Shown: in pieces, positions 1 to 64,000 of the stretch
How positions within the stretch are numbered: position 1 is the stretch's first letter
Layout of the letters: each line of letters opens with the position of its first letter
NCBI RefSeq assembly: GCF_018310535.1
Contig: NZ_CP074102.1
Coordinates: 2,232,001-2,296,000 of the forward strand
Length of the DNA: 64,000 nt
Direction: 5' to 3'
Origin: Streptomyces mirabilis
GTDB lineage: Bacteria; Actinomycetota; Actinomycetes; Streptomycetales; Streptomycetaceae
Translations under genes and position numbers: made by a program
Notes under the pieces: generated by a model
What the model was told of the DNA's origin: nothing
The model's input: the letters and a program-made list of their open reading frames with translations, nothing else
Databases searched by the model: none

Positions 1-1
1 C

Positions 2-1156
2 GTGGCGGCCGGGTTGCCGTGGTTCGCCGTCGAGTACGAGTCCCGGCTCGCCGGGATCGCCCGGCACCTGGGCGACACGGAGGGGGCCGAGCGGGCCGCG
101 CGCGCGGCGCTGGAGCACGGAGGGCCTCGCCTGGAGCCGATGGGGCACGCGCAGCTGCACCTGCAGCTCGCCGAGGTCCTGGGCGCCACCGGGCAGTTCG
201 GGCCCGCATCGGAACACGCCCTGGAGGCCGCGCACTGGGCCGACGAGGCGGGCCAGGGGCCCACCCTCGGCGCCTGGGCCCGGCACCAGCTCGGCGGGTT
301 CCTGCTCCGTCAGGAGCGGTGGGCCGAGGCCGCGGAGATCCTGGAGTCGGCGCTGCCCGACCTGACCACCGAGATGCACGGCGACGGTGCGATCGTGCAG
401 ACGCGGTGGTGGCTCGGCGACTGTCTCACCGAGCTCGGCGAACACCGTGCGGCGGCCGAGCACTGGTTGCGGGCCGCGGACATCGCCCGGCACTGGCCCG
501 AGCAGCGTGACCACGCGATGCTCGCCCATCTCGCCGCCGAGGCGCTCGGCCACGCCGAACTGCCCGCGCAGGCCGAGCAGGCGTACGCGCGCGCCGGTGA
601 CCTGTGGCGTGCCGTCGGCAACGTCCACGGTCTGATCCGGTCGCTGCGGGCCCGGGCGTGGGTCGCGTTGCGTACGGACTCGGGGCCGGACGGGGCGCGG
701 GAGTCGATGGCGGCGGCGGTGCGGGAGTGCGAGGACGGGCTTCTGGCGATGTCGTCCTCCGTCGGGGCCGAGGCTGTGGTGGGCTCCGATGCCGTGGAGG
801 ACTCCGATGCCGTGGAGGCCCGTCATCGCCTTGTCGCCGAACTCGGTCACACACATCGGCAGTTCGGTGACCTCGTCGCCCGTTCCGTTCCGGACGACGC
901 GCGGGAGGCTCTGGCCCACTACACGCGGGCCATCTCCGTCTTCGCGTCCCTCGGCGACGACGCCCTCGACGCGCGCACCGGGGCCGAGCTCGCGGCGGGG
1001 TGGCTGGAGGCCGATCTGCTCCGGCCCGCGGCGGCGGCCGCACGCGCGCGTGCGGTGCTTTCCGCGTACGCGGGTGTGGACGGGGAGGCCGCGGAGGCAC
1101 GTCGGGCCGAGGCAGAGAACATGCTGGGCGTGATGGAGCAGCAGCGGGACCAGTGA
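2..1156 (+). CDS. TPR-repeat protein, 5' end outside the window
   Basis: The frame is open from the left edge and probably continues upstream, so the GTG at position 2 is unlikely to be the real start. The 384 visible residues are Ala/Arg/Glu-rich and helical, made of repeated ~34-40-residue units (for example the AEQAYARAGDLWRA and AREALAHYTRAISVFASLGDD segments) typical of tetratricopeptide scaffolds. No catalytic motif is visible. An acidic VVGSDAVEDSDAVEA stretch near residue 260 looks like a small internal duplication (SDAVE twice). It is convergent with the FakA-like gene, about 50 bp away. Function is unknown; a protein-protein interaction role is inferred from the fold only. Confidence 0.7.
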   Translation: MAAGLPWFAVEYESRLAGIARHLGDTEGAERAARAALEHGGPRLEPMGHAQLHLQLAEVLGATGQFGPASEHALEAAHWADEAGQGPTLGAWARHQLGGFLLRQERWAEAAEILESALPDLTTEMHGDGAIVQTRWWLGDCLTELGEHRAAAEHWLRAADIARHWPEQRDHAMLAHLAAEALGHAELPAQAEQAYARAGDLWRAVGNVHGLIRSLRARAWVALRTDSGPDGARESMAAAVRECEDGLLAMSSSVGAEAVVGSDAVEDSDAVEARHRLVAELGHTHRQFGDLVARSVPDDAREALAHYTRAISVFASLGDDALDARTGAELAAGWLEADLLRPAAAAARARAVLSAYAGVDGEAAEARRAEAENMLGVMEQQRDQ

Positions 1157-1208
1157 CGGGCCGGGGCCGAAGAACACACCCGGGGTCCTGAGGCGGCGCC
1201 CCAGGCGG

Positions 1209-3020
1209 CTACTCCACCCCGATCAGCAGCAACGCACCCTGTCGCCCGCCCCGGTACGCCACCGTGTCCACGGCCAAGTACGACTCCCGGACCCGTGCTT
1301 CGAGATGGGCGGCGATGGAGCCGGGAGCCTCGTCGCCCAGGACGAGGGTGACCATCTCCCCGCCGGCGGCGAGCATGCGGTCGAGGACGGTTTCGGCGGT
1401 GGCGGTGATGTCGGAGCCGATCACGGCGACATCGCCGTCGATGAGCCCGAGGACGTCGCCGGCCTGGCAGATGCCGGCCATGGTCCAGGACTGACGCTCG
1501 GCGACGGCGACCTCGGCGTAACGCGTGGCGCCCGCCGCCGAGGTCATGGCGACGACGTCCTCGTCGAAGCGACGTTCGGGCTCGTGGACGGCGAGCGCGG
1601 CGATGCCCTGGACCGCGGAGCGGGTCGGGATCAGCGCGACCCGGATGCCCTCCGTACGAGCCTGCTCGGCGGCGGCCGCCGCGGTGTGGCGCAGATCGGC
1701 GTCGTTGGGCAGCAACACCACCTCGCGCGCGTGGGCCCGGCGTACGGCCTCGACGAGTTCCCCGCTCGCGGGCGGTTCCCCGGGCCGCGCGAGCACGGTG
1801 GTCGCCCCGGCCTCGGCGTACAGCCCGGCCAGCCCTTCGCCGGGCACGACCGCCACCACGGCCCGCTGCGCCCGCTCCCGGGGCGGCCTCCCGGCCGCGC
1901 CCGCCGTGTGGGCGTCGCCGAGCCCGAAGTGCGTGATCCTGATCCGGTACGGCCGCCCGGCCTCGACCCCCGCCTCCACGGCGGCACCGGCGTCGTCCGC
2001 GTGCACATGGACGTTCCACAGCCCGTCCCCGCCGACCACGACGAGCGAGTTGCCGAGGCGGTCGAGCCGGGCCCGCAACCGCGCCACGTCCGCGTCCTCG
2101 GCCTCCAGCAGATAGGTCACCTCGAAGGCCGGGTTGTCTTCCCCGGGCCGGTCGTCCACGCACACGCCGTTCACATCCACACGGTCCACGCCGTCCACAC
2201 GGTCCACGCCACTCACTCCGTCCATGCCATTCACGCGCGTATGGACTTCGCCCGCCACCCGTCCGGCGCCCGGGGACTCCCCCGTGAACGTCTCCGCCAG
2301 TGCCGCCAGCACCGCCAGCAGCCCCCGCCCACCCGCGTCGACCACACCGGCGCGCTCCAGCACGGCCAGCTGACCGGGGGTCGCCATGAGGGCCGCCCGC
2401 GCTCCCTCGTACGCCGCGCACGCGACCGTGGCGCAGTCGCCCTCCGTACCGGTGGCCGCCTCGGCGGCGGCCGCGGCGACCGTGAGGACCGTGCCCTCCA
2501 CGGGGTGCGCCACGGCCTCGCGTGCGGAGTCGGCGGCCTGTCGCAGGGCCAGCCGAAGGCCCTGTCCGTCGGTGTGAGCGGTCTCACCCTCGGACTCACC
2601 GGCGGTCTCGCTCCCGGCCTCACCATCGGCGGCGAGTACCTGCGCCATGCCGCGCAGCAGCTGCGCGAGGATCGTCCCGGAGTTCCCGCGGGCCCCGATC
2701 AGCGCCCCGTGCGCCATCGCCCGCACGGCGTCGGCGAGAGTAGGCAGACCGATCCCCGTGACCCCCGTGGAAACGGCTCCAGTGGGAGCGGACCCCGTGG
2801 GACCGGCCCCCGTCACCGTCTCGTAGCCCGCGAAAACCGCCTCCACCGCCGCTGCCGCGGACTCCACCGTCAGATACAGGTTCGTCCCGGTGTCCCCGTC
2901 CGCGACCGGGAAGACATTGATGGCGTCGATCTCCTCGCGGGCCCGCCCCAGCGCCTCCAGCGCGAGGCCGCACCAGGTGCGCACCGCGAGAGCATCCAAT
3001 GTCTGCGGCACCTGCGGCAC
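1209..3020 (-). CDS. DAK2/FakA-like kinase-domain protein (YloV family)
   Basis: The N-terminal DAK2 domain carries NVFPVADGDTGTN (about residues 35-47), the phosphate/Mg-binding signature of DhaL-type kinases, and GARGNSGTILAQLLRG (about 109-124). A Gly/Asp/Val-rich linker leads to a C-terminal FakA/DegV-like domain (about 385-603). In Firmicutes FakA phosphorylates fatty acids delivered by DegV-type FakB; the substrate here is inferred. I start at GTG 3020 because AAGGAGG lies six bases upstream; an ATG at 3095 would add 25 residues with no ribosome site. Two low-complexity inserts (GAGPTGSAPTGAVSTG after residue 70 and the linker repeat) look lineage-specific. It is divergent from rpmB. 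Confidence 0.85.
   Translation of the reverse strand: MPQVPQTLDALAVRTWCGLALEALGRAREEIDAINVFPVADGDTGTNLYLTVESAAAAVEAVFAGYETVTGAGPTGSAPTGAVSTGVTGIGLPTLADAVRAMAHGALIGARGNSGTILAQLLRGMAQVLAADGEAGSETAGESEGETAHTDGQGLRLALRQAADSAREAVAHPVEGTVLTVAAAAAEAATGTEGDCATVACAAYEGARAALMATPGQLAVLERAGVVDAGGRGLLAVLAALAETFTGESPGAGRVAGEVHTRVNGMDGVSGVDRVDGVDRVDVNGVCVDDRPGEDNPAFEVTYLLEAEDADVARLRARLDRLGNSLVVVGGDGLWNVHVHADDAGAAVEAGVEAGRPYRIRITHFGLGDAHTAGAAGRPPRERAQRAVVAVVPGEGLAGLYAEAGATTVLARPGEPPASGELVEAVRRAHAREVVLLPNDADLRHTAAAAAEQARTEGIRVALIPTRSAVQGIAALAVHEPERRFDEDVVAMTSAAGATRYAEVAVAERQSWTMAGICQAGDVLGLIDGDVAVIGSDITATAETVLDRMLAAGGEMVTLVLGDEAPGSIAAHLEARVRESYLAVDTVAYRGGRQGALLLIGVE
2177..2210. repeat. 18-bp tandem repeat in the FakA-like linker
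   Basis: Two nearly identical 18-bp units (core CACACGGTCCACGCC) lie head to tail inside the FakA-like gene and encode the alternating VDRVDGVDRVD linker. Related degenerate units extend to about 2240. It sits between the two domains, where length change is likely tolerated. Confidence 0.75.
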
Positions 3021-3279
3021 CTGCGCCTCCTTGAGCTTCTGGACGTGGCACGCAGCGTAGACCCAGGACGGGTTACTGACGGTAGGGGGCCCCAAGGAGG
3101 GCTGGGATGAGCCCCGGGGCAGCCATGGTAGTTTCGTTCTCCGGACGCAGTCGTTGTATGCTGCTCCAGTTGCCCGATTCGATCGGGTCTTCCCCCTGGC
3201 ACCGCCACTCAGATCCTAGATCTCGATTCCGGCATGCCGGGATCAACCGTAAGAGCATCTGAAGTCTTTGGAGTGACCC

Positions 3280-3465
3280 GTGGCTGCCAACTGCGACGTC
3301 TGCGGCAAGGGGCCGGGCTTCGGCAACAACATCTCGCACTCGCACCGCCGTACGTCCCGTCGCTGGAACCCCAACATCCAGCGCGTCCGTACCGTGGTGG
3401 GCGGGACGCCGAAGCGCGTGAACGCTTGCACCTCGTGCATCAAGGCCGGCAAGGTCTCGCGCTGA
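3280..3465 (+). CDS. rpmB: 50S ribosomal protein L28, zinc-binding type
   Basis: The 61-residue protein begins [16 protein letters not shown] and carries two CxxC pairs (CDVC near the N-terminus, CTSC near residue 51), so it is the zinc-ribbon (C+) form of L28. Actinomycetes often carry a second, Zur-regulated cysteine-free paralogue elsewhere. The start is GTG. The gene is monocistronic, divergent from the FakA-like gene, and followed by a strong terminator. Confidence 0.97.
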
Positions 3466-3470
3466 CGCAA

Positions 3471-3514
3471 CTCCCCCAAGCTCTCGACTCCGCTCGAGCA
3501 GGGGGAACCCCCAT
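3471..3514 (+). repeat. dispersed Streptomyces palindromic repeat, copy 1
   Basis: This CTCCCCCAAG ... CTCGAGCAGGGGG ... CCCCCAT element of about 44 bp lies directly after the rpmB stop. Related copies are at 23087-23129 (opposite strand, inside gltX) and 58112-58154. Its CCCCC/GGGGG and TCGA/TCGA arms could fold into a hairpin. Confidence 0.8.
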
Positions 3515-3542
3515 GCGCGCGGCCACTGCTGGTTCGCTTAAG

Positions 3543-3574
3543 AACCGGTCCACCTCACGGTGGGCCGGTTTTTT
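3543..3574 (+). terminator. rho-independent terminator of rpmB
   Basis: A 12-bp stem (AACCGGTCCACC paired with GGTGGGCCGGTT, one G-U pair) around a TCAC loop is followed directly by a T-run. Confidence 0.9.
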
Positions 3575-3670
3575 GTTGTCTTCATTGCTTCCTTCCGCTG
3601 TGCCGTATCGGGCGTGGGGTGTCCCACGCGCGCGTAGCCCCCGTCTTCCGGACCTGCCAGAATCTGCCGA

Positions 3671-6600
3671 ATGCGCTTCGGCATCCTGGGCCCCCTCGAG
3701 ATCCGCACCACGGACGGCAGCCCCCTGGACCCCGGCGGCCCCCGCCCCCGCGCGCTGCTCACCCTGCTCCTCCTGGATGCGGGCCGGACCGTCTCCGTGG
3801 AGCGGCTGACCGACGGCCTGTACGGCACCGAGCCGCCGGCCGGGGCCGCCAACGCCCTCCAGTCCCAGGTTTCCCGGCTGCGCAGGCGGCTCGGCCCCGA
3901 CACCGGGATCGAGGCCGACCCCACCGGCTACCGCATCGCCGTCTCCCCCGACGCCGTCGACGCCCACCGCTTCGAGCGGCTCTCCCGCGAGGGAGCCTCG
4001 GCCCTCGCCCAGGGCGACCACTCCCGAGCCGCGGCCTTGCTCCGGGAGGCGCTCACCCTGTGGCGCGGCCCGGCCCTGGCCGACCTCCCGGGCGCGCACG
4101 CCCAGGTGACCCGCCTCGAAGAACTGAGGCTCACCGCCGTACAGGACCGTGTCGACGCGGACCTCGCGCTCGGCGGCGGCCCCGCACTCGTCCCGGAGCT
4201 GCGCGAACGGCTCGGCGCGCATCCCTTGAGCGAGCGGCTGTACGGACAGCTGATGCGGGCCCTGCACGCGAGCGGCCGGGCCGCCGAGGCGCTGACGGTG
4301 TACGAGGAGGCGCGGCGCACCCTCGCCGAGGAACTGGGCGTCGACCCCTCGCCCGACCTGTCCGCCCTCCACCTGGAACTGCTCCAGGGCGTGGGCCCCG
4401 CCCACCGGCGGCTCCCCGCCCAGCTGACCCGCTTCATCGGGCGCGACGGCGAACTCGCGCGCATCGGCGCTCTGCTCACCCAGGAGCGCCTGGTCACACT
4501 CACCGGGCCGGGCGGAGCGGGCAAGACCCGCCTGGCGATCGAGCTCGCCCATGCGAACGCGGACGCGCGCGTCGACGCAAACGCTCGCGTAAACGATTGC
4601 GCAAACGCTTACGCACACGTTTGCCTCGTCGAGCTCGCCCCTCTCACCGACCCCTCCCAGCTCCCCTACGCCCTGCTCACCGCCCTCGGTCTGCGCGAAG
4701 GTTTCCGCACCCCCGCGGGGGACACCACCGACCGCCTCCTCGCCGCTCTGGAGGACAGCGAGCTGCTGCTCGTCCTGGACAACTGCGAGCATCTGGTCGA
4801 GGACGTGGCACGGATCACCGGGCTGCTCCTCGGCGCCTGCCCGGGTGTGCGGATCCTCGCCACGAGCCGTGAGTCGCTGGGGATCACCGGTGAGGTGCTG
4901 TGCCCGGTACCACCGCTGTCGGCGGAGCCGGCCGCGCGACTGTTCCTGGACCGGGCGGCCGCCGTGCGCCCCGGTTTCGCGGGGCACGCGCGTGTGCCGG
5001 ACATCTGCGCCGCCCTGGACGGGCTGCCGCTGGCGATCGAGCTGGCGGCGGCGCGACTGCGGACGCTGACCCCGGACGAACTGGCCGACCGCCTCACCGA
5101 GCACGTCGAGGACGACCGCTTCCGGCTGCTGTCCCGGGGTGACCGCACCAAGGCACCCCGGCACCGCACCCTTCGTGCCGTCGTGGAGTGGAGCTGGGAG
5201 CTGCTGGACGAGGAGGAGCGGGAGCTGGCGCGACGGCTGACCGTGTTCTCCGGGGGCGCGACGGTCGAGGCGGTCGACGCCGTGTGCGGGACGCCCTTTC
5301 CGGAGGATCTGCTGGCCTCGCTGGCCGAGAAATCGTTCCTGGAGGTCACCGAGGGGCGCTACCGGATGCTGCAGACCATCCGCGCGTTCGGCGCCGAGCA
5401 CCTCGTCCGCGCGGGCGAGCAGCACCGGCTGCGGGACGCCCACGCCGCGTACTTCCTGCGGTTGGCCGAACGGGCGGAGCCGCTTCTGCGCGGCGGTGGC
5501 CAGTTGCCCTGGCTGGACCGGCTGACCGCCGAGCACGGAAACCTGGACGCGGCCTTGCGTCATCTCGTGCGCGCCGACCGGGAGAAGGCCCTGCGGCTGA
5601 TGGCCGGGCTCTCCTGGTTCTGGCGGTTGCGCGGTCTCTACGGAGAGCAGGCGTCCTCGGCCAGGGAGCTGCTCGCGGCCGTGGGCGCCGAGCCGCCGTC
5701 GGGTCTCGCGGAGGAGTACGTCCTGTGCGTGATCAACGCGCTCTCGGGTGAGAGCGACGATCCGGCCGACCAGCAGCGCCTGGCCCGCGTGGAGGACGTG
5801 CTGGCCGGGCTGAGCGGACCCCTGCGGCTGCCCTTCACCGTGGTGCTGTGGTCGGTGGTGGGCGGACCGCGGCCCGACGCGAACGACCGGGTGCGGGTGC
5901 AGGTCGGGAGCGACGCGTGGGGGCGGGCTCTTCTTGATGTCGGCCTCGGCTTCCAGGAGCAGTTCGCCGGGCGTCCGGCGGCGTCCGAGGAGTCGTTCGC
6001 ACGGTCTCTGGCGGGTTTTCGCGCGACCGGGGACCGCTGGGGCATGGCGAACTGCCTCGACCCGCTGGGCATGTTCGCCGACTGGCGCGGGGAACACCGG
6101 CGCGCTCTCGAACTGCTCGACGAAGGGCTCTCGTACGTCCGGGAGTTGGCCGCCCCCGAGGAGACCTCGGACCTCCTGCGCAACCGTGCGACCGTGCTGC
6201 TGCACCAGGGGGAACTGGCCGAGGCGAGGGAGCACTTCAGGCAGGCCCTGACGCTGGCCCGCACCGTGGGCCTCACCGACAAGGTGGCGGGCGCCCTGCG
6301 GGGCCTGGGCGACGCCGCTCGTCTCGCGGGAGACACCGGCCACGCGCGTGTGCACTACGAAAGCGCCCTGGAAGCCTGCGCCGCCAACTGGTTCAGCATC
6401 GGAGAGACCGTGCGCATCCTCATCGGTCTGGGCCGATCCGCGGCCGCGGAGGGGCGCCTCGACGAGGCGCGTGAGTGGGCCCGCCAGGCGGCCGACCTCG
6501 CCGTCGAGAGTCCCGGAGTACTGGAACTCGCCGAGTCCGCGGAGGCGTTGGCGGTCCTCGCCGAATCGCCCGAGCGCGCCGCCGTCCTGCTGGGCGCCGC

Positions 6601-6748
6601 CGTCGGCCTGCGCGGGGCGGCGCTGCGGGGCGATCCCGAAGCCGTACGCAATGAGCGGGACATCCGCGAAAAGCTGTCCCCCGAAGCGTACGAAAGGGCC
6701 TTTGAGCAGGGGCGAGTGCTCGGGGCGGCGGCACTCGCCGCCGACTAG
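3671..6748 (+). CDS. AfsR/SARP-family regulator (wHTH-BTAD-NTPase-TPR)
   Basis: The 1025-residue protein starts MRFGILGPLEI, typical of SARP winged-helix DNA-binding domains, followed by a bacterial transcriptional activation domain to about residue 245. An NB-ARC/STAND NTPase follows, with Walker A GPGGAGKT (about 279-286) and Walker B LLLVLDNCEHL (about 365-375), then helical TPR-like repeats to the C-terminus. Large SARPs of this layout act as ATP-dependent activators. The nearest downstream gene is an FAD monooxygenase 82 bp away, a plausible target but not a biosynthetic cluster. An odd Asn/Ala-rich stretch at residues 295-317 (see the palindrome entry) separates the P-loop helix from the next strand. 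Confidence 0.92.
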   Translation: MRFGILGPLEIRTTDGSPLDPGGPRPRALLTLLLLDAGRTVSVERLTDGLYGTEPPAGAANALQSQVSRLRRRLGPDTGIEADPTGYRIAVSPDAVDAHRFERLSREGASALAQGDHSRAAALLREALTLWRGPALADLPGAHAQVTRLEELRLTAVQDRVDADLALGGGPALVPELRERLGAHPLSERLYGQLMRALHASGRAAEALTVYEEARRTLAEELGVDPSPDLSALHLELLQGVGPAHRRLPAQLTRFIGRDGELARIGALLTQERLVTLTGPGGAGKTRLAIELAHANADARVDANARVNDCANAYAHVCLVELAPLTDPSQLPYALLTALGLREGFRTPAGDTTDRLLAALEDSELLLVLDNCEHLVEDVARITGLLLGACPGVRILATSRESLGITGEVLCPVPPLSAEPAARLFLDRAAAVRPGFAGHARVPDICAALDGLPLAIELAAARLRTLTPDELADRLTEHVEDDRFRLLSRGDRTKAPRHRTLRAVVEWSWELLDEEERELARRLTVFSGGATVEAVDAVCGTPFPEDLLASLAEKSFLEVTEGRYRMLQTIRAFGAEHLVRAGEQHRLRDAHAAYFLRLAERAEPLLRGGGQLPWLDRLTAEHGNLDAALRHLVRADREKALRLMAGLSWFWRLRGLYGEQASSARELLAAVGAEPPSGLAEEYVLCVINALSGESDDPADQQRLARVEDVLAGLSGPLRLPFTVVLWSVVGGPRPDANDRVRVQVGSDAWGRALLDVGLGFQEQFAGRPAASEESFARSLAGFRATGDRWGMANCLDPLGMFADWRGEHRRALELLDEGLSYVRELAAPEETSDLLRNRATVLLHQGELAEAREHFRQALTLARTVGLTDKVAGALRGLGDAARLAGDTGHARVHYESALEACAANWFSIGETVRILIGLGRSAAAEGRLDEAREWARQAADLAVESPGVLELAESAEALAVLAESPERAAVLLGAAVGLRGAALRGDPEAVRNERDIREKLSPEAYERAFEQGRVLGAAALAAD
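4587..4614. repeat. 28-bp imperfect palindrome within the SARP gene
   Basis: GCGTAA (4587-4592) and TTACGC (4609-4614) are arms around a central perfect TTGCGCAA (4597-4604). Further GCAAACG and CGTTTGC half-sites lie on both sides between about 4575 and 4623. The stretch is less GC-rich than its surroundings. It resembles LacI-family operator half-sites, but it lies in coding DNA. Confidence 0.6.
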
Positions 6749-6830
6749 GACGGCGGCTCCGACCGGCGGCCGGGCACACGGTCAGCGAACGGTAGGAGCA
6801 CGGTCAGCGCCTCCCGCCAAGCTCCTGCCC

Positions 6831-8075
6831 ATGACAACGAACACGACACAGAACACGACACAGAACACGGCGGAGAACCCGGCGCGGAAGCTCGCCCACC
6901 TCCACGTCCTCGTCTCCGGCGCCAGCGTCGCGGGTCCGGCCGTCGCCCTCAACCTGATCCGGTACGGCGCCCACGTCACCGTCGTCGAGAAGGCACCCGA
7001 CCTGCGGCCCGGCGGATTCGCGGTCGACTTCCGGGGGCACGTCCACCGGACCGTCCTGACCGCCATGGGCCTCTGGGACGAGATCCACGCCCATCAGACG
7101 CACATGGGCCGTCAGACCGTCGTCGACGCCGACGGCACCCCGCGCGTGGACCTGCCGGCCGAGATGATGAGCGGCGACGTGGAGATCTTCCGCGGTGAGC
7201 TGGCGCGGATCATGTACGAACGCACCAAGGACAAGGTGGATTACGTCTTCGGGGACTCGATCGCCACCCTCACCGAGACCCCGGAAGGCGTCGACGTGAC
7301 CTTCGAGCGCGGCGCCCCGCGCCGCTTCGACCTCGTCGTGGGCGCCGACGGACTGCACTCCCTCACCCGTCGGCTCGTCTTCGGTGAGGAGTCCCGTCAC
7401 CTGCGCTTCCTCGACCACTACGTGGCGGCCTTCGGCGTCCCCAACGACCTGGGGCTCGACCGCACCGGGCGGCTGTACTGCGAACCGGGGCGGGCGGTGG
7501 TCGTCGGCAACTACGACGGCGACCCGGACCGGGCGGGCGCGCTACTCGTCTTCCGGTCCGAGAAGCTGGAGTTCGACCGCCGTGACGTGGCCGCGCAGAA
7601 GCGGATCCTGGCGGAACGGTTCGCGGGGATGGGCTGGGAGACACCAGGAGTCCTCAAGGCCCTGGAGCGGGCCGACGACCTGTACTTCGACGCGATCGCC
7701 CAGATCCATGTCGACCGGCTCACCCAGGGGCGCGTGGTGCTGCTCGGGGACGCCGGGTACGGGGCCACGATGGGCGGCATGGGCACCGGAGTGGCGATCG
7801 TCGGGGCGTACGTCCTGGCCGGCGAGCTGGCCCTCGCGGGCGGAGACCACCGCACCGCCTTCGCCGAGTACGAGACCCGTGTCCGGGACTTCGCCAAGGG
7901 CTGCCAAAAGATCTCGGGCAACGCGGGGCCGTTCTTCGCGCCGCCGACCGAGCGGCGGATCCGCGGCCGGGACCGCACGTACCGGCTGCTCAGCTCCCGC
8001 CTCCTGGCGGGCTTCTTCAAGAAGCTCACCGAGAAGGCGGCCACCGGCATCAAACTCCGCGAATACCCCGCCTGA
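6831..8075 (+). CDS. FAD-dependent monooxygenase (PHBH/TetX-like)
   Basis: The 414-residue flavoprotein carries an N-terminal Rossmann motif (VLVSGASVAGPAVALNL, about residues 26-42), a variant of GxGxxG, the mid-protein DLVVGADGLHSLTRR motif shared by FAD and NAD(P)H binding in group A hydroxylases, and the RVVLLGDAGYGATMGGMGTG motif that contacts the flavin ribityl chain. Such enzymes hydroxylate aromatic or polyketide substrates; the substrate here is unknown. I chose ATG 6831 because the Rossmann motif then sits at the usual distance, after a low-complexity TTQNTTQN head. The open frame extends upstream but overlaps the SARP gene. It is probably cotranscribed with or activated by that regulator. 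Confidence 0.88.
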   Translation: MTTNTTQNTTQNTAENPARKLAHLHVLVSGASVAGPAVALNLIRYGAHVTVVEKAPDLRPGGFAVDFRGHVHRTVLTAMGLWDEIHAHQTHMGRQTVVDADGTPRVDLPAEMMSGDVEIFRGELARIMYERTKDKVDYVFGDSIATLTETPEGVDVTFERGAPRRFDLVVGADGLHSLTRRLVFGEESRHLRFLDHYVAAFGVPNDLGLDRTGRLYCEPGRAVVVGNYDGDPDRAGALLVFRSEKLEFDRRDVAAQKRILAERFAGMGWETPGVLKALERADDLYFDAIAQIHVDRLTQGRVVLLGDAGYGATMGGMGTGVAIVGAYVLAGELALAGGDHRTAFAEYETRVRDFAKGCQKISGNAGPFFAPPTERRIRGRDRTYRLLSSRLLAGFFKKLTEKAATGIKLREYPA

Positions 8076-8087
8076 CGGGGTGGGCGG

Positions 8088-9053
8088 CTACGACTCGATG
8101 TCCCCGAAGTGGTCCCAGCCGCCCTTGCTGGTCCAAGGCGCGCCGTCCACCGTGACCTGGGGCAGCGCCGAGGGGTTGAGGACCTCGCCGATCACCTTCC
8201 AGCGCGCGGGCAGCTTCACGTCCGGCGGGAAGGCCGCCACGATCGCGTGGTCCTCCCCGCCGGTCAGCACCCACTGGATGGGGTCGACGCCGACGGCCTG
8301 GCCGATGTCGTTCATCTGCGAGGGGATGTCGATCGCGCCCGAACGGATGTCGATGCGCACCTTGCTCGCCTCGGCGATGTGGCCCAGGTCGGCGATCAGC
8401 CCATCGCTCACGTCGCACATCGCCGTCGCGCCGAGCCCGGCGGCGGCGGGACCCGCGTGGTACGGCGGCTCGGGGCGGCGGTGGGCCTCTACGAAGGCGC
8501 GCGGTGAGCGGAAGCCGCGGGAGAGCACCGCGTGCCCGGCCGCGGACCAGCCCAGCCAGCCCGTCACGGCGATCACGTCACCGGGCTGCGCGCCGCCCCG
8601 GGTTACCGGCTCGTGGTTGCGCAGATCGCCGAGCGCGGTGATCGAGATCATGATGGTGTCACCGCGCACGACATCGCCGCCGACCACGGACGCGCCCGCG
8701 ACCTGGCACTCGTCGCGCAGCCCGTCCATCATCTCGGAGGGCCAGGTGGCCGGGAGTTCGGCCGGGACGACCAGACCGAGCAGCAGCGCGGTCGGTACGG
8801 CGCCCATCGCGGCGATGTCCGCGAGGTTCTGCGCGGCCGCCTTGCGCCCGACGTCGTACGCCGTGGACCAGTCACGGCGGAAGTGCCGCCCCTCCAGGAG
8901 GATGTCGGTGCTCGCCACCACCCTGCGGTCGGGCGCGGCCACCACCGCGGCGTCGTCGCCCGGGCCGACCCGGACCGCCGGGGTGGTGGTGAGACGCGAG
9001 GTGAGCTCCTTGATGAGCCCGAACTCCCCCAACTCGCCCACGGTGCCCTTCAT
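8088..9053 (-). CDS. thiL: thiamine-monophosphate kinase
   Basis: ThiL converts thiamine monophosphate to the diphosphate cofactor with ATP. The 321-residue protein has the AIRS/PurM-like fold signatures GELGEFGLIKEL at the N-terminus, VGPGDDAAVV (about residues 29-38) and the Mg-binding DILLEGRHFRRDW segment, plus CDVSDGLIADLGHI later. Length fits the family. ATG 9053 has GAGGGAG upstream; a longer frame to 9230 would overlap the divergent regulatory region. It is convergent with the FAD monooxygenase, 12 bp away. I recall thiD between rpmB and thiL in S. coelicolor; it is not present here. Confidence 0.95.
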   Translation of the reverse strand: MKGTVGELGEFGLIKELTSRLTTTPAVRVGPGDDAAVVAAPDRRVVASTDILLEGRHFRRDWSTAYDVGRKAAAQNLADIAAMGAVPTALLLGLVVPAELPATWPSEMMDGLRDECQVAGASVVGGDVVRGDTIMISITALGDLRNHEPVTRGGAQPGDVIAVTGWLGWSAAGHAVLSRGFRSPRAFVEAHRRPEPPYHAGPAAAGLGATAMCDVSDGLIADLGHIAEASKVRIDIRSGAIDIPSQMNDIGQAVGVDPIQWVLTGGEDHAIVAAFPPDVKLPARWKVIGEVLNPSALPQVTVDGAPWTSKGGWDHFGDIES

Positions 9054-9120
9054 GATCGTACTGCTCCCTCTGCCGCTACCCGTGCCCGGTCGCGAGCCGT
9101 CTCTGTACTCGGTACGGTCG

Positions 9121-9135
9121 AGTTGACCGTCAACT
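9121..9135. promoter_or_regulatory. 15-bp perfect palindrome between thiL and the Lrp-like gene
   Basis: AGTTGAC-C-GTCAACT is a perfect inverted repeat 68 bp upstream of thiL and 124 bp upstream of the Lrp-like gene. It contains a TTGACC or TTGACG box on each strand, which could be -35 elements or an operator. No convincing -10 was found at the right distance, so its role is open. Confidence 0.45.
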
Positions 9136-9259
9136 TGTGCAGTCCGTGCACCCCGGCGCGCAAGCCCCAGCCACCGCGGGTCTCCCCGTGGCGAGCGGCG
9201 ACGCGATACCGTGGCGTTCCTTTTCCCCACATGATCCTCGTGGCCGCCCTGGAGGTTCC

Positions 9260-9493
9260 GTGGTACAGGCGTACATCCTGATCCAGACGGAGGTCGGCAA
9301 AGCGTCGACCGTCGCCGAGACGATCAGCAAGATCCCGGGGGTGATCCAGGCCGAGGACGTGACAGGACCGTACGACGTGATCGTGCGCGCCCAGGCCGAC
9401 ACGGTCGACGAACTCGGCCGCATGGTGGTCGCGAAAGTCCAGCAAGTGGACGGCATCACCCGTACGCTGACCTGCCCGGTGGTGCACCTCTAG
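9260..9493 (+). CDS. Lrp/AsnC ligand-binding (RAM) domain protein without HTH
   Basis: The 77-residue protein is a stand-alone RAM domain: it begins VQAYILIQTEVGKASTVAETI and contains GPYDVIVRAQADTVDELGRMV, the ferredoxin-like amino-acid sensing fold of Lrp/AsnC regulators. There is no room for a helix-turn-helix. GTG 9260 is chosen for the GGAGG four bases before it. Stand-alone RAM proteins form oligomers that bind amino acids; a ligand cannot be assigned. It may form an operon with the lipoprotein gene 20 bp downstream. Confidence 0.9.
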   Translation: MVQAYILIQTEVGKASTVAETISKIPGVIQAEDVTGPYDVIVRAQADTVDELGRMVVAKVQQVDGITRTLTCPVVHL

Positions 9494-9513
9494 CCCCCGT
9501 CTACCCTTGGCCG

Positions 9514-10008
9514 GTGAACTTCTCCCGTCACCGGCACACCGCTCTCTTCGGGCTGCCCGTTCTCGCCCTGTTGATCGCCGCCACAGGCTGCTCCTCAGCA
9601 GACGACGGCGGATCGGCCGTGGTTCCCAGCCCGGGGGCGAAGGTCACCGGGCTGTGTCAGAACCTGGACAAGGTGCTGCCGAAGAAGATCGACGGCCTCG
9701 ACCGGAACGATCCCGAGCCCCGGTCCGCGTTGACCGCGGGCTGGGGAAGCCCGGCGATCATACTGCGCTGCGGTGTCGAACGACCCGCGAAGATGAGCGA
9801 CCAGAACGCGCTCAGCGGCGAGGTGAACGGCGTCGGCTGGCTCATGGAGAAGCAGGACGACGGGTCGTACCGCTTCACCACGAGCCTGCGGCGCGCGTAC
9901 GTCGAGGTCAGCGTGCCCAAGAAGTGGGTCCAGCGGGACGGGTCGGACTCGCTCGTCGACCTGGCCTCGCCCATCAAGAAGGCGATCCCCGAAGGGATCG
10001 CCGACTGA
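9514..10008 (+). CDS. DUF3515-type lipoprotein
   Basis: The 164-residue protein has a basic N-terminus, a hydrophobic segment (LFGLPVLALLIAATG) and a lipobox ending at Cys26 (AATGC-SS), so it is predicted to be lipid-anchored on the outer face of the membrane. The mature part contains LDKVLPKKIDGL and a CGVERP motif that I associate with the actinobacterial DUF3515 family, usually next to ddl. Function is unknown. It is convergent with ddl, separated by 57 bp. Confidence 0.82.
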   Translation: MNFSRHRHTALFGLPVLALLIAATGCSSADDGGSAVVPSPGAKVTGLCQNLDKVLPKKIDGLDRNDPEPRSALTAGWGSPAIILRCGVERPAKMSDQNALSGEVNGVGWLMEKQDDGSYRFTTSLRRAYVEVSVPKKWVQRDGSDSLVDLASPIKKAIPEGIAD

Positions 10009-10065
10009 CGTACACACGTGCGCGCGGGGGCGTGTGCCCTGGAGCGGAGCCCCGGTGCCCCAGGT

Positions 10066-11223
<1,158 letters not shown>

Positions 11224-11360
11224 ATCGCGTTGAGAGTACCCGTTGGTACGGCGCTGAGTCAGCGCCCCACCGCGGCCGTTGTCCAACGTCGCACGGGTGG
11301 TCGCTCAGCGTCGTACGAGCCGTTGCGGAGCGTTGATTCCCGGCGCCGCGACGCGGATCC

Positions 11361-12371
11361 TCAGCGGCGCTCGGGCTTGGCGCTGCGCCCCATCAGCTCC
11401 TTGACCGCGACGACCGGCGACTTGCCCTCGTGGACGATGCCGACGACCGTCTCGGTGATGGGCATGTCGACGCCGTGCCTGCGGGCCAGATCCAGCACGG
11501 ACTCACAGGACTTGACGCCCTCGGCGGTCTGCTTGGTGACCGCGATGGTCTCCTGGAGGGTCATGCCCCTGCCGAGGTTGGTGCCGAAGGTGTGGTTGCG
11601 CGACAGCGGCGAGGAGCAGGTGGCCACCAGGTCGCCGAGGCCCGCGAGTCCGGAGAAGGTCAGCGGGTCGGCGCCCATGACGATGCCGAGTCGGGTGGTC
11701 TCGGCGAGTCCGCGCGTGATCAGCGAGCCCTTGGCGTTGTCGCCCAGACCCATGCCGTCCGCGATGCCGACGGCGAGACCGATCACGTTCTTCACCGCGC
11801 CGCCCAGCTCGCAGCCCACCACGTCGGTGTTGGTGTACGGGCGGAAGTACGGGTTGTGGCTGGCTGCCTGGAGGCGCTGGGCGACCGCTTCGGAGGTGCA
11901 GGCGACCACGGCGGCGGCCGGCATCCGGGCGGCGATCTCACGGGCCAGGTTCGGTCCTGTGACCACGGCGATACGGTCGGCGCCGACCTTGGCGACGTCC
12001 TCGATCACCTCGCTCATCCGCATCGCGGAACCGAGTTCGACGCCCTTCATGAGGGAGACCAGGACCGTGTCGGGCTCCAGCAGCGGCGTCCACTCGGCGA
12101 GATTGCCGCGCAAAGTCTGCGAGGGCACGGCGAGCACGGTGAAATCGGCGTCACGCGCGGCCTCGGCGGCGTCGGTCGTCGCCCGCAGGTTCTCGGGGAG
12201 TTCGACGCCCGGCAGGTAGTCCGGGTTCGTACGCGTGGAGTTGACCGCCTCGACGAGCTCGGCGCGCCGCGCGCACAGGGTGACCTCGCACCCCGCGTCG
12301 GCGAGCACCATGCCGAAGGCCGTACCCCACGATCCGGTCCCGAAGACGGCCGCCTTGACCGGCTTGCTCAC
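11361..12371 (-). CDS. gpsA: glycerol-3-phosphate dehydrogenase [NAD(P)+]
   Basis: GpsA reduces dihydroxyacetone phosphate to sn-glycerol-3-phosphate, the backbone for phospholipids. The 336-residue protein has the Rossmann motif AVFGTGSWGTAFG at residues 9-21, VTGPNLAREIA, and the catalytic Lys region GGAVKNVIGLAVGIADG. Its start overlaps the stop of the acyltransferase gene by 4 bp, so the two are probably translationally coupled. That fits a pathway in which the product is next acylated. Confidence 0.97.
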   Translation of the reverse strand: MSKPVKAAVFGTGSWGTAFGMVLADAGCEVTLCARRAELVEAVNSTRTNPDYLPGVELPENLRATTDAAEAARDADFTVLAVPSQTLRGNLAEWTPLLEPDTVLVSLMKGVELGSAMRMSEVIEDVAKVGADRIAVVTGPNLAREIAARMPAAAVVACTSEAVAQRLQAASHNPYFRPYTNTDVVGCELGGAVKNVIGLAVGIADGMGLGDNAKGSLITRGLAETTRLGIVMGADPLTFSGLAGLGDLVATCSSPLSRNHTFGTNLGRGMTLQETIAVTKQTAEGVKSCESVLDLARRHGVDMPITETVVGIVHEGKSPVVAVKELMGRSAKPERR

Positions 12372-13174
12372 GTGCTCTGCCCCTCTTCCTGCTGTGCCTG
12401 TGCCTGCTGCTGGGCCTGTGCCCGCTCCTGAGCCCTCTCCTGGGCCCTGGTACGCCTGCGCTGTTCGATCCGTACCTGGCGCGGGTCGTAGGGCGTCTCA
12501 GGGGCCTTCTCGCCGCGGATCTGCTCCAGCTGCGCGGTGATGGCGGCCATGATGACCTCGGTGGCCTCCTTCAGGAGGTCCGGGCTCATCTCCTTGTCGT
12601 AGAAACGCGACAGGTCAACCGGAGGGCCCGCGAGAACGTGGTGGGTCTTGCGCGGAAGGAGGTTGGGCTTCTTGGCGTACGGCGGCAGCAGTTCGTTGGC
12701 ACCCCACTGGGCGACCGGAATCACCGGGCACTTGGTCTGCAGGGCGACCCGGGCGGCGCCGGTCTTGCCGGTCATCGGCCAGCCGTCGGGGTCGCGGGTG
12801 AGGGTGCCCTCGGGGTAGAACGCGACGCACTCGCCGCGCTCCACGGCGTCGATCGCGGCCCGGAACGCGCTCAGCGCGTCGGTGCTCTCGCGGTACACGG
12901 GGATCTGTCCGGTGCCGCGCATCGCGGCCCCCACGAATCCCTTCCTGAAAAGCCCGGCCTTGGCCAGGAAACGCGGAACACGCCCAGTGTTGTACTGATA
13001 GTGGGCATACGCGAACGGGTCCACATGCGAATTGTGGTTCACCGCGGTGATAAATCCGCCCTCGGCCGGAATGTTCTCCATTCCGCGCCAGTCCCGCTTG
13101 ATCAGAACCACTAGTGGTGGTTTGCAGAGGACCGCTGCGAAGCGGTACCAGAAGCCGATTCTGCGGCGGGGCAC
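12368..13174 (-). CDS. 1-acylglycerol-3-phosphate acyltransferase-like protein (PlsC family)
   Basis: The 268-residue protein carries the catalytic motif NHNSHVDPF (NHxxxxD, about residues 45-53) and the glycerol-phosphate-binding block FYPEGTLTRD (about 118-127). A hydrophobic RFAAVLCKPPLVVLI segment near the N-terminus suggests membrane association. The C-terminus is an Arg/Gln/Ala-rich tail (RAQERAQERAQAQQQAQAQ), probably helical and disordered. GTG 13174 is preceded by AAGAGGAAGG. The 4-bp overlap with gpsA supports a phosphatidic-acid pathway operon. Confidence 0.92.
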   Translation of the reverse strand: MPRRRIGFWYRFAAVLCKPPLVVLIKRDWRGMENIPAEGGFITAVNHNSHVDPFAYAHYQYNTGRVPRFLAKAGLFRKGFVGAAMRGTGQIPVYRESTDALSAFRAAIDAVERGECVAFYPEGTLTRDPDGWPMTGKTGAARVALQTKCPVIPVAQWGANELLPPYAKKPNLLPRKTHHVLAGPPVDLSRFYDKEMSPDLLKEATEVIMAAITAQLEQIRGEKAPETPYDPRQVRIEQRRRTRAQERAQERAQAQQQAQAQQEEGQST

Positions 13175-13319
13175 GCGGACACCTTCCTCTTAGGGCCTGG
13201 GGGGCCGCACAAGTGTCGCCCCAGGCCGCCTGTCTGTCGAGAACACCGTACGCCCCGGCGTCCGGACCGCCAGGGGTGCCGGGTCACAATGGGCGCGACA
13301 AGGGAGGAACGGAGCGCTC

Positions 13320-13967
13320 GTGCAGTGGACCTTGGTCATCCCCCTCAAAGCCTTGGCGCGGGCCAAGAGCAGGCTCTCGGACACCGCCGCCGACGCGGTG
13401 CGCCCCGGACTCGCCCTCGCCTTCGCGCAGGACACCGTGGCGGCCGCGCTGGCCTGCACGGCGGTCGGCGATGTGGCGGTCGTCACGGACGACGCGCTGG
13501 CCGGGCGGGAGCTGGCCGCACTGGGGGCGTGGATCGTGCCGGACGAGCCGGGAGGCGGTCTGAACGCCGCGCTGGCGCACGGGACGGCGGCCGTACGCTC
13601 CCGAAGTCCCGAATGCGCCGTGGCCGCCCTGAACGCCGATCTGCCCGCGTTGCGTCCCCTGGAATTGACCCGGGTACTCGATGCCGCCGCCGAATTCCCG
13701 CGTGCTTTTCTCTCCGATGCGGCCGCAATCGGCACCACTCTGCTGGCCGCATCCCCCGGCCGGGAATTGCGCCCCGCCTTCGGCACCGATTCCCGAGCCC
13801 GTCATCGCGCCTCGGGAGCCGCGGAACTCCTCCTCACCGCGGTGGATTCCGTACGCCAGGACGTGGACACCGGCGACGATCTGCGCGCGGCGCTCGCCCT
13901 GGGGGTGGGCCCGCGCACGGCCACACTGGCGGCGAAACTCCTGATCCCGGGCCAACCCGGCACCTGA
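13320..13967 (+). CDS. cofC: 2-phospho-L-lactate (or phosphoenolpyruvate) guanylyltransferase
   Basis: CofC/FbiD activates phospholactate or PEP with GTP in coenzyme F420 biosynthesis. The 215-residue protein begins WTLVIPLKALARAKSRLSD, the nucleotide-binding start of this family, and has VVTDDALAGRELAALGAWIVPDEPGGGLNAAL in two adjoining blocks and a LNADLPALRPLEL motif. GTG 13320 follows GGGAGGAA. It is divergent from the acyltransferase gene. In actinobacteria the PEP route is the better supported activity, giving the alternative name fbiD. Confidence 0.92.
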   Translation: MQWTLVIPLKALARAKSRLSDTAADAVRPGLALAFAQDTVAAALACTAVGDVAVVTDDALAGRELAALGAWIVPDEPGGGLNAALAHGTAAVRSRSPECAVAALNADLPALRPLELTRVLDAAAEFPRAFLSDAAAIGTTLLAASPGRELRPAFGTDSRARHRASGAAELLLTAVDSVRQDVDTGDDLRAALALGVGPRTATLAAKLLIPGQPGT

Positions 13968-14061
13968 ACGCACCTTGCCGCGCGAACCGGCGTTCACCGG
14001 GGCCCGGTCAGGTCCGCCGGACCCACCGGCGGCGCGCACCGGCGCTGGATAGGCTTTCGGC

Positions 14062-14265
14062 ATGCAGGCGACCGCGTACACGTACGACCCCGACACCCGT
14101 AGCGGACAGGTGCTGCTCGACGACGGCACGCCGGTGCCCTTCGACGGCGCGGCGTTCGACGCCGGCGGGCTCAGGCTGCTGCGCCCGGGACAGCGCGTGC
14201 GCATCGAGACCGAGGGTGACGGCGAGGCCCGCCGGATCACCCTGGTGACGCTCCAGACCTTCTGA
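14062..14265 (+). CDS. small cold-shock-like OB-fold protein
   Basis: The 67-residue protein has the strand pattern of a cold-shock or OB-fold domain (TYDPDTRSGQVLLDDGTPVPFDG, then LRPGQRVRIETEGDGEARRITLVTL) but lacks the RNP1 aromatic residues of true CspA. It is likely a single-domain beta barrel of unknown ligand. The start is ATG. A terminator-like hairpin follows it. Confidence 0.8.
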   Translation: MQATAYTYDPDTRSGQVLLDDGTPVPFDGAAFDAGGLRLLRPGQRVRIETEGDGEARRITLVTLQTF

Positions 14266-14343
14266 CCGGACCTTCCGACCGCACCTTCGCCAGACCTTCG
14301 CCGTACCGTCTGACCAGGCCTTCTCACCAGGTCCCGGACACGC

Positions 14344-14381
14344 CGCGGGCCGGGCTCCCCGTGGGAGTCCGGCCCGGCGCG
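14344..14381. terminator. GC-rich hairpin between the OB-fold gene and hupS
   Basis: CGCGGGCCGG and CCGGCCCG arms with inner CTCC/GGAG pairing form a long hairpin between two convergent genes. No clear T-run is present on either strand, so it is a bidirectional terminator candidate of the Streptomyces type. Confidence 0.6.
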
Positions 14382-14404
14382 TGAGTTGCCCTGAGCCCCT
14401 GCTT

Positions 14405-15064
14405 CTAGCGGGCGGTGGCCTTCTTGGCGGTGGTCTTGCGAGCTGTCGACTTCTTGGCGGGGGCCTTCTTGGCGGTCGCCTTCTTCGCCGGGGCCTTCTT
14501 GGCCGTCGCCTTCTTGGCGGTGGTCTTCTTCGCCGCGGTCTTCTTGGCGGTCGCCGTGGTCTTCTTGGCGGTCGTCTTCTTCGCGGTCGCCGTGGTCTTC
14601 TTCGCCGCGGTGGTGGTCTTCTTCGCGGCCGTCTTCTTCACGGCGGCGGTGGTCTTCTTCGCGGCCGTCGCCCTCTTGGCGGTGGTGGCCTTCTTGGCCG
14701 CGGCCTTCTTCACGGTCGCCGCGGCGCCGCCGGTCAGGCTGCCCTTGGGCGCCTTCTTGACCGCGACCTCGCCACCACGCGGGAGCTTCTTCGAGCCGCT
14801 CACCAGGTCTTTGAAGCCCTGACCCGCGCGGAAGCGCGGCACAGAGGTCTTCTTGACCCGAACACGCTCACCGGTCTGCGGGTTGCGGGCGTAACGAGCC
14901 GGACGGTCGACCTTCTCGAAGGAACCGAAGCCGGTGACCGATACCCGGTCCCCGCCGACAACGGCACGGACGATCGCGTCCAGTACGGCGTCGACCGCGT
15001 CGGCGGCCTGCTGACGCCCGCCGACCTTGTCGGCAATCGCTTCTACGAGCTGCGCCTTGTTCAC
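14405..15064 (-). CDS. hupS: HU-family nucleoid protein with lysine-rich tail
   Basis: Residues 1-92 are a complete HU domain (MNKAQLVEAIADKV, then GFGSFEKVDRPARYARNPQTG in the DNA-binding arm region). From about residue 95 the protein is an Ala/Lys/Thr tail of repeated AAKKTT and AKKAPAKKATAKK units to residue 219, resembling eukaryotic histone H1 tails. This two-domain form is HupS, known in S. coelicolor to be sporulation-associated and to affect nucleoid compaction. The tail is encoded by highly repetitive DNA and is likely to vary in length between strains. Confidence 0.96.
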   Translation of the reverse strand: MNKAQLVEAIADKVGGRQQAADAVDAVLDAIVRAVVGGDRVSVTGFGSFEKVDRPARYARNPQTGERVRVKKTSVPRFRAGQGFKDLVSGSKKLPRGGEVAVKKAPKGSLTGGAAATVKKAAAKKATTAKRATAAKKTTAAVKKTAAKKTTTAAKKTTATAKKTTAKKTTATAKKTAAKKTTAKKATAKKAPAKKATAKKAPAKKSTARKTTAKKATAR

Positions 15065-15202
15065 GTCTTCCCCTTCGGAGACATTGCCCGAACGAATGCG
15101 TTCAAGCTTTTTCGCACGTTAGGCAGATATATACCGCAAATCAAACACGAAACGGGCTAATCACCCTTGTGCCGCAACGAACTCGGGCTGTCGCGGAGTT
15201 CC

Positions 15203-15433
15203 TCAGCGTTCCCCTTCGAGGAATCGACCCTCGTCGAGGTCGGTGGTGAACCGCTCCAGCCGCCTTGTCGCGTCGGCGAGATCGTGCTTGGCCACGGCCG
15301 TAATGACCAGCAGCTTCCGGGTCAGCGCCATCCGTACGCCCTCCGGGACTTGCAGTGCGCGCACTCTTGTGTGCGCTTCCTTCAGTTGGGCCGCGACTGC
15401 CGCATAGAGCTCGAGTTGGCCGTCGTGTTCCAT
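15203..15433 (-). CDS. small conserved-looking helical protein
   Basis: The 76-residue protein begins MEHDGQLELYAAVAAQLKEAHTRVRALQVPEGVRMALTRK in two consecutive blocks and is predicted all-helical, acidic at its C-terminus (LDEGRFLEGER). No known domain is recognised. I use ATG 15433; the open frame to 15550 adds a low-complexity head. No strong ribosome site is seen, so it may be leaderless. It sits between hupS and leuCD. Confidence 0.7.
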   Translation of the reverse strand: MEHDGQLELYAAVAAQLKEAHTRVRALQVPEGVRMALTRKLLVITAVAKHDLADATRRLERFTTDLDEGRFLEGER

Positions 15434-15620
15434 GCACAGATTGTGCCATCTGGGGCGAGTTGTCGCCTGCCCAGGGGGTAACTGCCGTCCCTGGAGAGGG
15501 TCCTGAGCGCCCCGGAGCGCCGCGGCCCCAAGAGGCGCGTACCCAGGCAATCTCCTTTGTAACTAGGGGAGTTGAGGCCCCCCGAAAGGGCGCTCCGGGG
15601 GCGTTCGGAGGCAGACACAG

Positions 15621-15654
15621 CTGTACCCCCAACCGTCCACGATTGGGGGTACAG
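15621..15654 (-). terminator. hairpin downstream of leuD
   Basis: A perfect 12-bp stem (CTGTACCCCCAA with TTGGGGGTACAG) and 10-nt loop lie 57 bp after the leuD stop. No U-run follows. It is the likely leuCD terminator. Confidence 0.7.
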
Positions 15655-15710
15655 AGGGGTGTTGCGGTGGCTGAAATCAGCCCTGCCTCAGCCGCGAAGC
15701 GGCCCGGGCG

Positions 15711-16304
15711 TCAGACCTGGAGCGTCTTCGGCTTGTACGACGGCCGCTTGGCCTCGTACTCCGCGATGTCGCCCTCGTTCTGGAGGGTGATGGAGATGTC
15801 GTCCAGGCCGTTCAGCAGCCGCCAGCGGGCGTTCTCGTCGAGCTCGAAGGCGGCGGTGATGCCCTCGGCGCGCACCTCGCGGGCCTCCAGGTCGACCGTG
15901 ATCTCGGCCTCGGGGTCCTTCTCCGTCAGCTCCTGGAGCGTGTCCACGACCTTCTGCTCCAGAACCACCGTGAGCAGGCCGTTCTTGAGCGAGTTGCCCC
16001 GGAAGATGTCCGCGAACCGGGACGAGATGACGGCCTTGAAGCCGTAGTTCTGCAGCGCCCAGACGGCGTGCTCGCGGGAGGAGCCGGTGCCGAAGTCGGG
16101 GCCCGCGACCAGGACCGTGGCGCCCTTGCGCTCGGGCTGGTTGAGGATGAAGGACGAGTCCTTGCGCCAGGCCTCGAACAGCCCGTCCTCGAAACCGTCC
16201 CTGGTCACCTTCTTGAGCCAGTGGGCGGGGATGATCTGGTCGGTGTCGACGTTGCTGCGGCGCAGCGGAACGGCCCGGCCGGTGTGCGTGATGAATGCTT
16301 CCAT
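15711..16304 (-). CDS. leuD: 3-isopropylmalate dehydratase small subunit
   Basis: LeuD is the swivelling subunit of isopropylmalate isomerase in leucine synthesis. The 197-residue protein has the [16 protein letters not shown] motif (about 19-34) and the [17 protein letters not shown] substrate-loop motif (about 68-84). It starts 6 bp after the leuC stop, so the two form one operon and one enzyme. Confidence 0.97.
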
Positions 16305-16310
16305 GACTTC

Positions 16311-17735
16311 TCAGACTCCAGCGGGCACGGGGGCGTCGGACAGGTCGGCCGGGGAGGCCAGGTGGCCCAGCACCGCGGTCGCGGCGGCCACCTGCGGCGA
16401 TACGAGATGCGTACGGCCGCCCTTGCCCTGCCTGCCCTCGAAGTTACGGTTCGAGGTGGACGCGGAGCGCTCACCGGGGGCCAGCTGGTCGGGGTTCATG
16501 CCCAGGCACATCGAGCAGCCCGCGTGCCGCCACTCGGCGCCGGCCTCCTTGAAGACCACGTCCAGGCCCTCGGAGACGGCCTGCAGACCGACCCGCGCGG
16601 AACCGGGGACCACCAGCATCCGTACGCCGTCGGCGACTTTGCGGCCCTCGACGATCGCGGCGGCGGCGCGCAGGTCCTCGATGCGGCCGTTGGTGCAGGA
16701 ACCTACGAAGACGGTGTCGACCTTGATGTCGCGCAGCGGCTGTCCGGCGGTCAACCCCATGTACTCCAGGGCCTTTTCGGCGGCCATGCGCTCCGAAGCG
16801 TCTTCGTACGAAGCCGGGTCGGGGACGGACGCCGAAAGCGGCGCTCCCTGGCCGGGGTTGGTGCCCCAGGTGACGAACGGCGCCAGCGACGGGCCGTCGA
16901 TGACGACCTCGGCGTCGAAGACCGCGTCCTCGTCCGACTTCAGGGTCTTCCAGTACGCGACCGCGGCGCCCCACTCCTCGCCCTCGGGGGCGTGCGCACG
17001 GCCCTTGAGGTACTCGAAGGTGGTCTCGTCGGGGGCGATCATGCCCGCGCGGGCGCCGGCCTCGATCGACATGTTGCAGATGGTCATCCGGGCTTCCATC
17101 GAGAGCTTCTCGACGGCGGAGCCGCGGTATTCCAGGATGTAGCCCTGGCCGCCACCCGTACCGATCTTGGCGATGATCGCCAGGATCAGGTCCTTGGCGG
17201 TGACGCCGTCGGGCAGCTCGCCGTCGACCGTGATGGCCATGGTCTTGGGGCGGGCCAGCGGCAGCGTCTGGGTGGCCAGCACATGCTCGACCTGCGAGGT
17301 GCCGATGCCGAACGCCAGCGCGCCGAAGGCGCCGTGCGTGGAGGTGTGGGAGTCGCCACAGACCACGGTGGTGCCGGGCTGGGTCAGACCCAGCTGCGGT
17401 CCCACCACGTGGACGACGCCCTGCTCGACGTCACCCAGCGAGTGCAGCCGTACACCGAACTCGGCGCAGTTCTTGCGCAGGGTCTCCAGCTGGGCCCGGG
17501 AGACTGGGTCCGCGATGGGCTTGTCGATGTCGAGGGTCGGGGTGTTGTGATCCTCGGTGGCGATGGTGAGGTCGAGACGGCGCACGGGACGCCCCGCCTG
17601 GCGGAGGCCGTCGAAGGCCTGCGGGCTGGTCACCTCGTGCAGCAGGTGCAGATCGATGAAGAGGAGGTCGGGCTCGCCCTCGGCGCGCCGGACGACATGG
17701 TCGTCCCAGACCTTCTCCGCGAGTGTCCTACCCAT
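16311..17735 (-). CDS. leuC: 3-isopropylmalate dehydratase large subunit
   Basis: LeuC carries the [4Fe-4S] cluster that isomerises 2- to 3-isopropylmalate. The 474-residue protein has [20 protein letters not shown], the cluster ligands in [16 protein letters not shown] and in [14 protein letters not shown], and a C-terminal [13 protein letters not shown] 17735 follows GGAGGGAAAG; upstream in-frame residues to 17798 are not conserved in type. It is divergent from ndgR across about 190 bp. Confidence 0.97.
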
Positions 17736-17889
17736 CGCTTTCCCTCCGGCCGGCCTGTGTGGCGCCGGCCCAACTAGAGATTTCCGGGGCGGCGGCATCC
17801 GTACCCCTCGTCCGGACGCCCTCCACCGGGCCCGTTGGTCCGCGGGCCGCTGTGTCTACAAGGGTGGCGCGTTCCACCGAAAATTGAAC

Positions 17890-17918
17890 TTGCGTTTCAC
17901 AGAGTGAGACGCGAGTAT
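17890..17918 (+). promoter_or_regulatory. candidate ndgR promoter with overlapping inverted repeat
   Basis: TTGCGT (17890-17895) and GAGTAT (17913-17918) are 17 bp apart, six bases before the ndgR ATG, which suggests a leaderless transcript. GCGTTTCAC (17892-17900) and GTGAGACGC (17904-17912) form an inverted repeat with 8 of 9 matches and a 3-bp spacer, filling the promoter spacer. IclR-family proteins bind such sites; autoregulation and shared control of leuCD are inferred. Confidence 0.65.
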
Positions 17919-17924
17919 CGTTGC

Positions 17925-18641
17925 ATGGACAACAGTAGCGGCGTCGGCGTTCTGGACAAGGCAGCCCTTGTCCTGAGCGCTCTGGAGTCCGGTCCGGCCA
18001 CCCTCGCGGGACTGGTCGCGGCGACCGGACTGGCACGACCCACGGCACATCGCCTCGCCGTGGCACTTGAACACCACCGCATGGTGGCGCGTGACATGCA
18101 GGGCCGTTTCATTCTCGGCCCCCGCCTCGCCGAGCTGGCCGCGGCCGCGGGCGAGGACCGTCTCCTCGCGACGGCCGGCCCGGTGCTCACGCACCTGCGC
18201 GACGTCACGGGCGAGAGCGCCCAGCTCTACCGCCGCCAGGGCGACATGCGCATCTGCGTCGCCGCGGCCGAGCGTCTGTCCGGCCTGCGGGACACGGTCC
18301 CGGTCGGCTCGACGCTGACGATGAAGGCCGGCTCCTCGGCGCAGATCCTGATGGCCTGGGAGGAGCCGGAGCGCCTGCACCGCGGTCTCCAGGGCGCCCG
18401 CTTCACCGCCACGGCGCTCTCGGGCGTACGGCGCCGGGGCTGGGCCCAGTCGATCGGCGAGCGCGAGCCGGGCGTCGCGTCGGTCTCCGCGCCCGTACGC
18501 GGTCCCTCGAACCGGGTGGTGGCCGCCGTCTCGGTCTCCGGTCCCATCGAGCGCCTGACCCGGCACCCGGGCCGTATGCACGCCCAGGCGGTCATCGACG
18601 CCGCCGCCCGCCTCTCCGAGGCCCTTCGCCGCACGGGCTGA
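17925..18641 (+). CDS. ndgR: IclR-family regulator NdgR
   Basis: The 238-residue protein has an N-terminal winged helix (VLDKAALVLSALESGPATLAGLVAATGLARPTAHRLA in two adjoining blocks, residues 7-45) and an IclR effector domain. Divergence from leuCD identifies it as NdgR, known in S. coelicolor as an amino-acid-dependent regulator that binds the leuC upstream region and affects growth and antibiotic production. I start at ATG 17925, which lies six bases after a -10-like hexamer and has no ribosome site. The upstream frame to 17835 covers the regulatory region. Confidence 0.93.
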   Translation: MDNSSGVGVLDKAALVLSALESGPATLAGLVAATGLARPTAHRLAVALEHHRMVARDMQGRFILGPRLAELAAAAGEDRLLATAGPVLTHLRDVTGESAQLYRRQGDMRICVAAAERLSGLRDTVPVGSTLTMKAGSSAQILMAWEEPERLHRGLQGARFTATALSGVRRRGWAQSIGEREPGVASVSAPVRGPSNRVVAAVSVSGPIERLTRHPGRMHAQAVIDAAARLSEALRRTG

Positions 18642-18728
18642 GCCACACCTCCAGGTCGACACCGGGGGACGAGCCGGCCTCAACGCCGCGGCAGGCTCAT
18701 CCCCCGGACACCTACCCGCAGGATCCGA

Positions 18729-19262
18729 TCAACCCGCCGCTCCCCCGGCCTCCGCCTCCGCCTTGGGCGACCGGTGAGCGAACCGGTCCGCCGCCCGCCG
18801 CCCCCGCTTCTCCACGGGCAACGCCCCATACGCGGCCGCGAGCCCGAAGGGCGGCATGTCCGCGTAGATCGACTCGTACGACCCCTCCGGCACCACATAC
18901 GCCTCGTGCCAGATCCCCACGTGCTGCCGCACCTTCCCCGCCCGTTCCTTACGGTTGATGATCGCCCACACCTTGTGATGGAACATGTCGGGCGCCGACG
19001 CGTACGCGTACAGCTTCTCCTTGGACTCCCAGTACTGGACGACGTAGTACGTCCGCGGTGACGCCGTCAGCAGCACCCGGCCGAGCAGGCCGCGGCTGCC
19101 GTCCTTCTCCAGATCCCGCACCATGCGCAGCATGGCGAAGAACACCGGTACCCACTGGTGCACCGCCCAGAAGCGGTTGACACGCATACCGATCAACAGG
19201 ACCACCACGTCCCCCTCGGCTGCCGCGGTGGTACGGCCTGCGGCCACGGGCTTCCCGAACAT
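18729..19262 (-). CDS. DUF4188-type monooxygenase-like protein
   Basis: The 177-residue protein contains VVLLIGMRVNRFWAVHQW, the paired aromatic block YYVVQYWESKEKLYAYA and HVGIWHEAYVVPEGSYESIYADMPP in adjacent stretches, which I associate with the DUF4188 or antibiotic-monooxygenase-like ferredoxin fold. Substrate is unknown. ATG 19262 is preceded by AGGGGGA. It is divergent from a MerR-type gene, with a perfect inverted repeat between them, so it is the likely target of that regulator. Confidence 0.8.
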   Translation of the reverse strand: MFGKPVAAGRTTAAAEGDVVVLLIGMRVNRFWAVHQWVPVFFAMLRMVRDLEKDGSRGLLGRVLLTASPRTYYVVQYWESKEKLYAYASAPDMFHHKVWAIINRKERAGKVRQHVGIWHEAYVVPEGSYESIYADMPPFGLAAAYGALPVEKRGRRAADRFAHRSPKAEAEAGGAAG

Positions 19263-19281
19263 GTCGTCCCCCTGTTGGTTA

Positions 19282-19319
19282 GCGGCACTATCCGATGGCG
19301 TCTGTTTGGATAGTGCCGC
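19282..19319. promoter_or_regulatory. perfect 12-bp inverted repeat between DUF4188 and MerR genes
   Basis: GCGGCACTATCC (19282-19293) and GGATAGTGCCGC (19308-19319) are perfectly complementary with a 14-bp spacer. The site lies 20 bp from the DUF4188 start and 22 bp from the MerR start. The GGATAGT outer parts could also serve as divergent -10 elements. It is an operator candidate for the MerR protein. Confidence 0.75.
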
Positions 19320-19341
19320 CACCCAAGGAAGGGCGCAAGGG

Positions 19342-19986
19342 ATGCGGCTGTCGGAGTTGAGCGAGCGCAGCGGGGTGTCCACCGCGACGATCAAGTACTA
19401 CCTGCGCGAGGGGCTGTTGGCTCCGGGCCGCCGGATCAGTGCGACGACGGCGGAGTACGACGAGAGCCATCTGCGTCGGCTGCGGCTGGTGCGGGCACTG
19501 ATCCAGGCGGGCCGGGTCCCCGTGGCGACGGCCAAGGAGATCCTCGGTCACGTCGACGACGAGTCCCTGGGCCGGACCATCCGGCTGGGCGCGGCCCTGT
19601 GGGCGCTGCCGCAGGAGCCCGAACCGGACGAGCGGGACCCGGCCGTCCAGTCCGCGCGCCACGAGGTGGACCGGCTCCTGGAGTCGCTGGGCTGGGAGAC
19701 CGCCCGAGAGCTGAGCACCCTCTCCCCCGTGCACCGCTCCCTGGTGTCGGCGGTGGCCACGCTCATCCGGCTCGGCTACGCCTGGGACGCCGAACTCATG
19801 GCGCCGTACGCGCAGTTGATGCACCAGGCTGCTGTCCGCGACCTGGACTTCCTGGAGAAGCATCCCTCGGAGGAGGAGAAGGTCGAGACAGCGGTCGCGG
19901 CGGCGATTCTCTTCGAGCCGGTCCTCAAGGCGCTGCACCGGCTGGCCCAGGAGGAGGAGTCGGCCCGGCGCTACGGCATCGAGTGA
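19342..19986 (+). CDS. MerR-family transcriptional regulator
   Basis: The 214-residue protein begins MRLSELSERSGVSTATIKYYLREGLL, a classic MerR helix-turn-helix, with the wing TTAEYDESHLRRLRLVRALIQ following. The C-terminal half is an all-helical effector domain without the metal-binding cysteines of metal sensors. ATG 19342 follows AAGGAAGG and CAAGG. It probably represses or activates the divergent DUF4188 gene through the inverted repeat between them; the inducer is unknown. Confidence 0.92.
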   Translation: MRLSELSERSGVSTATIKYYLREGLLAPGRRISATTAEYDESHLRRLRLVRALIQAGRVPVATAKEILGHVDDESLGRTIRLGAALWALPQEPEPDERDPAVQSARHEVDRLLESLGWETARELSTLSPVHRSLVSAVATLIRLGYAWDAELMAPYAQLMHQAAVRDLDFLEKHPSEEEKVETAVAAAILFEPVLKALHRLAQEEESARRYGIE

Positions 19987-20059
19987 CGCGTACGACATCC
20001 GGGGCGGCGGAGTCCGTGAACCCAGCGGGCGGCACCGCCGGCTCCGGACCCCGCACACA

Positions 20060-20093
20060 CCGATGGACCCCCACCGAAGTGGAGGCCCATCGG
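20060..20093. terminator. hairpin between the MerR gene and tRNA cluster
   Basis: CCGATGG (20060-20066) pairs with CCATCGG (20087-20093), with further C-rich/G-rich pairing around a GAAG loop. It lies between convergent units and may stop both. There is no T-run. Confidence 0.55.
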
Positions 20094-20100
20094 ACTCACG

Positions 20101-20173
20101 TACCCCCGACCGGATTCGAACCGGCGCTACCGCCTTGAGAGGGCGGCGTGCTAGGCCGCTACACAACGGGGGC
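20101..20173 (-). tRNA. tRNA-Glu (CUC)
   Basis: Read on the minus strand, the 73-nt gene has acceptor GCCCCCG/CGGGGGT, anticodon loop CTCTCAA with CTC at its centre, and the T-loop GGTTCGAATCC. CCA is not encoded. It is identical to the copy at 20287-20359. Confidence 0.95.
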
Positions 20174-20193
20174 AAGGATCACAACTGATCCAG

Positions 20194-20265
20194 CTGGGCT
20201 ACCAGGACTCGAACCTAGAACAACGGAACCAGAAACCGTCGTGTTGCCAATTACACCATAGCCCA
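20194..20265 (-). tRNA. tRNA-Gln (CUG)
   Basis: Acceptor TGGGCTA/TAGCCCA, anticodon loop TTCTGGT (CTG) and T-loop GGTTCGAGTCC are visible. The gene is 72 nt with discriminator G and no encoded CCA. Confidence 0.94.
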
Positions 20266-20286
20266 AAGGTGGTCTAGACCACCGAG

Positions 20287-20359
20287 TACCCCCGACCGGA
20301 TTCGAACCGGCGCTACCGCCTTGAGAGGGCGGCGTGCTAGGCCGCTACACAACGGGGGC
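20287..20359 (-). tRNA. tRNA-Glu (CUC)
   Basis: This is an exact duplicate of the gene at 20101-20173, with anticodon CTC in a CCGCC/GGCGG stem. Confidence 0.95.
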
Positions 20360-20421
20360 CCTAGCGATCCTGCATGAGAGGCAGCGGGTGCGACCCTGAC
20401 TGCCTTCCTGGGAAGGATCTG

Positions 20422-20494
20422 TACCCCCGACCGGATTCGAACCGGCGCTACTGCCGTGAGAGGGCAGCGTGCTAGGCCGCTACACAACGGGGGC
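20422..20494 (-). tRNA. tRNA-Glu (CUC), variant anticodon stem
   Basis: The acceptor and T arm match the other two Glu copies, but the anticodon stem is CTGCC/GGCAG instead of CCGCC/GGCGG and the loop is CTCTCAC. The compensating changes keep the stem paired, so this copy looks functional. Confidence 0.94.
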
Positions 20495-20536
20495 GTTGCG
20501 GAGTTGACCTCCGCGTTTGCAGATGAGCTCTGCGAG

Positions 20537-20608
20537 CTGGCCTACCAGGACTCGAACCTAGACTAACGGAACCAGAAACCGTCGTGCTGCCAATTACACC
20601 ATAGGCCA
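20537..20608 (-). tRNA. tRNA-Gln (CUG), first gene of the cluster
   Basis: Acceptor TGGCCTA/TAGGCCA differs from the other Gln copy by a paired change, and the anticodon loop carries CTG. It is the promoter-proximal gene of a five-tRNA array transcribed right to left (Gln, Glu, Glu, Gln, Glu). Confidence 0.94.
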
Positions 20609-20699
20609 CTGAAACTCAATCCCCTGCGGGGATCTTGTTTTAGCTTGCGCCTCCGGTTCGGGACCTTTCGGCCCGCTCTCCGGCGGCGCAGGAAGAACA

Positions 20700-21443
20700 T
20701 TACCTGAAGGTGGACGGCGCTCCAAAACGGGTATCGGCGCCGACGATCGCGGGGAGTTCGGCCAGCGAGGCGATCCGGTGCGGGCCGACGGGCGTGTCGA
20801 TGGGCGTGTCGACGGCAGCCCGGCCGCCCTCGCGGTCGAGCCAGACCGACAGCAGACCGGCGTCGGAGGCTCCCCGCCCGTCGATCTCCGGGTGGTCGCC
20901 GACGTACGCGACCTGCCGCGGGGCGAGTTCCAGTGCCTCGCAGGCCGCGTGGAAGGCCTGGGCGTCCGGCTTGGAGACGCCGAGCTCGGCGGCGCACAGG
21001 ACGGCCTCGAAGCGGTCGCGCACGCCGAGGACGCGCAGCTTGCGGTCCTGGACGGTGAGGCTGGAGTTCGACAGCACCCCGTGCCGGTGACTGGCGGCGA
21101 GGGCGTCCAGGACGGGCAGCACGTCCGGGAAGAGGGTCCAGGCGGCCTCGTAGTGCGTGAGGTACCGCTGGAACCAGGCGTCGGCCTCGGCGTCCGTCAG
21201 CCGCTCGCCCAGGAAGACCCGGACACGGTCCCGGCGCTGCCCCTCGAAGTCGGTCTCCCCCGCCGAGAAGCGCGCCCACTGCTGGTCGGTGATCTCCCGC
21301 CAGTGCGCGAGGGCCTGCTCGGCGGACTCGTACGCGTCGAGCAGCCCCTCGGCGGCCAGGTGACCGTGCATGCCGGTGCGGTCGGCGGTGGTGTAGTCGA
21401 AGAGGGTGTCGTCCACGTCCCAGATCACGGCCCTGATGGTCAT
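20700..21443 (-). CDS. HAD-superfamily hydrolase
   Basis: The 247-residue protein begins MTIRAVIWDVDDTLFDYTTADR, which contains the HAD motif I DxDxT. Motif II is in GVLSNSSLT, the motif III region is KLRVLGVRD, and motif IV is VAYVGDHPEIDGRGASDAG. It is a phosphatase-type HAD with a helical cap; the substrate is unknown. ATG 21443 places motif I at residues 9-13. It is on the same strand as gltX with a 191-bp gap. Confidence 0.93.
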   Translation of the reverse strand: MTIRAVIWDVDDTLFDYTTADRTGMHGHLAAEGLLDAYESAEQALAHWREITDQQWARFSAGETDFEGQRRDRVRVFLGERLTDAEADAWFQRYLTHYEAAWTLFPDVLPVLDALAASHRHGVLSNSSLTVQDRKLRVLGVRDRFEAVLCAAELGVSKPDAQAFHAACEALELAPRQVAYVGDHPEIDGRGASDAGLLSVWLDREGGRAAVDTPIDTPVGPHRIASLAELPAIVGADTRFGAPSTFR

Positions 21444-21634
21444 GGTTCGACGGTATCCCGGAGTGCGGCTCCCGTGTCGGCCGGTTGACGCTTGTCGCTC
21501 CGGTGAACCGTCGGCGACGACCTCGAACGCCGCCCCACGGGCGGAAGTTGGGCCGGGCGCGGCGCCAGGGCACACGACGAGGGGGCGGCGTCCGAACCGG
21601 ACGTCGCCCCCTCGTCTCGTCGTACGACGTGCGG

Positions 21635-23143
21635 CTACAGCTTCGCCAGCGCCGCGTCGATGCGGGCCAGGGTCTTCTCCTTGCCCAGGATCTGCAGCGA
21701 CTCGAAGAGCGGCAGGCCCACCGTGCGGCCGGTGACGGCGACGCGGACCGGGGCCTGGGCCTTGCCGAGCTTGAGGCCGTGCTCCTCACCGGCGGCCAGG
21801 ACGGCCTCCTTGAGGGACTCCGGGGAGGACCAGTCGGCGGCGTCCAGCTTCTCGCGGGCCGTGCGGAGCAGGGCGTCGCTGCCCTCCTTCATGGCCTTCG
21901 TCCAGGAGGCCTCGTCGACGGCCGGCTCCGGCAGGAACAGGAAGTCGACGTTGTCCGTGATCTCGGAGAGCACCTTCATCCGCGACTGGGCGTGCGGGGC
22001 GATCGCCTGCCACTTCGCCTCGTCGAAGTCCTCCGGCGCCCAGGGGGCGAACGGGGCCCGCAGCCAGGGGGCGCAGCGCTCGGTGAAGTCCTTCACGTCG
22101 AGCAGGCGGATGTGGTCGGCGTTGATCGCCTCGCACTTCTTCAGGTCGAAGCGGGCCGGGTTCGGGTTCACGTCCGTGACGTCGAAGGCGGCGACCATCT
22201 CGTCGATGGAGAAGATGTCGCGGTCCGCCGAGAGCGACCAGCCGAGCAGGGAGAGGTAGTTCAGCAGGCCCTCGGGGAGGAAACCGCGCTCCCTGTAGAG
22301 GTTGAGCGAGGACTCCGGGTCGCGCTTGGAGAGCTTCTTGTTGCCGTCGCCCATCACGTACGGGAGGTGGCCGAAGGCGGGGGTCTCCTTGGCGATGCCC
22401 AGCTCGGTCAGCGCCTTGTAGAGGGCGATCTGCCGCGGGGTGGAGGAGAGCAGGTCCTCGCCGCGCAGGACGTGGGTGATCTCCATCAGGGCGTCGTCCA
22501 CCGGGTTGACCAGGGTGTACAGCGGCGCGCCGTTGGCACGGACGATGCCGTAGTCCGGGACGTTCTCCGGGAGGTACGTGATCTCGCCGCGGACCAGGTC
22601 GTCGAAGGTGATCGCCTCGTCGGGCATCCGGAAGCGGACGATGGGCGTGCGGCCCTCGGCCACGTAGGCGGCCTTCTGCTCGTCGGTGAGGTCGCGGCAG
22701 TGGCCGTCGTAGCCGGAGGGCTTGCCGGCGGCACGGGCGGCCTCGCGGCGGGCGTCCAGCTCCTCGGTGGAGCAGTAGCAGTGGTACGCGTGGCCGGCGT
22801 CCAGCAGCTTCTGGGCGACATCCTTGTAGATGTCCATGCGCTGCGACTGGCGGTACGGCGCGTGCGGGCCGCCGACCTCGGGGCCCTCGTCCCAGTCGAA
22901 GCCCAGCCAGCGCATCGAGTCGAGCAGCTGGTTGTACGACTCCTCGGAGTCGCGGGCCGCGTCGGTGTCCTCGATGCGGAAGACCAGGGTGCCTTCGTTG
23001 TGCCGGGCGAACGCCCAGTTGAACAGGGCGGTGCGGACCAGGCCCACGTGGGGGTTGCCGGTCGGGGACGGACAGAAACGTACGCGTGGGGGCACCCCCT
23101 GTCCGAGCGGAGTCGAGGACTTGGGGGAGTTCGCGTTAGCCAC
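21635..23143 (-). CDS. gltX: glutamyl-tRNA synthetase
   Basis: GltX charges tRNA-Glu, and in actinomycetes also tRNA-Gln before transamidation. The 502-residue class I enzyme has the HIGH-like motif [12 protein letters not shown] (about 24-35) and the KMSKS-like motif KKLSKRD (about 269-275). The N-terminus is unusual: residues 5-19 ([15 protein letters not shown]) are encoded by a dispersed intergenic repeat (23087-23129), so the enzyme carries an added head or the real start is downstream, for example GTG Val17. It overlaps the upstream FAH-family gene by 8 bp. The tRNA-Glu/Gln array lies about 1 kb downstream. Confidence 0.95.
23087..23129 (-). repeat. dispersed palindromic repeat, copy 2, inside gltX
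   Basis: On the minus strand this reads CTCCCCCAAG ... TCGACTCCGCTCG ... CAGGGGG ... CCCCCA, the same element as at 3471-3514 and 58112-58154. Here it is translated in frame as part of the gltX N-terminus. Confidence 0.8.
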
Positions 23144-23924
23144 GCTTGATCACCTTGTTGGTGAGAGTGCCGATGCCTTCGATGGTGACGGCGACCTCGT
23201 CGCCGACGTTCAGGGGGCCGACCCCAGCCGGGGTGCCGGTGAGGATCACGTCGCCGGGGAGCAGCGTCATGGCCTCGGTGATGTTGACGATCAGGTCCTC
23301 GACGGAGTGGATCATCTCGCTGGTGCGGCCGAGCTGGCGCTGCGCGCCGTTGACCGTGCACTGGATCGTGATGCCCTCGGCGATCGAGGCGAGGTCAAGG
23401 TCCGTCTCCACCCAGGGGCCGAGCGGGCAGGAGTTGTCGAATCCCTTGGCCCGGGCCCACTGCTTCTCGCGCTTCTGGACGTCACGCGCGGTGACGTCGT
23501 TGGCGCAGGTGTAACCGAGGATGACGTCCTTGACGCGCTCGCGCGGAACCTCGCGGCACATGCGGCCGATGACCACGGCGAGCTCGGCCTCGTGGTGCAG
23601 CTCGCTGGAGAAGGAGGGGTACTGGATGTCGTCGCCGGGGCCGATCACCGAGGTCGACGGCTTGAAGAAGGCGAACGGGGCGTCGGGCACCTCGTTGCCG
23701 AGCTCCTTCGCGTGCTCCGCGTAGTTGCGGCCGAAGGCCACGACCTTGTTCGGGAGCACCGGCGGCAGCAGCCGCACCTTGCTCAGCGGGACCTTCGTAC
23801 CGGAGAGCTCGAAGTCCGCGAACGGAATGCCCTTGATGATGTCGAGGACGAGTTCGTCCGGCTTGTCGCCCTCGACCGCGCCGAAAGCGACGTTGCCGTC
23901 GATGGAGAACCTGGCGATGCGCAC
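23136..23924 (-). CDS. fumarylacetoacetate hydrolase-family protein
   Basis: The 262-residue protein has the FAH-fold signatures [16 protein letters not shown], the metal-binding [12 protein letters not shown] (Glu pair) and [15 protein letters not shown], and the C-terminal [21 protein letters not shown] enzymes hydrolyse or decarboxylate beta-diketones such as fumarylpyruvate or oxaloacetate; the substrate here is not assignable. The stop overlaps the gltX start by 8 bp, so the pair is likely cotranscribed. Confidence 0.92.
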
Positions 23925-23974
23925 GGGATCCTTGCGCCCCTCACTGAGCTGGCTGGAGTCTGACGCTCCAGGCT

Positions 23975-24300
23975 AACGCGGGGAGGGGGCCGAGCTTCGC
24001 GTATATCCGCCGGTGGGCCGCAAGCCATGTGTGCCGGGCGGATGTCCGCCGTGTGCGCCGGTTGGCCGTCCGCCGTTTGTGGCCGCCGCCGGCCACCAGC
24101 GCCGGGGGGCCATCATCCACATGCCCCGCCGGCCATCGGACGTATGTGGCGGTGGGCCGCCGACCAAGTGCGCGGGGCGACCGTCGACCATGCGTGCCGT
24201 CCGCCGGGCCGTCGGCGTCGGGCGACCCATCAGCCACCTGCGTCGCGCGACCCTCGGCCGTGCGCGGCGGCCGACCCCCGGCGCAGTGAGTCGGCGGCGG
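23975..24300. repeat. degenerate GC-rich repeat tract
   Basis: This gene-free stretch is built of imperfect, interleaved units around the words GGCCGTCCGCCG, GCCGGTGGGCCG and TGTGTGCCGGGCGG. Several overlapping frames are open simply because it is GC-rich and repetitive; their translations are low-complexity (GRPTGAHGG, HPPGTHG). I see no supported gene. Confidence 0.55.
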
Positions 24301-24312
24301 TCCGCGTGCGTA

Positions 24313-24501
24313 TTACTCGGCGACGGCGGCCGTGACCGGGGCTTCCATCAGGATGGTGCGGCGGGGGTTGGCGGTCTGGGCGGGGAGGTCGACCGAGTGC
24401 TCCGGCTGCTCCGGCGTCTGCAGCGCGTCGGCGTCCTCGAGGTGCGCCAGCGTGGTGCGTCGCGGGTTGGCTATGTTGCGGAACATCATCGTCGTCTTCA
24501 C
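24313..24501 (-). CDS. small protein with a duplicated ANPRRT motif
   Basis: The 62-residue frame starts at GTG 24501 (or ATG 24489) and reads MKTTMMFRNIANPRRTTLAHLED, then a Pro/Glu/Gln-rich middle, then TANPRRTILMEAPVTAAVAE. The word ANPRRT(T/I)L occurs twice, about 35 residues apart. There is no cysteine, no signal peptide and no transmembrane segment. The ribosome site is weak (GAGG, 12-13 bases upstream of the GTG). No family is recognised. It lies divergent from the first conservon, about 600 bp away. It could be a small regulator or a peptide precursor; neither is shown. Confidence 0.5.
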   Translation of the reverse strand: MKTTMMFRNIANPRRTTLAHLEDADALQTPEQPEHSVDLPAQTANPRRTILMEAPVTAAVAE

Positions 24502-25099
24502 TGTTGTCCCAGACCTCGTCTTGGTGGGCGCCGCGGGGGGTCAAGGACCGCCGGGTCGGCGCGGGTTGTCGGATTTGCCATCCCTGTAAAGCGCCAGGCT
24601 AAACATGCAATTCCCGGCCGAAGCCGTGAAGGACTCATGATCGCCATGTGAGTTTGCTCACTTACTAGCAGGCAAACCGGTCAATTCAGGCCGCCAACTC
24701 ACCTCGGCGAAACGGACATTGCTCCACTGAACCCAACATTCCGCTCCTGATCATCGCGACTGGGACACCCCCCGCGCACCCATGGCTCGTAGGCATACGC
24801 CCTTTATGTACGAGATCACTTTCTACATCTCGTAACGCATCCCTCACAAGGTGTCACGGTGGTCACAGCCTGGTACACGGGCCTTGTTGGAGATCCTGCA
24901 CTGTGCTGGAATTCCACGGACCGCCGCGGGATCGAACCGGCGCACAGGAGGCGCGACTCAGCGCCGGGTGGCGGCGGGAAGGGGGAGCAGCGCCGGTCAC
25001 TCACGACCACACCTGGGGGTGCGCCTGCGCCCCTGAACGACGCCGACACCGTCCCGCCGTTTTCGCGGAGGGGCGCCTGGTCCAGAGGTTGCGACGCTA
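24502..25099. other. 598-bp intergenic region upstream of conservon 1
   Basis: The part from about 24580 to 24870 is noticeably less GC-rich than the rest of the window and probably holds the promoters of the small ORF and of cvnA1. The decamer GTGCTGGAAT occurs at 24903-24912 and again upstream of cvnA2 at 30586-30595. No convincing gene or ribosome site was found. Confidence 0.5.
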
Positions 25100-28000
25100 G
25101 TGCAGGGACGTTTCAAGAGGGATGGCAGCGCTTCGGCGGAGCCGGAGCCGCACGGCGGGACCGACCGCGGTTCCTCGCCCCAGCACGCCCAGAACCCGGG
25201 ACAATCAGAACTCGGCGGCGGTGAGCGCTCCGCGCGCCCCGGCGCGAAGGCTCCCGACCAACCACCCGCGAAGCCGAACGGTCCCCCCGGCCCCGGCTCC
25301 CGAATAGCCCTGCGCAACTGGCGCATCTCCACGCGTCTGGTGTCGCTGCTCGCGCTCCCCGTGGTCGCCGCGACCACGCTGGGTGCCCTGCGCATCAACC
25401 AGTCGATGGACGACATCCAGCAGCTCGACAACATGAAGCTGCTGACCGACATGACCAAGCAGGCGACCGAGCTCGCCGCCGCCCTCCAGAAGGAGCGCGA
25501 CCAGTCGGCCGGCCCGCTCGCGCACGGCGCGAAGCCCACCGACATCACGGTCAAGGGAGTCCGCGACGCGACGGACGTCGCCAAGCAGCAGTTCATCGAG
25601 GGCACCCAGGAGATCGACACCGCCAGCGCGAACGGACAGCTCACCGGTGTCCGTGACAGCCTCGTGGCCATCGCGGGCGAGCTGAACAAGCTGAGCACCA
25701 TCCGCAACGGCGCCTACAGTGACGCCAAGAACTCCTCGCAGACGGTCGACGGGTACCACCGCCTCATCACCCAGCTGATCAACCTCTCCCAGGACATGGC
25801 CGAGGCGACCAGCAACCCGGAGATGATCTCGCGCACCCGCGCCCTGTCGGCCTTCTCCTCCGCCAAGGAGTACGCCTCCGTCCAGCGCGCCGTCATCGCC
25901 GCCGCGCTGCCCGCGGGCAACACCACCTTCGGCCAGCTCTCCGAGAACGACCGGCTGTACGCGAACTCCGCGCAGGACAGCGAGGCCTCCGAGCGCACGA
26001 GCTTCGCGAGCATCTACGGCACCGGGGCGGAAGACCTCACCAAGCCGATCGACCAGGGCAACCCGACCATCCAGGCCGCCGACGCGTACTCCAACCGCGT
26101 ACTCGGCTCGACGGGCGGTCTGAACACCCAGGACAAGCGCTCGTACAAGGACTGGGTCGACGACGACACGGCCAAGATCGAGCAGATGTCGAAGATCGAG
26201 CTGACGCTGCTCAACCAGATGGAGCAGAAGGCCCGTGAGCTGAAGAACGCCTCCCAGCAGGAGGCGATCATCTCCGGTGCGCTGATCCTGCTGGTCCTCG
26301 GCGTCTCTCTCGTCGGCGCCTTCGTCGTGGCCCGCTCCATGATCCGCTCGCTGCGTCGGCTCCAGGACACCGCGACCAAGGTCGCCCAGGACCGTCTGCC
26401 CGAGCTGGTCAAGCAGCTCTCCGAGTCCGACCCGCAGGACGTCGACACCTCCGTCGAGTCCGTCGGTGTGCACTCCCGGGACGAGATCGGCCAGGTGGCC
26501 GCGGCCTTCGACGACGTGCACCGCGAGGCCGTCCGACTGGCCGCCGAGCAGGCCCTCCTGCGAGGCAACGTCAACGCGATGTTCACCAACCTCTCGCGCC
26601 GCTCCCAGGGCCTCATCCAGCGTCAGCTCTCGCTCATCTCCGAGCTGGAGTCCCGCGAGGCCGACCCGGACCAGCTGTCCTCCCTCTTCAAGCTCGACCA
26701 CCTCGCGACCCGCATGCGCCGTAACGGTGAGAACCTCCTCGTTCTCGCCGGTGAAGAGCCCGGCCGCCGCTGGACCCGCCCGGTTCCGCTGGTCGACGTG
26801 CTCCGCGCCGCCGCCTCCGAGGTGGAGCAGTACGAGCGCATCGAGCTGGCCTCGGTCCCGACGACGCAGGTCGCCGGCCGGGTCGTCAACGACCTCGTGC
26901 ACCTGCTCGCCGAGCTCCTCGAGAACGCCACCTCGTTCTCCTCCCCGCAGACCAAGGTCAAGGTCACCGGTCACGCGCTGCCCGACGGCCGCGTGCTGAT
27001 CGAGATCCACGACACCGGTATCGGCCTCTCCCCCGAGGACCTGGCCGCGATCAACGAGCGGCTCGCCTCGCCGCCCACCGTGGACGTCTCCGTCTCCCGC
27101 CGCATGGGTCTGTTCGTGGTCGGTCGTCTGTCGCAGCGCCACGGCATCCGTATCCAGCTGCGTCCGTCCGACTCCGGCGGCACCACCGCGCTCGTCATGC
27201 TCCCCGTCGATGTCGCCCAGGGCGGCAAGAAGGCTCCGGGCAAGCCGGGTCCGGGTGGTTCCGGTGGTCCGGCCGCCGCACAGGCCTCGGCCGGTGTCGC
27301 GGCGGCCCGCCGCGGCGGCCAGGGCGGCGGTCCGTCCCTCGGGGCGGGTGCCCCCGCCGGTGGCGGTGGCGGTCTCCTCGGCGCCCCGCCGCAGCGCGGA
27401 CAGGTCGGCGCCGGTCAGGGTCCGCGGGCCGCGCTCCCCGGCAGCAACCAGGGCGGTCGTCCTGGCGGCGCCCCGGGTGGAGCGCGTGGACCGCAGAGTC
27501 CCGGCAACCAGCAGCAGGGCAGGCCGGCCCCGGCCGGTGCGGGTGCCTTCGGACAGGGTCCGCAGGGCCTGCAGGCCGCCGGAACCGGTGCCCCCCAGGG
27601 CTTCGGAGACGGACCCGCTCCACGCCAGGGCTTCGACTTCGGTGACAACAGCGGCCCCGCAGCCGCTCCTCCGCAGCAGCCCGCGGGCAACAAGGGCGGC
27701 GGCCGCCGCAGGCCGCAACTGCCCGGACGCGGTGGTCCGCGTGCCGAGCTGCCGGGCGGCAGCCCGCAGCAGTCCCGGCCGAGCTGGAGCGACGACAACG
27801 CGCAGCCGCCGGTGCCGCGCGCATCCCTCGACGCCCCGCGCGGTCACGAGGAACCCGACTCCACTTCGCGCATGCCCCGGATCGACGACCGGCAGGACCC
27901 GGCCGCGACCTCGGAGATGCCGCGGATCGACGACCGCCAGGGTCCCGCCGCCACTTCGGGATTCCCCCGTCCCGACTTCGACGCCCCGCGCCCCGGCATG

Positions 28001-28837
28001 AACGCGTCGCAGAACAACGGGCAAAGCAGCGGTCAGTTCGTCCGCCCCGACGTGTACGGCCCCTCGGGCACGGCTCCGGCCGCCCCGAGCCCGTCCACGA
28101 CGGGCCAGTTCGCCACCCCGGGCTACGGCGCCTCCCAGGACCCGTCGTCCACGGGCCAGTTCGCGACGCCCGGCTACGGCGCCTCCCAGGACCCGTCGTC
28201 GACCGGCCAGTTCGCGACGCCCGGCTACGGCAACCGCCAGGACCCCTCGTCCACCGGCCAGTTCGAGCGTCCGGCGCCTCCGCAGCAGCGGCCCACGCGT
28301 CCGCAGGAGCCCGAGGCGCTGCCTCCGGCGACGGGCCCCGGTGACGGACGTACGCCGCTGTACGACACGCTGGAGACCAACTGGTTCCACGGTCAGGCGA
28401 ACGGCGCCCAGAACGGCTCCCTCAACGGAGCTCACAACGGCGCCCAGAACAACGGCGTCCACACCAACGGCTCGCAGCCCTCGCAGCAGCCGCCGCAGAC
28501 CCCCACAGCACCACCGCAACGGCCGGCCGCCGCACCGGCCTCCGCCAACTGGCGCACCTCGCCGAACGACGACCTCGTCCGGCAGGCAGAACGCGTCCGT
28601 CAACCGTCGGCGGGCGGGGTCACCACCTCAGGCCTGCCGCGCCGCGTCCCGCGAGCCAACCTCGTCGCGGGCACGGCACAGCAGCAACAGCACCAAACTG
28701 GTCCGCAGGTCTCCCGTGCGCCTGATGACGTACGCGGCCGGCTGACCAATCTCCGTAGGGGCATTCAGCAGGGTCGACAGGCCGGTACCGGCCAGACCGG
28801 CAGCTTCCCCAGCCCCACTCACCAGCAGGAGCGTTAG
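25100..28837 (+). CDS. cvnA1: conservon 1 sensor histidine kinase-like protein CvnA
   Basis: CvnA proteins are membrane sensors that work with CvnB-D in GPCR-like complexes. The 1245-residue protein has a disordered head, TM1 at about 79-96, an extracytoplasmic helical nitrate-sensor-like domain, TM2 at about 389-413, a HAMP-like linker, a dimerisation region with KLDHLATRMRRNGENLLVL, and an HATPase domain (LLAELLENATSF near 603, DTGIGLSPEDL near 637). Beyond about 700 it is a Gly/Pro/Gln/Asn-rich tail with three 17-residue repeats. No ribosome site precedes GTG 25100, so the start is uncertain. It heads a four-gene operon. Confidence 0.92.
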   Translation: MQGRFKRDGSASAEPEPHGGTDRGSSPQHAQNPGQSELGGGERSARPGAKAPDQPPAKPNGPPGPGSRIALRNWRISTRLVSLLALPVVAATTLGALRINQSMDDIQQLDNMKLLTDMTKQATELAAALQKERDQSAGPLAHGAKPTDITVKGVRDATDVAKQQFIEGTQEIDTASANGQLTGVRDSLVAIAGELNKLSTIRNGAYSDAKNSSQTVDGYHRLITQLINLSQDMAEATSNPEMISRTRALSAFSSAKEYASVQRAVIAAALPAGNTTFGQLSENDRLYANSAQDSEASERTSFASIYGTGAEDLTKPIDQGNPTIQAADAYSNRVLGSTGGLNTQDKRSYKDWVDDDTAKIEQMSKIELTLLNQMEQKARELKNASQQEAIISGALILLVLGVSLVGAFVVARSMIRSLRRLQDTATKVAQDRLPELVKQLSESDPQDVDTSVESVGVHSRDEIGQVAAAFDDVHREAVRLAAEQALLRGNVNAMFTNLSRRSQGLIQRQLSLISELESREADPDQLSSLFKLDHLATRMRRNGENLLVLAGEEPGRRWTRPVPLVDVLRAAASEVEQYERIELASVPTTQVAGRVVNDLVHLLAELLENATSFSSPQTKVKVTGHALPDGRVLIEIHDTGIGLSPEDLAAINERLASPPTVDVSVSRRMGLFVVGRLSQRHGIRIQLRPSDSGGTTALVMLPVDVAQGGKKAPGKPGPGGSGGPAAAQASAGVAAARRGGQGGGPSLGAGAPAGGGGGLLGAPPQRGQVGAGQGPRAALPGSNQGGRPGGAPGGARGPQSPGNQQQGRPAPAGAGAFGQGPQGLQAAGTGAPQGFGDGPAPRQGFDFGDNSGPAAAPPQQPAGNKGGGRRRPQLPGRGGPRAELPGGSPQQSRPSWSDDNAQPPVPRASLDAPRGHEEPDSTSRMPRIDDRQDPAATSEMPRIDDRQGPAATSGFPRPDFDAPRPGMNASQNNGQSSGQFVRPDVYGPSGTAPAAPSPSTTGQFATPGYGASQDPSSTGQFATPGYGASQDPSSTGQFATPGYGNRQDPSSTGQFERPAPPQQRPTRPQEPEALPPATGPGDGRTPLYDTLETNWFHGQANGAQNGSLNGAHNGAQNNGVHTNGSQPSQQPPQTPTAPPQRPAAAPASANWRTSPNDDLVRQAERVRQPSAGGVTTSGLPRRVPRANLVAGTAQQQQHQTGPQVSRAPDDVRGRLTNLRRGIQQGRQAGTGQTGSFPSPTHQQER
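28102..28254 (+). repeat. three 51-bp in-frame repeats in the cvnA1 tail
   Basis: Units start at 28102, 28153 and 28204 and encode GQFATPGYG(A/N)(S/R)QDPSST; a partial fourth begins at 28255. The DNA is nearly identical between units, which suggests recent slippage or unequal exchange in the disordered C-terminal tail. Confidence 0.85.
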
Positions 28838-29260
28838 TTGAGCCCGATGAGCCAGGCGGCACAGAACCTGAACTGGTTGATCACCAACTTTGTGGACAAC
28901 ACCCCCGGGGTGTCCCACACCGTCGTCGTGTCCGCCGACGGGCTCCTTCTGGCCATGTCCGAAGGATTCCCACGCGACCGCGCCGACCAGCTTGCGGCCG
29001 TCGCCTCCGGTCTGACCTCGCTGACCGCCGGGGCCTCCCGGATCTTCGAGGGCGGCACGGTGGCTCAGACGGTCGTGGAAATGGAGCGCGGCTTCCTCTT
29101 CCTCATGTCCGTCTCGGACGGCTCGTCCCTGGCGGTCCTCTCCCACCCGGAATGCGACATCGGGCTCGTCGGCTATGAGATGGCGCTGCTCGTCGATCGG
29201 GCGGGTGCCGTACTCACGCCGGACCTGCGCGCTGAACTCCAGGGAAGTCTGCTCCACTAA
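28838..29260 (+). CDS. cvnB1: conservon 1 roadblock/LC7 protein CvnB
   Basis: The 140-residue protein is a roadblock/LC7 domain (LNWLITNFVDNTPGVSHTVVVSADGLLLAMSEG in two adjoining blocks) that in conservons binds the CvnD GTPase. The start is TTG at 28838, directly after the cvnA1 stop and seven bases after GGAG; the ATG at 28847 is too far from that site. It is almost identical to the conservon 2 copy, which starts with GTG at the same position. Confidence 0.93.
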   Translation: MSPMSQAAQNLNWLITNFVDNTPGVSHTVVVSADGLLLAMSEGFPRDRADQLAAVASGLTSLTAGASRIFEGGTVAQTVVEMERGFLFLMSVSDGSSLAVLSHPECDIGLVGYEMALLVDRAGAVLTPDLRAELQGSLLH

Positions 29261-29371
29261 AGGGCCCTGGTTCTAGAGACTGCACGAAATCACCGTCCGG
29301 CCGCCACAATCCCCCCACCGGCCCCAACAGACGGCACGAATGACCGACTTGCTGTCCCGCCCGGAGGATTC

Positions 29372-29770
29372 ATGACCCCGCCCACCGCCTCTCATGATCC
29401 GTACGCACAGCCGTACGGGGACGAGGGCGACCAGCCGCTGGTACGTCCGTACGCGATGACCGGCGGCCGGACCCGGCCGCGGTACCAACTCGCCATCGAG
29501 GCGCTGATCAGCACTACGGCCGACCCCGCGCAGCTGATGGGGCTGCTCCCCGAGCACCAGCGGATCTGCCACCTGTGCCGTGAGGTCAAGTCGGTGGCCG
29601 AGGTATCGGCCCTCCTGTCCATGCCGCTCGGTGTGGCCAGGATCCTCGTCGCGGACCTCGCGGAGGCCGGACTCGTCGCCATTCACCAGCCTGGCGGCGA
29701 TGAGAACAACGGCGGCGCGCCGGACGTGACTTTGCTCGAAAGGGTGCTCAGTGGACTTCGCAAGCTCTGA
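29372..29770 (+). CDS. cvnC1: conservon 1 DUF742 protein CvnC
   Basis: The 132-residue protein is a DUF742 winged-helix-like domain (LVRPYAMTGGRTRPRYQLAIEAL, then EHQRICHLCREVKSVAEVSALL in adjacent blocks), ending LERVLSGLRKL. It lacks the Pro/Gln-rich head of the conservon 2 copy. Its last 20 bp overlap cvnD1. DUF742 proteins accompany every conservon; the biochemical role is not settled. Confidence 0.92.
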   Translation: MTPPTASHDPYAQPYGDEGDQPLVRPYAMTGGRTRPRYQLAIEALISTTADPAQLMGLLPEHQRICHLCREVKSVAEVSALLSMPLGVARILVADLAEAGLVAIHQPGGDENNGGAPDVTLLERVLSGLRKL

Positions 29771-30326
29771 CGGAGGTCGTACGACCACCTCCGCGAAGAT
29801 CGTGGTGGCGGGCGGCTTCGGCGTGGGCAAGACCACGTTCGTCGGCGCCGTCTCGGAGATCAACCCGCTGCGCACCGAGGCCGTCATGACGTCCGCGTCC
29901 GCCGGCATCGACGACCTCACGCACACCGGAGACAAGACGACGACCACCGTCGCCATGGACTTCGGCCGCATCACCCTGGACCAGGACCTGATCCTGTACC
30001 TCTTCGGCACCCCCGGTCAGGACCGCTTCTGGTTCATGTGGGACGACCTGGTCCGCGGCGCCATCGGCGCCGTCGTCCTGGTCGACACCCGCCGTCTGGC
30101 CGACTGCTTCCCCGCGGTCGACTACTTCGAGAACAGCGGCCTGCCGTTCGTCATCGCCCTCAACGGCTTCGACGGACACCAGCCCTACAACCCCGAAGAG
30201 GTGCGCGAGGCGCTCCAGATCGGACCGGACGCCCCGATCATCACGACGGACGCCCGGCACCGTGCGGATGCGAAGAGCGCGCTGATCACGCTGGTCGAGC
30301 ACGCGCTCATGGCACGTCTGCGGTAG
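29751..30326 (+). CDS. cvnD1: conservon 1 small GTPase CvnD
   Basis: The 191-residue protein has the P-loop GGFGVGKTTFVG (about 21-32), the switch II GTPGQDRFWF and the DLVRGAIGAVVLVDTRRLAD strand. G4 reads NGFD rather than NKxD, usual for CvnD proteins. The G domain is almost identical to CvnD2. GTG 29751 overlaps the end of cvnC1. It is the output switch of the conservon, presumably controlled by CvnA and CvnB. Confidence 0.94.
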   Translation: MDFASSDGGRTTTSAKIVVAGGFGVGKTTFVGAVSEINPLRTEAVMTSASAGIDDLTHTGDKTTTTVAMDFGRITLDQDLILYLFGTPGQDRFWFMWDDLVRGAIGAVVLVDTRRLADCFPAVDYFENSGLPFVIALNGFDGHQPYNPEEVREALQIGPDAPIITTDARHRADAKSALITLVEHALMARLR

Positions 30327-30387
30327 CACTCAAGTCGACAGCTTCATAAGACAGTTGTCGTAGGGACATTGGAGCCGGCTGTGTCGT

Positions 30388-30418
30388 TTGACACGGTCGG
30401 CCACAGTGTTCATAACGT
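30388..30418 (+). promoter_or_regulatory. promoter-like TTGACA element between the conservons
   Basis: A consensus -35 box TTGACA (30388-30393) is followed by CATAAC after 17 bp (or TAACGT after 19). A terminator hairpin lies about 70 bp downstream and before cvnA2, so this promoter could make a short RNA or a read-through message. Confidence 0.5.
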
Positions 30419-30483
30419 TTCGACATGGAATTCGGTGGACACCGACACGCATCGCGTTCATTCGGTGTCGCTGCGCTCACAAA

Positions 30484-30505
30484 AGCCCCGTCTTTTGACG
30501 GGGCT
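30484..30505 (+). terminator. rho-independent-like terminator after cvnD1
   Basis: AGCCCCGTC and GACGGGGCT form a perfect 9-bp stem around TTTT, followed by a T-containing CGCTCTTTATG tract. It separates the two conservons. Confidence 0.85.
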
Positions 30506-30676
30506 CGCTCTTTATGACCGTTTTATCTAGGGGATACGTCACCCGGAACCAGCCGTTCCGAGTGTTTGGAAGGGCGCTGCCTGACGTGCTGGAATGCGCT
30601 GAACTGCCCAGTAGTCAAGGGCGCTGGAGACACCGCGGCACAACGTAGGTGCCGACGCCGAGAGGTTGTTGGTCGA

Positions 30677-33600
30677 GTGAGGCGAAGCAAGAACGGTCCC
30701 GAGCCGTCGGCACGGGGCAACTTCACCCCGCCGCCGCGCGGCGCGGCGCCCGCACAGGTGCCCGTCCCGGAGCCCACGCCGGCGCCCGCGCCGAGCGGCG
30801 GTCGTCTGTCCCCCCGTAACTGGCGCGTACCCACCAGGCTGAACGCGATCCTGCTCATACCCGTGATCGTCGGCCTCATCATGGGCGGCTTCCAGGTGAA
30901 GAACTCGATCGACACCTGGCAGGAGGCGCGCGACGCCGAGAAGGTCGCCAAGATCGTGGCGGCCTCCAGCGACTACGCCGAGGCTCTGCTCAACGAGCGC
31001 GACGTGTCCGCCGAGCCACTGCTCAAGGGTGACCGGAACAACGCCACGGTCAAGACGGTCCGCGCGACCACCGACCAGATGGCCGACGCCTTCCACAAGG
31101 AAGTCGTCGGCATGCCGGCCAAGCAGGGCCTTGAGCGTCGGCTGGGCCTGGTGATCAAGGCCGAGCCCCAGCTGGACCAGATCCGCAAGGCCGCCTTCAC
31201 CAAGTCCATGGACCCGGTGAAGACCGAAGAGGGCTACGTCACCGTCGAGCACCTGCTGATGGAGTTCTCGAACGAACTCGGCCTCGGCACGGGCAACATC
31301 ACGAGCTACGGCCGTTCGGTGTACGCCATCGCGCTCGCCAAGGGCGCCGAGTCGCTGCAGCGCTCGATCGGCACCCACCTGCTGGTCAAGCCCAGCACCG
31401 ACACGAAGAACCACGCGCAGCAGGTCACCTCCTTCACCTCGTACGCGTACCTGGAGAACATCGCTCTTCAGGAGTACGTCTCCGGTGGTACCGAGGCGGA
31501 CTACGCCCGGCTCACCACGGTCATGGAGCAGAAGACCGCCGAGGGCAAGAGCCAGCTGGCCGCGGCCAAGAGCAAGACCGAGGCCGCGGGCGGGACCTTC
31601 GTGACGCCGCCCGCCATGGACAAGATGATCCAGGCGATCGCCAGCGGCGCCACGCCCACCCAGCTCGCCGCTCAGGGCATCACTCCCGAGACCTGGATGG
31701 CTGCCGCCACCCTCAAGTTCCAGGGCTACAGCCAGGTCGAGAAGGAACTCATCGACCGGGCCGTCAACGACGCCGGAAGCATCGCCTCCGACGCCCAGCG
31801 CCGGGCCTACATCAACGGCGCGATCGTTGTGATCGCCCTGCTCGCCGCCTTCATCCTGGCCGGCCTCATGGCCCGCCAGATGAGCCGCGCGATGCGCCAG
31901 CTGCGCAACGCGGCCTTCGGGGTCGCCGAGCAGCGTCTGCCGATGCTGGTCGACCAGCTCTCGCGCACCGACCCGGGCCGCGTCGACACCCGCGTCCAAC
32001 CGATCCCGATCACCACCACGGACGAGATCGGCGAAGTCGCCCGCGCCTTCGACCAGGTCCACCGCGAGGCCGTCCGGCTCGCCGCCGAGCAGGCCCTCCT
32101 GCGAGGCAACATCAACGCGATCTTCACCAACCTGTCGCGCCGCAACCAGTCCCTGATCGAGGGCCAGCTGACCCTGATCACCGACCTGGAGAACAACGAG
32201 GCCGACCCGGACCAGCTGGAGAACCTCTTCCGCCTGGACCACCTCGCGACCCGTATGCGCCGCAACGGCGAGAACCTCCTCGTCCTCGCGGGCGAGGAGC
32301 CCGGCCGCCGCTGGGACCAGCCTGTGCCCCTCGTGGACGTGCTGCGCGCCGCCTCCTCCGAGGTGGAGCAGTACGAGCGCATCGAGCTCTCCGGCGTCCC
32401 GGAGGCCGAGATCCACGGCCGCGCCGTGACCGACCTCGTGCACCTGCTCGCCGAGCTCCTGGAGAACGCCACCACGTTCTCCTCCCCGCAGACCAAGGTC
32501 CGCGTCACCGCGACCCGGCTGCCCGACGGCCGCATCATGGTCGAGATCCACGACAAGGGCATCGGCCTCACCGCCGAGGACTTCGCGGACATCAACCACA
32601 AGCTGGCCAACCCGCCGACCGTGGACGCCGCGATCTCGCAGCGCATGGGCCTGTTCGTGGTCGGCCGACTGTCCGACCGGCACGGCATCCGCGTCCAGCT
32701 GCGCCCCTCCGGCGAGCAGGCCGGTACGACCTCGCTCGTCATGCTCCCCGACGCGATCACCCACGGTGGTGGCGGCGGCGAACAGCAGCTCCAGCGCGAC
32801 GAGTTCACCGTCTCGCAGATCATCCCGGAGCCGCAGAGTTTCCAGCCGGAGCAGGCCTTCCAGTCCCAGGCCCAGCCGATGCGCACCGCCGCCGAACTCG
32901 GATTCGACGACAGCCGCTACACGGAGGTCCCCGACGACATCCGGGAGCTGGACCCCGTCGGGCGCTCGCTGATGCGTGAGGAGCGCCGTGCGGCCCTGGA
33001 GGCCCAGGCACAGGGCCAGCCGGAGGCCATCGAGCCGCCGAGGTACCAGGAGGACTTCGAGGCCCCCCAGCCCGCGTACGACAACGGGCAGCCCGGGTAC
33101 GACAACGGCCAGGGTGCCTACGAGGAGCAGCAGGCCTCGTACGACCAGCAGACGGCGTACGAGGAGCCGCAGCAGGGGACGTACGACGAGACGTACTTCC
33201 CGTCGAACGGCGGCTACCCGGAACCCGCGTATGCGGAGCCGGTCCAGGAGGAGCACACGGGAGCCCGGAGTTCCGCTTCGGACACCTTCCCGACCTTCGA
33301 CGAGCCGTCCTACCAGGACGACTGGCCGCAGCAGGACTCGTACCGGAACGGCTACCCGTCCGAGTACGCTCCCGAAGCGGAATCTTCGCAGGCCGCTGAC
33401 GTGAGTGAGCAGGACCGCGTAGGCTTCAGCCGTCCGGGACCGACCTCCTCCGCCCCCCACGAGCTGACCGACGCAGGACTGCCGCGCCGCGGATCCACCG
33501 CGAGCGGCACCAACGGCCAGCGGCCCGTGGACCATGGCACCCAGGGGGTTCAGGCACCGCCCGCGGCCACCGCGAGCAATGGCGACGGCGACTGGCGTAC

Positions 33601-33880
33601 GTCCAACGACAACCGCTGGCAGCGCGCCGAGCAGCTCAAGAAGCCCAAGGCGGGCGGGGTCACCTCGTCCGGTCTCCCCCGGCGGGTGCCCAAGGCCAAT
33701 CTGGTCGAGGGAACCGCGGAAACGACCCCACAGGGCGGCCCCCAGGTCTCCCGCGCTCCCGAGGACATCCGGGGCAGGCTGAGCAACCTGCGCCGCGGCG
33801 TCCAGCAGGGACGCAATGCAGGTAGTGACACGAACGGCCAGGGCTTCGGTCCTGACAGCACCTACAACCAGGAGCGTTAG
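30677..33880 (+). CDS. cvnA2: conservon 2 sensor histidine kinase-like protein CvnA
   Basis: The layout matches CvnA1: a Pro-rich cytoplasmic head, TM1 (about 54-72), an extracytoplasmic helical sensor region, TM2 (about 377-400), the LDHLATRMRRNGENLLVL dimerisation segment and an HATPase domain (LLAELLENATTF near 592, DKGIGLTAEDF after it). The tail is Gln/Tyr/Glu-rich with YDNGQPGYDNGQ-type repeats, unlike the Gly/Pro tail of CvnA1. Both proteins end with a GLPRRVP(R/K)ANLV segment and a DxRGRL(T/S)NLRRG(I/V)QQGR motif. I start at GTG 30677 (GAGAGG upstream); the frame is open to 30566. Confidence 0.92.
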   Translation: MRRSKNGPEPSARGNFTPPPRGAAPAQVPVPEPTPAPAPSGGRLSPRNWRVPTRLNAILLIPVIVGLIMGGFQVKNSIDTWQEARDAEKVAKIVAASSDYAEALLNERDVSAEPLLKGDRNNATVKTVRATTDQMADAFHKEVVGMPAKQGLERRLGLVIKAEPQLDQIRKAAFTKSMDPVKTEEGYVTVEHLLMEFSNELGLGTGNITSYGRSVYAIALAKGAESLQRSIGTHLLVKPSTDTKNHAQQVTSFTSYAYLENIALQEYVSGGTEADYARLTTVMEQKTAEGKSQLAAAKSKTEAAGGTFVTPPAMDKMIQAIASGATPTQLAAQGITPETWMAAATLKFQGYSQVEKELIDRAVNDAGSIASDAQRRAYINGAIVVIALLAAFILAGLMARQMSRAMRQLRNAAFGVAEQRLPMLVDQLSRTDPGRVDTRVQPIPITTTDEIGEVARAFDQVHREAVRLAAEQALLRGNINAIFTNLSRRNQSLIEGQLTLITDLENNEADPDQLENLFRLDHLATRMRRNGENLLVLAGEEPGRRWDQPVPLVDVLRAASSEVEQYERIELSGVPEAEIHGRAVTDLVHLLAELLENATTFSSPQTKVRVTATRLPDGRIMVEIHDKGIGLTAEDFADINHKLANPPTVDAAISQRMGLFVVGRLSDRHGIRVQLRPSGEQAGTTSLVMLPDAITHGGGGGEQQLQRDEFTVSQIIPEPQSFQPEQAFQSQAQPMRTAAELGFDDSRYTEVPDDIRELDPVGRSLMREERRAALEAQAQGQPEAIEPPRYQEDFEAPQPAYDNGQPGYDNGQGAYEEQQASYDQQTAYEEPQQGTYDETYFPSNGGYPEPAYAEPVQEEHTGARSSASDTFPTFDEPSYQDDWPQQDSYRNGYPSEYAPEAESSQAADVSEQDRVGFSRPGPTSSAPHELTDAGLPRRGSTASGTNGQRPVDHGTQGVQAPPAATASNGDGDWRTSNDNRWQRAEQLKKPKAGGVTSSGLPRRVPKANLVEGTAETTPQGGPQVSRAPEDIRGRLSNLRRGVQQGRNAGSDTNGQGFGPDSTYNQER

Positions 33881-33881
33881 T

Positions 33882-34304
33882 GTGAGCCCGATGAGCCAGG
33901 CGGCGCAGAACCTCAACTGGTTGATCACCAACTTCGTGGACAACACCCCCGGGGTGTCCCACACGGTGGTGGTCTCCGCCGACGGACTCCTTCTGGCGAT
34001 GTCCGAAGGCTTTCCCCGTGACCGCGCCGACCAGCTCGCGGCCGTCGCGTCCGGGCTGACCTCGTTGACCGCGGGCGCGTCCCGCATCTTCGAGGGCGGC
34101 AGCGTGAACCAGACAGTTGTGGAGATGGAGCGAGGATTCCTCTTCCTCATGTCCATTTCCGATGGTTCCTCGCTCGCGGTCCTTGCACATCCCGAAGCGG
34201 ACATCGGTCTCATCGGGTACGAGATGGCCCTTCTGGTGGACCGTGCGGGTACGGTTCTGACCCCGGATCTTCGAGCGGAGCTCCAAGGGAGCCTTCTCAA
34301 CTAA
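33882..34304 (+). CDS. cvnB2: conservon 2 roadblock/LC7 protein CvnB
   Basis: The 140-residue roadblock protein differs from CvnB1 at few positions (for example SVNQTVVEM for TVAQTVVEM). GTG 33882 lies one base after the cvnA2 stop with GGAG in front; the frame is open further upstream but inside cvnA2. It is probably specific for CvnD2, though the near identity of both partners makes crosstalk with conservon 1 plausible. Confidence 0.94.
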   Translation: MSPMSQAAQNLNWLITNFVDNTPGVSHTVVVSADGLLLAMSEGFPRDRADQLAAVASGLTSLTAGASRIFEGGSVNQTVVEMERGFLFLMSISDGSSLAVLAHPEADIGLIGYEMALLVDRAGTVLTPDLRAELQGSLLN

Positions 34305-34398
34305 CAGACAGACCGTGCGTATTGGCGTCCCGGGGCCGTAAGGTTTCGGGACGCGGTCCCACAGTGATGGGTGCCCGGCACAGTCGGAGGAGGAGAAA

Positions 34399-34989
34399 GT
34401 GGCAACACCCCCAGGCGGTTCGTCTTCGGGCAACTGGTCGTACGGCCCCGGCCAGGGGCAGGGCCAGGGCGACGGTTCTCAGAACCCGAACCGATTCAAC
34501 TTCCCCTCCGCACCGAGCCACCGGCGCCAGCAGCCGTACGCACCGCAGGGCCCCGGCCCCTCGCCGTACGACCAGCCGCCGGCGCCGCGCATCCAGCCTG
34601 TGCAACCGCAGCGACGCACTCCCGAGGCGGCGCCCGCGGGATCGTCGAACAACCCTCTGGTGCGCCCGTACGCGATGACGGGCGGCCGCACCAGGCCCCG
34701 CTACCAGCTCGCCATCGAGGCACTGGTGCACACCACCGCACAACCGCACCAGATGCAGGGCCAGTTGCCCGAACATCAGCGGATCTGCAACCTCTGCCGG
34801 GAGATCAAGTCGGTGGCCGAAATCTCGGCGCTGCTGACGATCCCTCTCGGCGTGGCCAGGATTCTCGTCGCCGACTTGGCGGAGGCGGGCCTGGTCGCCA
34901 TCCATCAGCCCGGCGGCGACGAGAACGCCGGCGGCCAGCCAGACGTGACTTTGCTCGAAAGGGTGCTCAGTGGACTTCGCAAGCTCTAG
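34399..34989 (+). CDS. cvnC2: conservon 2 DUF742 protein CvnC, long form
   Basis: The 196-residue protein has a Pro/Gln/Gly-rich head of about 70 residues (TPPGGSSSGNWSYGPGQGQG begins it), then the DUF742 domain seen in CvnC1. GTG 34399 has a strong GGAGGAGGAG. The last 20 bp overlap cvnD2, the same arrangement as in conservon 1. Confidence 0.92.
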   Translation: MATPPGGSSSGNWSYGPGQGQGQGDGSQNPNRFNFPSAPSHRRQQPYAPQGPGPSPYDQPPAPRIQPVQPQRRTPEAAPAGSSNNPLVRPYAMTGGRTRPRYQLAIEALVHTTAQPHQMQGQLPEHQRICNLCREIKSVAEISALLTIPLGVARILVADLAEAGLVAIHQPGGDENAGGQPDVTLLERVLSGLRKL

Positions 34990-35551
34990 CGGAGGGCCTT
35001 CCCGCTCCACCACGTCCGCGAAGATCGTGGTGGCGGGCGGCTTCGGCGTGGGCAAGACCACGTTCGTCGGGGCCGTCTCGGAGATCAACCCGCTGCGTAC
35101 CGAGGCCGTCATGACGTCCGCGTCCGCGGGCATCGACGACCTCACGCACACCGGAGACAAGACGACGACCACCGTCGCCATGGACTTCGGCCGCATCACC
35201 CTGGACCAGGACCTGATCCTGTACCTGTTCGGCACCCCCGGTCAGGACCGCTTCTGGTTCATGTGGGACGACCTGGTCCGCGGCGCCATCGGCGCGATCG
35301 TCCTGGTCGACACCCGCCGTCTCGCCGACTGCTTCCCCGCGGTCGACTACTTCGAGAACAGCGGCCTGCCGTTCGTCATCGCCCTCAACGGCTTCGACGG
35401 CAATCAGCCTTACAACCCGGACGAGGTGCGTGAAGCCCTTCAGATCGGCCCCGACACGCCGATCATCACGACGGACGCCCGGCACCGCGCCGACGCGAAG
35501 TCGGCGCTGATCACGCTGGTCGAGCACGCTCTGATGGCACGTCTGCGGTAG
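34970..35551 (+). CDS. cvnD2: conservon 2 small GTPase CvnD
   Basis: The 193-residue GTPase has P-loop GGFGVGKTTFVG, GTPGQDRFWF and NGFD as in CvnD1. From the P-loop to about residue 150 the two proteins are nearly identical, and the DNA is too, while the first 18 residues differ (SSGGPSRSTTSAK against SDGGRTTTSAK). It ends the operon 15 bp before a very strong hairpin. Confidence 0.94.
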   Translation: MDFASSSGGPSRSTTSAKIVVAGGFGVGKTTFVGAVSEINPLRTEAVMTSASAGIDDLTHTGDKTTTTVAMDFGRITLDQDLILYLFGTPGQDRFWFMWDDLVRGAIGAIVLVDTRRLADCFPAVDYFENSGLPFVIALNGFDGNQPYNPDEVREALQIGPDTPIITTDARHRADAKSALITLVEHALMARLR

Positions 35552-35565
35552 CGCCTGCGCGCGGC

Positions 35566-35624
35566 GGAGCAAAAGAAGGGGCGCCCCCTCCACCGAATGG
35601 AGGGGGCGCCCCTTCTTTTGCTCC
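35566..35624. terminator. perfect 27-bp-stem bidirectional terminator
   Basis: Arms 35566-35592 and 35598-35624 are perfectly complementary around a CCGAA loop. The outer part has AAAAG/CTTTT, giving a U-run on either strand. It ends conservon 2 and could also stop transcripts from the accBE side. Confidence 0.92.
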
Positions 35625-35638
35625 GGGACGAAGACAAA

Positions 35639-35674
35639 GGGAAGGGCCCGCTCTTCACAGAGCGGGCCCTTCCC
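35639..35674. terminator. second hairpin, toward accE
   Basis: GGGAAGGGCCCGCTCT and its exact complement form a 16-bp stem around TCAC, 20 bp after the accE stop. With the previous hairpin it makes a double terminator between convergent operons. Confidence 0.85.
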
Positions 35675-35694
35675 CGTTGCTGAGGCGCCGCGGG

Positions 35695-35889
35695 CTAGCC
35701 GTGCCAGCTGTGCGGGGCGCGGAAGCCGGGCTCGCGCTCCAGACGGCGCCAGCCGGCTTTCGCACGGCCACGGTGGGTCGGGGTGATGTCCGGCTGGGCG
35801 GCGGCGCGGGCCAGGAGGATGGCCGTGATGGCGGCGACTTCCTCGGGCTCGGCGTGGCCCTTCTCGACGCGGATGTCAGGGGTGTCCAT
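35695..35889 (-). CDS. accE: acyl-CoA carboxylase epsilon subunit
   Basis: The 64-residue protein (IRVEKGHAEPEEVAAITAIL, then a basic WRRLEREPGFRAPHSW end) is the small epsilon subunit found only in actinobacterial acyl-CoA carboxylases, where it stabilises and activates the beta subunit complex. It follows accB by 57 bp. Confidence 0.92.
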   Translation of the reverse strand: MDTPDIRVEKGHAEPEEVAAITAILLARAAAQPDITPTHRGRAKAGWRRLEREPGFRAPHSWHG

Positions 35890-35946
35890 AGGTTTCAGTC
35901 TCCGTGAGAGAGGTTTCCGCGGCGGTACCGCGGAGGATCCGCAGGG

Positions 35947-37536
35947 TTACTGCGGGGGGTTGCCGTGCTTGCGGGAGGGCAGGTCCGCGTGCTTGGACTG
36001 CAGCATGGCCAGGGAGCGGATCAGCACCTCGCGGGTCTCCGCCGGGTCGATGACGTCGTCGACCAGGCCCCGCTCTGCCGCGTAGTAGGGGTGCATGAGT
36101 TCGGCCTTGTACTCCTTGACCATGCGTACGCGCATGGCCTCGGGGTCGGCGGCCTCGGCGATCTGCCGGCGGAAGATGACGTTGGCCGCACCTTCCGCAC
36201 CCATCACGGCGATCTCGTTGGTGGGCCAGGCGTAGGTGAGGTCGGCCCCGATGGACTGGCTGTCCATGACGATGTAGGCACCTCCGTACGCCTTGCGCAG
36301 GATGAGCGAGATCCGCGGCACCGTCGCGTTGCAGTACGCGTACAGCAGCTTGGCGCCGTGCCTGATGATCCCGCCGTGCTCCTGGTCAACCCCGGGCAGG
36401 AATCCGGGAACGTCCAGGAGGGTGACGATCGGAATATTAAAAGCGTCACACATCTGGACAAAGCGCGCAGCTTTTTCGGAGGCCTCGATGTCCAGCACGC
36501 CCGCGAGGGACTGCGGCTGGTTGGCGACGATGCCCACCACCTGGCCGTCCAGACGGGCCAGCGCGCAGATGATGTTGCGGGCCCAGCGCTCGTGGACCTC
36601 CAGGTAGTCGCCGTCGTCGACGAGTTCCTCGATGACCTTCGTCATGTCGTAGGGCCGGTTGCCGTCCGCCGGGACCAGGTCCAGGAGGACGTCCGAACGG
36701 CGGTCCGCGGGGTCCTGCGAAGCCACGTGCGGCGGGTTCTCGCGGTTGTTCTGCGGGAGCATCGACAGGAGGTAGCGGACCTCCGCGATGCAGGTCTCCT
36801 CGTCGTCGTACGCGAAGTGACAGACGCCGGAGGTCTCCGCGTGGACGTCGGCGCCGCCGAGCCCGTTCTGGGTGATCTCCTCGCCGGTGACCGCCTTGAC
36901 GACGTCGGGGCCGGTGATGAACATCTGCGAGGTCTCGCGGACCATGAAGACGAAGTCCGTCAGGGCGGGGCTGTAGGCGGCGCCGCCCGCGCACGGGCCG
37001 AGCATCACGCTGATCTGCGGGATGACGCCGGAGGCCTTGGTGTTGCGCTGGAAGATGCCGCCGTACCCGGCGAGCGCGCTCACGCCCTCCTGGATGCGGG
37101 CGCCCGCGCCGTCGTTGAGGGAGACCAGCGGCGCGCCGGCCGCGATGGCCATGTCCATGATCTTGTGGATCTTCGTGGCGTGGGCCTCGCCCAGCGCGCC
37201 GCCGAAGATGCGGAAGTCGTGCGCGTAGACGAAGACCGTGCGGCCCTCCACCGTGCCCCAGCCGGTGATGACACCGTCGGTGTACGGCTTCTTGGCCTCC
37301 AGGCCGAACCCGGTCGCCCGGTGCCGGCGCAGCTGCTCGACCTCCTGGAAGGACCCGGGGTCGAGAAGCAGCTCGATGCGCTCCCGGGCGGTCAGCTTGC
37401 CCTTGGCGTGCTGCGCCTCGGTCGCCTTCTCGCTGGGTCCTCGCAGCGCCGCCGCACGAATCGCGTGCAGTTCGGCCACGCGCCCGCGTGCGTCCGTGGG
37501 TTCGCCTGAGGGTGCGGCCTCATCCAAAACGGTCAT
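35947..37536 (-). CDS. accB: acyl-CoA carboxylase beta (carboxyltransferase) subunit
   Basis: The enzyme transfers CO2 from biotin to acetyl- or propionyl-CoA for fatty acid and polyketide precursors. The 529-residue protein has KGKLTARERIELLLDPGSFQE, in two blocks, near its start and the two crotonase-fold oxyanion regions (SLNDGAGARIQEGV, GPCAGGAAYSPALTDF; later FLPGVDQEHGGIIRHGAKLL and KAYGGAYIVMDS). ATG 37536 has no ribosome site but TATGGT lies six bases upstream, so the message may be leaderless. Confidence 0.94.
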   Translation of the reverse strand: MTVLDEAAPSGEPTDARGRVAELHAIRAAALRGPSEKATEAQHAKGKLTARERIELLLDPGSFQEVEQLRRHRATGFGLEAKKPYTDGVITGWGTVEGRTVFVYAHDFRIFGGALGEAHATKIHKIMDMAIAAGAPLVSLNDGAGARIQEGVSALAGYGGIFQRNTKASGVIPQISVMLGPCAGGAAYSPALTDFVFMVRETSQMFITGPDVVKAVTGEEITQNGLGGADVHAETSGVCHFAYDDEETCIAEVRYLLSMLPQNNRENPPHVASQDPADRRSDVLLDLVPADGNRPYDMTKVIEELVDDGDYLEVHERWARNIICALARLDGQVVGIVANQPQSLAGVLDIEASEKAARFVQMCDAFNIPIVTLLDVPGFLPGVDQEHGGIIRHGAKLLYAYCNATVPRISLILRKAYGGAYIVMDSQSIGADLTYAWPTNEIAVMGAEGAANVIFRRQIAEAADPEAMRVRMVKEYKAELMHPYYAAERGLVDDVIDPAETREVLIRSLAMLQSKHADLPSRKHGNPPQ

Positions 37537-38023
37537 GTAGCGACCATACGAAGTCGAACAAGAAAAGCGGGCCGTCGACTCCGTACAGTCTCCGGCCTGT
37601 TTTCCTGGTACCCCTGAACAGAACCGCGACGGCATGCAGGCGATCTGACTGCTCAGAGGGCATCTGGCTTGTAGAGGTCACACAAAGCCGCGGGCTGAGA
37701 GCCCGCTCACATTCGTGAGGGTCCCATGCCATCCCTAGAGTGACACGGAGCCTTGGACGAGACCCGTTCGGCGTACACCGGGCCATCGGCCCGACCCGCG
37801 TCCAGGTGTATCAGCCCGCGGTCCGAAACGTGGACCGGCCGGTACCGGGCGGCCTTGGAGGCGAGGATACGCAGGCCGTCACGACCTCTTCGGCTTCCAC
37901 AAGACGCCGCGCGGCCAGCACCCACGCGTGATCACGGCCGTCACCGCGCGAGAGCGGGGGGTGACCATCAGGAAGCGTGTCGGCGAACCGCGACGTAACG
38001 TCGTAAACACATGGCGGATGATG

Positions 38024-38052
38024 TTGAAACTTGAACGGAATAGGTCTACTGT
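38024..38052 (+). promoter_or_regulatory. promoter of the YceI gene
   Basis: TTGAAA (38024-38029) and TACTGT (38047-38052) are 17 bp apart, a good principal-sigma promoter. Overlapping GTTGAA and TTGAAC words suggest a regulator site at the -35. Confidence 0.75.
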
Positions 38053-38068
38053 CTCCCTTGTTGGCCTC

Positions 38069-38082
38069 GTTGAATCTTCAAC
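38069..38082. promoter_or_regulatory. perfect 14-bp palindrome downstream of the promoter
   Basis: GTTGAATCTTCAAC is a perfect palindrome just downstream of the predicted transcription start. MarR-type regulators often bind TTGAA-N-TTCAA sites in front of YceI genes. No such regulator gene is adjacent, so the binding protein is inferred. Confidence 0.7.
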
Positions 38083-38145
38083 AAACTCTCTGCCGCGGCT
38101 CTCGACTCCCGACGAAACCGCGACCCGTCCCCCTAGGAGCACGTC

Positions 38146-38760
38146 ATGGGCATCTTCGGCCGCAAGACCACCGAGACCCCCGCCGCCGCGACCACGACCC
38201 CCGCCGCTGTGAGCCCCGAACTCGCGGCGCTCACCGGCGACTACACGATCGACCCGTCCCACTCGGAGATCGGTTTCGTCGCCCGTCACGCGATGGTGAC
38301 GAACGTCAAGGGCTACTTCAAGGACTTCGACGGCACCCTGCACCTGGACGGCACGGACCCGTCCAAGTCCACCGCCACGATCGACGTCAAGATGGAGAGC
38401 ATCGAGACGGGCTCCGCGGACCGTGACGGCCACCTGAAGAGCTCCGACTTCTTCAAGATCGACGAGTTCCCGACGATGACCTTCCGCTCCACCAAGGCGG
38501 AGGCCCTGGGCGGCGACGACTACCGGATCACCGGCGACCTGTCGATCCTCGGCGTTACCAAGCCGCTCTCCATCGACCTGGAGTTCAACGGCTCCGCGAA
38601 GGACCCCTTCGGCAACGAGCGCGTCGGCTTCGAGGGCAAGGCGGAGATCCTGCGCTCCGAGTGGGGCCTCACCTGGAACGCGGCCCTGGAGACCGGTGGC
38701 GTCCTCGTCTCCGACAAGATCAAGCTCACCTTCGACATCTCGGCGATCAAGAAGGCCTGA
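38146..38760 (+). CDS. YceI-family lipid-binding-like protein
   Basis: The 204-residue protein has a Thr/Ala-rich head without a signal peptide, then the YceI beta-barrel (GDYTIDPSHSEIGFVARHAM, DVKMESIETGSADRDGHL, FRITGDLSI-like strands, LGVTKPLSIDLEFNG). YceI folds bind long isoprenoid or lipid chains. AGGAG precedes ATG 38146. It is a single gene with its own promoter and terminator. Confidence 0.94.
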   Translation: MGIFGRKTTETPAAATTTPAAVSPELAALTGDYTIDPSHSEIGFVARHAMVTNVKGYFKDFDGTLHLDGTDPSKSTATIDVKMESIETGSADRDGHLKSSDFFKIDEFPTMTFRSTKAEALGGDDYRITGDLSILGVTKPLSIDLEFNGSAKDPFGNERVGFEGKAEILRSEWGLTWNAALETGGVLVSDKIKLTFDISAIKKA

Positions 38761-38790
38761 TCCGTCGACTCCCGCCGGTGCCCTGAGCGT

Positions 38791-38825
38791 GCCCGCCCTC
38801 TGACTCCCCCAGCGGGAGGGCGGGC
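38791..38825 (+). terminator. hairpin after the YceI gene
   Basis: GCCCGCCCTC and GAGGGCGGGC form a 10-bp stem with a 15-nt loop between convergent genes. There is no T-run. Confidence 0.65.
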
Positions 38826-38871
38826 GCTCGGCATGCCCGCGTACGTCGCTCCGCCGCCGAGTCAAGCCGAG

Positions 38872-39576
38872 TTAATCGGGTGGGTTCGGGTGGGCCAGGC
38901 CGAGGTCGTAGGCGAGGATGACCGCCTGGACGCGGTCGCGGGCTCCCACTTTCGCCAGGACCCGGCCGACATGGGTCTTCACGGTGGATTCCGCGACGAC
39001 CAGACGCTCGGCGATCTCGCTGTTGCTCCAGCCCTGGCCGATGGCGACGAAGATCTCGTACTCCCGCTCGGTGAGAGCGCGCACCCGGGGGTCGTCCGCC
39101 GTCCTTGGACCCGACCCACCCGGCTGATCCGCCTGGCCCGGCGAATCCCGGGGCAGGTGCTTGGCGTAGGTATCGAGGAGGCGGCGGGTCAGTGCGGGGG
39201 CGATCACCGCGTCGCCCGCCGCGACCGCGCGGATGCCCGCCAGCAGTTCCTCGGGGTGGGCGTCCTTGAGGAGGAATCCGCTGGCTCCCGCGCGCAGCGC
39301 CGCGTGGGCGTATTCGTCCAGGTCGAACGTGGTCAGGATGAGGACGCGGGAGCGGTCACCGGAGGCGACCACCCGACGGGTGGCCTCGATGCCGTCCATG
39401 CCGGGCATCCGTACGTCCATGAGGATCACGTCCGGGCGCAGTTCGGCGGCCCTGCGCACGGCGTCGGCGCCGTGGGCCGCCTCGCCGACGACCTCGGTGT
39501 CGGGGGTGCTCTCCAGGAGCATCCGGAAGCCGAGACGTTGCAGTGGCTGATCGTCCACGATGAGCACGGTGGTCAC
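38872..39576 (-). CDS. LuxR/NarL-type response regulator
   Basis: The 234-residue protein has a receiver domain (VLIVDDQ at the start, phospho-acceptor Asp54 in [12 protein letters not shown], and [10 protein letters not shown]) and a C-terminal HTH ([30 protein letters not shown] in two adjoining blocks, then [22 protein letters not shown] in further blocks). GTG 39576 overlaps the kinase stop by 4 bp, so the pair is coupled. It probably regulates the ABC exporter just upstream on the same strand. Confidence 0.95.
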
Positions 39577-40946
39577 ACCGCACCGCCCGTGGCGGCCGGC
39601 GGGGTGGCATCGGTCTCGGTCTCGGCCAGGGGAGTGAGGTCGAGGTTGGCCCGCACCGTCCATCCTCCGCCCGGGGCGGGTCCTGCGGTGACGGTCCCGC
39701 TGTAGAGGGCTGCGCGTTCTCTCATGCCGGCGAGTCCGTGTCCTTCCTCCTGAGGCGGCCCCGGACGGACGGTACCGTCGCCCCGGCCGGTGTCGTGGAC
39801 GTCGATGTGCAGCCGCGTGTCCTTGACGCCGACCGCGAGTTCGACGCGGGTGTCGTGGCCCGCGTGCTTGAGGGCGTTGGTGAGTGCTTCCTGCACTATG
39901 CGGTACACCGTCAGCTGGACCCCGCGGTCCAGGGTGTCCAGCTCGCCGCCCGTGCGGTAGACGACCTGGGGACCGGCGGCGCGGATCCGGGCGCACAGGG
40001 CGTCGATGTCCCCGATGCCCGGCTGGGGACTGAGCTGGGGCGCGGCGGGGGTCTGGGTCTGCTCGCGCAGCACGCCGAGCATGCGGCGCAGTTCGCCCAG
40101 TGCCTGACGCCCGGTGTCACCGATGAGCAGCAGGGCCTGCTTGCCGCGTTCCGGTGCGATGTCGGTCGCGTACGCGCCACCGTCGGCGAGCGTGATGATG
40201 ACGGAGAGGTTGTGCCCGACGATGTCGTGCATCTCGCGGGCCACCCGGGTGCGTTCGGCGGCGGCGGCGAGCTTGCTGCGCTGGTCGCGTTCGATCTCCA
40301 GGCGGGTCGCGCGGTCGCGCAGGACGGCGAGCTGGGCGCGCCGGATGCGTACGGCCAGACCCAGCGCGACCGCCGCGGTGATCGTGCTGAACAGGAAGAA
40401 CAGCGCGTCCAGGACGGACACCGCGGACGGCAGCCGCAGGGCGACAAGGCCGAGGGCGGCCGCGGTGACCGCGCAGGCCACGGGCAGCCGCCGGAGCTGT
40501 CCGTGCAGCACCAGGCTGTAGAGGGCGATCAGCAGGGCGACATCGGCGCGCAGCCAGACTCCCAGCGCCACCTGGAGGAAGAGCACCGCGGCGATCACTA
40601 CGAAGGCGAGTGACGGCCTTCGGCGCCGCCACAGCAGCGGCAGGACCAGTCCGGCCTGCAGCGCGACGGTCACCGGCCAGGGCAGGTGGGTGACCTGGGT
40701 GTCGAAGGCGTGCCGTCGGCCGTCGCCGTCGTGCACCAGGTCCGGCACGCAGAACATCAGCGCCACAACCACGATCACGCTCGTGTCCAGGACCCATGGA
40801 TGGTTCCGGTCGCCCTGCTTGAGCCGTCGGCCGAGCTGGGACAGCCCACGGGCCAGGGGGTGGTTCCACGGGAGCTCCGCCTCCGCGAGGGGCAGGTCGG
40901 AGGGTGCCCCTGGGTGGGCGGTGTCGTCGATGCTCATGGGGGTCAC
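39573..40946 (-). CDS. NarL-group sensor histidine kinase
   Basis: The 457-residue protein has four to six predicted membrane segments between residues 50 and 200, a HisKA_3 H-box with His240 (RVAREMHDIVGHNLSVI), and an HATPase domain (EALTNALKHAG, VHDTGRGDG, GHGLAGMRERAALYSG). There is no large extracytoplasmic domain, as in intramembrane-sensing kinases next to ABC exporters. GTG 40946 is used; an in-frame ATG lies at 40937. Confidence 0.94.
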   Translation of the reverse strand: MTPMSIDDTAHPGAPSDLPLAEAELPWNHPLARGLSQLGRRLKQGDRNHPWVLDTSVIVVVALMFCVPDLVHDGDGRRHAFDTQVTHLPWPVTVALQAGLVLPLLWRRRRPSLAFVVIAAVLFLQVALGVWLRADVALLIALYSLVLHGQLRRLPVACAVTAAALGLVALRLPSAVSVLDALFFLFSTITAAVALGLAVRIRRAQLAVLRDRATRLEIERDQRSKLAAAAERTRVAREMHDIVGHNLSVIITLADGGAYATDIAPERGKQALLLIGDTGRQALGELRRMLGVLREQTQTPAAPQLSPQPGIGDIDALCARIRAAGPQVVYRTGGELDTLDRGVQLTVYRIVQEALTNALKHAGHDTRVELAVGVKDTRLHIDVHDTGRGDGTVRPGPPQEEGHGLAGMRERAALYSGTVTAGPAPGGGWTVRANLDLTPLAETETDATPPAATGGAV

Positions 40947-41041
40947 TGGTCCGCGTTCATGGGTATCACCTGTCCATTGTGTGTCCGGCCGCCTTCCCGT
41001 CCGCGTGTATCTCCGGGTGTCTCTCCAACAGGCGTCAGGCG

Positions 41042-41890
41042 TCAGGCGTCAGTGCGCAGGAGGCGGTAGGCGGCGCCCGCCAGGGCGAGCACGGTCCAGC
41101 CGAGGAAGACCAGGAGCCCGGCCGTGGGCGCGAGGGTCGTCGAGTCGTGGGTGAGCGCGAACATCGACTGACCCGCGTTGCTGGGCAGGTACGGGCTGAT
41201 GTTGTCCTGCCACGAGGTGGGCAGCAGCGAGATCAGGCCGGGGATCAGCATCAGCGAGGCGACCAGGACCGATATGCCGCCGGCGACCGAGCGCAGCAGG
41301 GCACCCAGGGCGGTGCCGATCACGCCGACCAGGCCGAGGTAGAGGCCCGCGCCCAGCAGGCTGCGCACGACACCGGAGTGGGAGATCGTGAGGGCCGCGG
41401 GGGTACCGGAGACTATCCCGCTGGTGATCATGAACGCGACGAAGACGCCGATGGTGGAGACGACCAGGGCGACCAGTCCGAACACCGACGCCTTGGACCA
41501 CAGCACCGGCAGGCGGCGCGGGACGGCGGCCAGGGTGGAGCGGATCATGCCGGTGGAGTACTCGCCGGCGGTGACCAGCACGCCCAGGACGCCGAGCGCC
41601 AGCTGGGCGAAGTTCGTGCCGAACACGGAAAGGCTGAGCGCGGTGGCCGTGGCGTCGTCCGGGCGCAGCCGCTCACCGGAGTTGATCTGGGACTTGTAGT
41701 GCGCGGCGGCGATCACGCCGAACGCGACCAGGAACAGCAGGCCCAGACCGAGGGTGATCCACGTGGAGCGCAGCGACCACAGCTTGGCCCACTCCGAGCG
41801 CAGTACGCGTCGGCCGGTGACCTTGTACTCCGGACGTGCCGTCCGCGCCGGTGCGGGCGCGGAGCTGTCGGTGACGGTGATGGTGCTCAT
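41042..41890 (-). CDS. ABC-2 type transporter permease
   Basis: The 282-residue protein has a cytoplasmic head, then SEWAKLWSLRSTWITL and six hydrophobic segments typical of ABC-2 exporters of antibiotics or lipids. Its stop codon lies in three tandem copies of GCGTCAG (about 41033-41053). The start overlaps the ATPase stop by 4 bp. Substrate unknown; the adjacent two-component system suggests an inducible drug or peptide. Confidence 0.92.
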   Translation of the reverse strand: MSTITVTDSSAPAPARTARPEYKVTGRRVLRSEWAKLWSLRSTWITLGLGLLFLVAFGVIAAAHYKSQINSGERLRPDDATATALSLSVFGTNFAQLALGVLGVLVTAGEYSTGMIRSTLAAVPRRLPVLWSKASVFGLVALVVSTIGVFVAFMITSGIVSGTPAALTISHSGVVRSLLGAGLYLGLVGVIGTALGALLRSVAGGISVLVASLMLIPGLISLLPTSWQDNISPYLPSNAGQSMFALTHDSTTLAPTAGLLVFLGWTVLALAGAAYRLLRTDA

Positions 41891-42822
41891 GCCGCCCTCC
41901 CGGGGGCCTCGACGGTGGCGGTGGCGTGGTACTCGACGGCGTCACGGGTCAGGTCCATGAACGCCTGTTCCAGCGAGACGGTCCGGGAGCTGAGCTCGAA
42001 GAGGGGGATGCCGTGTTCGGCGGCCTTGAGACCGATGGCCCGCGCGGACAGGCCCGTCACGTGCAGCTCCTCGGAGCCGACCTCGCCGGTGATCTCGACG
42101 CCGGGGCCGGCCAGGACCTCGCGCAGGCGGGCCGACTGGTCGGATGCCACGGTCACGGTGTCACCGCCCGCCTGCTGGACCAGCTCCTGCACGGTGGTGT
42201 CGGCGAGCAGGCGACCACGGCCGACGACGATCAGGTGGTCGGCGACCAGTGCCATCTCGCTCATCAGGTGCGAGGAGACGAAGACCGTACGGCCGTCCGC
42301 CGCGAGTCCGGTCAGGAGGTTGCGGATCCACAGCACGCCCTCGGGGTCCAGTCCGTTGACCGGCTCGTCGAGCATGATGGTGGCCGGGTCGCCGAGGAGC
42401 GCAGCGGCGATGCCCAGCCGCTGGCCCATGCCGAGGGAGAAGGCGCCCGCGCGCTTCTTGGCCACGGACTGCAGACCGGTCAGCTCGATGACCTCTTCCA
42501 CCCGGCGGCGCGGAATGCCGTGGGTGTAGGCCTGCGCCATCAGGTGGTCGAACGCGGAGCGGCCCGGGTGGATCGACTTTGCCTCCAGCAGCGCGCCGAC
42601 CTCCTGAAGCGGCGCGGTGTGCTCGGCGTAGTGCTTGCCGTTGACCGTCACGCTGCCGCCGGACGGCGCGTCCAGTCCGACGATCATGCGCATGGTGGTG
42701 GACTTGCCCGCGCCGTTCGGGCCCAGGAAGCCGGTGACCGTGCCGGGCTTGACGACGAAGTCGAGCCGGTCGACCGCCGTCTTCTCCCCGTACCGCTTCG
42801 TCAGCTGATGTGCCTCGATCAT
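41887..42822 (-). CDS. ABC transporter ATP-binding protein
   Basis: The 311-residue protein has Walker A GPNGAGKST, a signature FSLGMGQRLGIA, Walker B TIMLDEPVNGLDPEG and the H-loop VSSHLMSEM. The domain after residue 220 is the short C-terminal regulatory part of drug exporter ATPases. ATG 42822 follows GAGGGAAG; the upstream frame to 42987 is not coding-like. Confidence 0.95.
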   Translation of the reverse strand: MIEAHQLTKRYGEKTAVDRLDFVVKPGTVTGFLGPNGAGKSTTMRMIVGLDAPSGGSVTVNGKHYAEHTAPLQEVGALLEAKSIHPGRSAFDHLMAQAYTHGIPRRRVEEVIELTGLQSVAKKRAGAFSLGMGQRLGIAAALLGDPATIMLDEPVNGLDPEGVLWIRNLLTGLAADGRTVFVSSHLMSEMALVADHLIVVGRGRLLADTTVQELVQQAGGDTVTVASDQSARLREVLAGPGVEITGEVGSEELHVTGLSARAIGLKAAEHGIPLFELSSRTVSLEQAFMDLTRDAVEYHATATVEAPGRAA

Positions 42823-43036
42823 CGTTCTTCCCTCACGCTCGGGGGGTCTGACCCCGCCAGACTGCTCACTCGCCACGCTAGGGGCCCGCGGGCCGGGATC
42901 CGTGGTACCCGGGAGCTCAATGAGGTGCGGCCCGTAGTACCGAGGTACCACGGGGCCACGCGTGGGGGATGACGTCACCTCCCGCATACGCCCTGGTGGT
43001 TACGGAGGTAGCGGGCCCTCCCCTACAGTCGCCCGC

Positions 43037-43696
43037 GTGACTGATCTCGCCTACCTTGCCGCCGTCCGGGAGTCGTACGACAGGGTGGCCGCCGACTACG
43101 CCGAACAGGTCAAGACCCCGGCGCAGCTGGATCCGCTGTCCCGCGCGATGCTCGTCGCGTTCGCCGAGACGGTGCGGACGGCCGACGCCGGCGCCCTCGC
43201 GGACCTGGGATGCGGGCCCGGCCTGGTGACGGCCTACCTCGCCGAGCTGGGGGTGCCCACGTTCGGCATCGACCTCTCCCCCGCGATGGTCGAACTGGCC
43301 CGTCGGGCCAACCCCGGTCTGCGTTTCACCGTCGGGTCGATGACCGAGCTGCCTCTCGAGGACGACGGACTCGGCGGCATCCTCGCCTACTACTCCGTCC
43401 ACCACACGCCACCGGAGTTGTTGCCGGTCGTGTTCGCCGAGTTCCGTCGCACGCTCGCGCCCGGCGGCCGTCTGATGATCGCCGGCTATGTGGGGGCCGG
43501 AGAACGTCTGCGTCCCACGCAGGCGTACGGGGGCCATCCGGTGTCCTTCGAGTCCTACCTGGTGCCGCCGGACCGGGTGGCCGAGCTGTTGAAGCAGGCC
43601 GGGCTCGTCGTCACCGCGCGGCTGGTGCAGGAGCCCGGCGAAGGAGCCAAGAGGACGGTCGCCACATTCCTCGCCCGAAAGCCGGAACGGTCATGA
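43037..43696 (+). CDS. SAM-dependent class I methyltransferase
   Basis: The 219-residue protein has motif [21 protein letters not shown], the acidic strand-2 residue in [15 protein letters not shown], and [15 protein letters not shown] and [11 protein letters not shown] blocks. Substrate is unknown. GTG 43037 puts the first helix ([20 protein letters not shown]) in its usual place. It is divergent from the ABC exporter genes and convergent with the DUF4180 gene. Confidence 0.92.
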
Positions 43697-43760
43697 GGTC
43701 GGATTCCGACAACGCCACGGCACAACACGCCCAGCCCTTCAGCCAGTGGCCCTTCCGCCG

Positions 43761-44123
43761 TCAGCCCTTCAGCCGTTCGCGCAGTTCCTCGACATCGGTG
43801 AGGAACCAGGTCTGTCGCCCCCGGTTGCACTCACGGACGAAGTCCCGCAGCGCCGAACTGGCCTCCGTGTGACGGGAGATGTCTCCGAGGACGACGAGTG
43901 CCACTCGGTAGTTGGCGAACTTCTGGACGATGTCACCGGCCACGCGGGTACGCAGCTGAAAGAACGTCTCGTCGAGCCGCTCGGCGGGAATGACCACCCA
44001 CTGGGCACCCTGGTAGGCGGCGTTCCCGATGAGATCCAGGGCGTCGCCCTCGCCTCCGATGGTCTCGCCCTCGGCGGCACACATCATCACGGGCACGTCA
44101 TGGATCGTCTGCAGGGTGCTCAT
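43761..44123 (-). CDS. DUF4180-type protein
   Basis: The 120-residue protein has the pattern AAYQGAQWVVIPAERLDETF, then RVAGDIVQKFANYRVALVVLGD and FVRECNRGRQTWFL, which I recognise as the DUF4180 family (a small STAS-like or alpha/beta fold of unknown function). ATG 44123 has no clear ribosome site. It stands alone, 50 bp downstream of the permease gene on the same strand. Confidence 0.8.
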   Translation of the reverse strand: MSTLQTIHDVPVMMCAAEGETIGGEGDALDLIGNAAYQGAQWVVIPAERLDETFFQLRTRVAGDIVQKFANYRVALVVLGDISRHTEASSALRDFVRECNRGRQTWFLTDVEELRERLKG

Positions 44124-44173
44124 GAAGATCGAGGCTAGGCGTGAAGGCGCCCTCCGGGCCACGCATTTCCCGG

Positions 44174-45034
44174 CTACGCGTCCCGGCGTGCGAATATCGC
44201 ACCGCCCACCAGCAGCACCCCCAGCGCGTACGCCGCCAGAACCCCCAGCCCCGGCCAGGGGCCGATCGGCAGGCGGGTGAGGTCCTTCGTCGCGCGGATG
44301 GCGAGGCCCGCCGGCATGGGGGCCCAGCGCTCGAGGCGGACCTTCCAGGTGGGTGAGCCCAGGAGGTCGGACATGAGCGGGACCACGTAGAGGATTCCCA
44401 GGCCCGTGGTGATCGCCGCCGCGCTGTCGCGGAGCAGCACCGCCAGCCCCAGGCCCAGGAAGGCTATGAGGATCAGGCAGAGGGTGGAGCCGAAGGCGGC
44501 GCGGAGGGTGGGGGTGTCGGTGAGGGAGAGGAGGGGGTAGCCCGCCTCGGGGGTGAAGCCGTTGGCCAGGAGGATCCAGCGGGCCGTGGCGAGGGAGGCG
44601 AGGATCGCCGTGCCGGCCGCGATGCCCGTCGCCGCGGCCAGCACCGCCGCCTTCGACACCAGGACCGTCGCCCGGCGCGGGATCGCCGTCAGCGTCGTCC
44701 GTACCGTGCCCGTGCCGTACTCCGCCCCCATCGACAGGGCGCCCAGGACGAGGACGATCGCCTGGCCGAGCCACATACCCGTCAGGGCGAGCTTCACCGT
44801 GTCCTCGTGACAGGCCGCGGCACTCGCGCACTCGCGGGTGCTGACCGAGGACACCGCGGCCGTGCCCACGGCGAAGGTCAGGGCCACCGTGGCGGCCAGC
44901 AGCAGCCAGCTGCTGGGCAGCGTGCGGAGTTTGGTCCACTCGGCGTGGAGTGTGCGAAGTGCGGCCTGTGCGGGGTGGGCACGGAGCGAGGGCCCTGCGG
45001 GGTGGGCGCGGAGTACCGGCCGTGCGCGCCTCAT
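44174..45034 (-). CDS. ABC-2 type permease, second exporter
   Basis: The 286-residue permease begins with an Arg-rich head holding a small repeat (LRAHPAGPSLRAHPAQAALR), then HAEWTKLRTLPSSWLLLAATVALTF and six hydrophobic segments. A paired C-type loop (SVSTRECASAAACHED) lies outside the membrane. ATGA overlaps the upstream permease stop. It is the third gene of a three-gene exporter operon (ATPase, large permease, small permease). Confidence 0.9.
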   Translation of the reverse strand: MRRARPVLRAHPAGPSLRAHPAQAALRTLHAEWTKLRTLPSSWLLLAATVALTFAVGTAAVSSVSTRECASAAACHEDTVKLALTGMWLGQAIVLVLGALSMGAEYGTGTVRTTLTAIPRRATVLVSKAAVLAAATGIAAGTAILASLATARWILLANGFTPEAGYPLLSLTDTPTLRAAFGSTLCLILIAFLGLGLAVLLRDSAAAITTGLGILYVVPLMSDLLGSPTWKVRLERWAPMPAGLAIRATKDLTRLPIGPWPGLGVLAAYALGVLLVGGAIFARRDA

Positions 45035-46581
45035 ACGTCCCTCCTGCGCAGGCGCCAGGCCGCGAGAGCGAGCGCCACGGCCACGTACGCGCACAGAACG
45101 GCGAAGCCGTTCCACGGGGCCATGGGGTAACAGCCGCTCTCCGGGAGGCAGTTGTGCTGCACCTGGGGGTAGTACGTCACGCCCTGCTGGACCGCGAAGG
45201 CCGCCGCCGGGGTCGCGCGCAGCAGCCAGTTCGCGATCGGGAGCGGGAGGGCGAAGGCAAGGATCTGCGGGAGGATCACAAGGACCACGACGGCCGTGAT
45301 CGCGCCCGCGCTGTTGCGGAGTATCGCTCCCAGGGCGAGGGCGAGGACTGCCACCAGGGACAGCAGTGCCGCGCTGCCCACCACCGCCCGCAGGGCGGGT
45401 GAGTCGAGGAGTGACAGGTCGGGGTAGGCGGGTGGCGCGAAGCCGTGGGCACGCATCGTGCGTTGGGCCAGGGGGAAGGTGATCGCCGTGGCGGGCAGGC
45501 TGACGGCGAAGGTGACGCCCCCGATCACCAGGGCCTTCGCGGCGAGGACCCGCACCCGGCGCGGGGTCGCCGTGAACGTCGTACGGATCATGCCGCGCTT
45601 GTACTCGGTCGTGATGAACAGGGCCCCCAGGGCGACCATGAAGAGGACGGCCACGAAGACGCCCTGGAAGCTCATCTGGACGCTGTCGCCACCGGTCTCG
45701 TCGGGGGCGATGTCGCCCTGGCCGGTGAGGGTGTAGACACCGGTCGCGGAGACGGTGGTGGTGCCCGGCTCGGCGCGGGCTGGGCCGGATTGCGGGGTGT
45801 CCGGGTCACTCGGATCGGGGGCGCCCACGTCCGTGCTCGTCCAGGCGGCCGAGCCGGTCGCGGTGGCGCCGCTCAGGGCCAGGTGGTCGAAGGTCGCTCC
45901 GGCGGTCGTGCCGCCGGCCGTCTCCGACGTGCCGCCGAACGAGCGGCGCAGGTTGCTGTGCAGCGGTGAGGCGACGAACAGTCCCGCCTGTGCCGTTTTC
46001 GGCAGCTCCGGCAGGGTGACCGAGCCGACCTTCGTCCAGTGGGCGCCGTCGGAGGACTCGTATCCGGTCAGGCGGGTGCCCGAGCGGGTCATGCGCAGCC
46101 AGTGCGGGGCCGTACCGGAGGCGGCACTGCCCGCCTTGTCGTGCGTGAAGTTCCACTGGAGGCGGACGCCGTGGTCGGGGGTGAGCATCAGGGCCGCGTA
46201 CGGGCTGCCGGCCTTCGTGCTCGCCTTGACCAGCACGCCGGCCTTCGCCCACGGCTCCGGGTCCCGGCCGGCGCCGCCCTTCAGGTCGGACACGCGGACC
46301 GTCACGCTGCCGTCCGCCGGGAGGGACTGGTGGACGTAGTGGAAGCTGTCGTTGACGCGGGTGCCGTCGGGCCCGACGGTGACCGGGTGCTCGTTGGAAT
46401 CGTCGACGGAGCCGCTCGCGGCGAGCTGGGAGATGGCGACCGTGACCGCCGCCGCCACGACGAGCGCCAGCACCCACACGCGCACCGTCCAGAACTTGCT
46501 CCATTCCGCGCGCAACAGGCGCCCGAATCCCTCGCGGGCGGGCTTGAGCGGGGAACGGTAGGGAGTGACGGTCGAGGTCAT
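45031..46581 (-). CDS. ABC-2 permease with large extracytoplasmic beta-sandwich insert
   Basis: The 516-residue protein has the usual first membrane segment (residues 34-54), then a domain of about 230 residues before membrane segment 2. The insert reads like a DUF1349 or concanavalin-like lectin fold (KAGVLVKASTKAGSPYAALML, VRLQWNFTHDKAG, SDGAHWTKVGSVTLP, AQAGLFVASPLHSNLRRSFGG), followed by an Asp/Pro/Thr-rich linker. The rest (FVAVLFMVALGALFITTEYKRGMIRTTF onward, in blocks) is ordinary permease. ATG 46581 overlaps the ATPase stop. Confidence 0.88.
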   Translation of the reverse strand: MTSTVTPYRSPLKPAREGFGRLLRAEWSKFWTVRVWVLALVVAAAVTVAISQLAASGSVDDSNEHPVTVGPDGTRVNDSFHYVHQSLPADGSVTVRVSDLKGGAGRDPEPWAKAGVLVKASTKAGSPYAALMLTPDHGVRLQWNFTHDKAGSAASGTAPHWLRMTRSGTRLTGYESSDGAHWTKVGSVTLPELPKTAQAGLFVASPLHSNLRRSFGGTSETAGGTTAGATFDHLALSGATATGSAAWTSTDVGAPDPSDPDTPQSGPARAEPGTTTVSATGVYTLTGQGDIAPDETGGDSVQMSFQGVFVAVLFMVALGALFITTEYKRGMIRTTFTATPRRVRVLAAKALVIGGVTFAVSLPATAITFPLAQRTMRAHGFAPPAYPDLSLLDSPALRAVVGSAALLSLVAVLALALGAILRNSAGAITAVVVLVILPQILAFALPLPIANWLLRATPAAAFAVQQGVTYYPQVQHNCLPESGCYPMAPWNGFAVLCAYVAVALALAAWRLRRRDV

Positions 46582-47522
46582 CGGGGCACCTCGCCGTCCG
46601 TCGGGTCCGGAATCGACGTGAACTCCGCCGCGTCCCGGGTGAGCTCCATGTACGCCTCCTCCAACGACGCCCGGTGCGCGCCGACCTCGGCGAAGGGGAC
46701 GCCGGCCGCGGCGAGCAGCGCGACGATCCGCTCCGCGGGCAGACCGGTGACCGTGAGGGTGTCGGCTCCGGTGACCGCGACCGTGCCGCCCTCCCGGGTG
46801 AGCAGCTCCATCGCCTCCGTGCGGGCGCCCGTGCGCAGGGCCACGCGGTCGCCGGACGCGGCGGCGAGCAGGGTGGCGACAGAGGTGTCCGCGATGAGGC
46901 GGCCACGGCCGACGACCACGAGGTGGTGAGCGGTGTCCTCCAGCTCGCTCATGAGGTGGCTGGAGACCAGGACGGCGCGGCCTTCCCCGGCCAGCCGGCG
47001 CAGCAGGCCGCGGATCCACTGGATGCCCTCGGGATCAAGGCCGTTGACCGGTTCGTCGAGCAGGAGGACCGGAGGGTCTCCCAGCAACGCGGCCGCTATG
47101 CCCAGGCGTTGGCGCATACCGAGTGAGTAGCCGCCCGCGCGGCGGCGGGCGGCCTGGTCCATGCCGACCTGTTCGAGAACCTCGTCGACCCGGCGCAGGG
47201 ACAGCCCGTGCGAGTGCGCCAGCCAGCGCAGATGGTCGCGTCCGCGCCGGCTCGGGTGCAGGGCGGCCGCGTCGAGGAGCGCGCCGACCTCCAACAGCGG
47301 TGAGCGCAGGGCGTGGTAGGGACGGCCGCCGATGAGCGCGCGCCCCTCGTCGGGGGTGTCCAGGCCGAGCACGGCCCGCATGGTGGTGGACTTGCCCGCC
47401 CCGTTCGGACCCACGAAACCGGTGACCTGTCCCGGCCGGACGGTGAAGGTGAGTCCGTCGACCGCGACGGTCCGCCCGAACCGCTTGCGCAAGTCCTGGA
47501 CTTCGATCGTTGCATCGCTCAT
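46578..47522 (-). CDS. ABC transporter ATP-binding protein, second exporter
   Basis: The 314-residue protein shows Walker A GPNGAGKST, signature YSLGMRQRLGIA, Walker B VLLLDEPVNGLDPEG and VSSHLMSEL. It is closely related to the first exporter's ATPase (same C-terminal layout), suggesting ancient duplication of the region. ATG 47522 is chosen over an upstream start at 47567. It heads the exporter operon, divergent from the kinase gene. Confidence 0.95.
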   Translation of the reverse strand: MSDATIEVQDLRKRFGRTVAVDGLTFTVRPGQVTGFVGPNGAGKSTTMRAVLGLDTPDEGRALIGGRPYHALRSPLLEVGALLDAAALHPSRRGRDHLRWLAHSHGLSLRRVDEVLEQVGMDQAARRRAGGYSLGMRQRLGIAAALLGDPPVLLLDEPVNGLDPEGIQWIRGLLRRLAGEGRAVLVSSHLMSELEDTAHHLVVVGRGRLIADTSVATLLAAASGDRVALRTGARTEAMELLTREGGTVAVTGADTLTVTGLPAERIVALLAAAGVPFAEVGAHRASLEEAYMELTRDAAEFTSIPDPTDGEVPR

Positions 47523-47680
47523 GCCAGCGAGACTAGGGACGGGCGGGCCTCGCCGTCGTCCCGCCACGGAGCCGTCTTCGGCGCCCCTGTCACGAGGGAC
47601 GGACCGTCGGCCGGGTCCCCCGTGTGAGGGAGAAACCCCAGGGTGACGCGCTGCGGCGCGTCCGACGGCACAATGGCGGC

Positions 47681-48871
47681 ATGGGCGAGGACACGGCGCG
47701 ACACGGCGAAGGAATCGCGGGGGTGCGGAAGTTGCTGCGGCACTTCCCCGCCTCCGTGACCTACCCGGCTGCCCTCGCGCTCCTCGCCTGCGCCGAGGTC
47801 CTGATCCGGCTCGGGGGCCTGCGCGAGAACCTGTCGCTCGCCCTGCTGCTCGGGGTCTGCACCACCCTTCCGCTCACCTTCGTACTGGGCGCCGACCGGG
47901 TCCTGCCGGCGCGGGCCGGGGCCGCCGTGGCCGTGACCTCGGCGGGCGTGCTGGCGCTGGCGCCGTTCCGCACCCTCACGCTGGCGGGGGTGGCGGCCCA
48001 GCTGGCCTCGGTGTACTGGCTGGGACGGGCGGGGGCGCCCCGGCTCAGCGGAATACTCGTCGTGCCGTACGTCGTGCTGGCCCTCGTCAGCCAGGACGAC
48101 CTCACCACCCGGGTGATGGCCGTGCTGGTGGCCACGCTCGCCTCGGCGGCGGCCGCGACGGGCATCACGCACCACGTCCGCAGCGCCGCGCTGGCCCACA
48201 GCGCGACGGAGCGGGCCTTCGCGGACACGCTCCTCGCCCACGCCGCACGGGGTGAACGGGCACGTATCGCGAGGGAGTTGCACGACGTGGTCGCGCACCA
48301 CATCTCGATGATCGCCGTGCAGGCCGAGACGGCCAGGCTGACCACCGCAGGGCTCCCGGCCGACGGCGCCACCCGGCTGCTCGCCATCGGGGACACCGCG
48401 CGGACCGCGCTGACGGAGATGCGGCGCCTGCTGGGGGTGCTGCGGGAGGACGCCGACACGGGGGTCAACCGGCGTCCACAGCCGGGGCTGCGCCAGCTCC
48501 TGGAGCTCATCGACGAGTCCCGGGACGCCTCCGGCTCCCGTACGCGGCTGATCGTCAGCGGGCCGGTCGCCCCGCTCGACCCGGGCATCGAGGTCACCGC
48601 GTACCGGATCGTGCAGGAGGCCCTCACCAACGCTCGCCGACATGCTCCGGGTGCCGCCGTCGACGTCGAACTTCGTTACCGGGAGGACGACTTGGCGATC
48701 CGTGTGCGCGACAACGGGCCGGGGCCCGCGTCCCCGACCGCCGGGCACGGCCTGCTCGGCATGCGCGAGCGGGCCGCCACGGTCGGAGGCACCCTGCGCA
48801 CCGGGCCGGCGCGTGGCGGTGGCTTCCTGGTCGAGGCGCGGCTGCCGGTGCGGGCGGAGGCTCTCGTATGA
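47681..48871 (+). CDS. sensor histidine kinase, second system
   Basis: The 396-residue kinase has several membrane segments between residues 25 and 160, an H-box with His201 (RARIARELHDVVAHHISMI), and HATPase motifs (EALTNARRHAPG, VRDNGPGP, GHGLLGMRERAATVGG). ATG 47681 is used; a GTG at 47624 would place it in the divergent promoter region. It is coupled to the response regulator by an ATGA overlap. Confidence 0.94.
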   Translation: MGEDTARHGEGIAGVRKLLRHFPASVTYPAALALLACAEVLIRLGGLRENLSLALLLGVCTTLPLTFVLGADRVLPARAGAAVAVTSAGVLALAPFRTLTLAGVAAQLASVYWLGRAGAPRLSGILVVPYVVLALVSQDDLTTRVMAVLVATLASAAAATGITHHVRSAALAHSATERAFADTLLAHAARGERARIARELHDVVAHHISMIAVQAETARLTTAGLPADGATRLLAIGDTARTALTEMRRLLGVLREDADTGVNRRPQPGLRQLLELIDESRDASGSRTRLIVSGPVAPLDPGIEVTAYRIVQEALTNARRHAPGAAVDVELRYREDDLAIRVRDNGPGPASPTAGHGLLGMRERAATVGGTLRTGPARGGGFLVEARLPVRAEALV

Positions 48872-49671
48872 CGACCGCCGCAGAGGCCTCGGTAGCCGAA
48901 GGACCGGTCCCTGCCGTGCGGATCGTGGTGGCCGACGACCACGAGGTGGTGCGCGCCGGGTACGCCGGACTTCTCGCCACCCAGGCGGACTTCACCGTCG
49001 TCGGCACGGCGTGCGACGGCGCCGAGGCGGTGCGGGTCTGCCGGGAGCGGCGTCCCGACGTGGTCCTCATGGACGTACGGATGCCGGTCATGGACGGGAT
49101 CCAGGCCACCGCCGAGCTGATGGAGCCGGAGGCCGGGGACGCGCCGCGCGTACTCATCCTCACCACCTTCGATCTGGACGAGCATGTGTATGACGCGCTC
49201 GTGGCCGGGGCGAGCGGGTTCCTGCTGAAGGACGTGACGGCGGAGCGGCTGTTCGAGGCGGTACGGGTCGTGGCCGCCGGGGAGGCGCTGCTCGCGCCCG
49301 TCATCACCCGTCGGCTGATCGCCGAGTTCGCCCGGCTCAAACCCAGGGCGCCGACGGGGACGGCGCTCGGCGTGCTCACCCCGCGCGAGACGGAGGTGTT
49401 GCGGCTGCTGGCGGAAGGGCTGTCCAACCCGGAGATCGCCGCGCGGCTTCAGGTGGGCGAGGAGACCGTGAAGACCCATGTCAGCCGGGTGCTGTCCAAG
49501 CTGGGGCTGCGCGACCGTACGCAGGCGGTCGTGACGGCGTACGAGACGGGGCTGGTCGTGCCGCGTGCGGCGGCCCCGGAGGCGTTCGGGCGCCAGGATC
49601 CGCGGGGGGAGGACATGCGTGGGATGAGACCGAGTGGGGAGGGACTGCGTGGACAGGGGTGGCGGGGTTAG
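48868..49671 (+). CDS. LuxR/NarL-type response regulator, second system
   Basis: The 267-residue protein has receiver motifs RIVVADDHEVVRAGYAGLL, Asp69 in VVLMDVRMPVMDG, and LKDVTAERLFEA, then the HTH LTPRETEVLRLLAEGLSNPEIA. A C-terminal extension of about 30 Gly/Arg/Met residues has no known function. The stop is followed immediately by the convergent FUSC-type gene. Confidence 0.95.
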   Translation: MTTAAEASVAEGPVPAVRIVVADDHEVVRAGYAGLLATQADFTVVGTACDGAEAVRVCRERRPDVVLMDVRMPVMDGIQATAELMEPEAGDAPRVLILTTFDLDEHVYDALVAGASGFLLKDVTAERLFEAVRVVAAGEALLAPVITRRLIAEFARLKPRAPTGTALGVLTPRETEVLRLLAEGLSNPEIAARLQVGEETVKTHVSRVLSKLGLRDRTQAVVTAYETGLVVPRAAAPEAFGRQDPRGEDMRGMRPSGEGLRGQGWRG

Positions 49672-50718
49672 TCAGGCGGGGCTGGGGGCCGGTGTGCGGC
49701 GGCGCGGGACCGGCAGAACGCAGCAGGCCGACGCGACCGCCAGGACCGCGCCGACCGCGATCGCCCCGAGACGGGTGGGCAGCAGGTCCTGCGCGTCCTG
49801 GCCGAAGTAGCCAAGGAGGAGGGAGAGGGCGGTGGTCATGCCGGCGGCCCAGTAGGCGTAGTTCAGCGGACGCAGCCACAGGGCGACGGCCAGTACGGCG
49901 AAGATCAGGACGACGGAGGTCCGGCCCGTGATGCCGGCGGCGGCCACCGCGGTGGCGAGCAGTGTGCCGGCGCAGGCGCCGACCAGGCGCTCGACTCCCT
50001 TGCGTATGACGTCGTCGCGGCCGCGGTTGCCACTCGCGACCACGTACACGGTCAGGACCATCCACGGCCAGTGGTGGTCGAAGAGGAGCCGTCCGAGGGT
50101 GAAGGCCGCGGCGACGGCGGCGGCCATCTGCCATGCCATGCGGGTGCTGGGGACGGGGCGCAGTCGGGAGGCTCGTCGGAGGCGGTGCGGCTCCGGGTCG
50201 GGCTGCCAGGGGCCGAGGCGGTCGGCGGACATCTGGACCAGCCAGACGCAGCCGCATGCCAGCAGCCCGATCACCGCCGACCAGCCCCAGCTCACCAGCG
50301 CGCTCTGGGCCCTGGGCGGCAGCGCGGGGCCGGGGACGACGAGCAGGGCGACCAGCGGCAACGTCATCAGCGTGCCCGCCTTCGTCGCGGCCGGACCGAA
50401 GCGGCGGATCCAGATGGGCAAGGAGATGGCGAGGGTGAACACCGCGGCGCCGAGTGCGTAGTGGTCGGCGATCAGGTGGCCGAGCAGGGTCGCCGCACCG
50501 GCCAGGGCGGGCAGCAGGACGCAGGCCATGAGGCGACCGCGGGCACCGGCGGTCCGTTGGGTGCGGGCCAGGGTGAGGGTCAGCGCGACCGCGAGGACGA
50601 GGACGTCCGTGTGCAGTGCGGCGGTGTCCTCCAGCCACAGGGCGAGGGAGTAGGAGAGCAGCACGGCCGTCATGGTCAGCGCTGCTTCGTAAGCATTGCG
50701 TATGTGTTTGACGGGCAT
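49672..50718 (-). CDS. FUSC-family-like membrane protein
   Basis: The 348-residue protein has eight to ten hydrophobic segments and, in the second half, the FUSC-type GRDDVIRKGVERLVGACAGTLLA motif. Such proteins are aromatic-acid or fusaric-acid resistance exporters. TACTAT lies seven bases before the ATG, so the message may be leaderless. It is divergent from a MarR gene, which is the likely regulator. Confidence 0.86.
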   Translation of the reverse strand: MPVKHIRNAYEAALTMTAVLLSYSLALWLEDTAALHTDVLVLAVALTLTLARTQRTAGARGRLMACVLLPALAGAATLLGHLIADHYALGAAVFTLAISLPIWIRRFGPAATKAGTLMTLPLVALLVVPGPALPPRAQSALVSWGWSAVIGLLACGCVWLVQMSADRLGPWQPDPEPHRLRRASRLRPVPSTRMAWQMAAAVAAAFTLGRLLFDHHWPWMVLTVYVVASGNRGRDDVIRKGVERLVGACAGTLLATAVAAAGITGRTSVVLIFAVLAVALWLRPLNYAYWAAGMTTALSLLLGYFGQDAQDLLPTRLGAIAVGAVLAVASACCVLPVPRRRTPAPSPA

Positions 50719-50750
50719 GGTGCCGATAGTAGAGGGATCAAGGCTGATAA

Positions 50751-50772
50751 ATAGTAAGTTTTAGATTACGAT
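50751..50772. promoter_or_regulatory. MarR operator candidate and overlapping promoter
   Basis: ATAGTAA (50751-50757) and TTACGAT (50766-50772) form an inverted repeat with 6 of 7 matches and 8-bp spacing in an unusually AT-rich stretch. TACGAT (50767-50772) lies six bases before the MarR GTG, giving a leaderless start with CTGATA as possible -35 17 bp upstream. Confidence 0.6.
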
Positions 50773-50778
50773 AAGAGG

Positions 50779-51249
50779 GTGGACCATCTTTCCTATGCCG
50801 CCCAGATCCGACGTGGTGTCGTCCGCCTCAATCGGCGGCTGCGGCAGGAGCGGGGCGAGGGCGGCCTCAGTCCGAATCAGCTGGGGGTGCTGGGGCACTT
50901 GCGTCGGCACGGGGCGGCGACGCCCGGCGAGGTCGCGGCGGCCGAGCGGCAGCGGCCGCAGTCGTTGACCCGGGTCTTCGCCGAGCTGGAGGCGGACGGG
51001 CTGATCGCGCGGACGGCCGACAGCGCGGACCGGCGCCAGTCCGTGCTGACGCTCACCGTGGAGGGGCTGCGGGCGCTGGAGTGGGACATGGCTGAGCGGG
51101 ATGCCTGGCTGGCGGCGGCGCTCGGCACGTTGAACGAGACCGAGCGCGAGGTGCTGCGGCTGGCAGGGGCGCTGATGGACCGCCTCGCGGATACGGAGCC
51201 TCAGGAGCCTTCGTCCGGGACGGCCGAGCTTCGGAGGCCTTCGCTTTAG
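50779..51249 (+). CDS. MarR-family transcriptional regulator
   Basis: The 156-residue protein has the MarR winged helix (LSPNQLGVLGHLRRHGAATPGEVAAAERQRPQ in two blocks, then SLTRVFAELEADGLIARTADSADRRQS in two blocks). The DRRQS wing is typical. GTG 50779 is preceded by AAGAGG, which abuts the start too closely to act as a ribosome site. It probably represses itself and the divergent FUSC-type gene in response to a small aromatic compound. Confidence 0.93.
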   Translation: MDHLSYAAQIRRGVVRLNRRLRQERGEGGLSPNQLGVLGHLRRHGAATPGEVAAAERQRPQSLTRVFAELEADGLIARTADSADRRQSVLTLTVEGLRALEWDMAERDAWLAAALGTLNETEREVLRLAGALMDRLADTEPQEPSSGTAELRRPSL

Positions 51250-51275
51250 CGGCCTTCTTCTCGGGAGGCTCCGCT

Positions 51276-52625
51276 TCAGAAGCCGCCGCCGAAGTCTCCT
51301 CCTCCGCCGCCGCCGAAGTCGCCGCCACCGCCGTCCCCGAAGCCGCCGCCGAAGTCGCCGGGGTCGAAGTCGGAGCCGGAGACGTCACCGCCGCCGTAGC
51401 CGCCGAAGTCTCCGTAACCGGAGCCGTAGTCGGACGCGTAGGAAGGAGTGGCCATCACGCTGCCGAGCAGGGTGCCGACGAGGAGTCCGGGGAGGAGGCC
51501 GCCGCCGAAGTAGCCGCCCGCCCAGGGGCCGTAGGCCGGTCCGGCGTCCCAGTACGGGCGGCGGCCGTAGTCGGTGTCGACCTCGCGGACCGCCGGGGCG
51601 CGGCCGTCCGCCAGACGGGCCTGGTCCGCCGCGCAGACCGGGACCTCGCGGGGAGCGCCGCCTGCCGGGGTCCAGGTCGCGTCGGCGACCGACGGGCCGT
51701 GTCGCGGGTCGAAGAAGCAGGGGGCGCGGCGTTCGGGCAGGGGCTTGCCCTCGCGACGGGCGGACAGGAGCGCGAGGGAGAAGCGGCCGTCCTCCAGGGA
51801 CTGGGTGACGGCGCGTACGTCCTCCGGGCGGTGGGCCGCGGCCATGGACGACTTCGCCTGTTCGTAGGCGTCGAGCGCGCGTTCGTAGTCGGCGCGCATC
51901 GCGTCGTCGGCGCCGGCCTCGGCGGGGTGGAAGTCGAGCCGGTCGAGTTCCTCGCCGAACGCGGTGATGTCCTCGTCGACGACCACGCGGAGTTTGTCCA
52001 GTGCTTCCTGTTGTTCCCGCTCTTTGCGCCGGCGGTTGCGGCGTACGAGGGTGTAGGCGCCCGCGCCGCCCGCCACGGCTACCGCGGCCACCGCGATGAG
52101 GGCGCCGGTGGAGACGCCGTTCCCGTCGGTCGAGCTCCAGCTCTTGGGGGCCGAGCCGTTGATGTTGGCCAGGGCGCGGTCCGCGAAGTTGTTCAGCTGG
52201 GTCTTCGCGGGTTCGCCCTGGACGCTGGTGACGAGGTTCTGGACAGCGGTGCGGGGCGTGACCGCGGTGTCGGCGCGGGCGTCGAAGCGGGTGCCCAGTC
52301 TGATGGCGTACAGGCCTGTGATGCCGGTGTCGGTGCGGAGGTTCTGGAAGAGGTTCTGGGTGGGGAAGTCCGCGGGGAGGACGGCCACGAAGACGGGCTT
52401 GTTCGCGTTCTTGATCTTCTTGGCCAGGGTGTCGGCGTCTGCCTTGGAGAGTTGTGCGGAGGCTGCCGGGTCCACGTAGACGGGGCTCTTGCGGAGGGCT
52501 GCCGCCACTGTTCCCACGTCTGTGGCCGCGTGGGCGGGGGGTGCGGTGAGGGTGAGTGCCGTGAGGGCGGCGAGTGTCAGCGCGATCAGCAGTCCGGGGA
52601 GCCCTCGGATCAGTGCGGCCTTCAT
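51276..52625 (-). CDS. secreted/membrane TPM-domain protein with Gly-rich tail
   Basis: The 449-residue protein has a signal peptide (basic start, LLIALTLAALTALTLTAPPAHA), a TPM-like extracytoplasmic domain (VYVDPAASAQLSKADADTLA onward), one membrane segment (about residues 175-197, GALIAVAAVAVAGGAGAYTLV), a cytoplasmic coiled coil, and a tail of GGGDFGGGF-type repeats that resembles the YgcG family. ATG 52625 is preceded by GGAGAT. The role is unknown. Confidence 0.88.
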   Translation of the reverse strand: MKAALIRGLPGLLIALTLAALTALTLTAPPAHAATDVGTVAAALRKSPVYVDPAASAQLSKADADTLAKKIKNANKPVFVAVLPADFPTQNLFQNLRTDTGITGLYAIRLGTRFDARADTAVTPRTAVQNLVTSVQGEPAKTQLNNFADRALANINGSAPKSWSSTDGNGVSTGALIAVAAVAVAGGAGAYTLVRRNRRRKEREQQEALDKLRVVVDEDITAFGEELDRLDFHPAEAGADDAMRADYERALDAYEQAKSSMAAAHRPEDVRAVTQSLEDGRFSLALLSARREGKPLPERRAPCFFDPRHGPSVADATWTPAGGAPREVPVCAADQARLADGRAPAVREVDTDYGRRPYWDAGPAYGPWAGGYFGGGLLPGLLVGTLLGSVMATPSYASDYGSGYGDFGGYGGGDVSGSDFDPGDFGGGFGDGGGGDFGGGGGGDFGGGF

Positions 52626-52697
52626 ATCTCCGAAGCTACCTGAACGTGCGCAAAACTGGGCATCGGGGCCGGTGGGGGTGGGGTGGCCCGAGGGGTT

Positions 52698-52857
52698 CTC
52701 GCCCCCGCCGCCCCTATCGATTCCCACCCCCAGGGGCTCCGCCCCCAGATCCCCACATCGGCCTGAACGGCCTCGTCCTCGAACGCCGGACGGGCTGGGG
52801 ATGCGCGTAGCGCGTAGCGCCCCTCCAGGGGCGCGGGGAACTGCGCGACCAGCCCCC
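52698..52857 (+). repeat. composite intergenic repeat, left copy
   Basis: Three blocks occur in the same order here and at 58091-58219: a 19-mer (52698-52716), an 18-mer CCCCAGGGGCTCCGCCCC (52728-52745), and a 33-mer (52825-52857). Between the second and third lies another familiar Streptomyces element (52759-52797, core AACGCCGGACGGGCTG) that is absent from the right copy. Confidence 0.8.
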
Positions 52858-52904
52858 ACTCGCCCGCAGCCCGAAGGCCGCGCGGGCGGGTGGGGGCGGT
52901 GGGG

Positions 52905-55900
52905 TCAGCCGGCTCGGTATGCCTCCAGGAGTTTCGTCAGTGCCTGGGTGTAGTGGGCGGTCAGGAGTAGGTGATCGGCTTCCGCGAAGGGTTTGGCGAG
53001 TGCGGGGGTGATGGTTGAGCCCGTGCTCTGCTGGACCAGGAGGCGGGCCTGGGTGACCGCGGCGCGGCCCAGTCGCGCCGAGCCGGTTCGGTCCGCGGTC
53101 CGGGCGAGGAGGGTGAGGGCCCTGAGCGTGGCCTCGCCGCCCCCGGGGACCTTCGTGAGTGTGGTCAGGCCCCAGCCGTAGGGGAACTGGGGATCGTAGG
53201 ACGCGTCACCGACGTTGATCGGGAGTTGACTCTCCGACTTGGGCCAGGTGACGGGAAGCTGGCCGGTGAAGGCGCGCTTGCCGTACAGCACGTCCGCCAC
53301 GCCGTCGCCCTCCGTGCCGGGCAGCCACGAGGCGACCAGGGCGTCGATCTCACCCAGGCGGTCGCCGATGAGTTGCGGGCGGCCCGAGACGATCAGGACC
53401 GCGCACTTCATGGCGGCGCACACCTTGTCCACGGCGGCCTGGTCGGCGGGGGTCAGGGCGAGGTCGTTGCCGTTGCCCACATCGCCGACGCCCTCCGCGT
53501 AGGGGGTCTCGCCCACGACGACCACACCCACGTCGTAGCCGGACGTCGGCGCCGAGGCGTCCTTCGAGTAGGTGACGTCACCGCCGGCATTGCGCATGCC
53601 CTGCAGGATCGTCGTACCGTCCGTGTGCTTCCCGGACGCGCCCTGCCAGGTGATCGTCCAGCCGCCGGTCTGGTTGCCGAGGTCGTCGGCGTTCGAACCG
53701 GCCACGTACACCTTCTGGGACTTCTTCAGGGGCAGTACGCCGGCCGCGTTCTTCAGGAGGACCTGGGACTTGGCCGCCGCCTCACGGGCGACCGCCCGGT
53801 GACCGGCGGAGCCGATCGCCGCCGCGCCGCTCGTGTCCGCGTACGGCTTCTCGAACAGGCCGAGTTTGAACTTCTGGGTGAGGATGCGGGACACGGCGTC
53901 GTTCACCCGCGCCTCGCTGATACGGCCCGCCCGTACCTCGTCGACCAGCGTCGTACGGAAGTCCTTGTAGGCGTACGGAACCATGATCATGTCCAGGCCC
54001 GCGTTGATCGACGTACGGACGTCGGACGCGTAGTCGCCGGGGATCTGGTCGATGGCCTGCCAGTCGCTGATGACGAATCCGTCGAAGCCCATGCGGTCCT
54101 TGAGCACGCCGTTGATCATGTCCGCCCGGGCGTGCATCTTCACCGGGCCCTGGCCGTCGCCGAGGATGTCGAGGGAGGAGTAGGAGGGCATGACCGAGCC
54201 GATGCCACGGTCGACCGCCGTCTGGTACGGCGCCAGGTGGACGGCCTCCAACTGCTGCCGGGTGACCTTCGTGACGCCCTGGTCGATGGTGTACGAGCCC
54301 GTCGTGGACGAGCCGTACTCCGTGCCGCCGTCGCCGACGAAGTGCTTGGCCGTGGCCAGTACCTTGTCGTTGTCCTTCAGGTCCTTGCCGTTGGCGGCGC
54401 CCTGGAGGCCCTGGATCATCGTCTCCATGGACTCGACGAGCGCGGGGTCCTCGCCGAAGGACTCGTAGGAGCGGCCCCAGCGTTCGTCGCGCGTGACGCA
54501 GAGGCAGGGGGCGAAGTCCCAGGGGATGCCGGTGGCGCGCACCTCGGCCGCCGTCACGGAGCCTGTCCGCTCGGCCAGCCGGGGATCACGGGTCGCGCCG
54601 ATGCCGATGTTGTGCGGCATGATCGTCGCGCCGGTGAGGTTGTTGTGGCCGTGCACCGCGTCCACGCCGTAGATCAGCGGGATCTGGAACCGTGTCGCCT
54701 GTGCCCGAAGCTGGAAGGCGTCGATCATCTTCGCCCATGCCTCGGGGGTGTTGGGCGTCGGGGTCGAGCCGCCGCCGGACAGGAGCGAGCCGAGGTCGTA
54801 CGTGGCGATGTCGCCCTGCGCGGTGAGCGCGCCGCGTTCGGCCTGGGTCATCTGCCCGGCCTTCTCCTCCAGGGACATGCGGGAGACGAGGTCGGCGACC
54901 CGCTTCTTCACGGGCAGTTTCGGGTCCAGGTACGGCAGGCCGTGGGCGTCTATGACGATCTGCGGGGTCTCGGCGGGGGCCTTCGCGCCGGTGACCGTGA
55001 GCTTCAGGGGGATCGTCTCGGCGGGTTCGGCGGACTTGTCGCGCAGCGTCGGGACCTGGATGGTGCGGGTGGCGCCGGAGGCCGTGCCCGCCGGGAAGGT
55101 GATCTCGCCCTTGACCGGTGTGTAGTCCTTGCCGGGCTCAGCGCTGCCGCCCGCGCTCTCGTAGGCGACGGTCACAGGTTCGTCGATCGGGGCGGCTCCG
55201 GTCGTGGCGACGGAGAGCTTCACTGTCGCCGTCGCTCCCTCCTTCACCGGGTGGACGGCGGAGTCGGTGGTGACGGAGGCGCGCAGGGACTGGTCGGCCT
55301 TGCCGTACAACTCGACGTCGTCCATGGCGAACCGGCCCTTGACGCCGACCGGGAGCGTGAGGGCGTACCCCCACATCTGGGTGAGGCCGAGTACCTGGTC
55401 GATGCCGCCGACGGGCTGGTAGTCCGTGCGGTAGGTGAAGTCGGTGAAGGGGATCTCGATCTGCTTCCAGCCGGTGAAGTCGTCGGTGAAGGACGTCGTC
55501 CACAGCTCGGAGGCCTCGCCGTTGGCGCCGCCGTCCTTGATCTCGAAAGCGACCTTCTTGGCGTTGTTCTGACCGTCCCACCAGAAACGGATGCCCTTGT
55601 GGGCCGACCAGTCGTGGGCCGGCTGGTCGAAGGCGAAGTCGTGGGTGAAGCCGCCGTAGCCGCTGATGTCGTAAGTGCCGGTGAGGACCTTGGTGCCCTC
55701 AGGGGCGTCGGTGCGGGTGGTCAGCGCGAGCGCGGGCGGGTCGTCGGCGTCGCCGCCCCAGGTGAACAGGCCCCCGGCGGGGGGATTGGCGAAGGGGACC
55801 TCGCCCTCGAAGCGGTCGACGGGGACGGGGGCCGGTTCGTCGGCCGTGGCCGCTCCGGCCGAAAGGAGCGGCAGCAGCCCCGTGAGCAAAGCGGCGGAGG

Positions 55901-55922
55901 CGAGCAGGGCGGTTCTTCGCAT
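52905..55922 (-). CDS. secreted GH3 beta-glucosidase-type enzyme
   Basis: The 1005-residue protein has a signal peptide, a CBM11-like beta-sandwich (VDRFEGEVPFANPPAGGLF, GIRFWWDGQNNAKKVAFEI in blocks), a Calx-beta-like domain (about 210-325, EPGKDYTPVKGEITFPAG), then a full GH3 core. The GH3 domain shows LVSRMSLEEKAGQMTQ, KHFVGDGGTEYGS and the nucleophile Asp620 in GFVISDWQAID. A C-terminal helical extension of about 75 residues follows. GH3 enzymes cleave beta-linked glucose or xylose from oligosaccharides outside the cell. It is divergent from the GH30 gene. Confidence 0.94.
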   Translation of the reverse strand: MRRTALLASAALLTGLLPLLSAGAATADEPAPVPVDRFEGEVPFANPPAGGLFTWGGDADDPPALALTTRTDAPEGTKVLTGTYDISGYGGFTHDFAFDQPAHDWSAHKGIRFWWDGQNNAKKVAFEIKDGGANGEASELWTTSFTDDFTGWKQIEIPFTDFTYRTDYQPVGGIDQVLGLTQMWGYALTLPVGVKGRFAMDDVELYGKADQSLRASVTTDSAVHPVKEGATATVKLSVATTGAAPIDEPVTVAYESAGGSAEPGKDYTPVKGEITFPAGTASGATRTIQVPTLRDKSAEPAETIPLKLTVTGAKAPAETPQIVIDAHGLPYLDPKLPVKKRVADLVSRMSLEEKAGQMTQAERGALTAQGDIATYDLGSLLSGGGSTPTPNTPEAWAKMIDAFQLRAQATRFQIPLIYGVDAVHGHNNLTGATIMPHNIGIGATRDPRLAERTGSVTAAEVRATGIPWDFAPCLCVTRDERWGRSYESFGEDPALVESMETMIQGLQGAANGKDLKDNDKVLATAKHFVGDGGTEYGSSTTGSYTIDQGVTKVTRQQLEAVHLAPYQTAVDRGIGSVMPSYSSLDILGDGQGPVKMHARADMINGVLKDRMGFDGFVISDWQAIDQIPGDYASDVRTSINAGLDMIMVPYAYKDFRTTLVDEVRAGRISEARVNDAVSRILTQKFKLGLFEKPYADTSGAAAIGSAGHRAVAREAAAKSQVLLKNAAGVLPLKKSQKVYVAGSNADDLGNQTGGWTITWQGASGKHTDGTTILQGMRNAGGDVTYSKDASAPTSGYDVGVVVVGETPYAEGVGDVGNGNDLALTPADQAAVDKVCAAMKCAVLIVSGRPQLIGDRLGEIDALVASWLPGTEGDGVADVLYGKRAFTGQLPVTWPKSESQLPINVGDASYDPQFPYGWGLTTLTKVPGGGEATLRALTLLARTADRTGSARLGRAAVTQARLLVQQSTGSTITPALAKPFAEADHLLLTAHYTQALTKLLEAYRAG

Positions 55923-56203
55923 GGACCTTCCCTCGACTCTACGTAGTCCCTGGTGTTCCCTGACCGGGCGCCTGACGGCATCTCCGGTTGGTCTCTTACG
56001 ACTTAGATCACGGCGTGAGTTAACTGGCGTCCCGGGAGGCCGTCAAGACTTCACGTCAGAACCGGTACACGGGCAATGTGCGGCCGGATCAGGGCAGTTG
56101 TTCTTTCACGCCCTGAACGCGAGACCCCTTGACGTGGACCCGAAGCCGTCATTTACTCACGGCTCGCACGCCCCCTCCCCCACACCCAGAAGGGCGACGC
56201 GTC

Positions 56204-58072
56204 ATGAGGAGATCCACACGGGCGGTCCGGCTTCTTCTCGCCGGACTGCTCACCACCGCCGGGCTGACCGCCGTCACGGCGGCGCCCGCGCACGCCGCGG
56301 GCGAACCCGTCACGGCCTGGCTGACCACGACGGACGACGACGGCGGACGCCATGTCGTCCGCGGGCTGCAGGCCCAGACGCCGTTCGCCTTCCAGGCCGG
56401 TACCGGTGGCAGCGGCGAGAACATCACCGTCGACGAGAACACCCGCTACCAGACCTTCACGGGTGGCGGCGCGTCCTTCACCGACACCGCGGCCTGGCTG
56501 ATGAACAGCAGCGGGGCGCTGTCGGCGGCCACCCGGGACGCGACGATGCGGAAACTGTTCTCGCCGACGGAGGGCATCGGGCTCTCGTTCCTGCGGAATC
56601 CGATGGGCGCGTCCGATCTCGCCCGGTACGGGTACACGTACGACGACGTGCCGGCCGGGCAGAGCGACCCGTCCCTCTCGTCGTTCTCGATCGCGCACGA
56701 TCTGGCCGATGTGGTGCCGCTGACCAAGCAGGCGCTCCAGCTGAACCCCTCGCTCACCGTGATGGCCTCGCCGTGGACGGCGCCCGCCTGGATGAAGGAC
56801 AGCGGGCAGCTCAACGGGGGCTGGCTGAAGGCGGAGGACTACGGGGCGTACGCCTCGTACTTCGTGAAGTACCTCCAGGCGTACCGGGACCAGGGGGTGC
56901 CGGTCTCCTACGTCACCGCGCAGAACGAGCCGACGTGCTGCTCGGGGTACCCGTCGATGAGCTGGAACGCGTCGGGGCTCGCGTACTTCACGAAGAGTGA
57001 GCTGCTGCCGAAGCTGCAGGCCGCGGGGCTGTCCACGAAGGTGCTGGCGCACGACTGGAACTGGGACGTGTACGACTCGTACGCCGCTCAGACCGTCGAC
57101 GACGCGGCCGTGCGCGCGCATCCGAACTTCGGGGGGATCGCCTGGCACGGGTACGGCGGGGACGTGGGCAAGCAGACGAGCGTGCACAACCAGTACCCGG
57201 GGGTGGACGCCTTCGGGACCGAGCACTCCGGTGGCACCTGGATCGCCAACCAGCAGCGCGAGGACATGCTCAACATCGTCGACTACACACGGAACTGGGC
57301 GAAGTCGGTGACGAAGTGGTCGCTGGCCGTCGATCAGAACCGGGGGCCGCACAACGGGGGGTGCGGGACATGCTCCGGGCTGATCACCGTTCACAACGGG
57401 GACGGGGCGAGTGGGCAGGTCGACTACACGATCGAGTACTACACGATGGGGCAGTTGACGAAGTTCGTGCGGCCGGGGGCGCAGCGGGTGGCCTCTACGG
57501 CGAGTACGTCCGTGCCGAACGTGGCGTGGCGGAATCCTGACGGCTCCAAGGCGCTGATCGCCTACAACGACTCCTCGTCCGCGAAGACCGTGACCATCAA
57601 CTGGGGCTCGCAGCACGCGACGTACTCACTGCCGGGGAAGACGTCCGCGACGTTCACCTGGGCTGGGGAGCAGGTCGGTGGGGGTGGACAGACCGGGGCG
57701 TTCGTGGGGCTCGCGGGCAAGTGTCTCGATGTGGCCGGGGGGTCGTCGGCGAACGGTACGGCGGTTCAGCTGTACGACTGCAATGGCTCGGACGCCCAGC
57801 GGTGGACGGTGGCGGGGGACGGGTCGGTCCAGGCGCTGGGCAAGTGCCTCGACGTCACGTCGGCGTCCACGGCTGATGGGGCGAAGGTTCAGCTCTACGA
57901 CTGCAATGGGACCGGGGCGCAGCGATGGTCGTACAACGGGTCGACGGGTGACGTGGTCAACGCGGCGGCGGGGAAGTGTCTGGACGTGACGGACAACTCT
58001 GCGGTGAATGGGGCTCGGGCGCAGATCTGGTCCTGCACGGGGGCGGCCAATCAGAAGTGGGCGCTGCGCTGA
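56204..58072 (+). CDS. secreted GH30 glycosidase with ricin-type CBM13
   Basis: The 622-residue protein has a signal peptide (LLLAGLLTTAGLTAVTAAPA), a GH30 catalytic domain with acid/base Glu242 in TAQNEPT and nucleophile Glu340 in DAFGTEHSGG, a beta-side domain, and a C-terminal ricin-B trefoil (three GKCLDV repeats with QLYDCNG and QIWSCTG). GH30 members cleave beta-glucosylceramide or beta-1,6-glucan; the exact specificity is not clear. ATG 56204 follows GAAGGG. Together with the GH3 enzyme it may degrade a fungal or plant beta-glucan. Confidence 0.93.
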   Translation: MRRSTRAVRLLLAGLLTTAGLTAVTAAPAHAAGEPVTAWLTTTDDDGGRHVVRGLQAQTPFAFQAGTGGSGENITVDENTRYQTFTGGGASFTDTAAWLMNSSGALSAATRDATMRKLFSPTEGIGLSFLRNPMGASDLARYGYTYDDVPAGQSDPSLSSFSIAHDLADVVPLTKQALQLNPSLTVMASPWTAPAWMKDSGQLNGGWLKAEDYGAYASYFVKYLQAYRDQGVPVSYVTAQNEPTCCSGYPSMSWNASGLAYFTKSELLPKLQAAGLSTKVLAHDWNWDVYDSYAAQTVDDAAVRAHPNFGGIAWHGYGGDVGKQTSVHNQYPGVDAFGTEHSGGTWIANQQREDMLNIVDYTRNWAKSVTKWSLAVDQNRGPHNGGCGTCSGLITVHNGDGASGQVDYTIEYYTMGQLTKFVRPGAQRVASTASTSVPNVAWRNPDGSKALIAYNDSSSAKTVTINWGSQHATYSLPGKTSATFTWAGEQVGGGGQTGAFVGLAGKCLDVAGGSSANGTAVQLYDCNGSDAQRWTVAGDGSVQALGKCLDVTSASTADGAKVQLYDCNGTGAQRWSYNGSTGDVVNAAAGKCLDVTDNSAVNGARAQIWSCTGAANQKWALR

Positions 58073-58090
58073 CAGAGCTCGCCCTCTTTC

Positions 58091-58219
58091 CTCGCCCCCG
58101 CCGCCCCTACCCTCCCCCAAGCTCTCGGCTTCGCTCGAGCAGGGGGGACCCCCATCATCCCCAGGGGCTCCGCCCCTTCAACCCCGCCAGGGGCGCGGGG
58201 AACTGCGCGACCAGCCCCC
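58091..58219 (+). repeat. composite intergenic repeat, right copy, with embedded palindrome
   Basis: This carries the same three blocks as 52698-52857 (58091-58109, 58159-58176, 58187-58219) in the same order and orientation. Between the first two it contains copy 3 of the dispersed palindrome (58112-58154) also seen at 3471-3514 and 23087-23129. Confidence 0.8.
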
Positions 58220-58274
58220 GCCCACCCGCAGACAAACGAATCGGGTGGGCGGGGAGCTGAGCGGGCGCGGTCGG

Positions 58275-59879
58275 CTACTCCGCCGGCTCTACGCCCGCGC
58301 GCAGCAAGCCGTACGTGTACGCATCCTCCAGCGCCTGCCAGGACGCCGCGATCACGTTCTCCGCGACGCCCACCGTGGACCACTCCCCCGCTCCGTCGGA
58401 GGTGGAGATGAGGACGCGGGTGGTGGACTGGGTGCCGTGCTTGCCCTCGAGGATGCGGACCTTGTAGTCCACGAGCTCCAGCTTGGCGAGCTGGGGGTAG
58501 ATCTTTTCGAGGGCGACCCGCAGGGCACGGTCGAGCGCGTTCACCGGACCGTTGCCCTCCGCCGTGGCGACGATGCGCTCGCCCTTGGCGAAGAGTTTGA
58601 CGGTGGCTTCGTTGGCGTGGGTGCCGTCGGGGCGGTCCTCGACGATCGCGCGCCAGGACTCGACCTGGAAGTACGTGCGTGCCCGCCCCTCCGCCTCCTC
58701 GCGGAGCAGGAGTTCGAAGGACGCGTCCGCCGCCTCGTACGTGTAGCCCTTGAGCTCGCGCTCCTTGACGCGTTCCACGACGCGGCCCACCAGCTCGCGG
58801 TCGCCGCCGAGGTCGATGCCGAGTTCCTTGCCCTTGAGCTCGATGGACGCGCGGCCCGCCATGTCGGAGACCAGCATCCGCATGGTGTTGCCGACCTGCT
58901 CGGGGTCGATGTGCTGGTAGAGGTCCGGGTCGACCTTGATCGCGGAAGCGTGCAGGCCCGCCTTGTGGGCGAAGGCCGAGACGCCGACGTACGGCTGGTG
59001 CGTGGAGGGGGTGAGGTTGACGACCTCGGCGATCGCGTGCGAGATCCGCGTCATCTCGCGCAGGGCGCCGTCCGGGAGGACCTTCTTGCCGTACTTCAGT
59101 TCCAGGGCGGCCACGACCGGGAACAGGTTCGAGTTGCCGACCCGTTCGCCGTAGCCGTTCGCGGTGCACTGGACGTGGGTCGCGCCCGCGTCGACGGCGG
59201 CCAGGGTGTTGGCGACCGCGCAGCCCGTGTCGTCCTGGGCGTGCATGCCGAGCCGGGCGCCGGTGTCGGCGAGGACCGTGGCGACGACCGCCTGGACCTG
59301 GGCGGGGAGCATGCCGCCGTTGGTGTCGCAGAGGATGACGACGTCGGCGCCCGCCCCCCAGGCCGCGCGGACGACCGCCTTCGCGTACTCGGGGTTCGCG
59401 CGGTAGCCGTCGAAGAAGTGCTCGCAGTCGACGAAGACCCGGCGGCCCTGCTCGCGCAGGTACGAGACCGTGTCCCGGACCATCTCCAGGTTTTCGTCGA
59501 GGGTGGTGCGCAGTGCGAGTTCGACGTGGCGGTCGTGGGACTTGGCGACCAGGGTGATCACCTGGGCGCCGGCGTCGAGAAGGGCCTTGACCTGCGGGTC
59601 CTCGCTCGCCTTGCCGCCCGCGCGGCGGGTGGCGCCGAACGCGACCAGCTGGGCGTGCTTGAAGTCGATCTCCTGCTGGGCGCGGGCGAAGAACTCGGTG
59701 TCGCGCGGGTTGGCGCCCGGCCAGCCGCCCTCGATGAAGCCCACCCCGAAGTCGTCCAGGTGCCGTGCGATGGCCAGCTTGTCCGCCACGGTGAGGTTGA
59801 TGCCCTCACGCTGCGCGCCGTCGCGCAGGGTCGTGTCGAAGACGTGGAACGAATCGTCGAGCTCGCTGGTTTCGGTCAT
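58275..59879 (-). CDS. cimA: (R)-citramalate synthase
   Basis: CimA condenses pyruvate and acetyl-CoA to citramalate, entering isoleucine synthesis without threonine; related enzymes are 2-isopropylmalate synthases. The 534-residue protein begins HVFDTTLRDGAQREGINLTV, has GADVVILCDTNGGMLP and the metal-binding HAQDDTGCAVANTLAA, and ends in a LeuA-type allosteric domain (about 400-520). ATG 59879 follows AGGAG eight bases before. It is preceded by an attenuator-like leader. The leuA-family alternative is less likely because of the TLRDG(A)QREG head typical of CimA. Confidence 0.9.
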   Translation of the reverse strand: MTETSELDDSFHVFDTTLRDGAQREGINLTVADKLAIARHLDDFGVGFIEGGWPGANPRDTEFFARAQQEIDFKHAQLVAFGATRRAGGKASEDPQVKALLDAGAQVITLVAKSHDRHVELALRTTLDENLEMVRDTVSYLREQGRRVFVDCEHFFDGYRANPEYAKAVVRAAWGAGADVVILCDTNGGMLPAQVQAVVATVLADTGARLGMHAQDDTGCAVANTLAAVDAGATHVQCTANGYGERVGNSNLFPVVAALELKYGKKVLPDGALREMTRISHAIAEVVNLTPSTHQPYVGVSAFAHKAGLHASAIKVDPDLYQHIDPEQVGNTMRMLVSDMAGRASIELKGKELGIDLGGDRELVGRVVERVKERELKGYTYEAADASFELLLREEAEGRARTYFQVESWRAIVEDRPDGTHANEATVKLFAKGERIVATAEGNGPVNALDRALRVALEKIYPQLAKLELVDYKVRILEGKHGTQSTTRVLISTSDGAGEWSTVGVAENVIAASWQALEDAYTYGLLRAGVEPAE

Positions 59880-59988
59880 GGTGTTCGGCTCCTGATGTTG
59901 GATCTCGGTCTGTACCGGAATGACCGGCTCCACCGTCCTCCAATGATCCCTCGCGCTCCCTTCCCGGCTTGAGGTGGGCCAGGAAAAC

Positions 59989-60015
59989 GAAAAACCTCTC
60001 GCGGGTGCGAGAGGT
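59989..60015 (-). terminator. attenuator-like terminator in the cimA leader
   Basis: On the minus strand ACCTCTCG (60015-60008) pairs with CGAGAGGT around CACCCGC and is followed by TTTTT (59993-59989). It lies 110 bp before the cimA start, so transcription must read through or be prevented from forming it. Confidence 0.85.
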
Positions 60016-60069
60016 CTGCGCGCGGGTCGAGGACGACGATGTCCGCCCGTACGTGGTGGTACGTGGCGG

Positions 60070-60105
60070 TCACTGCGGACCGGCGCGCCTGCTGCCAATA
60101 ATCAT
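60070..60105 (-). promoter_or_regulatory. candidate leader peptide (MIIGSRRAGPQ) of cimA
   Basis: An ATG at 60105 opens an 11-codon frame with two consecutive rare ATT isoleucine codons, ending TGA at 60070. Directly overlapping it, a GTG frame (60073 to 59876) runs through the terminator with Ile-Val-Val-Leu codons and ends as ATGA with the cimA start. The AT-rich ATGATTATT could instead be a -10 element. Confidence 0.45.
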
Positions 60106-60114
60106 GGCGAACGA

Positions 60115-60153
60115 GAGCACGGGGGCAGTCTGGCACATACCGCCCCCGTGCTC
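60115..60153 (-). terminator. terminator of the upstream MFS gene
   Basis: GAGCACGGGGGC and GCCCCCGTGCTC are perfectly complementary (12 bp) around a 15-nt loop, directly after the transporter stop and before the cimA leader. Confidence 0.8.
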
Positions 60154-60163
60154 ACGGGTTGTC

Positions 60164-61483
60164 TCAGGATGCGAGCCGCGCCCTGGGCTCCGAGGAGGGT
60201 TCCTGGCCGGGGCCGGCCCGGTTGAGGTCCAGGTCGCGGGTCTCCCGCATGGTGACGTAGACCACCAGCGACACCGCCGCGCAGCCCGCCACGTACCAGT
60301 AGAAGCCGGACTCGATGCCCGCGTCCTTGAACCACAGGGCGACGTATTCGGCCGTGCCGCCGAAGAGGGCGTTGGCGATGGCGTACGGGAGGGCGACGCC
60401 CAGGGCGCGGACGCCGGTCGGGAACAGCTCCGCCTTCACACAGGCGTTGATGGAGGTGTAGCCGGTGACCACCACCAGGGCCAGCAGAGCCAGGCCGAGG
60501 GCGGGCCAGAAGCTGCCCACGTGCCGCAGCATCGTCATGATCGGGACCGTCAGGAACGTCGAGCCCACCGCGAAGGTGATGAGCAGCGGGCGGCGGCCGA
60601 CACGGTCGGAGAGACGGCCCGCGAGCGGCTGGAGACAGGCGAAGACGATCAGCGCGGTGAAGGAGACGAGGGTCGCGGTCTCCTTGGGCAGGCCCGCCGA
60701 GTTGGAGAGGTACTTCGTCAGGTAGGTGGTGTACGTGTAGTAGGCGACCGTGCCGCCCATCGTGAGCGCGATGACCAGGAAGGCCTCCCTCCGGTGCTGC
60801 CACAGCGCGCGCATCGTGCCGCGCTCCTCGTCGGACGCGGCCTCCTCGTACACCTCGGTCTCCAGCATCGTGCGCCGCAGATAGAACACGACGGCCGCGC
60901 CGAGCGCGCCCACGATGAAGGGAATGCGCCAGCCCCAGCTGTGCAGCGCGTCGTCGGACAGGGTGCGCTGGAGGATGATCTGCAGGCCGAGGCCGAGGAT
61001 CTGGCCCGCGGTCATCGACACGTACTGGAAGCTGGAGGCGAAGCCGCGCCGCTCGGGGGCGGAGGCCTCGGTGAGGTAGGTGGCGCTGGCCGCGTACTCG
61101 CCGCCCACCGAGAGTCCTTGCAGCAGGCGGGCGACAAGCAGGACGGCCGCGCCGCCGTAGCCCGCCACCGCGTAGGTCGGTGCGAAGGCGATGAGGAGCG
61201 CCGACAGCGACATCAGGGTGACGGTCAGCGTCAGGGCGGTCTTGCGGCCTCTGCGGTCGGCGATCCGGCCGAGCAGCCAGCCGCCGACCGGGCGCATGAA
61301 GAAGCCGACCGCGAAGATGCCCGCGGTGTTCATGAGCTGGGCGGTGGGGTTGTCGTCGGGGAAGAAGGCTCCGGCGAAGTAGGTGGCGAAGCTCGCGTAC
61401 ACGAACCAGTCGAACCACTCCACCATGTTGCCCGCCGAGCCGACCCAGATCTTCTTCCAGTGCTCTCGTCCCGTGAGTGCCAT
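60164..61483 (-). CDS. MFS transporter, metabolite:H+ symporter (MHS) type
   Basis: The 439-residue transporter has 12 predicted membrane segments and MHS hallmarks: MVEWFDWFVYASFATYFAGAFF, in blocks, at the start, GRIADRRGRKTAL in loop 2-3, LLQGLSVGGEYAASATYLTE, and LAGRLSDRVGRRPLL in loop 8-9. The family imports alpha-ketoglutarate, citrate, proline or shikimate. It is last in the order ureC-aguA-tetR-transporter on one strand, so a nitrogen-compound substrate is possible but unproven. Confidence 0.92.
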   Translation of the reverse strand: MALTGREHWKKIWVGSAGNMVEWFDWFVYASFATYFAGAFFPDDNPTAQLMNTAGIFAVGFFMRPVGGWLLGRIADRRGRKTALTLTVTLMSLSALLIAFAPTYAVAGYGGAAVLLVARLLQGLSVGGEYAASATYLTEASAPERRGFASSFQYVSMTAGQILGLGLQIILQRTLSDDALHSWGWRIPFIVGALGAAVVFYLRRTMLETEVYEEAASDEERGTMRALWQHRREAFLVIALTMGGTVAYYTYTTYLTKYLSNSAGLPKETATLVSFTALIVFACLQPLAGRLSDRVGRRPLLITFAVGSTFLTVPIMTMLRHVGSFWPALGLALLALVVVTGYTSINACVKAELFPTGVRALGVALPYAIANALFGGTAEYVALWFKDAGIESGFYWYVAGCAAVSLVVYVTMRETRDLDLNRAGPGQEPSSEPRARLAS

Positions 61484-61580
61484 GAGCCGTAACGTGCCCG
61501 CTGATCACGGCCGCGACAAGGGCGCCTCACGTTTTGTTCATTGCGTTCACAGGCGGGAGCGCAGCCACGGCAAGTGACCG

Positions 61581-62183
61581 TCAGCTCAGGGATTCGTCCA
61601 GAAACTCCCTTACGTGGAGCAGGATCCGCTCTCTGTCCGTGCCGCGCAGTCCGATCGCCACATGGATGGAGAAGCCGTCGAGGAGGGCCCGCAGCCGGGC
61701 GGCGCAGCGGTCCGGGTCGACCGGCCGGAACTCGCCGCGCGAGACACCCTCGGCGAGCAGCGCGACCAGGTCGCGGTGCCAGGCGCCCTCGATGGCGACC
61801 TGCCGCTCGCGGGCGTCGTCGTCGGCGTTCTGCGAGCGGTTCCAGACCTCCAGCCAGAGCGTCCAGTGCGGGTCGCGGTGGCCGTCGGGGACGTACAGGT
61901 CGACGTACGCGTCGAGCCGCTCCCGGGCGGTGCCCCGCGCGGCGAGCAACCGGCCGCGCTCGGCGCCGAGCCGCCCCTCGCTCCACTCCAGGGTCTGCAG
62001 CAGCAGTTCGTCCTTGGAGTGGAAGTAGTAGAGGAGATGACCGCTGCTCATACCGACCTCGCGGCCGAGCGCCGCCATGGTGAGCTTCTCCAGACCGCGC
62101 TCGGCGATCATGTCCATGGCGGCGGCCAGCACGTCCTCGCGCGGAGGCGCGTTCTTCCTCCGCGGCGCGCTGTCCCCTGCCAC
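61581..62183 (-). CDS. TetR-family transcriptional regulator
   Basis: The 200-residue protein has the TetR helix-turn-helix (VLAAAMDMIAERGLEKLTMAALGREVGMSSGHLLYYF in two blocks) and a helical ligand domain. The HLLYYFHSKDELL recognition region resembles BetI-type regulators. GTG 62183 follows GGAG, seven bases away; the frame is open further upstream into the deiminase gene. It lies 14 bp after that gene and 97 bp before the transporter, so it may control both. Confidence 0.92.
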   Translation of the reverse strand: MAGDSAPRRKNAPPREDVLAAAMDMIAERGLEKLTMAALGREVGMSSGHLLYYFHSKDELLLQTLEWSEGRLGAERGRLLAARGTARERLDAYVDLYVPDGHRDPHWTLWLEVWNRSQNADDDARERQVAIEGAWHRDLVALLAEGVSRGEFRPVDPDRCAARLRALLDGFSIHVAIGLRGTDRERILLHVREFLDESLS

Positions 62184-62197
62184 GTGCGACTCCTGGT

Positions 62198-63250
62198 TCA
62201 GATCCTCGGCTGCTGCTGGGTGATGCAGTGGATGCCACCGCCTCCGGCAAAGATCGTACGTGCGTCCACCAGTGTCACCGTCCGCTCGGGGAAGAGCCGT
62301 CGGAAGATGCCGGCCGCGAGCTCGTCGCGCGGGTCGTCGAAGCCGCACAGGACCACGCCGCCGTTGCAGAGGTAGTGGTTGATGTAGGAGTGGTCGGCCC
62401 AGTGGCCGTCGGCCTCCAGGATCGTCGGGGCCTGGACCTCGACGACCTCCAGGCGGCGCCCGCGCGCATCGGTCGCGGCCTTGAGCAGGCCGATGACCTC
62501 CTTCGTCACCTCGTGGTCGGGGTGCGCCGGGTCCGGCTGGGAGTGCGCGACCACGACTCCGGGGCGGGCGAAGGCGGCCACGATGTCGACATGGCCGAGC
62601 GTGCCGAAGCCGTACGGGGGGTAGTCGCCGGTCAGCCCGCGCGGCAGCCAGATCGCCTTGCGGGTGCCGAGGTGGGCGTGGATCTCCGCCTCCACCTGCT
62701 CGCGCGTCCAGTCGGGGTTGCGCTCGGGGCCGAGCTGCACGGTCTCGGTCAGGAGCACGGTGCCCTCGCCGTCGACGTGGATCGCACCGCCCTCGTTGAC
62801 CAGCTTCGAGGCGTACGTCTTCGCCCCCGCGAGGTCCGAGACATACGCGCCGATCTTGGCGTCGTGCTCCCAGCGAGCCCAGTCCTGGGCGCCCCAGCCG
62901 TTGAACGTCCAGTCCACGGCGGCCAGTTCGCCCTTTCCGTTGGTGAGGAAGGTGGGGCCGATGTCACGCATCCAGGCGTCGTCGAGTTCGCGTTCGACGG
63001 TGTCGACGTCCGGGCCGAGCAGCGCCCGGGCCGCCTGCGACTGGCCCGGCCCGCACACGACCGTCACCGGTTCGAACCGGCGGATCGCGCGCGCCACCGC
63101 CGCCCAGGCCGCGCGCGCCTCGGCGAGGTCGTCGGGGTTGTCGAAGGTGGGGTTGGGGCCCGGCCACGCCATCCAGGTGCGCTCGTGCGGGGTCCACTCG
63201 GCGGGCATCCGGAAACCGTCGGCGGCAGGGGTCATGGCGTGCACCTTCAT
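62198..63250 (-). CDS. aguA: agmatine deiminase
   Basis: AguA hydrolyses agmatine to N-carbamoylputrescine and ammonia. The 350-residue protein has WMAWPGPNPTFDN, the substrate-binding ELDDAWMRDIGPTFLTN, EGGAIHVDGEGTVLLTE, and the catalytic Cys342 in FAGGGGIHCITQQQP, so it is complete. Its ATG shares one base with the ureC stop (TGATG), which indicates coupling. Nitrogen released here would complement urease activity. Confidence 0.96.
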   Translation of the reverse strand: MKVHAMTPAADGFRMPAEWTPHERTWMAWPGPNPTFDNPDDLAEARAAWAAVARAIRRFEPVTVVCGPGQSQAARALLGPDVDTVERELDDAWMRDIGPTFLTNGKGELAAVDWTFNGWGAQDWARWEHDAKIGAYVSDLAGAKTYASKLVNEGGAIHVDGEGTVLLTETVQLGPERNPDWTREQVEAEIHAHLGTRKAIWLPRGLTGDYPPYGFGTLGHVDIVAAFARPGVVVAHSQPDPAHPDHEVTKEVIGLLKAATDARGRRLEVVEVQAPTILEADGHWADHSYINHYLCNGGVVLCGFDDPRDELAAGIFRRLFPERTVTLVDARTIFAGGGGIHCITQQQPRI

Positions 63251-64000
63251 CAGAGGAAGTAGAGGCGGTTGAGGGAGACCGAGTCGGCGGGCTCGGAGCG
63301 CAGCGGGTCACCGTCGAGGGTGACCAGGCCGGTGCGCTGGTCGACGTCGACGGATCCCGTACGGGAGTTGAGGCGCAGGTCGGCGGGGCCGATCCCGCGG
63401 GTGCCCCGCACGGCGACTCGGCGCCGGCGTGTCGGCATGAGGTCGCTGCCCTGGTCGAGCGCGGCCTGGGCGACGAAGGCGACCGAGATCTCGGCGGGCG
63501 TCGCGCCGTGCGCCCCGAACTGGGGCCCCAGGACGAGGGGTTCGCAGGTGTCGGTGGCGGCGTTCGGGTCGCCGACTACGCCGTACGCCGGGAAGCCGGA
63601 CTTGAGGACGAGCTGCGGCTTGGCGCCGAAGAACTCCGGGCGCCACAGGACGATGTCGGCGAGCTTGCCGACCTCGATCGAGCCGACCTCGTGGGCGAGC
63701 CCGTGCGCGATGGCGGGGTTGATGGTGAGCTTGGCCATGTAGCGCAGGACGCGCTCGTTGTCGTGGTCCGCGTCCGCCGGGGCGCCGCGCTCGGCCTTCA
63801 TCTTTCCGGCCATCGCGAAGGTGCGGCGTACGGTCTCGCCCGCGCGTCCCATGCCCTGGGCGTCCGAGGAGGTGATCCCGATCGCGCCCAGGTCGTGCAG
63901 CACGTCCTCGGCGCCCATGGTCCCGGCGCGGATCCGGTCGCGGGCCATGGCCGCGTCGCCGGGCAGGTCGGTCTTCAGGTCGTGGACGGAGACGATCATG
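63250..64000 (-). CDS. ureC: urease alpha subunit, C-terminal part (5' end outside window)
   Basis: Only the last ~250 residues are in the window. They match urease alpha from the flap region on: RIRAGTMGAEDVLHDLGAIGITSSDAQGMGRAGE, in blocks, KLTINPAIAHGLAHEVGSIEVGKLADIVLW, in blocks, and the GAHGATPAEISVAFV region. Where canonical ureases read MVCHHL, this one reads SVHDL: the catalytic-type His is kept, but the flap Cys is Val and the next His is Asp. Arginine-rich RRRR and low-complexity ends also differ. It is likely a divergent second urease of the Streptomyces type, active or specialised; activity is not proven. Confidence 0.85.
   Translation of the reverse strand, partial: MIVSVHDLKTDLPGDAAMARDRIRAGTMGAEDVLHDLGAIGITSSDAQGMGRAGETVRRTFAMAGKMKAERGAPADADHDNERVLRYMAKLTINPAIAHGLAHEVGSIEVGKLADIVLWRPEFFGAKPQLVLKSGFPAYGVVGDPNAATDTCEPLVLGPQFGAHGATPAEISVAFVAQAALDQGSDLMPTRRRRVAVRGTRGIGPADLRLNSRTGSVDVDQRTGLVTLDGDPLRSEPADSVSLNRLYFL

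Follow-up and report, generated by a model that had tools for sequence, protein, structure and literature searches.

The glutamyl-tRNA synthetase (GluRS) gene gltX in a 64,000-nucleotide stretch of Streptomyces mirabilis DNA, here called the window, carries close to its start a 43-nt palindromic element, the mobility of which is shown, from genome comparisons, by pairs of filled and empty sites at six loci beyond gltX and by copies nested within other copies. Very probably it is a non-autonomous mobile mini-element of Streptomyces, which replaces about 4 nt with 43 nt, typically adds 13 translated codons and is tolerated in the N-terminal tail of GluRS. The gltX copy has the look of an insertion into a favoured place, where it is tolerated. 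If this is true, in-frame palindromic insertions, best known from Rickettsia, extend to large, free-living soil bacteria used to produce antibiotics, through an element whose small size and, in most cases, suitable length let it add whole codons.

The element, its copies and its hairpin

The features of the window are listed in Table 1. An earlier note on this DNA had placed a palindromic repeat in codons 5-19 of gltX and had named two further copies; reading the ORF on the minus strand confirmed the former, with CTCCCCCAAGTCCTCGACTCCGCTCGGACAGGGGGTGCCCCCA running from the last base of codon 5 through codon 19, and both other copies were recovered. The core pattern has three exact matches in the window (0.00 expected from 100 shuffles), and a search for all copies in the genome gave 33 matches at no more than 3 mismatches (19 + 14), the reversed control pattern giving 0.

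Table 1. Features of the window that bear on the element (positions are those of the window)
Feature	Position	Strand	Remarks
gltX, glutamyl-tRNA synthetase ORF	21635..23143	-	502 aa
gltX GTG start	23141..23143	-	overlaps stop codon of upstream ORF (GTGGCTAA)
43-nt palindromic element in gltX	23087..23129	-	reads CTCCCCCAAGTCCTCGACTCCGCTCGGACAGGGGGTGCCCCCA, 14 residues (6-19)
Hairpin core of gltX element	23095..23127	-	outer stem CCCCC/GGGGG, inner stem GTCC/GGAC
GTG codon 17, alternative start of the earlier note	23093..23095	-	absent from most filled heads
Upstream ORF, 3' end within gltX start	23136..23924	-	presumably fumarylacetoacetate hydrolase-like family
Element copy	3471..3513	+	between rpmB (name from the earlier note) and a terminator-like hairpin with T run
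Element copy	58112..58154	+	inside longer repeat, GCCGCCCCTACC..element..ATCATCC..GGGGCTCCGCCCC, window 58080-58230

The consensus reads C + T-CCCCC-AAG-stem-loop-CAGGGGG-N2-CCCCC-A-(T), and the conserved stretch, which begins at the C that precedes T and ends at the A that follows the second run of C, measures 43-44 nt by conservation profile. From T to A, 41 short copies measured 42 nt in 27 cases, 41 in 3 and 43 in 3, with 8 unparsed. In a covariation test limited to positions that the search pattern did not fix, and ignoring the kinship of copies, positions 9-26 pair in 44 of 48 distinct non-gltX cores (as CG, TA, GC or TG; shuffle mean 32.5, maximum 39) and positions 10-25 in 47 of 48 (TA, AT, CG, GC or TG; shuffle mean 40.6, maximum 45). 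The remaining stem pairs are nearly invariant and hence uninformative on covariation. Two stem pairs thus covary in the copies compared, which indicates that the hairpin matters. Against the two other window copies, the gltX copy shows paired stem changes from GCTC/GAGC to GTCC/GGAC, so the hairpin is kept there; it is alone among the 33 copies of its genome in having these arms.

The consensus contains a stop codon in none of its six frames, and 52/60 copies are likewise open, the share being 32% among dinucleotide shuffles and 36% among genomic 45-mers. Since about a third of such sequences are open by chance, this openness is no evidence of selection, and it was rejected as a selected property. 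An intrinsic terminator was also rejected, no T run following any of the three window copies. Rfam gave no match to the element at the 5 loci searched, the only two matches being at chance level and off the element. Flanks like those of the longer repeat around the copy at 58112 accompany 13 of 54 non-gltX copies. Elsewhere (L065:775-1000) an element lies within a larger repeat that has GGGCCTGTCCGGCG at one end and the inverse of it at the other, and the flank of L025 is similar to that of this copy.

Filled and empty sites, nested copies and host genes

Six further loci of the S. mirabilis genome were compared with relatives by anchors and alignments. At a beta-galactosidase gene (14 relatives) the filled site is longer by 39 nt in 7 by anchors and by 39, 39, 42 and 33 nt in the alignment of 4 relatives without anchors. 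For an LLM-type gene the gain is 39 nt against all 5 empty relatives out of 6, the sixth being filled; the same holds for a glycosyltransferase gene by alignment (one empty relative by anchors). For the gene of locus L021, with 8 rows from 7 genomes, every row gives +39 by alignment, and anchors show this gain in 5 of them. Upstream of prfA (8 relatives) the gain is 39 nt in 2 anchored empties, while 4 relatives have longer element variants by anchors and 2 are without anchors. The site downstream of rpmB, holding the window copy at 3471, is empty in close relatives: among 15 relatives, the gain is 39 nt against the nearest (G370), 40 in 9 and 38, 45 and 36 in three, with one relative filled and one without anchors. 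Alignments were used for glycosyltransferase rows L203, L204 and L206 and for L021 rows L223-L225, where anchor positions were wrong; anchors were absent from L178, L180, L182, L184, L200, L205, L231 and L235. Two side observations concern these loci. Three relatives (L172, L179, L181) have a 52-58-nt sequence at the beta-galactosidase site, compared with 16 nt in others, which may be decayed copies of an older insertion. The prfA leader (L229-L236), carrying element variants in several relatives and empty in others, is a second repeatedly used site.

The bases lost on insertion, read by eye against the nearest empty relative in element orientation, are GTCA, GTGA, GCCA, GCTA and ATTC, with GTC(C) and GGC(T) at gltX and GCTC at a nested site. 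These eight tallied sites are preceded by C in 8/8, and the first lost base is G in 7/8; the glycosyltransferase site was left out of the tally because its relatives disagree (CCGA, TCTG, GCTG and others). The nested site (L247) holds one copy within another: at C|GCTC|GAGC in the outer element, 43 nt of the inner one have taken the place of GCTC, for a net +39, and both elements keep the frame of an FtsK-like ORF. A sister element that shares the ends but has a different stem (CTCCCCCAGTGCC...; CTCCCCCAGTGC..CCTGGG..CCCCC) occurs in L230, L222, L212 and L262; in the first two it is nested at the same spot of the main element, with 36 nt for 4 and a net +32, which would break a frame. A gain of 39 nt is thus typical and not universal, given the other lengths at rpmB and beta-galactosidase and the T-to-A lengths of 41-43 nt. 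Because 43 nt for about 4 usually nets 13 codons, genes stay open. That the element can move, as the earlier note held, is borne out by the filled and empty pairs and the nested copies.

Copies inside other genes were sought among 60 loci, half of them from the S. mirabilis genome (30 of its 33 copies) and half from seven relatives that had been picked because their gltX is filled (30 of 67 copies); gltX itself accounts for six of the 60. A strict test of codon GC places 16/60 within coding frames on both sides. The test passes over gltX and L030, which are too near gene starts, and L021, which is below threshold; these were seen in frame separately. Hosts include the PheT beta chain (in relatives), a dGTPase-like HD protein, an ABC ATPase, a chorismate-binding/amidotransferase protein, a GntP permease, a PfkB kinase and an FtsK-like ATPase. 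Counting gltX, L021 and L030, all six frames occur: SPKLS..LEQG, LPQALGFARAGGTP, PPSSRLRSSRG, SPLLERSRELGG, VPPGRAESRAWG and APCSSEAESLGE. From these open frames we infer that the inserts are translated. The PheT and dGTPase hosts are distant from their solved homologues and differ from them at the site by more than 13 residues. In a plasmid of S. sp. NBC_01361 the element lies inside the annotated CDS of a transposase, which we take to be TnpB-like.

We propose that the mini-element, in Streptomyces and near relatives, would insert just after a C, mostly as C^GNNN, replacing about 4 bp with about 43 nt for a typical gain of 39 nt, or 13 codons. As its consensus has no stop, a genic insertion would usually leave the gene open and the extra residues would be translated. 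At gltX it would have replaced a valine (or glycine) codon shortly before a 10-residue strand, in a tolerant N-terminal tail, with translation from the GTG that overlaps the upstream stop running through the element; the resulting head would have little or no effect on the enzyme. Movement would depend on an enzyme supplied in trans, presumably recognising the hairpin and the C-rich ends. A wider reading, to which we give slightly less than even credence, is that mobile hairpins of about 36-43 nt form a family moved by a target-replacement reaction to which we know no counterpart: the DNA would be cut after C, mostly at C^GNNN, 4 bp would be discarded and a hairpin whose ends are C-rich inserted (43 for 4 in the main subfamily, with 13 codons gained in a typical event; +32 in the sister subfamily). 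It would return repeatedly to favoured sites such as the gltX head and the prfA leader, and would carry 13-residue inserts, in six frames, into Streptomyces proteins that include essential ones.

The gltX head across Streptomyces

The genus set comprised 392 genomes, S. mirabilis included, with a GluRS match in 388. By exact pattern the gltX head is filled in 21/392. Direct reading of 90 heads (L031-L060 and L111-L170), a sample biased towards filled because it holds mostly the best-scoring GluRS matches, gave 27 filled and 63 empty; the exact pattern had missed 8 of these 27, which brings the filled heads to at least 29/392. Occupancy is patchy. The repeat is confined to some strains, as the earlier note had supposed, and with 63 of 90 heads empty there is no single head common to all Streptomyces. 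A scan of a named genome collection returned 45 loci, namely 44 in named Streptomyces, S. griseus NCTC13033 among them, and one chance archaeal match. The synthetase gene does carry the repeat as an in-frame stretch, the frame being kept in 43 of the 44 Streptomyces copies; the exception is S. sp. WAC08241, whose head is 4 nt short. Two out-of-frame heads, G375/L098 (assembly 55% complete; head as in WAC08241) and G082/L153 (94% complete), were also seen.

Ahead of RVRF, empty heads read VANANV, VASAPGSPV, VASAPV or similar. Filled heads of forms A, B and D have 14 codons in place of the valine codon; in form C it is an upstream glycine codon that has given way, and the native SPV still follows the element. 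These two insertion points require at least two events, and allele exchange between species may explain some of the others. On a gltX-body tree of 130 rows, the filled and empty states need 25 changes, at least 10 of them forced by strong branches. If 33 copies fell at random over 9.6 Mb, a given ten-base stretch would be hit in about 3 of 100,000 genomes. An occupancy of 7% at the gltX head would therefore imply a favoured target, retention or spread by exchange.

The strongest alternative, a real possibility to which we nevertheless incline less, is a single old insertion at the gltX head that was spread and lost by homologous exchange of gltX alleles. The GTCC/GGAC arms common to all form-B heads agree with it, as do the relatives, in which 6 of 67 copies have these arms and 5 of those 6 are in gltX; the highly conserved flanking DNA would also make exchange easy. 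It is opposed by the two insertion points, by the 25 changes with their forced minimum, and by the conflict of the forms with the gltX-body tree, which rejects form C as one clade (p-AU 0.0012) and form B marginally (p 0.043). Such conflict could arise from exchange itself, and repeated insertion and exchange may both act.

Variation within the head bears on what, if anything, is being kept. In filled genomes the first ten codons of the GluRS core have diversities of 0.00, 0.00 and 0.32 at codon positions 1, 2 and 3, compared with 0.152, 0.158 and 0.134 in the 14 element codons, or 0.167, 0.163 and 0.135 in a recount that adds four filled heads beginning GTGGTT (L041, L112, L115, L153). The head thus varies alike at all three positions, and no selection on the peptide is visible; either selection at the DNA or RNA level or young age would explain the pattern. 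The most variable sites of the head are those that also vary in non-gltX copies. Taken with the patchy occupancy, this even variation, mainly at sites variable in non-coding copies, does not sustain the description of the element as domesticated. Pairs of filled species differ in this respect: L034/L036 and L031/L032 have identical heads although their gltX bodies diverge by 18-19% at third positions, and in L086/L095 and L045/L116 the change in the head exceeds that in the body.

A nucleic-acid role, in which the hairpin is retained for translation from the overlapping GTG or for an mRNA fold and the peptide is irrelevant, is in our judgement unlikely. It would fit the variation of the gltX element at non-coding-like positions with third codon positions kept, the compensating arm changes (GTCC/GGAC for GCTC/GAGC), the identity of the 42-nt window head with that of G109 although gene-body third positions differ by 18%, and the finding that the gltX copy is the sole copy at no more than 1 mismatch in G109, G160 and G376. 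However, such likeness of sequence would also be expected after a recent arrival or an exchange of alleles, and 63/90 heads do without the element. The inner stem is broken in several filled heads, positions 9-26 being paired in 22 and 10-25 in 26 of 31 distinct heads, compared with 24 and 27 of 28 outside gltX, and the predicted RNA fold of the gltX start region is no better than that of shuffles (z -0.88). GluRS was modelled with AlphaFold from 36 close sequences; the model is poor (mean pLDDT 69.7), with residues 1-20 unstructured at 28-34; as the catalytic start is also low, the model weakly suggests a loose N-terminal tail.

The filled heads also bear on the start site: 51 of 58 distinct ones lack any further start codon (ATG, GTG or TTG) after the first GTG and ahead of the HVG motif. 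The remainder have GTG17 (4 heads, that of the window included) or GTG19 (1) or are out of frame (2). With an internal start absent from so many, the overlapping GTG is the likely start, and judged by these reading frames translation should begin there and run through the element. The earlier note had offered Val17 as one possibility for the true start, and the same 51 heads speak against it. That the element really lies in a leader, with the synthetase starting inside or after it, is therefore very improbable: the window's gltX does have a GTG at codon 17, but 51 of the 58 filled heads lack a start codon there, the frame is kept in 43/44 named copies, and other copies sit deep inside conserved genes. 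Removal of the insert from the message, or its skipping by the ribosome on the model of the mobile bypassing elements of yeast mitochondria, is barely credible, since a short GC-rich hairpin in many genes would suit it but nearly every gltX copy preserves the frame and stops are absent, neither of which bypassing would need.

A separate observation concerns the last 20 codons of the ORF upstream of gltX (23139-23198, minus strand), whose third positions are nearly invariant across the genus, with a diversity of 0.01-0.07 compared with 0.12-0.31 farther upstream. This suggests a second nucleotide-level role just before the gltX start, for example a promoter or leader.

Known systems, mobilisation and occurrence

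REP sequences are short imperfect hairpins present in tens of copies and moved by RAYT transposases. The Streptomyces element resembles them in form and number, and differs in that no Y1 transposase gene of its own genome is flanked by copies. To judge by their descriptions, the closest known kind is the Rickettsia palindromic elements. According to two sources (PMC2229807, PMC10969869), these are dispersed, both in intergenic DNA and, in frame, within conserved protein genes, one has been shown to be translated into a working enzyme, and they have terminal inverted repeats and a size of 105-146 bp, or about 150 in the second review (PMC10969869). The Streptomyces element is likewise a palindromic repeat in frame inside protein genes; unlike them it measures 43 nt by empty sites (43-44 by profile), outside 105-150 bp, and consists of a hairpin and a C-rich tail, with the target replaced and all six frames used.

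Bacterial MITEs (Correia/NEMIS, ERIC, RUP, YPAL), as described in PMC2229807, are small, about 100-200 bp, and without a transposase gene; some have filled and empty sites or ORF fusions, and a table there gives target duplications in NEMIS, ERIC, RUP and YPAL. The mobility of the Streptomyces element is similarly seen from filled and empty sites. In contrast to MITEs, it has no terminal inverted repeats, since the first CCCCC pairs with a GGGGG inside the element and the CCCCC runs at its two ends point the same way, and it makes no target-site duplication, empty sites showing about 4 bp lost. No description of the element was found in the literature covered, subscription papers lying outside it; the available portions of PMC2267715 and PMC1590033 name no Streptomyces repeat, and 'coelicolor' or 'Streptomyces' appears there only in a reference of the latter.

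Filled and empty alleles of one essential gene in dozens of species would offer a natural series on the accommodation of mobile DNA by protein tails, and the near-constant exchange of 43 nt for 4 points to an insertion reaction open to biochemical search. In annotation, lineage-specific inserts such as LPQALGFARAGGTP or SPLLERSRELGG would be expected in Streptomyces proteins.

No mobilising enzyme was found; the S. mirabilis genome has six Y1 transposase matches, none flanked by copies. A link to an IS200/IS605-like transposase was rejected, as the copy at 8382344, which has a Y1 match 1.2 kb away, is contained in a larger inverted repeat. Carriage by phage was also rejected, with no match in 50,697 phage records. 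Among 72,556 plasmid records 25 match the element, all from Streptomyces. In a family sample, cores at no more than 2 mismatches occur in 7/61 genomes and 3/17 genera, with 0 to 33 copies. In one genome (G095), 9/10 copies belong to the subfamily CCCCCGAG. Five contigs of G095 (C5, C9, C19, C27 and C30) begin within about 20 bases of an element copy, and the repeat seems to break assemblies.
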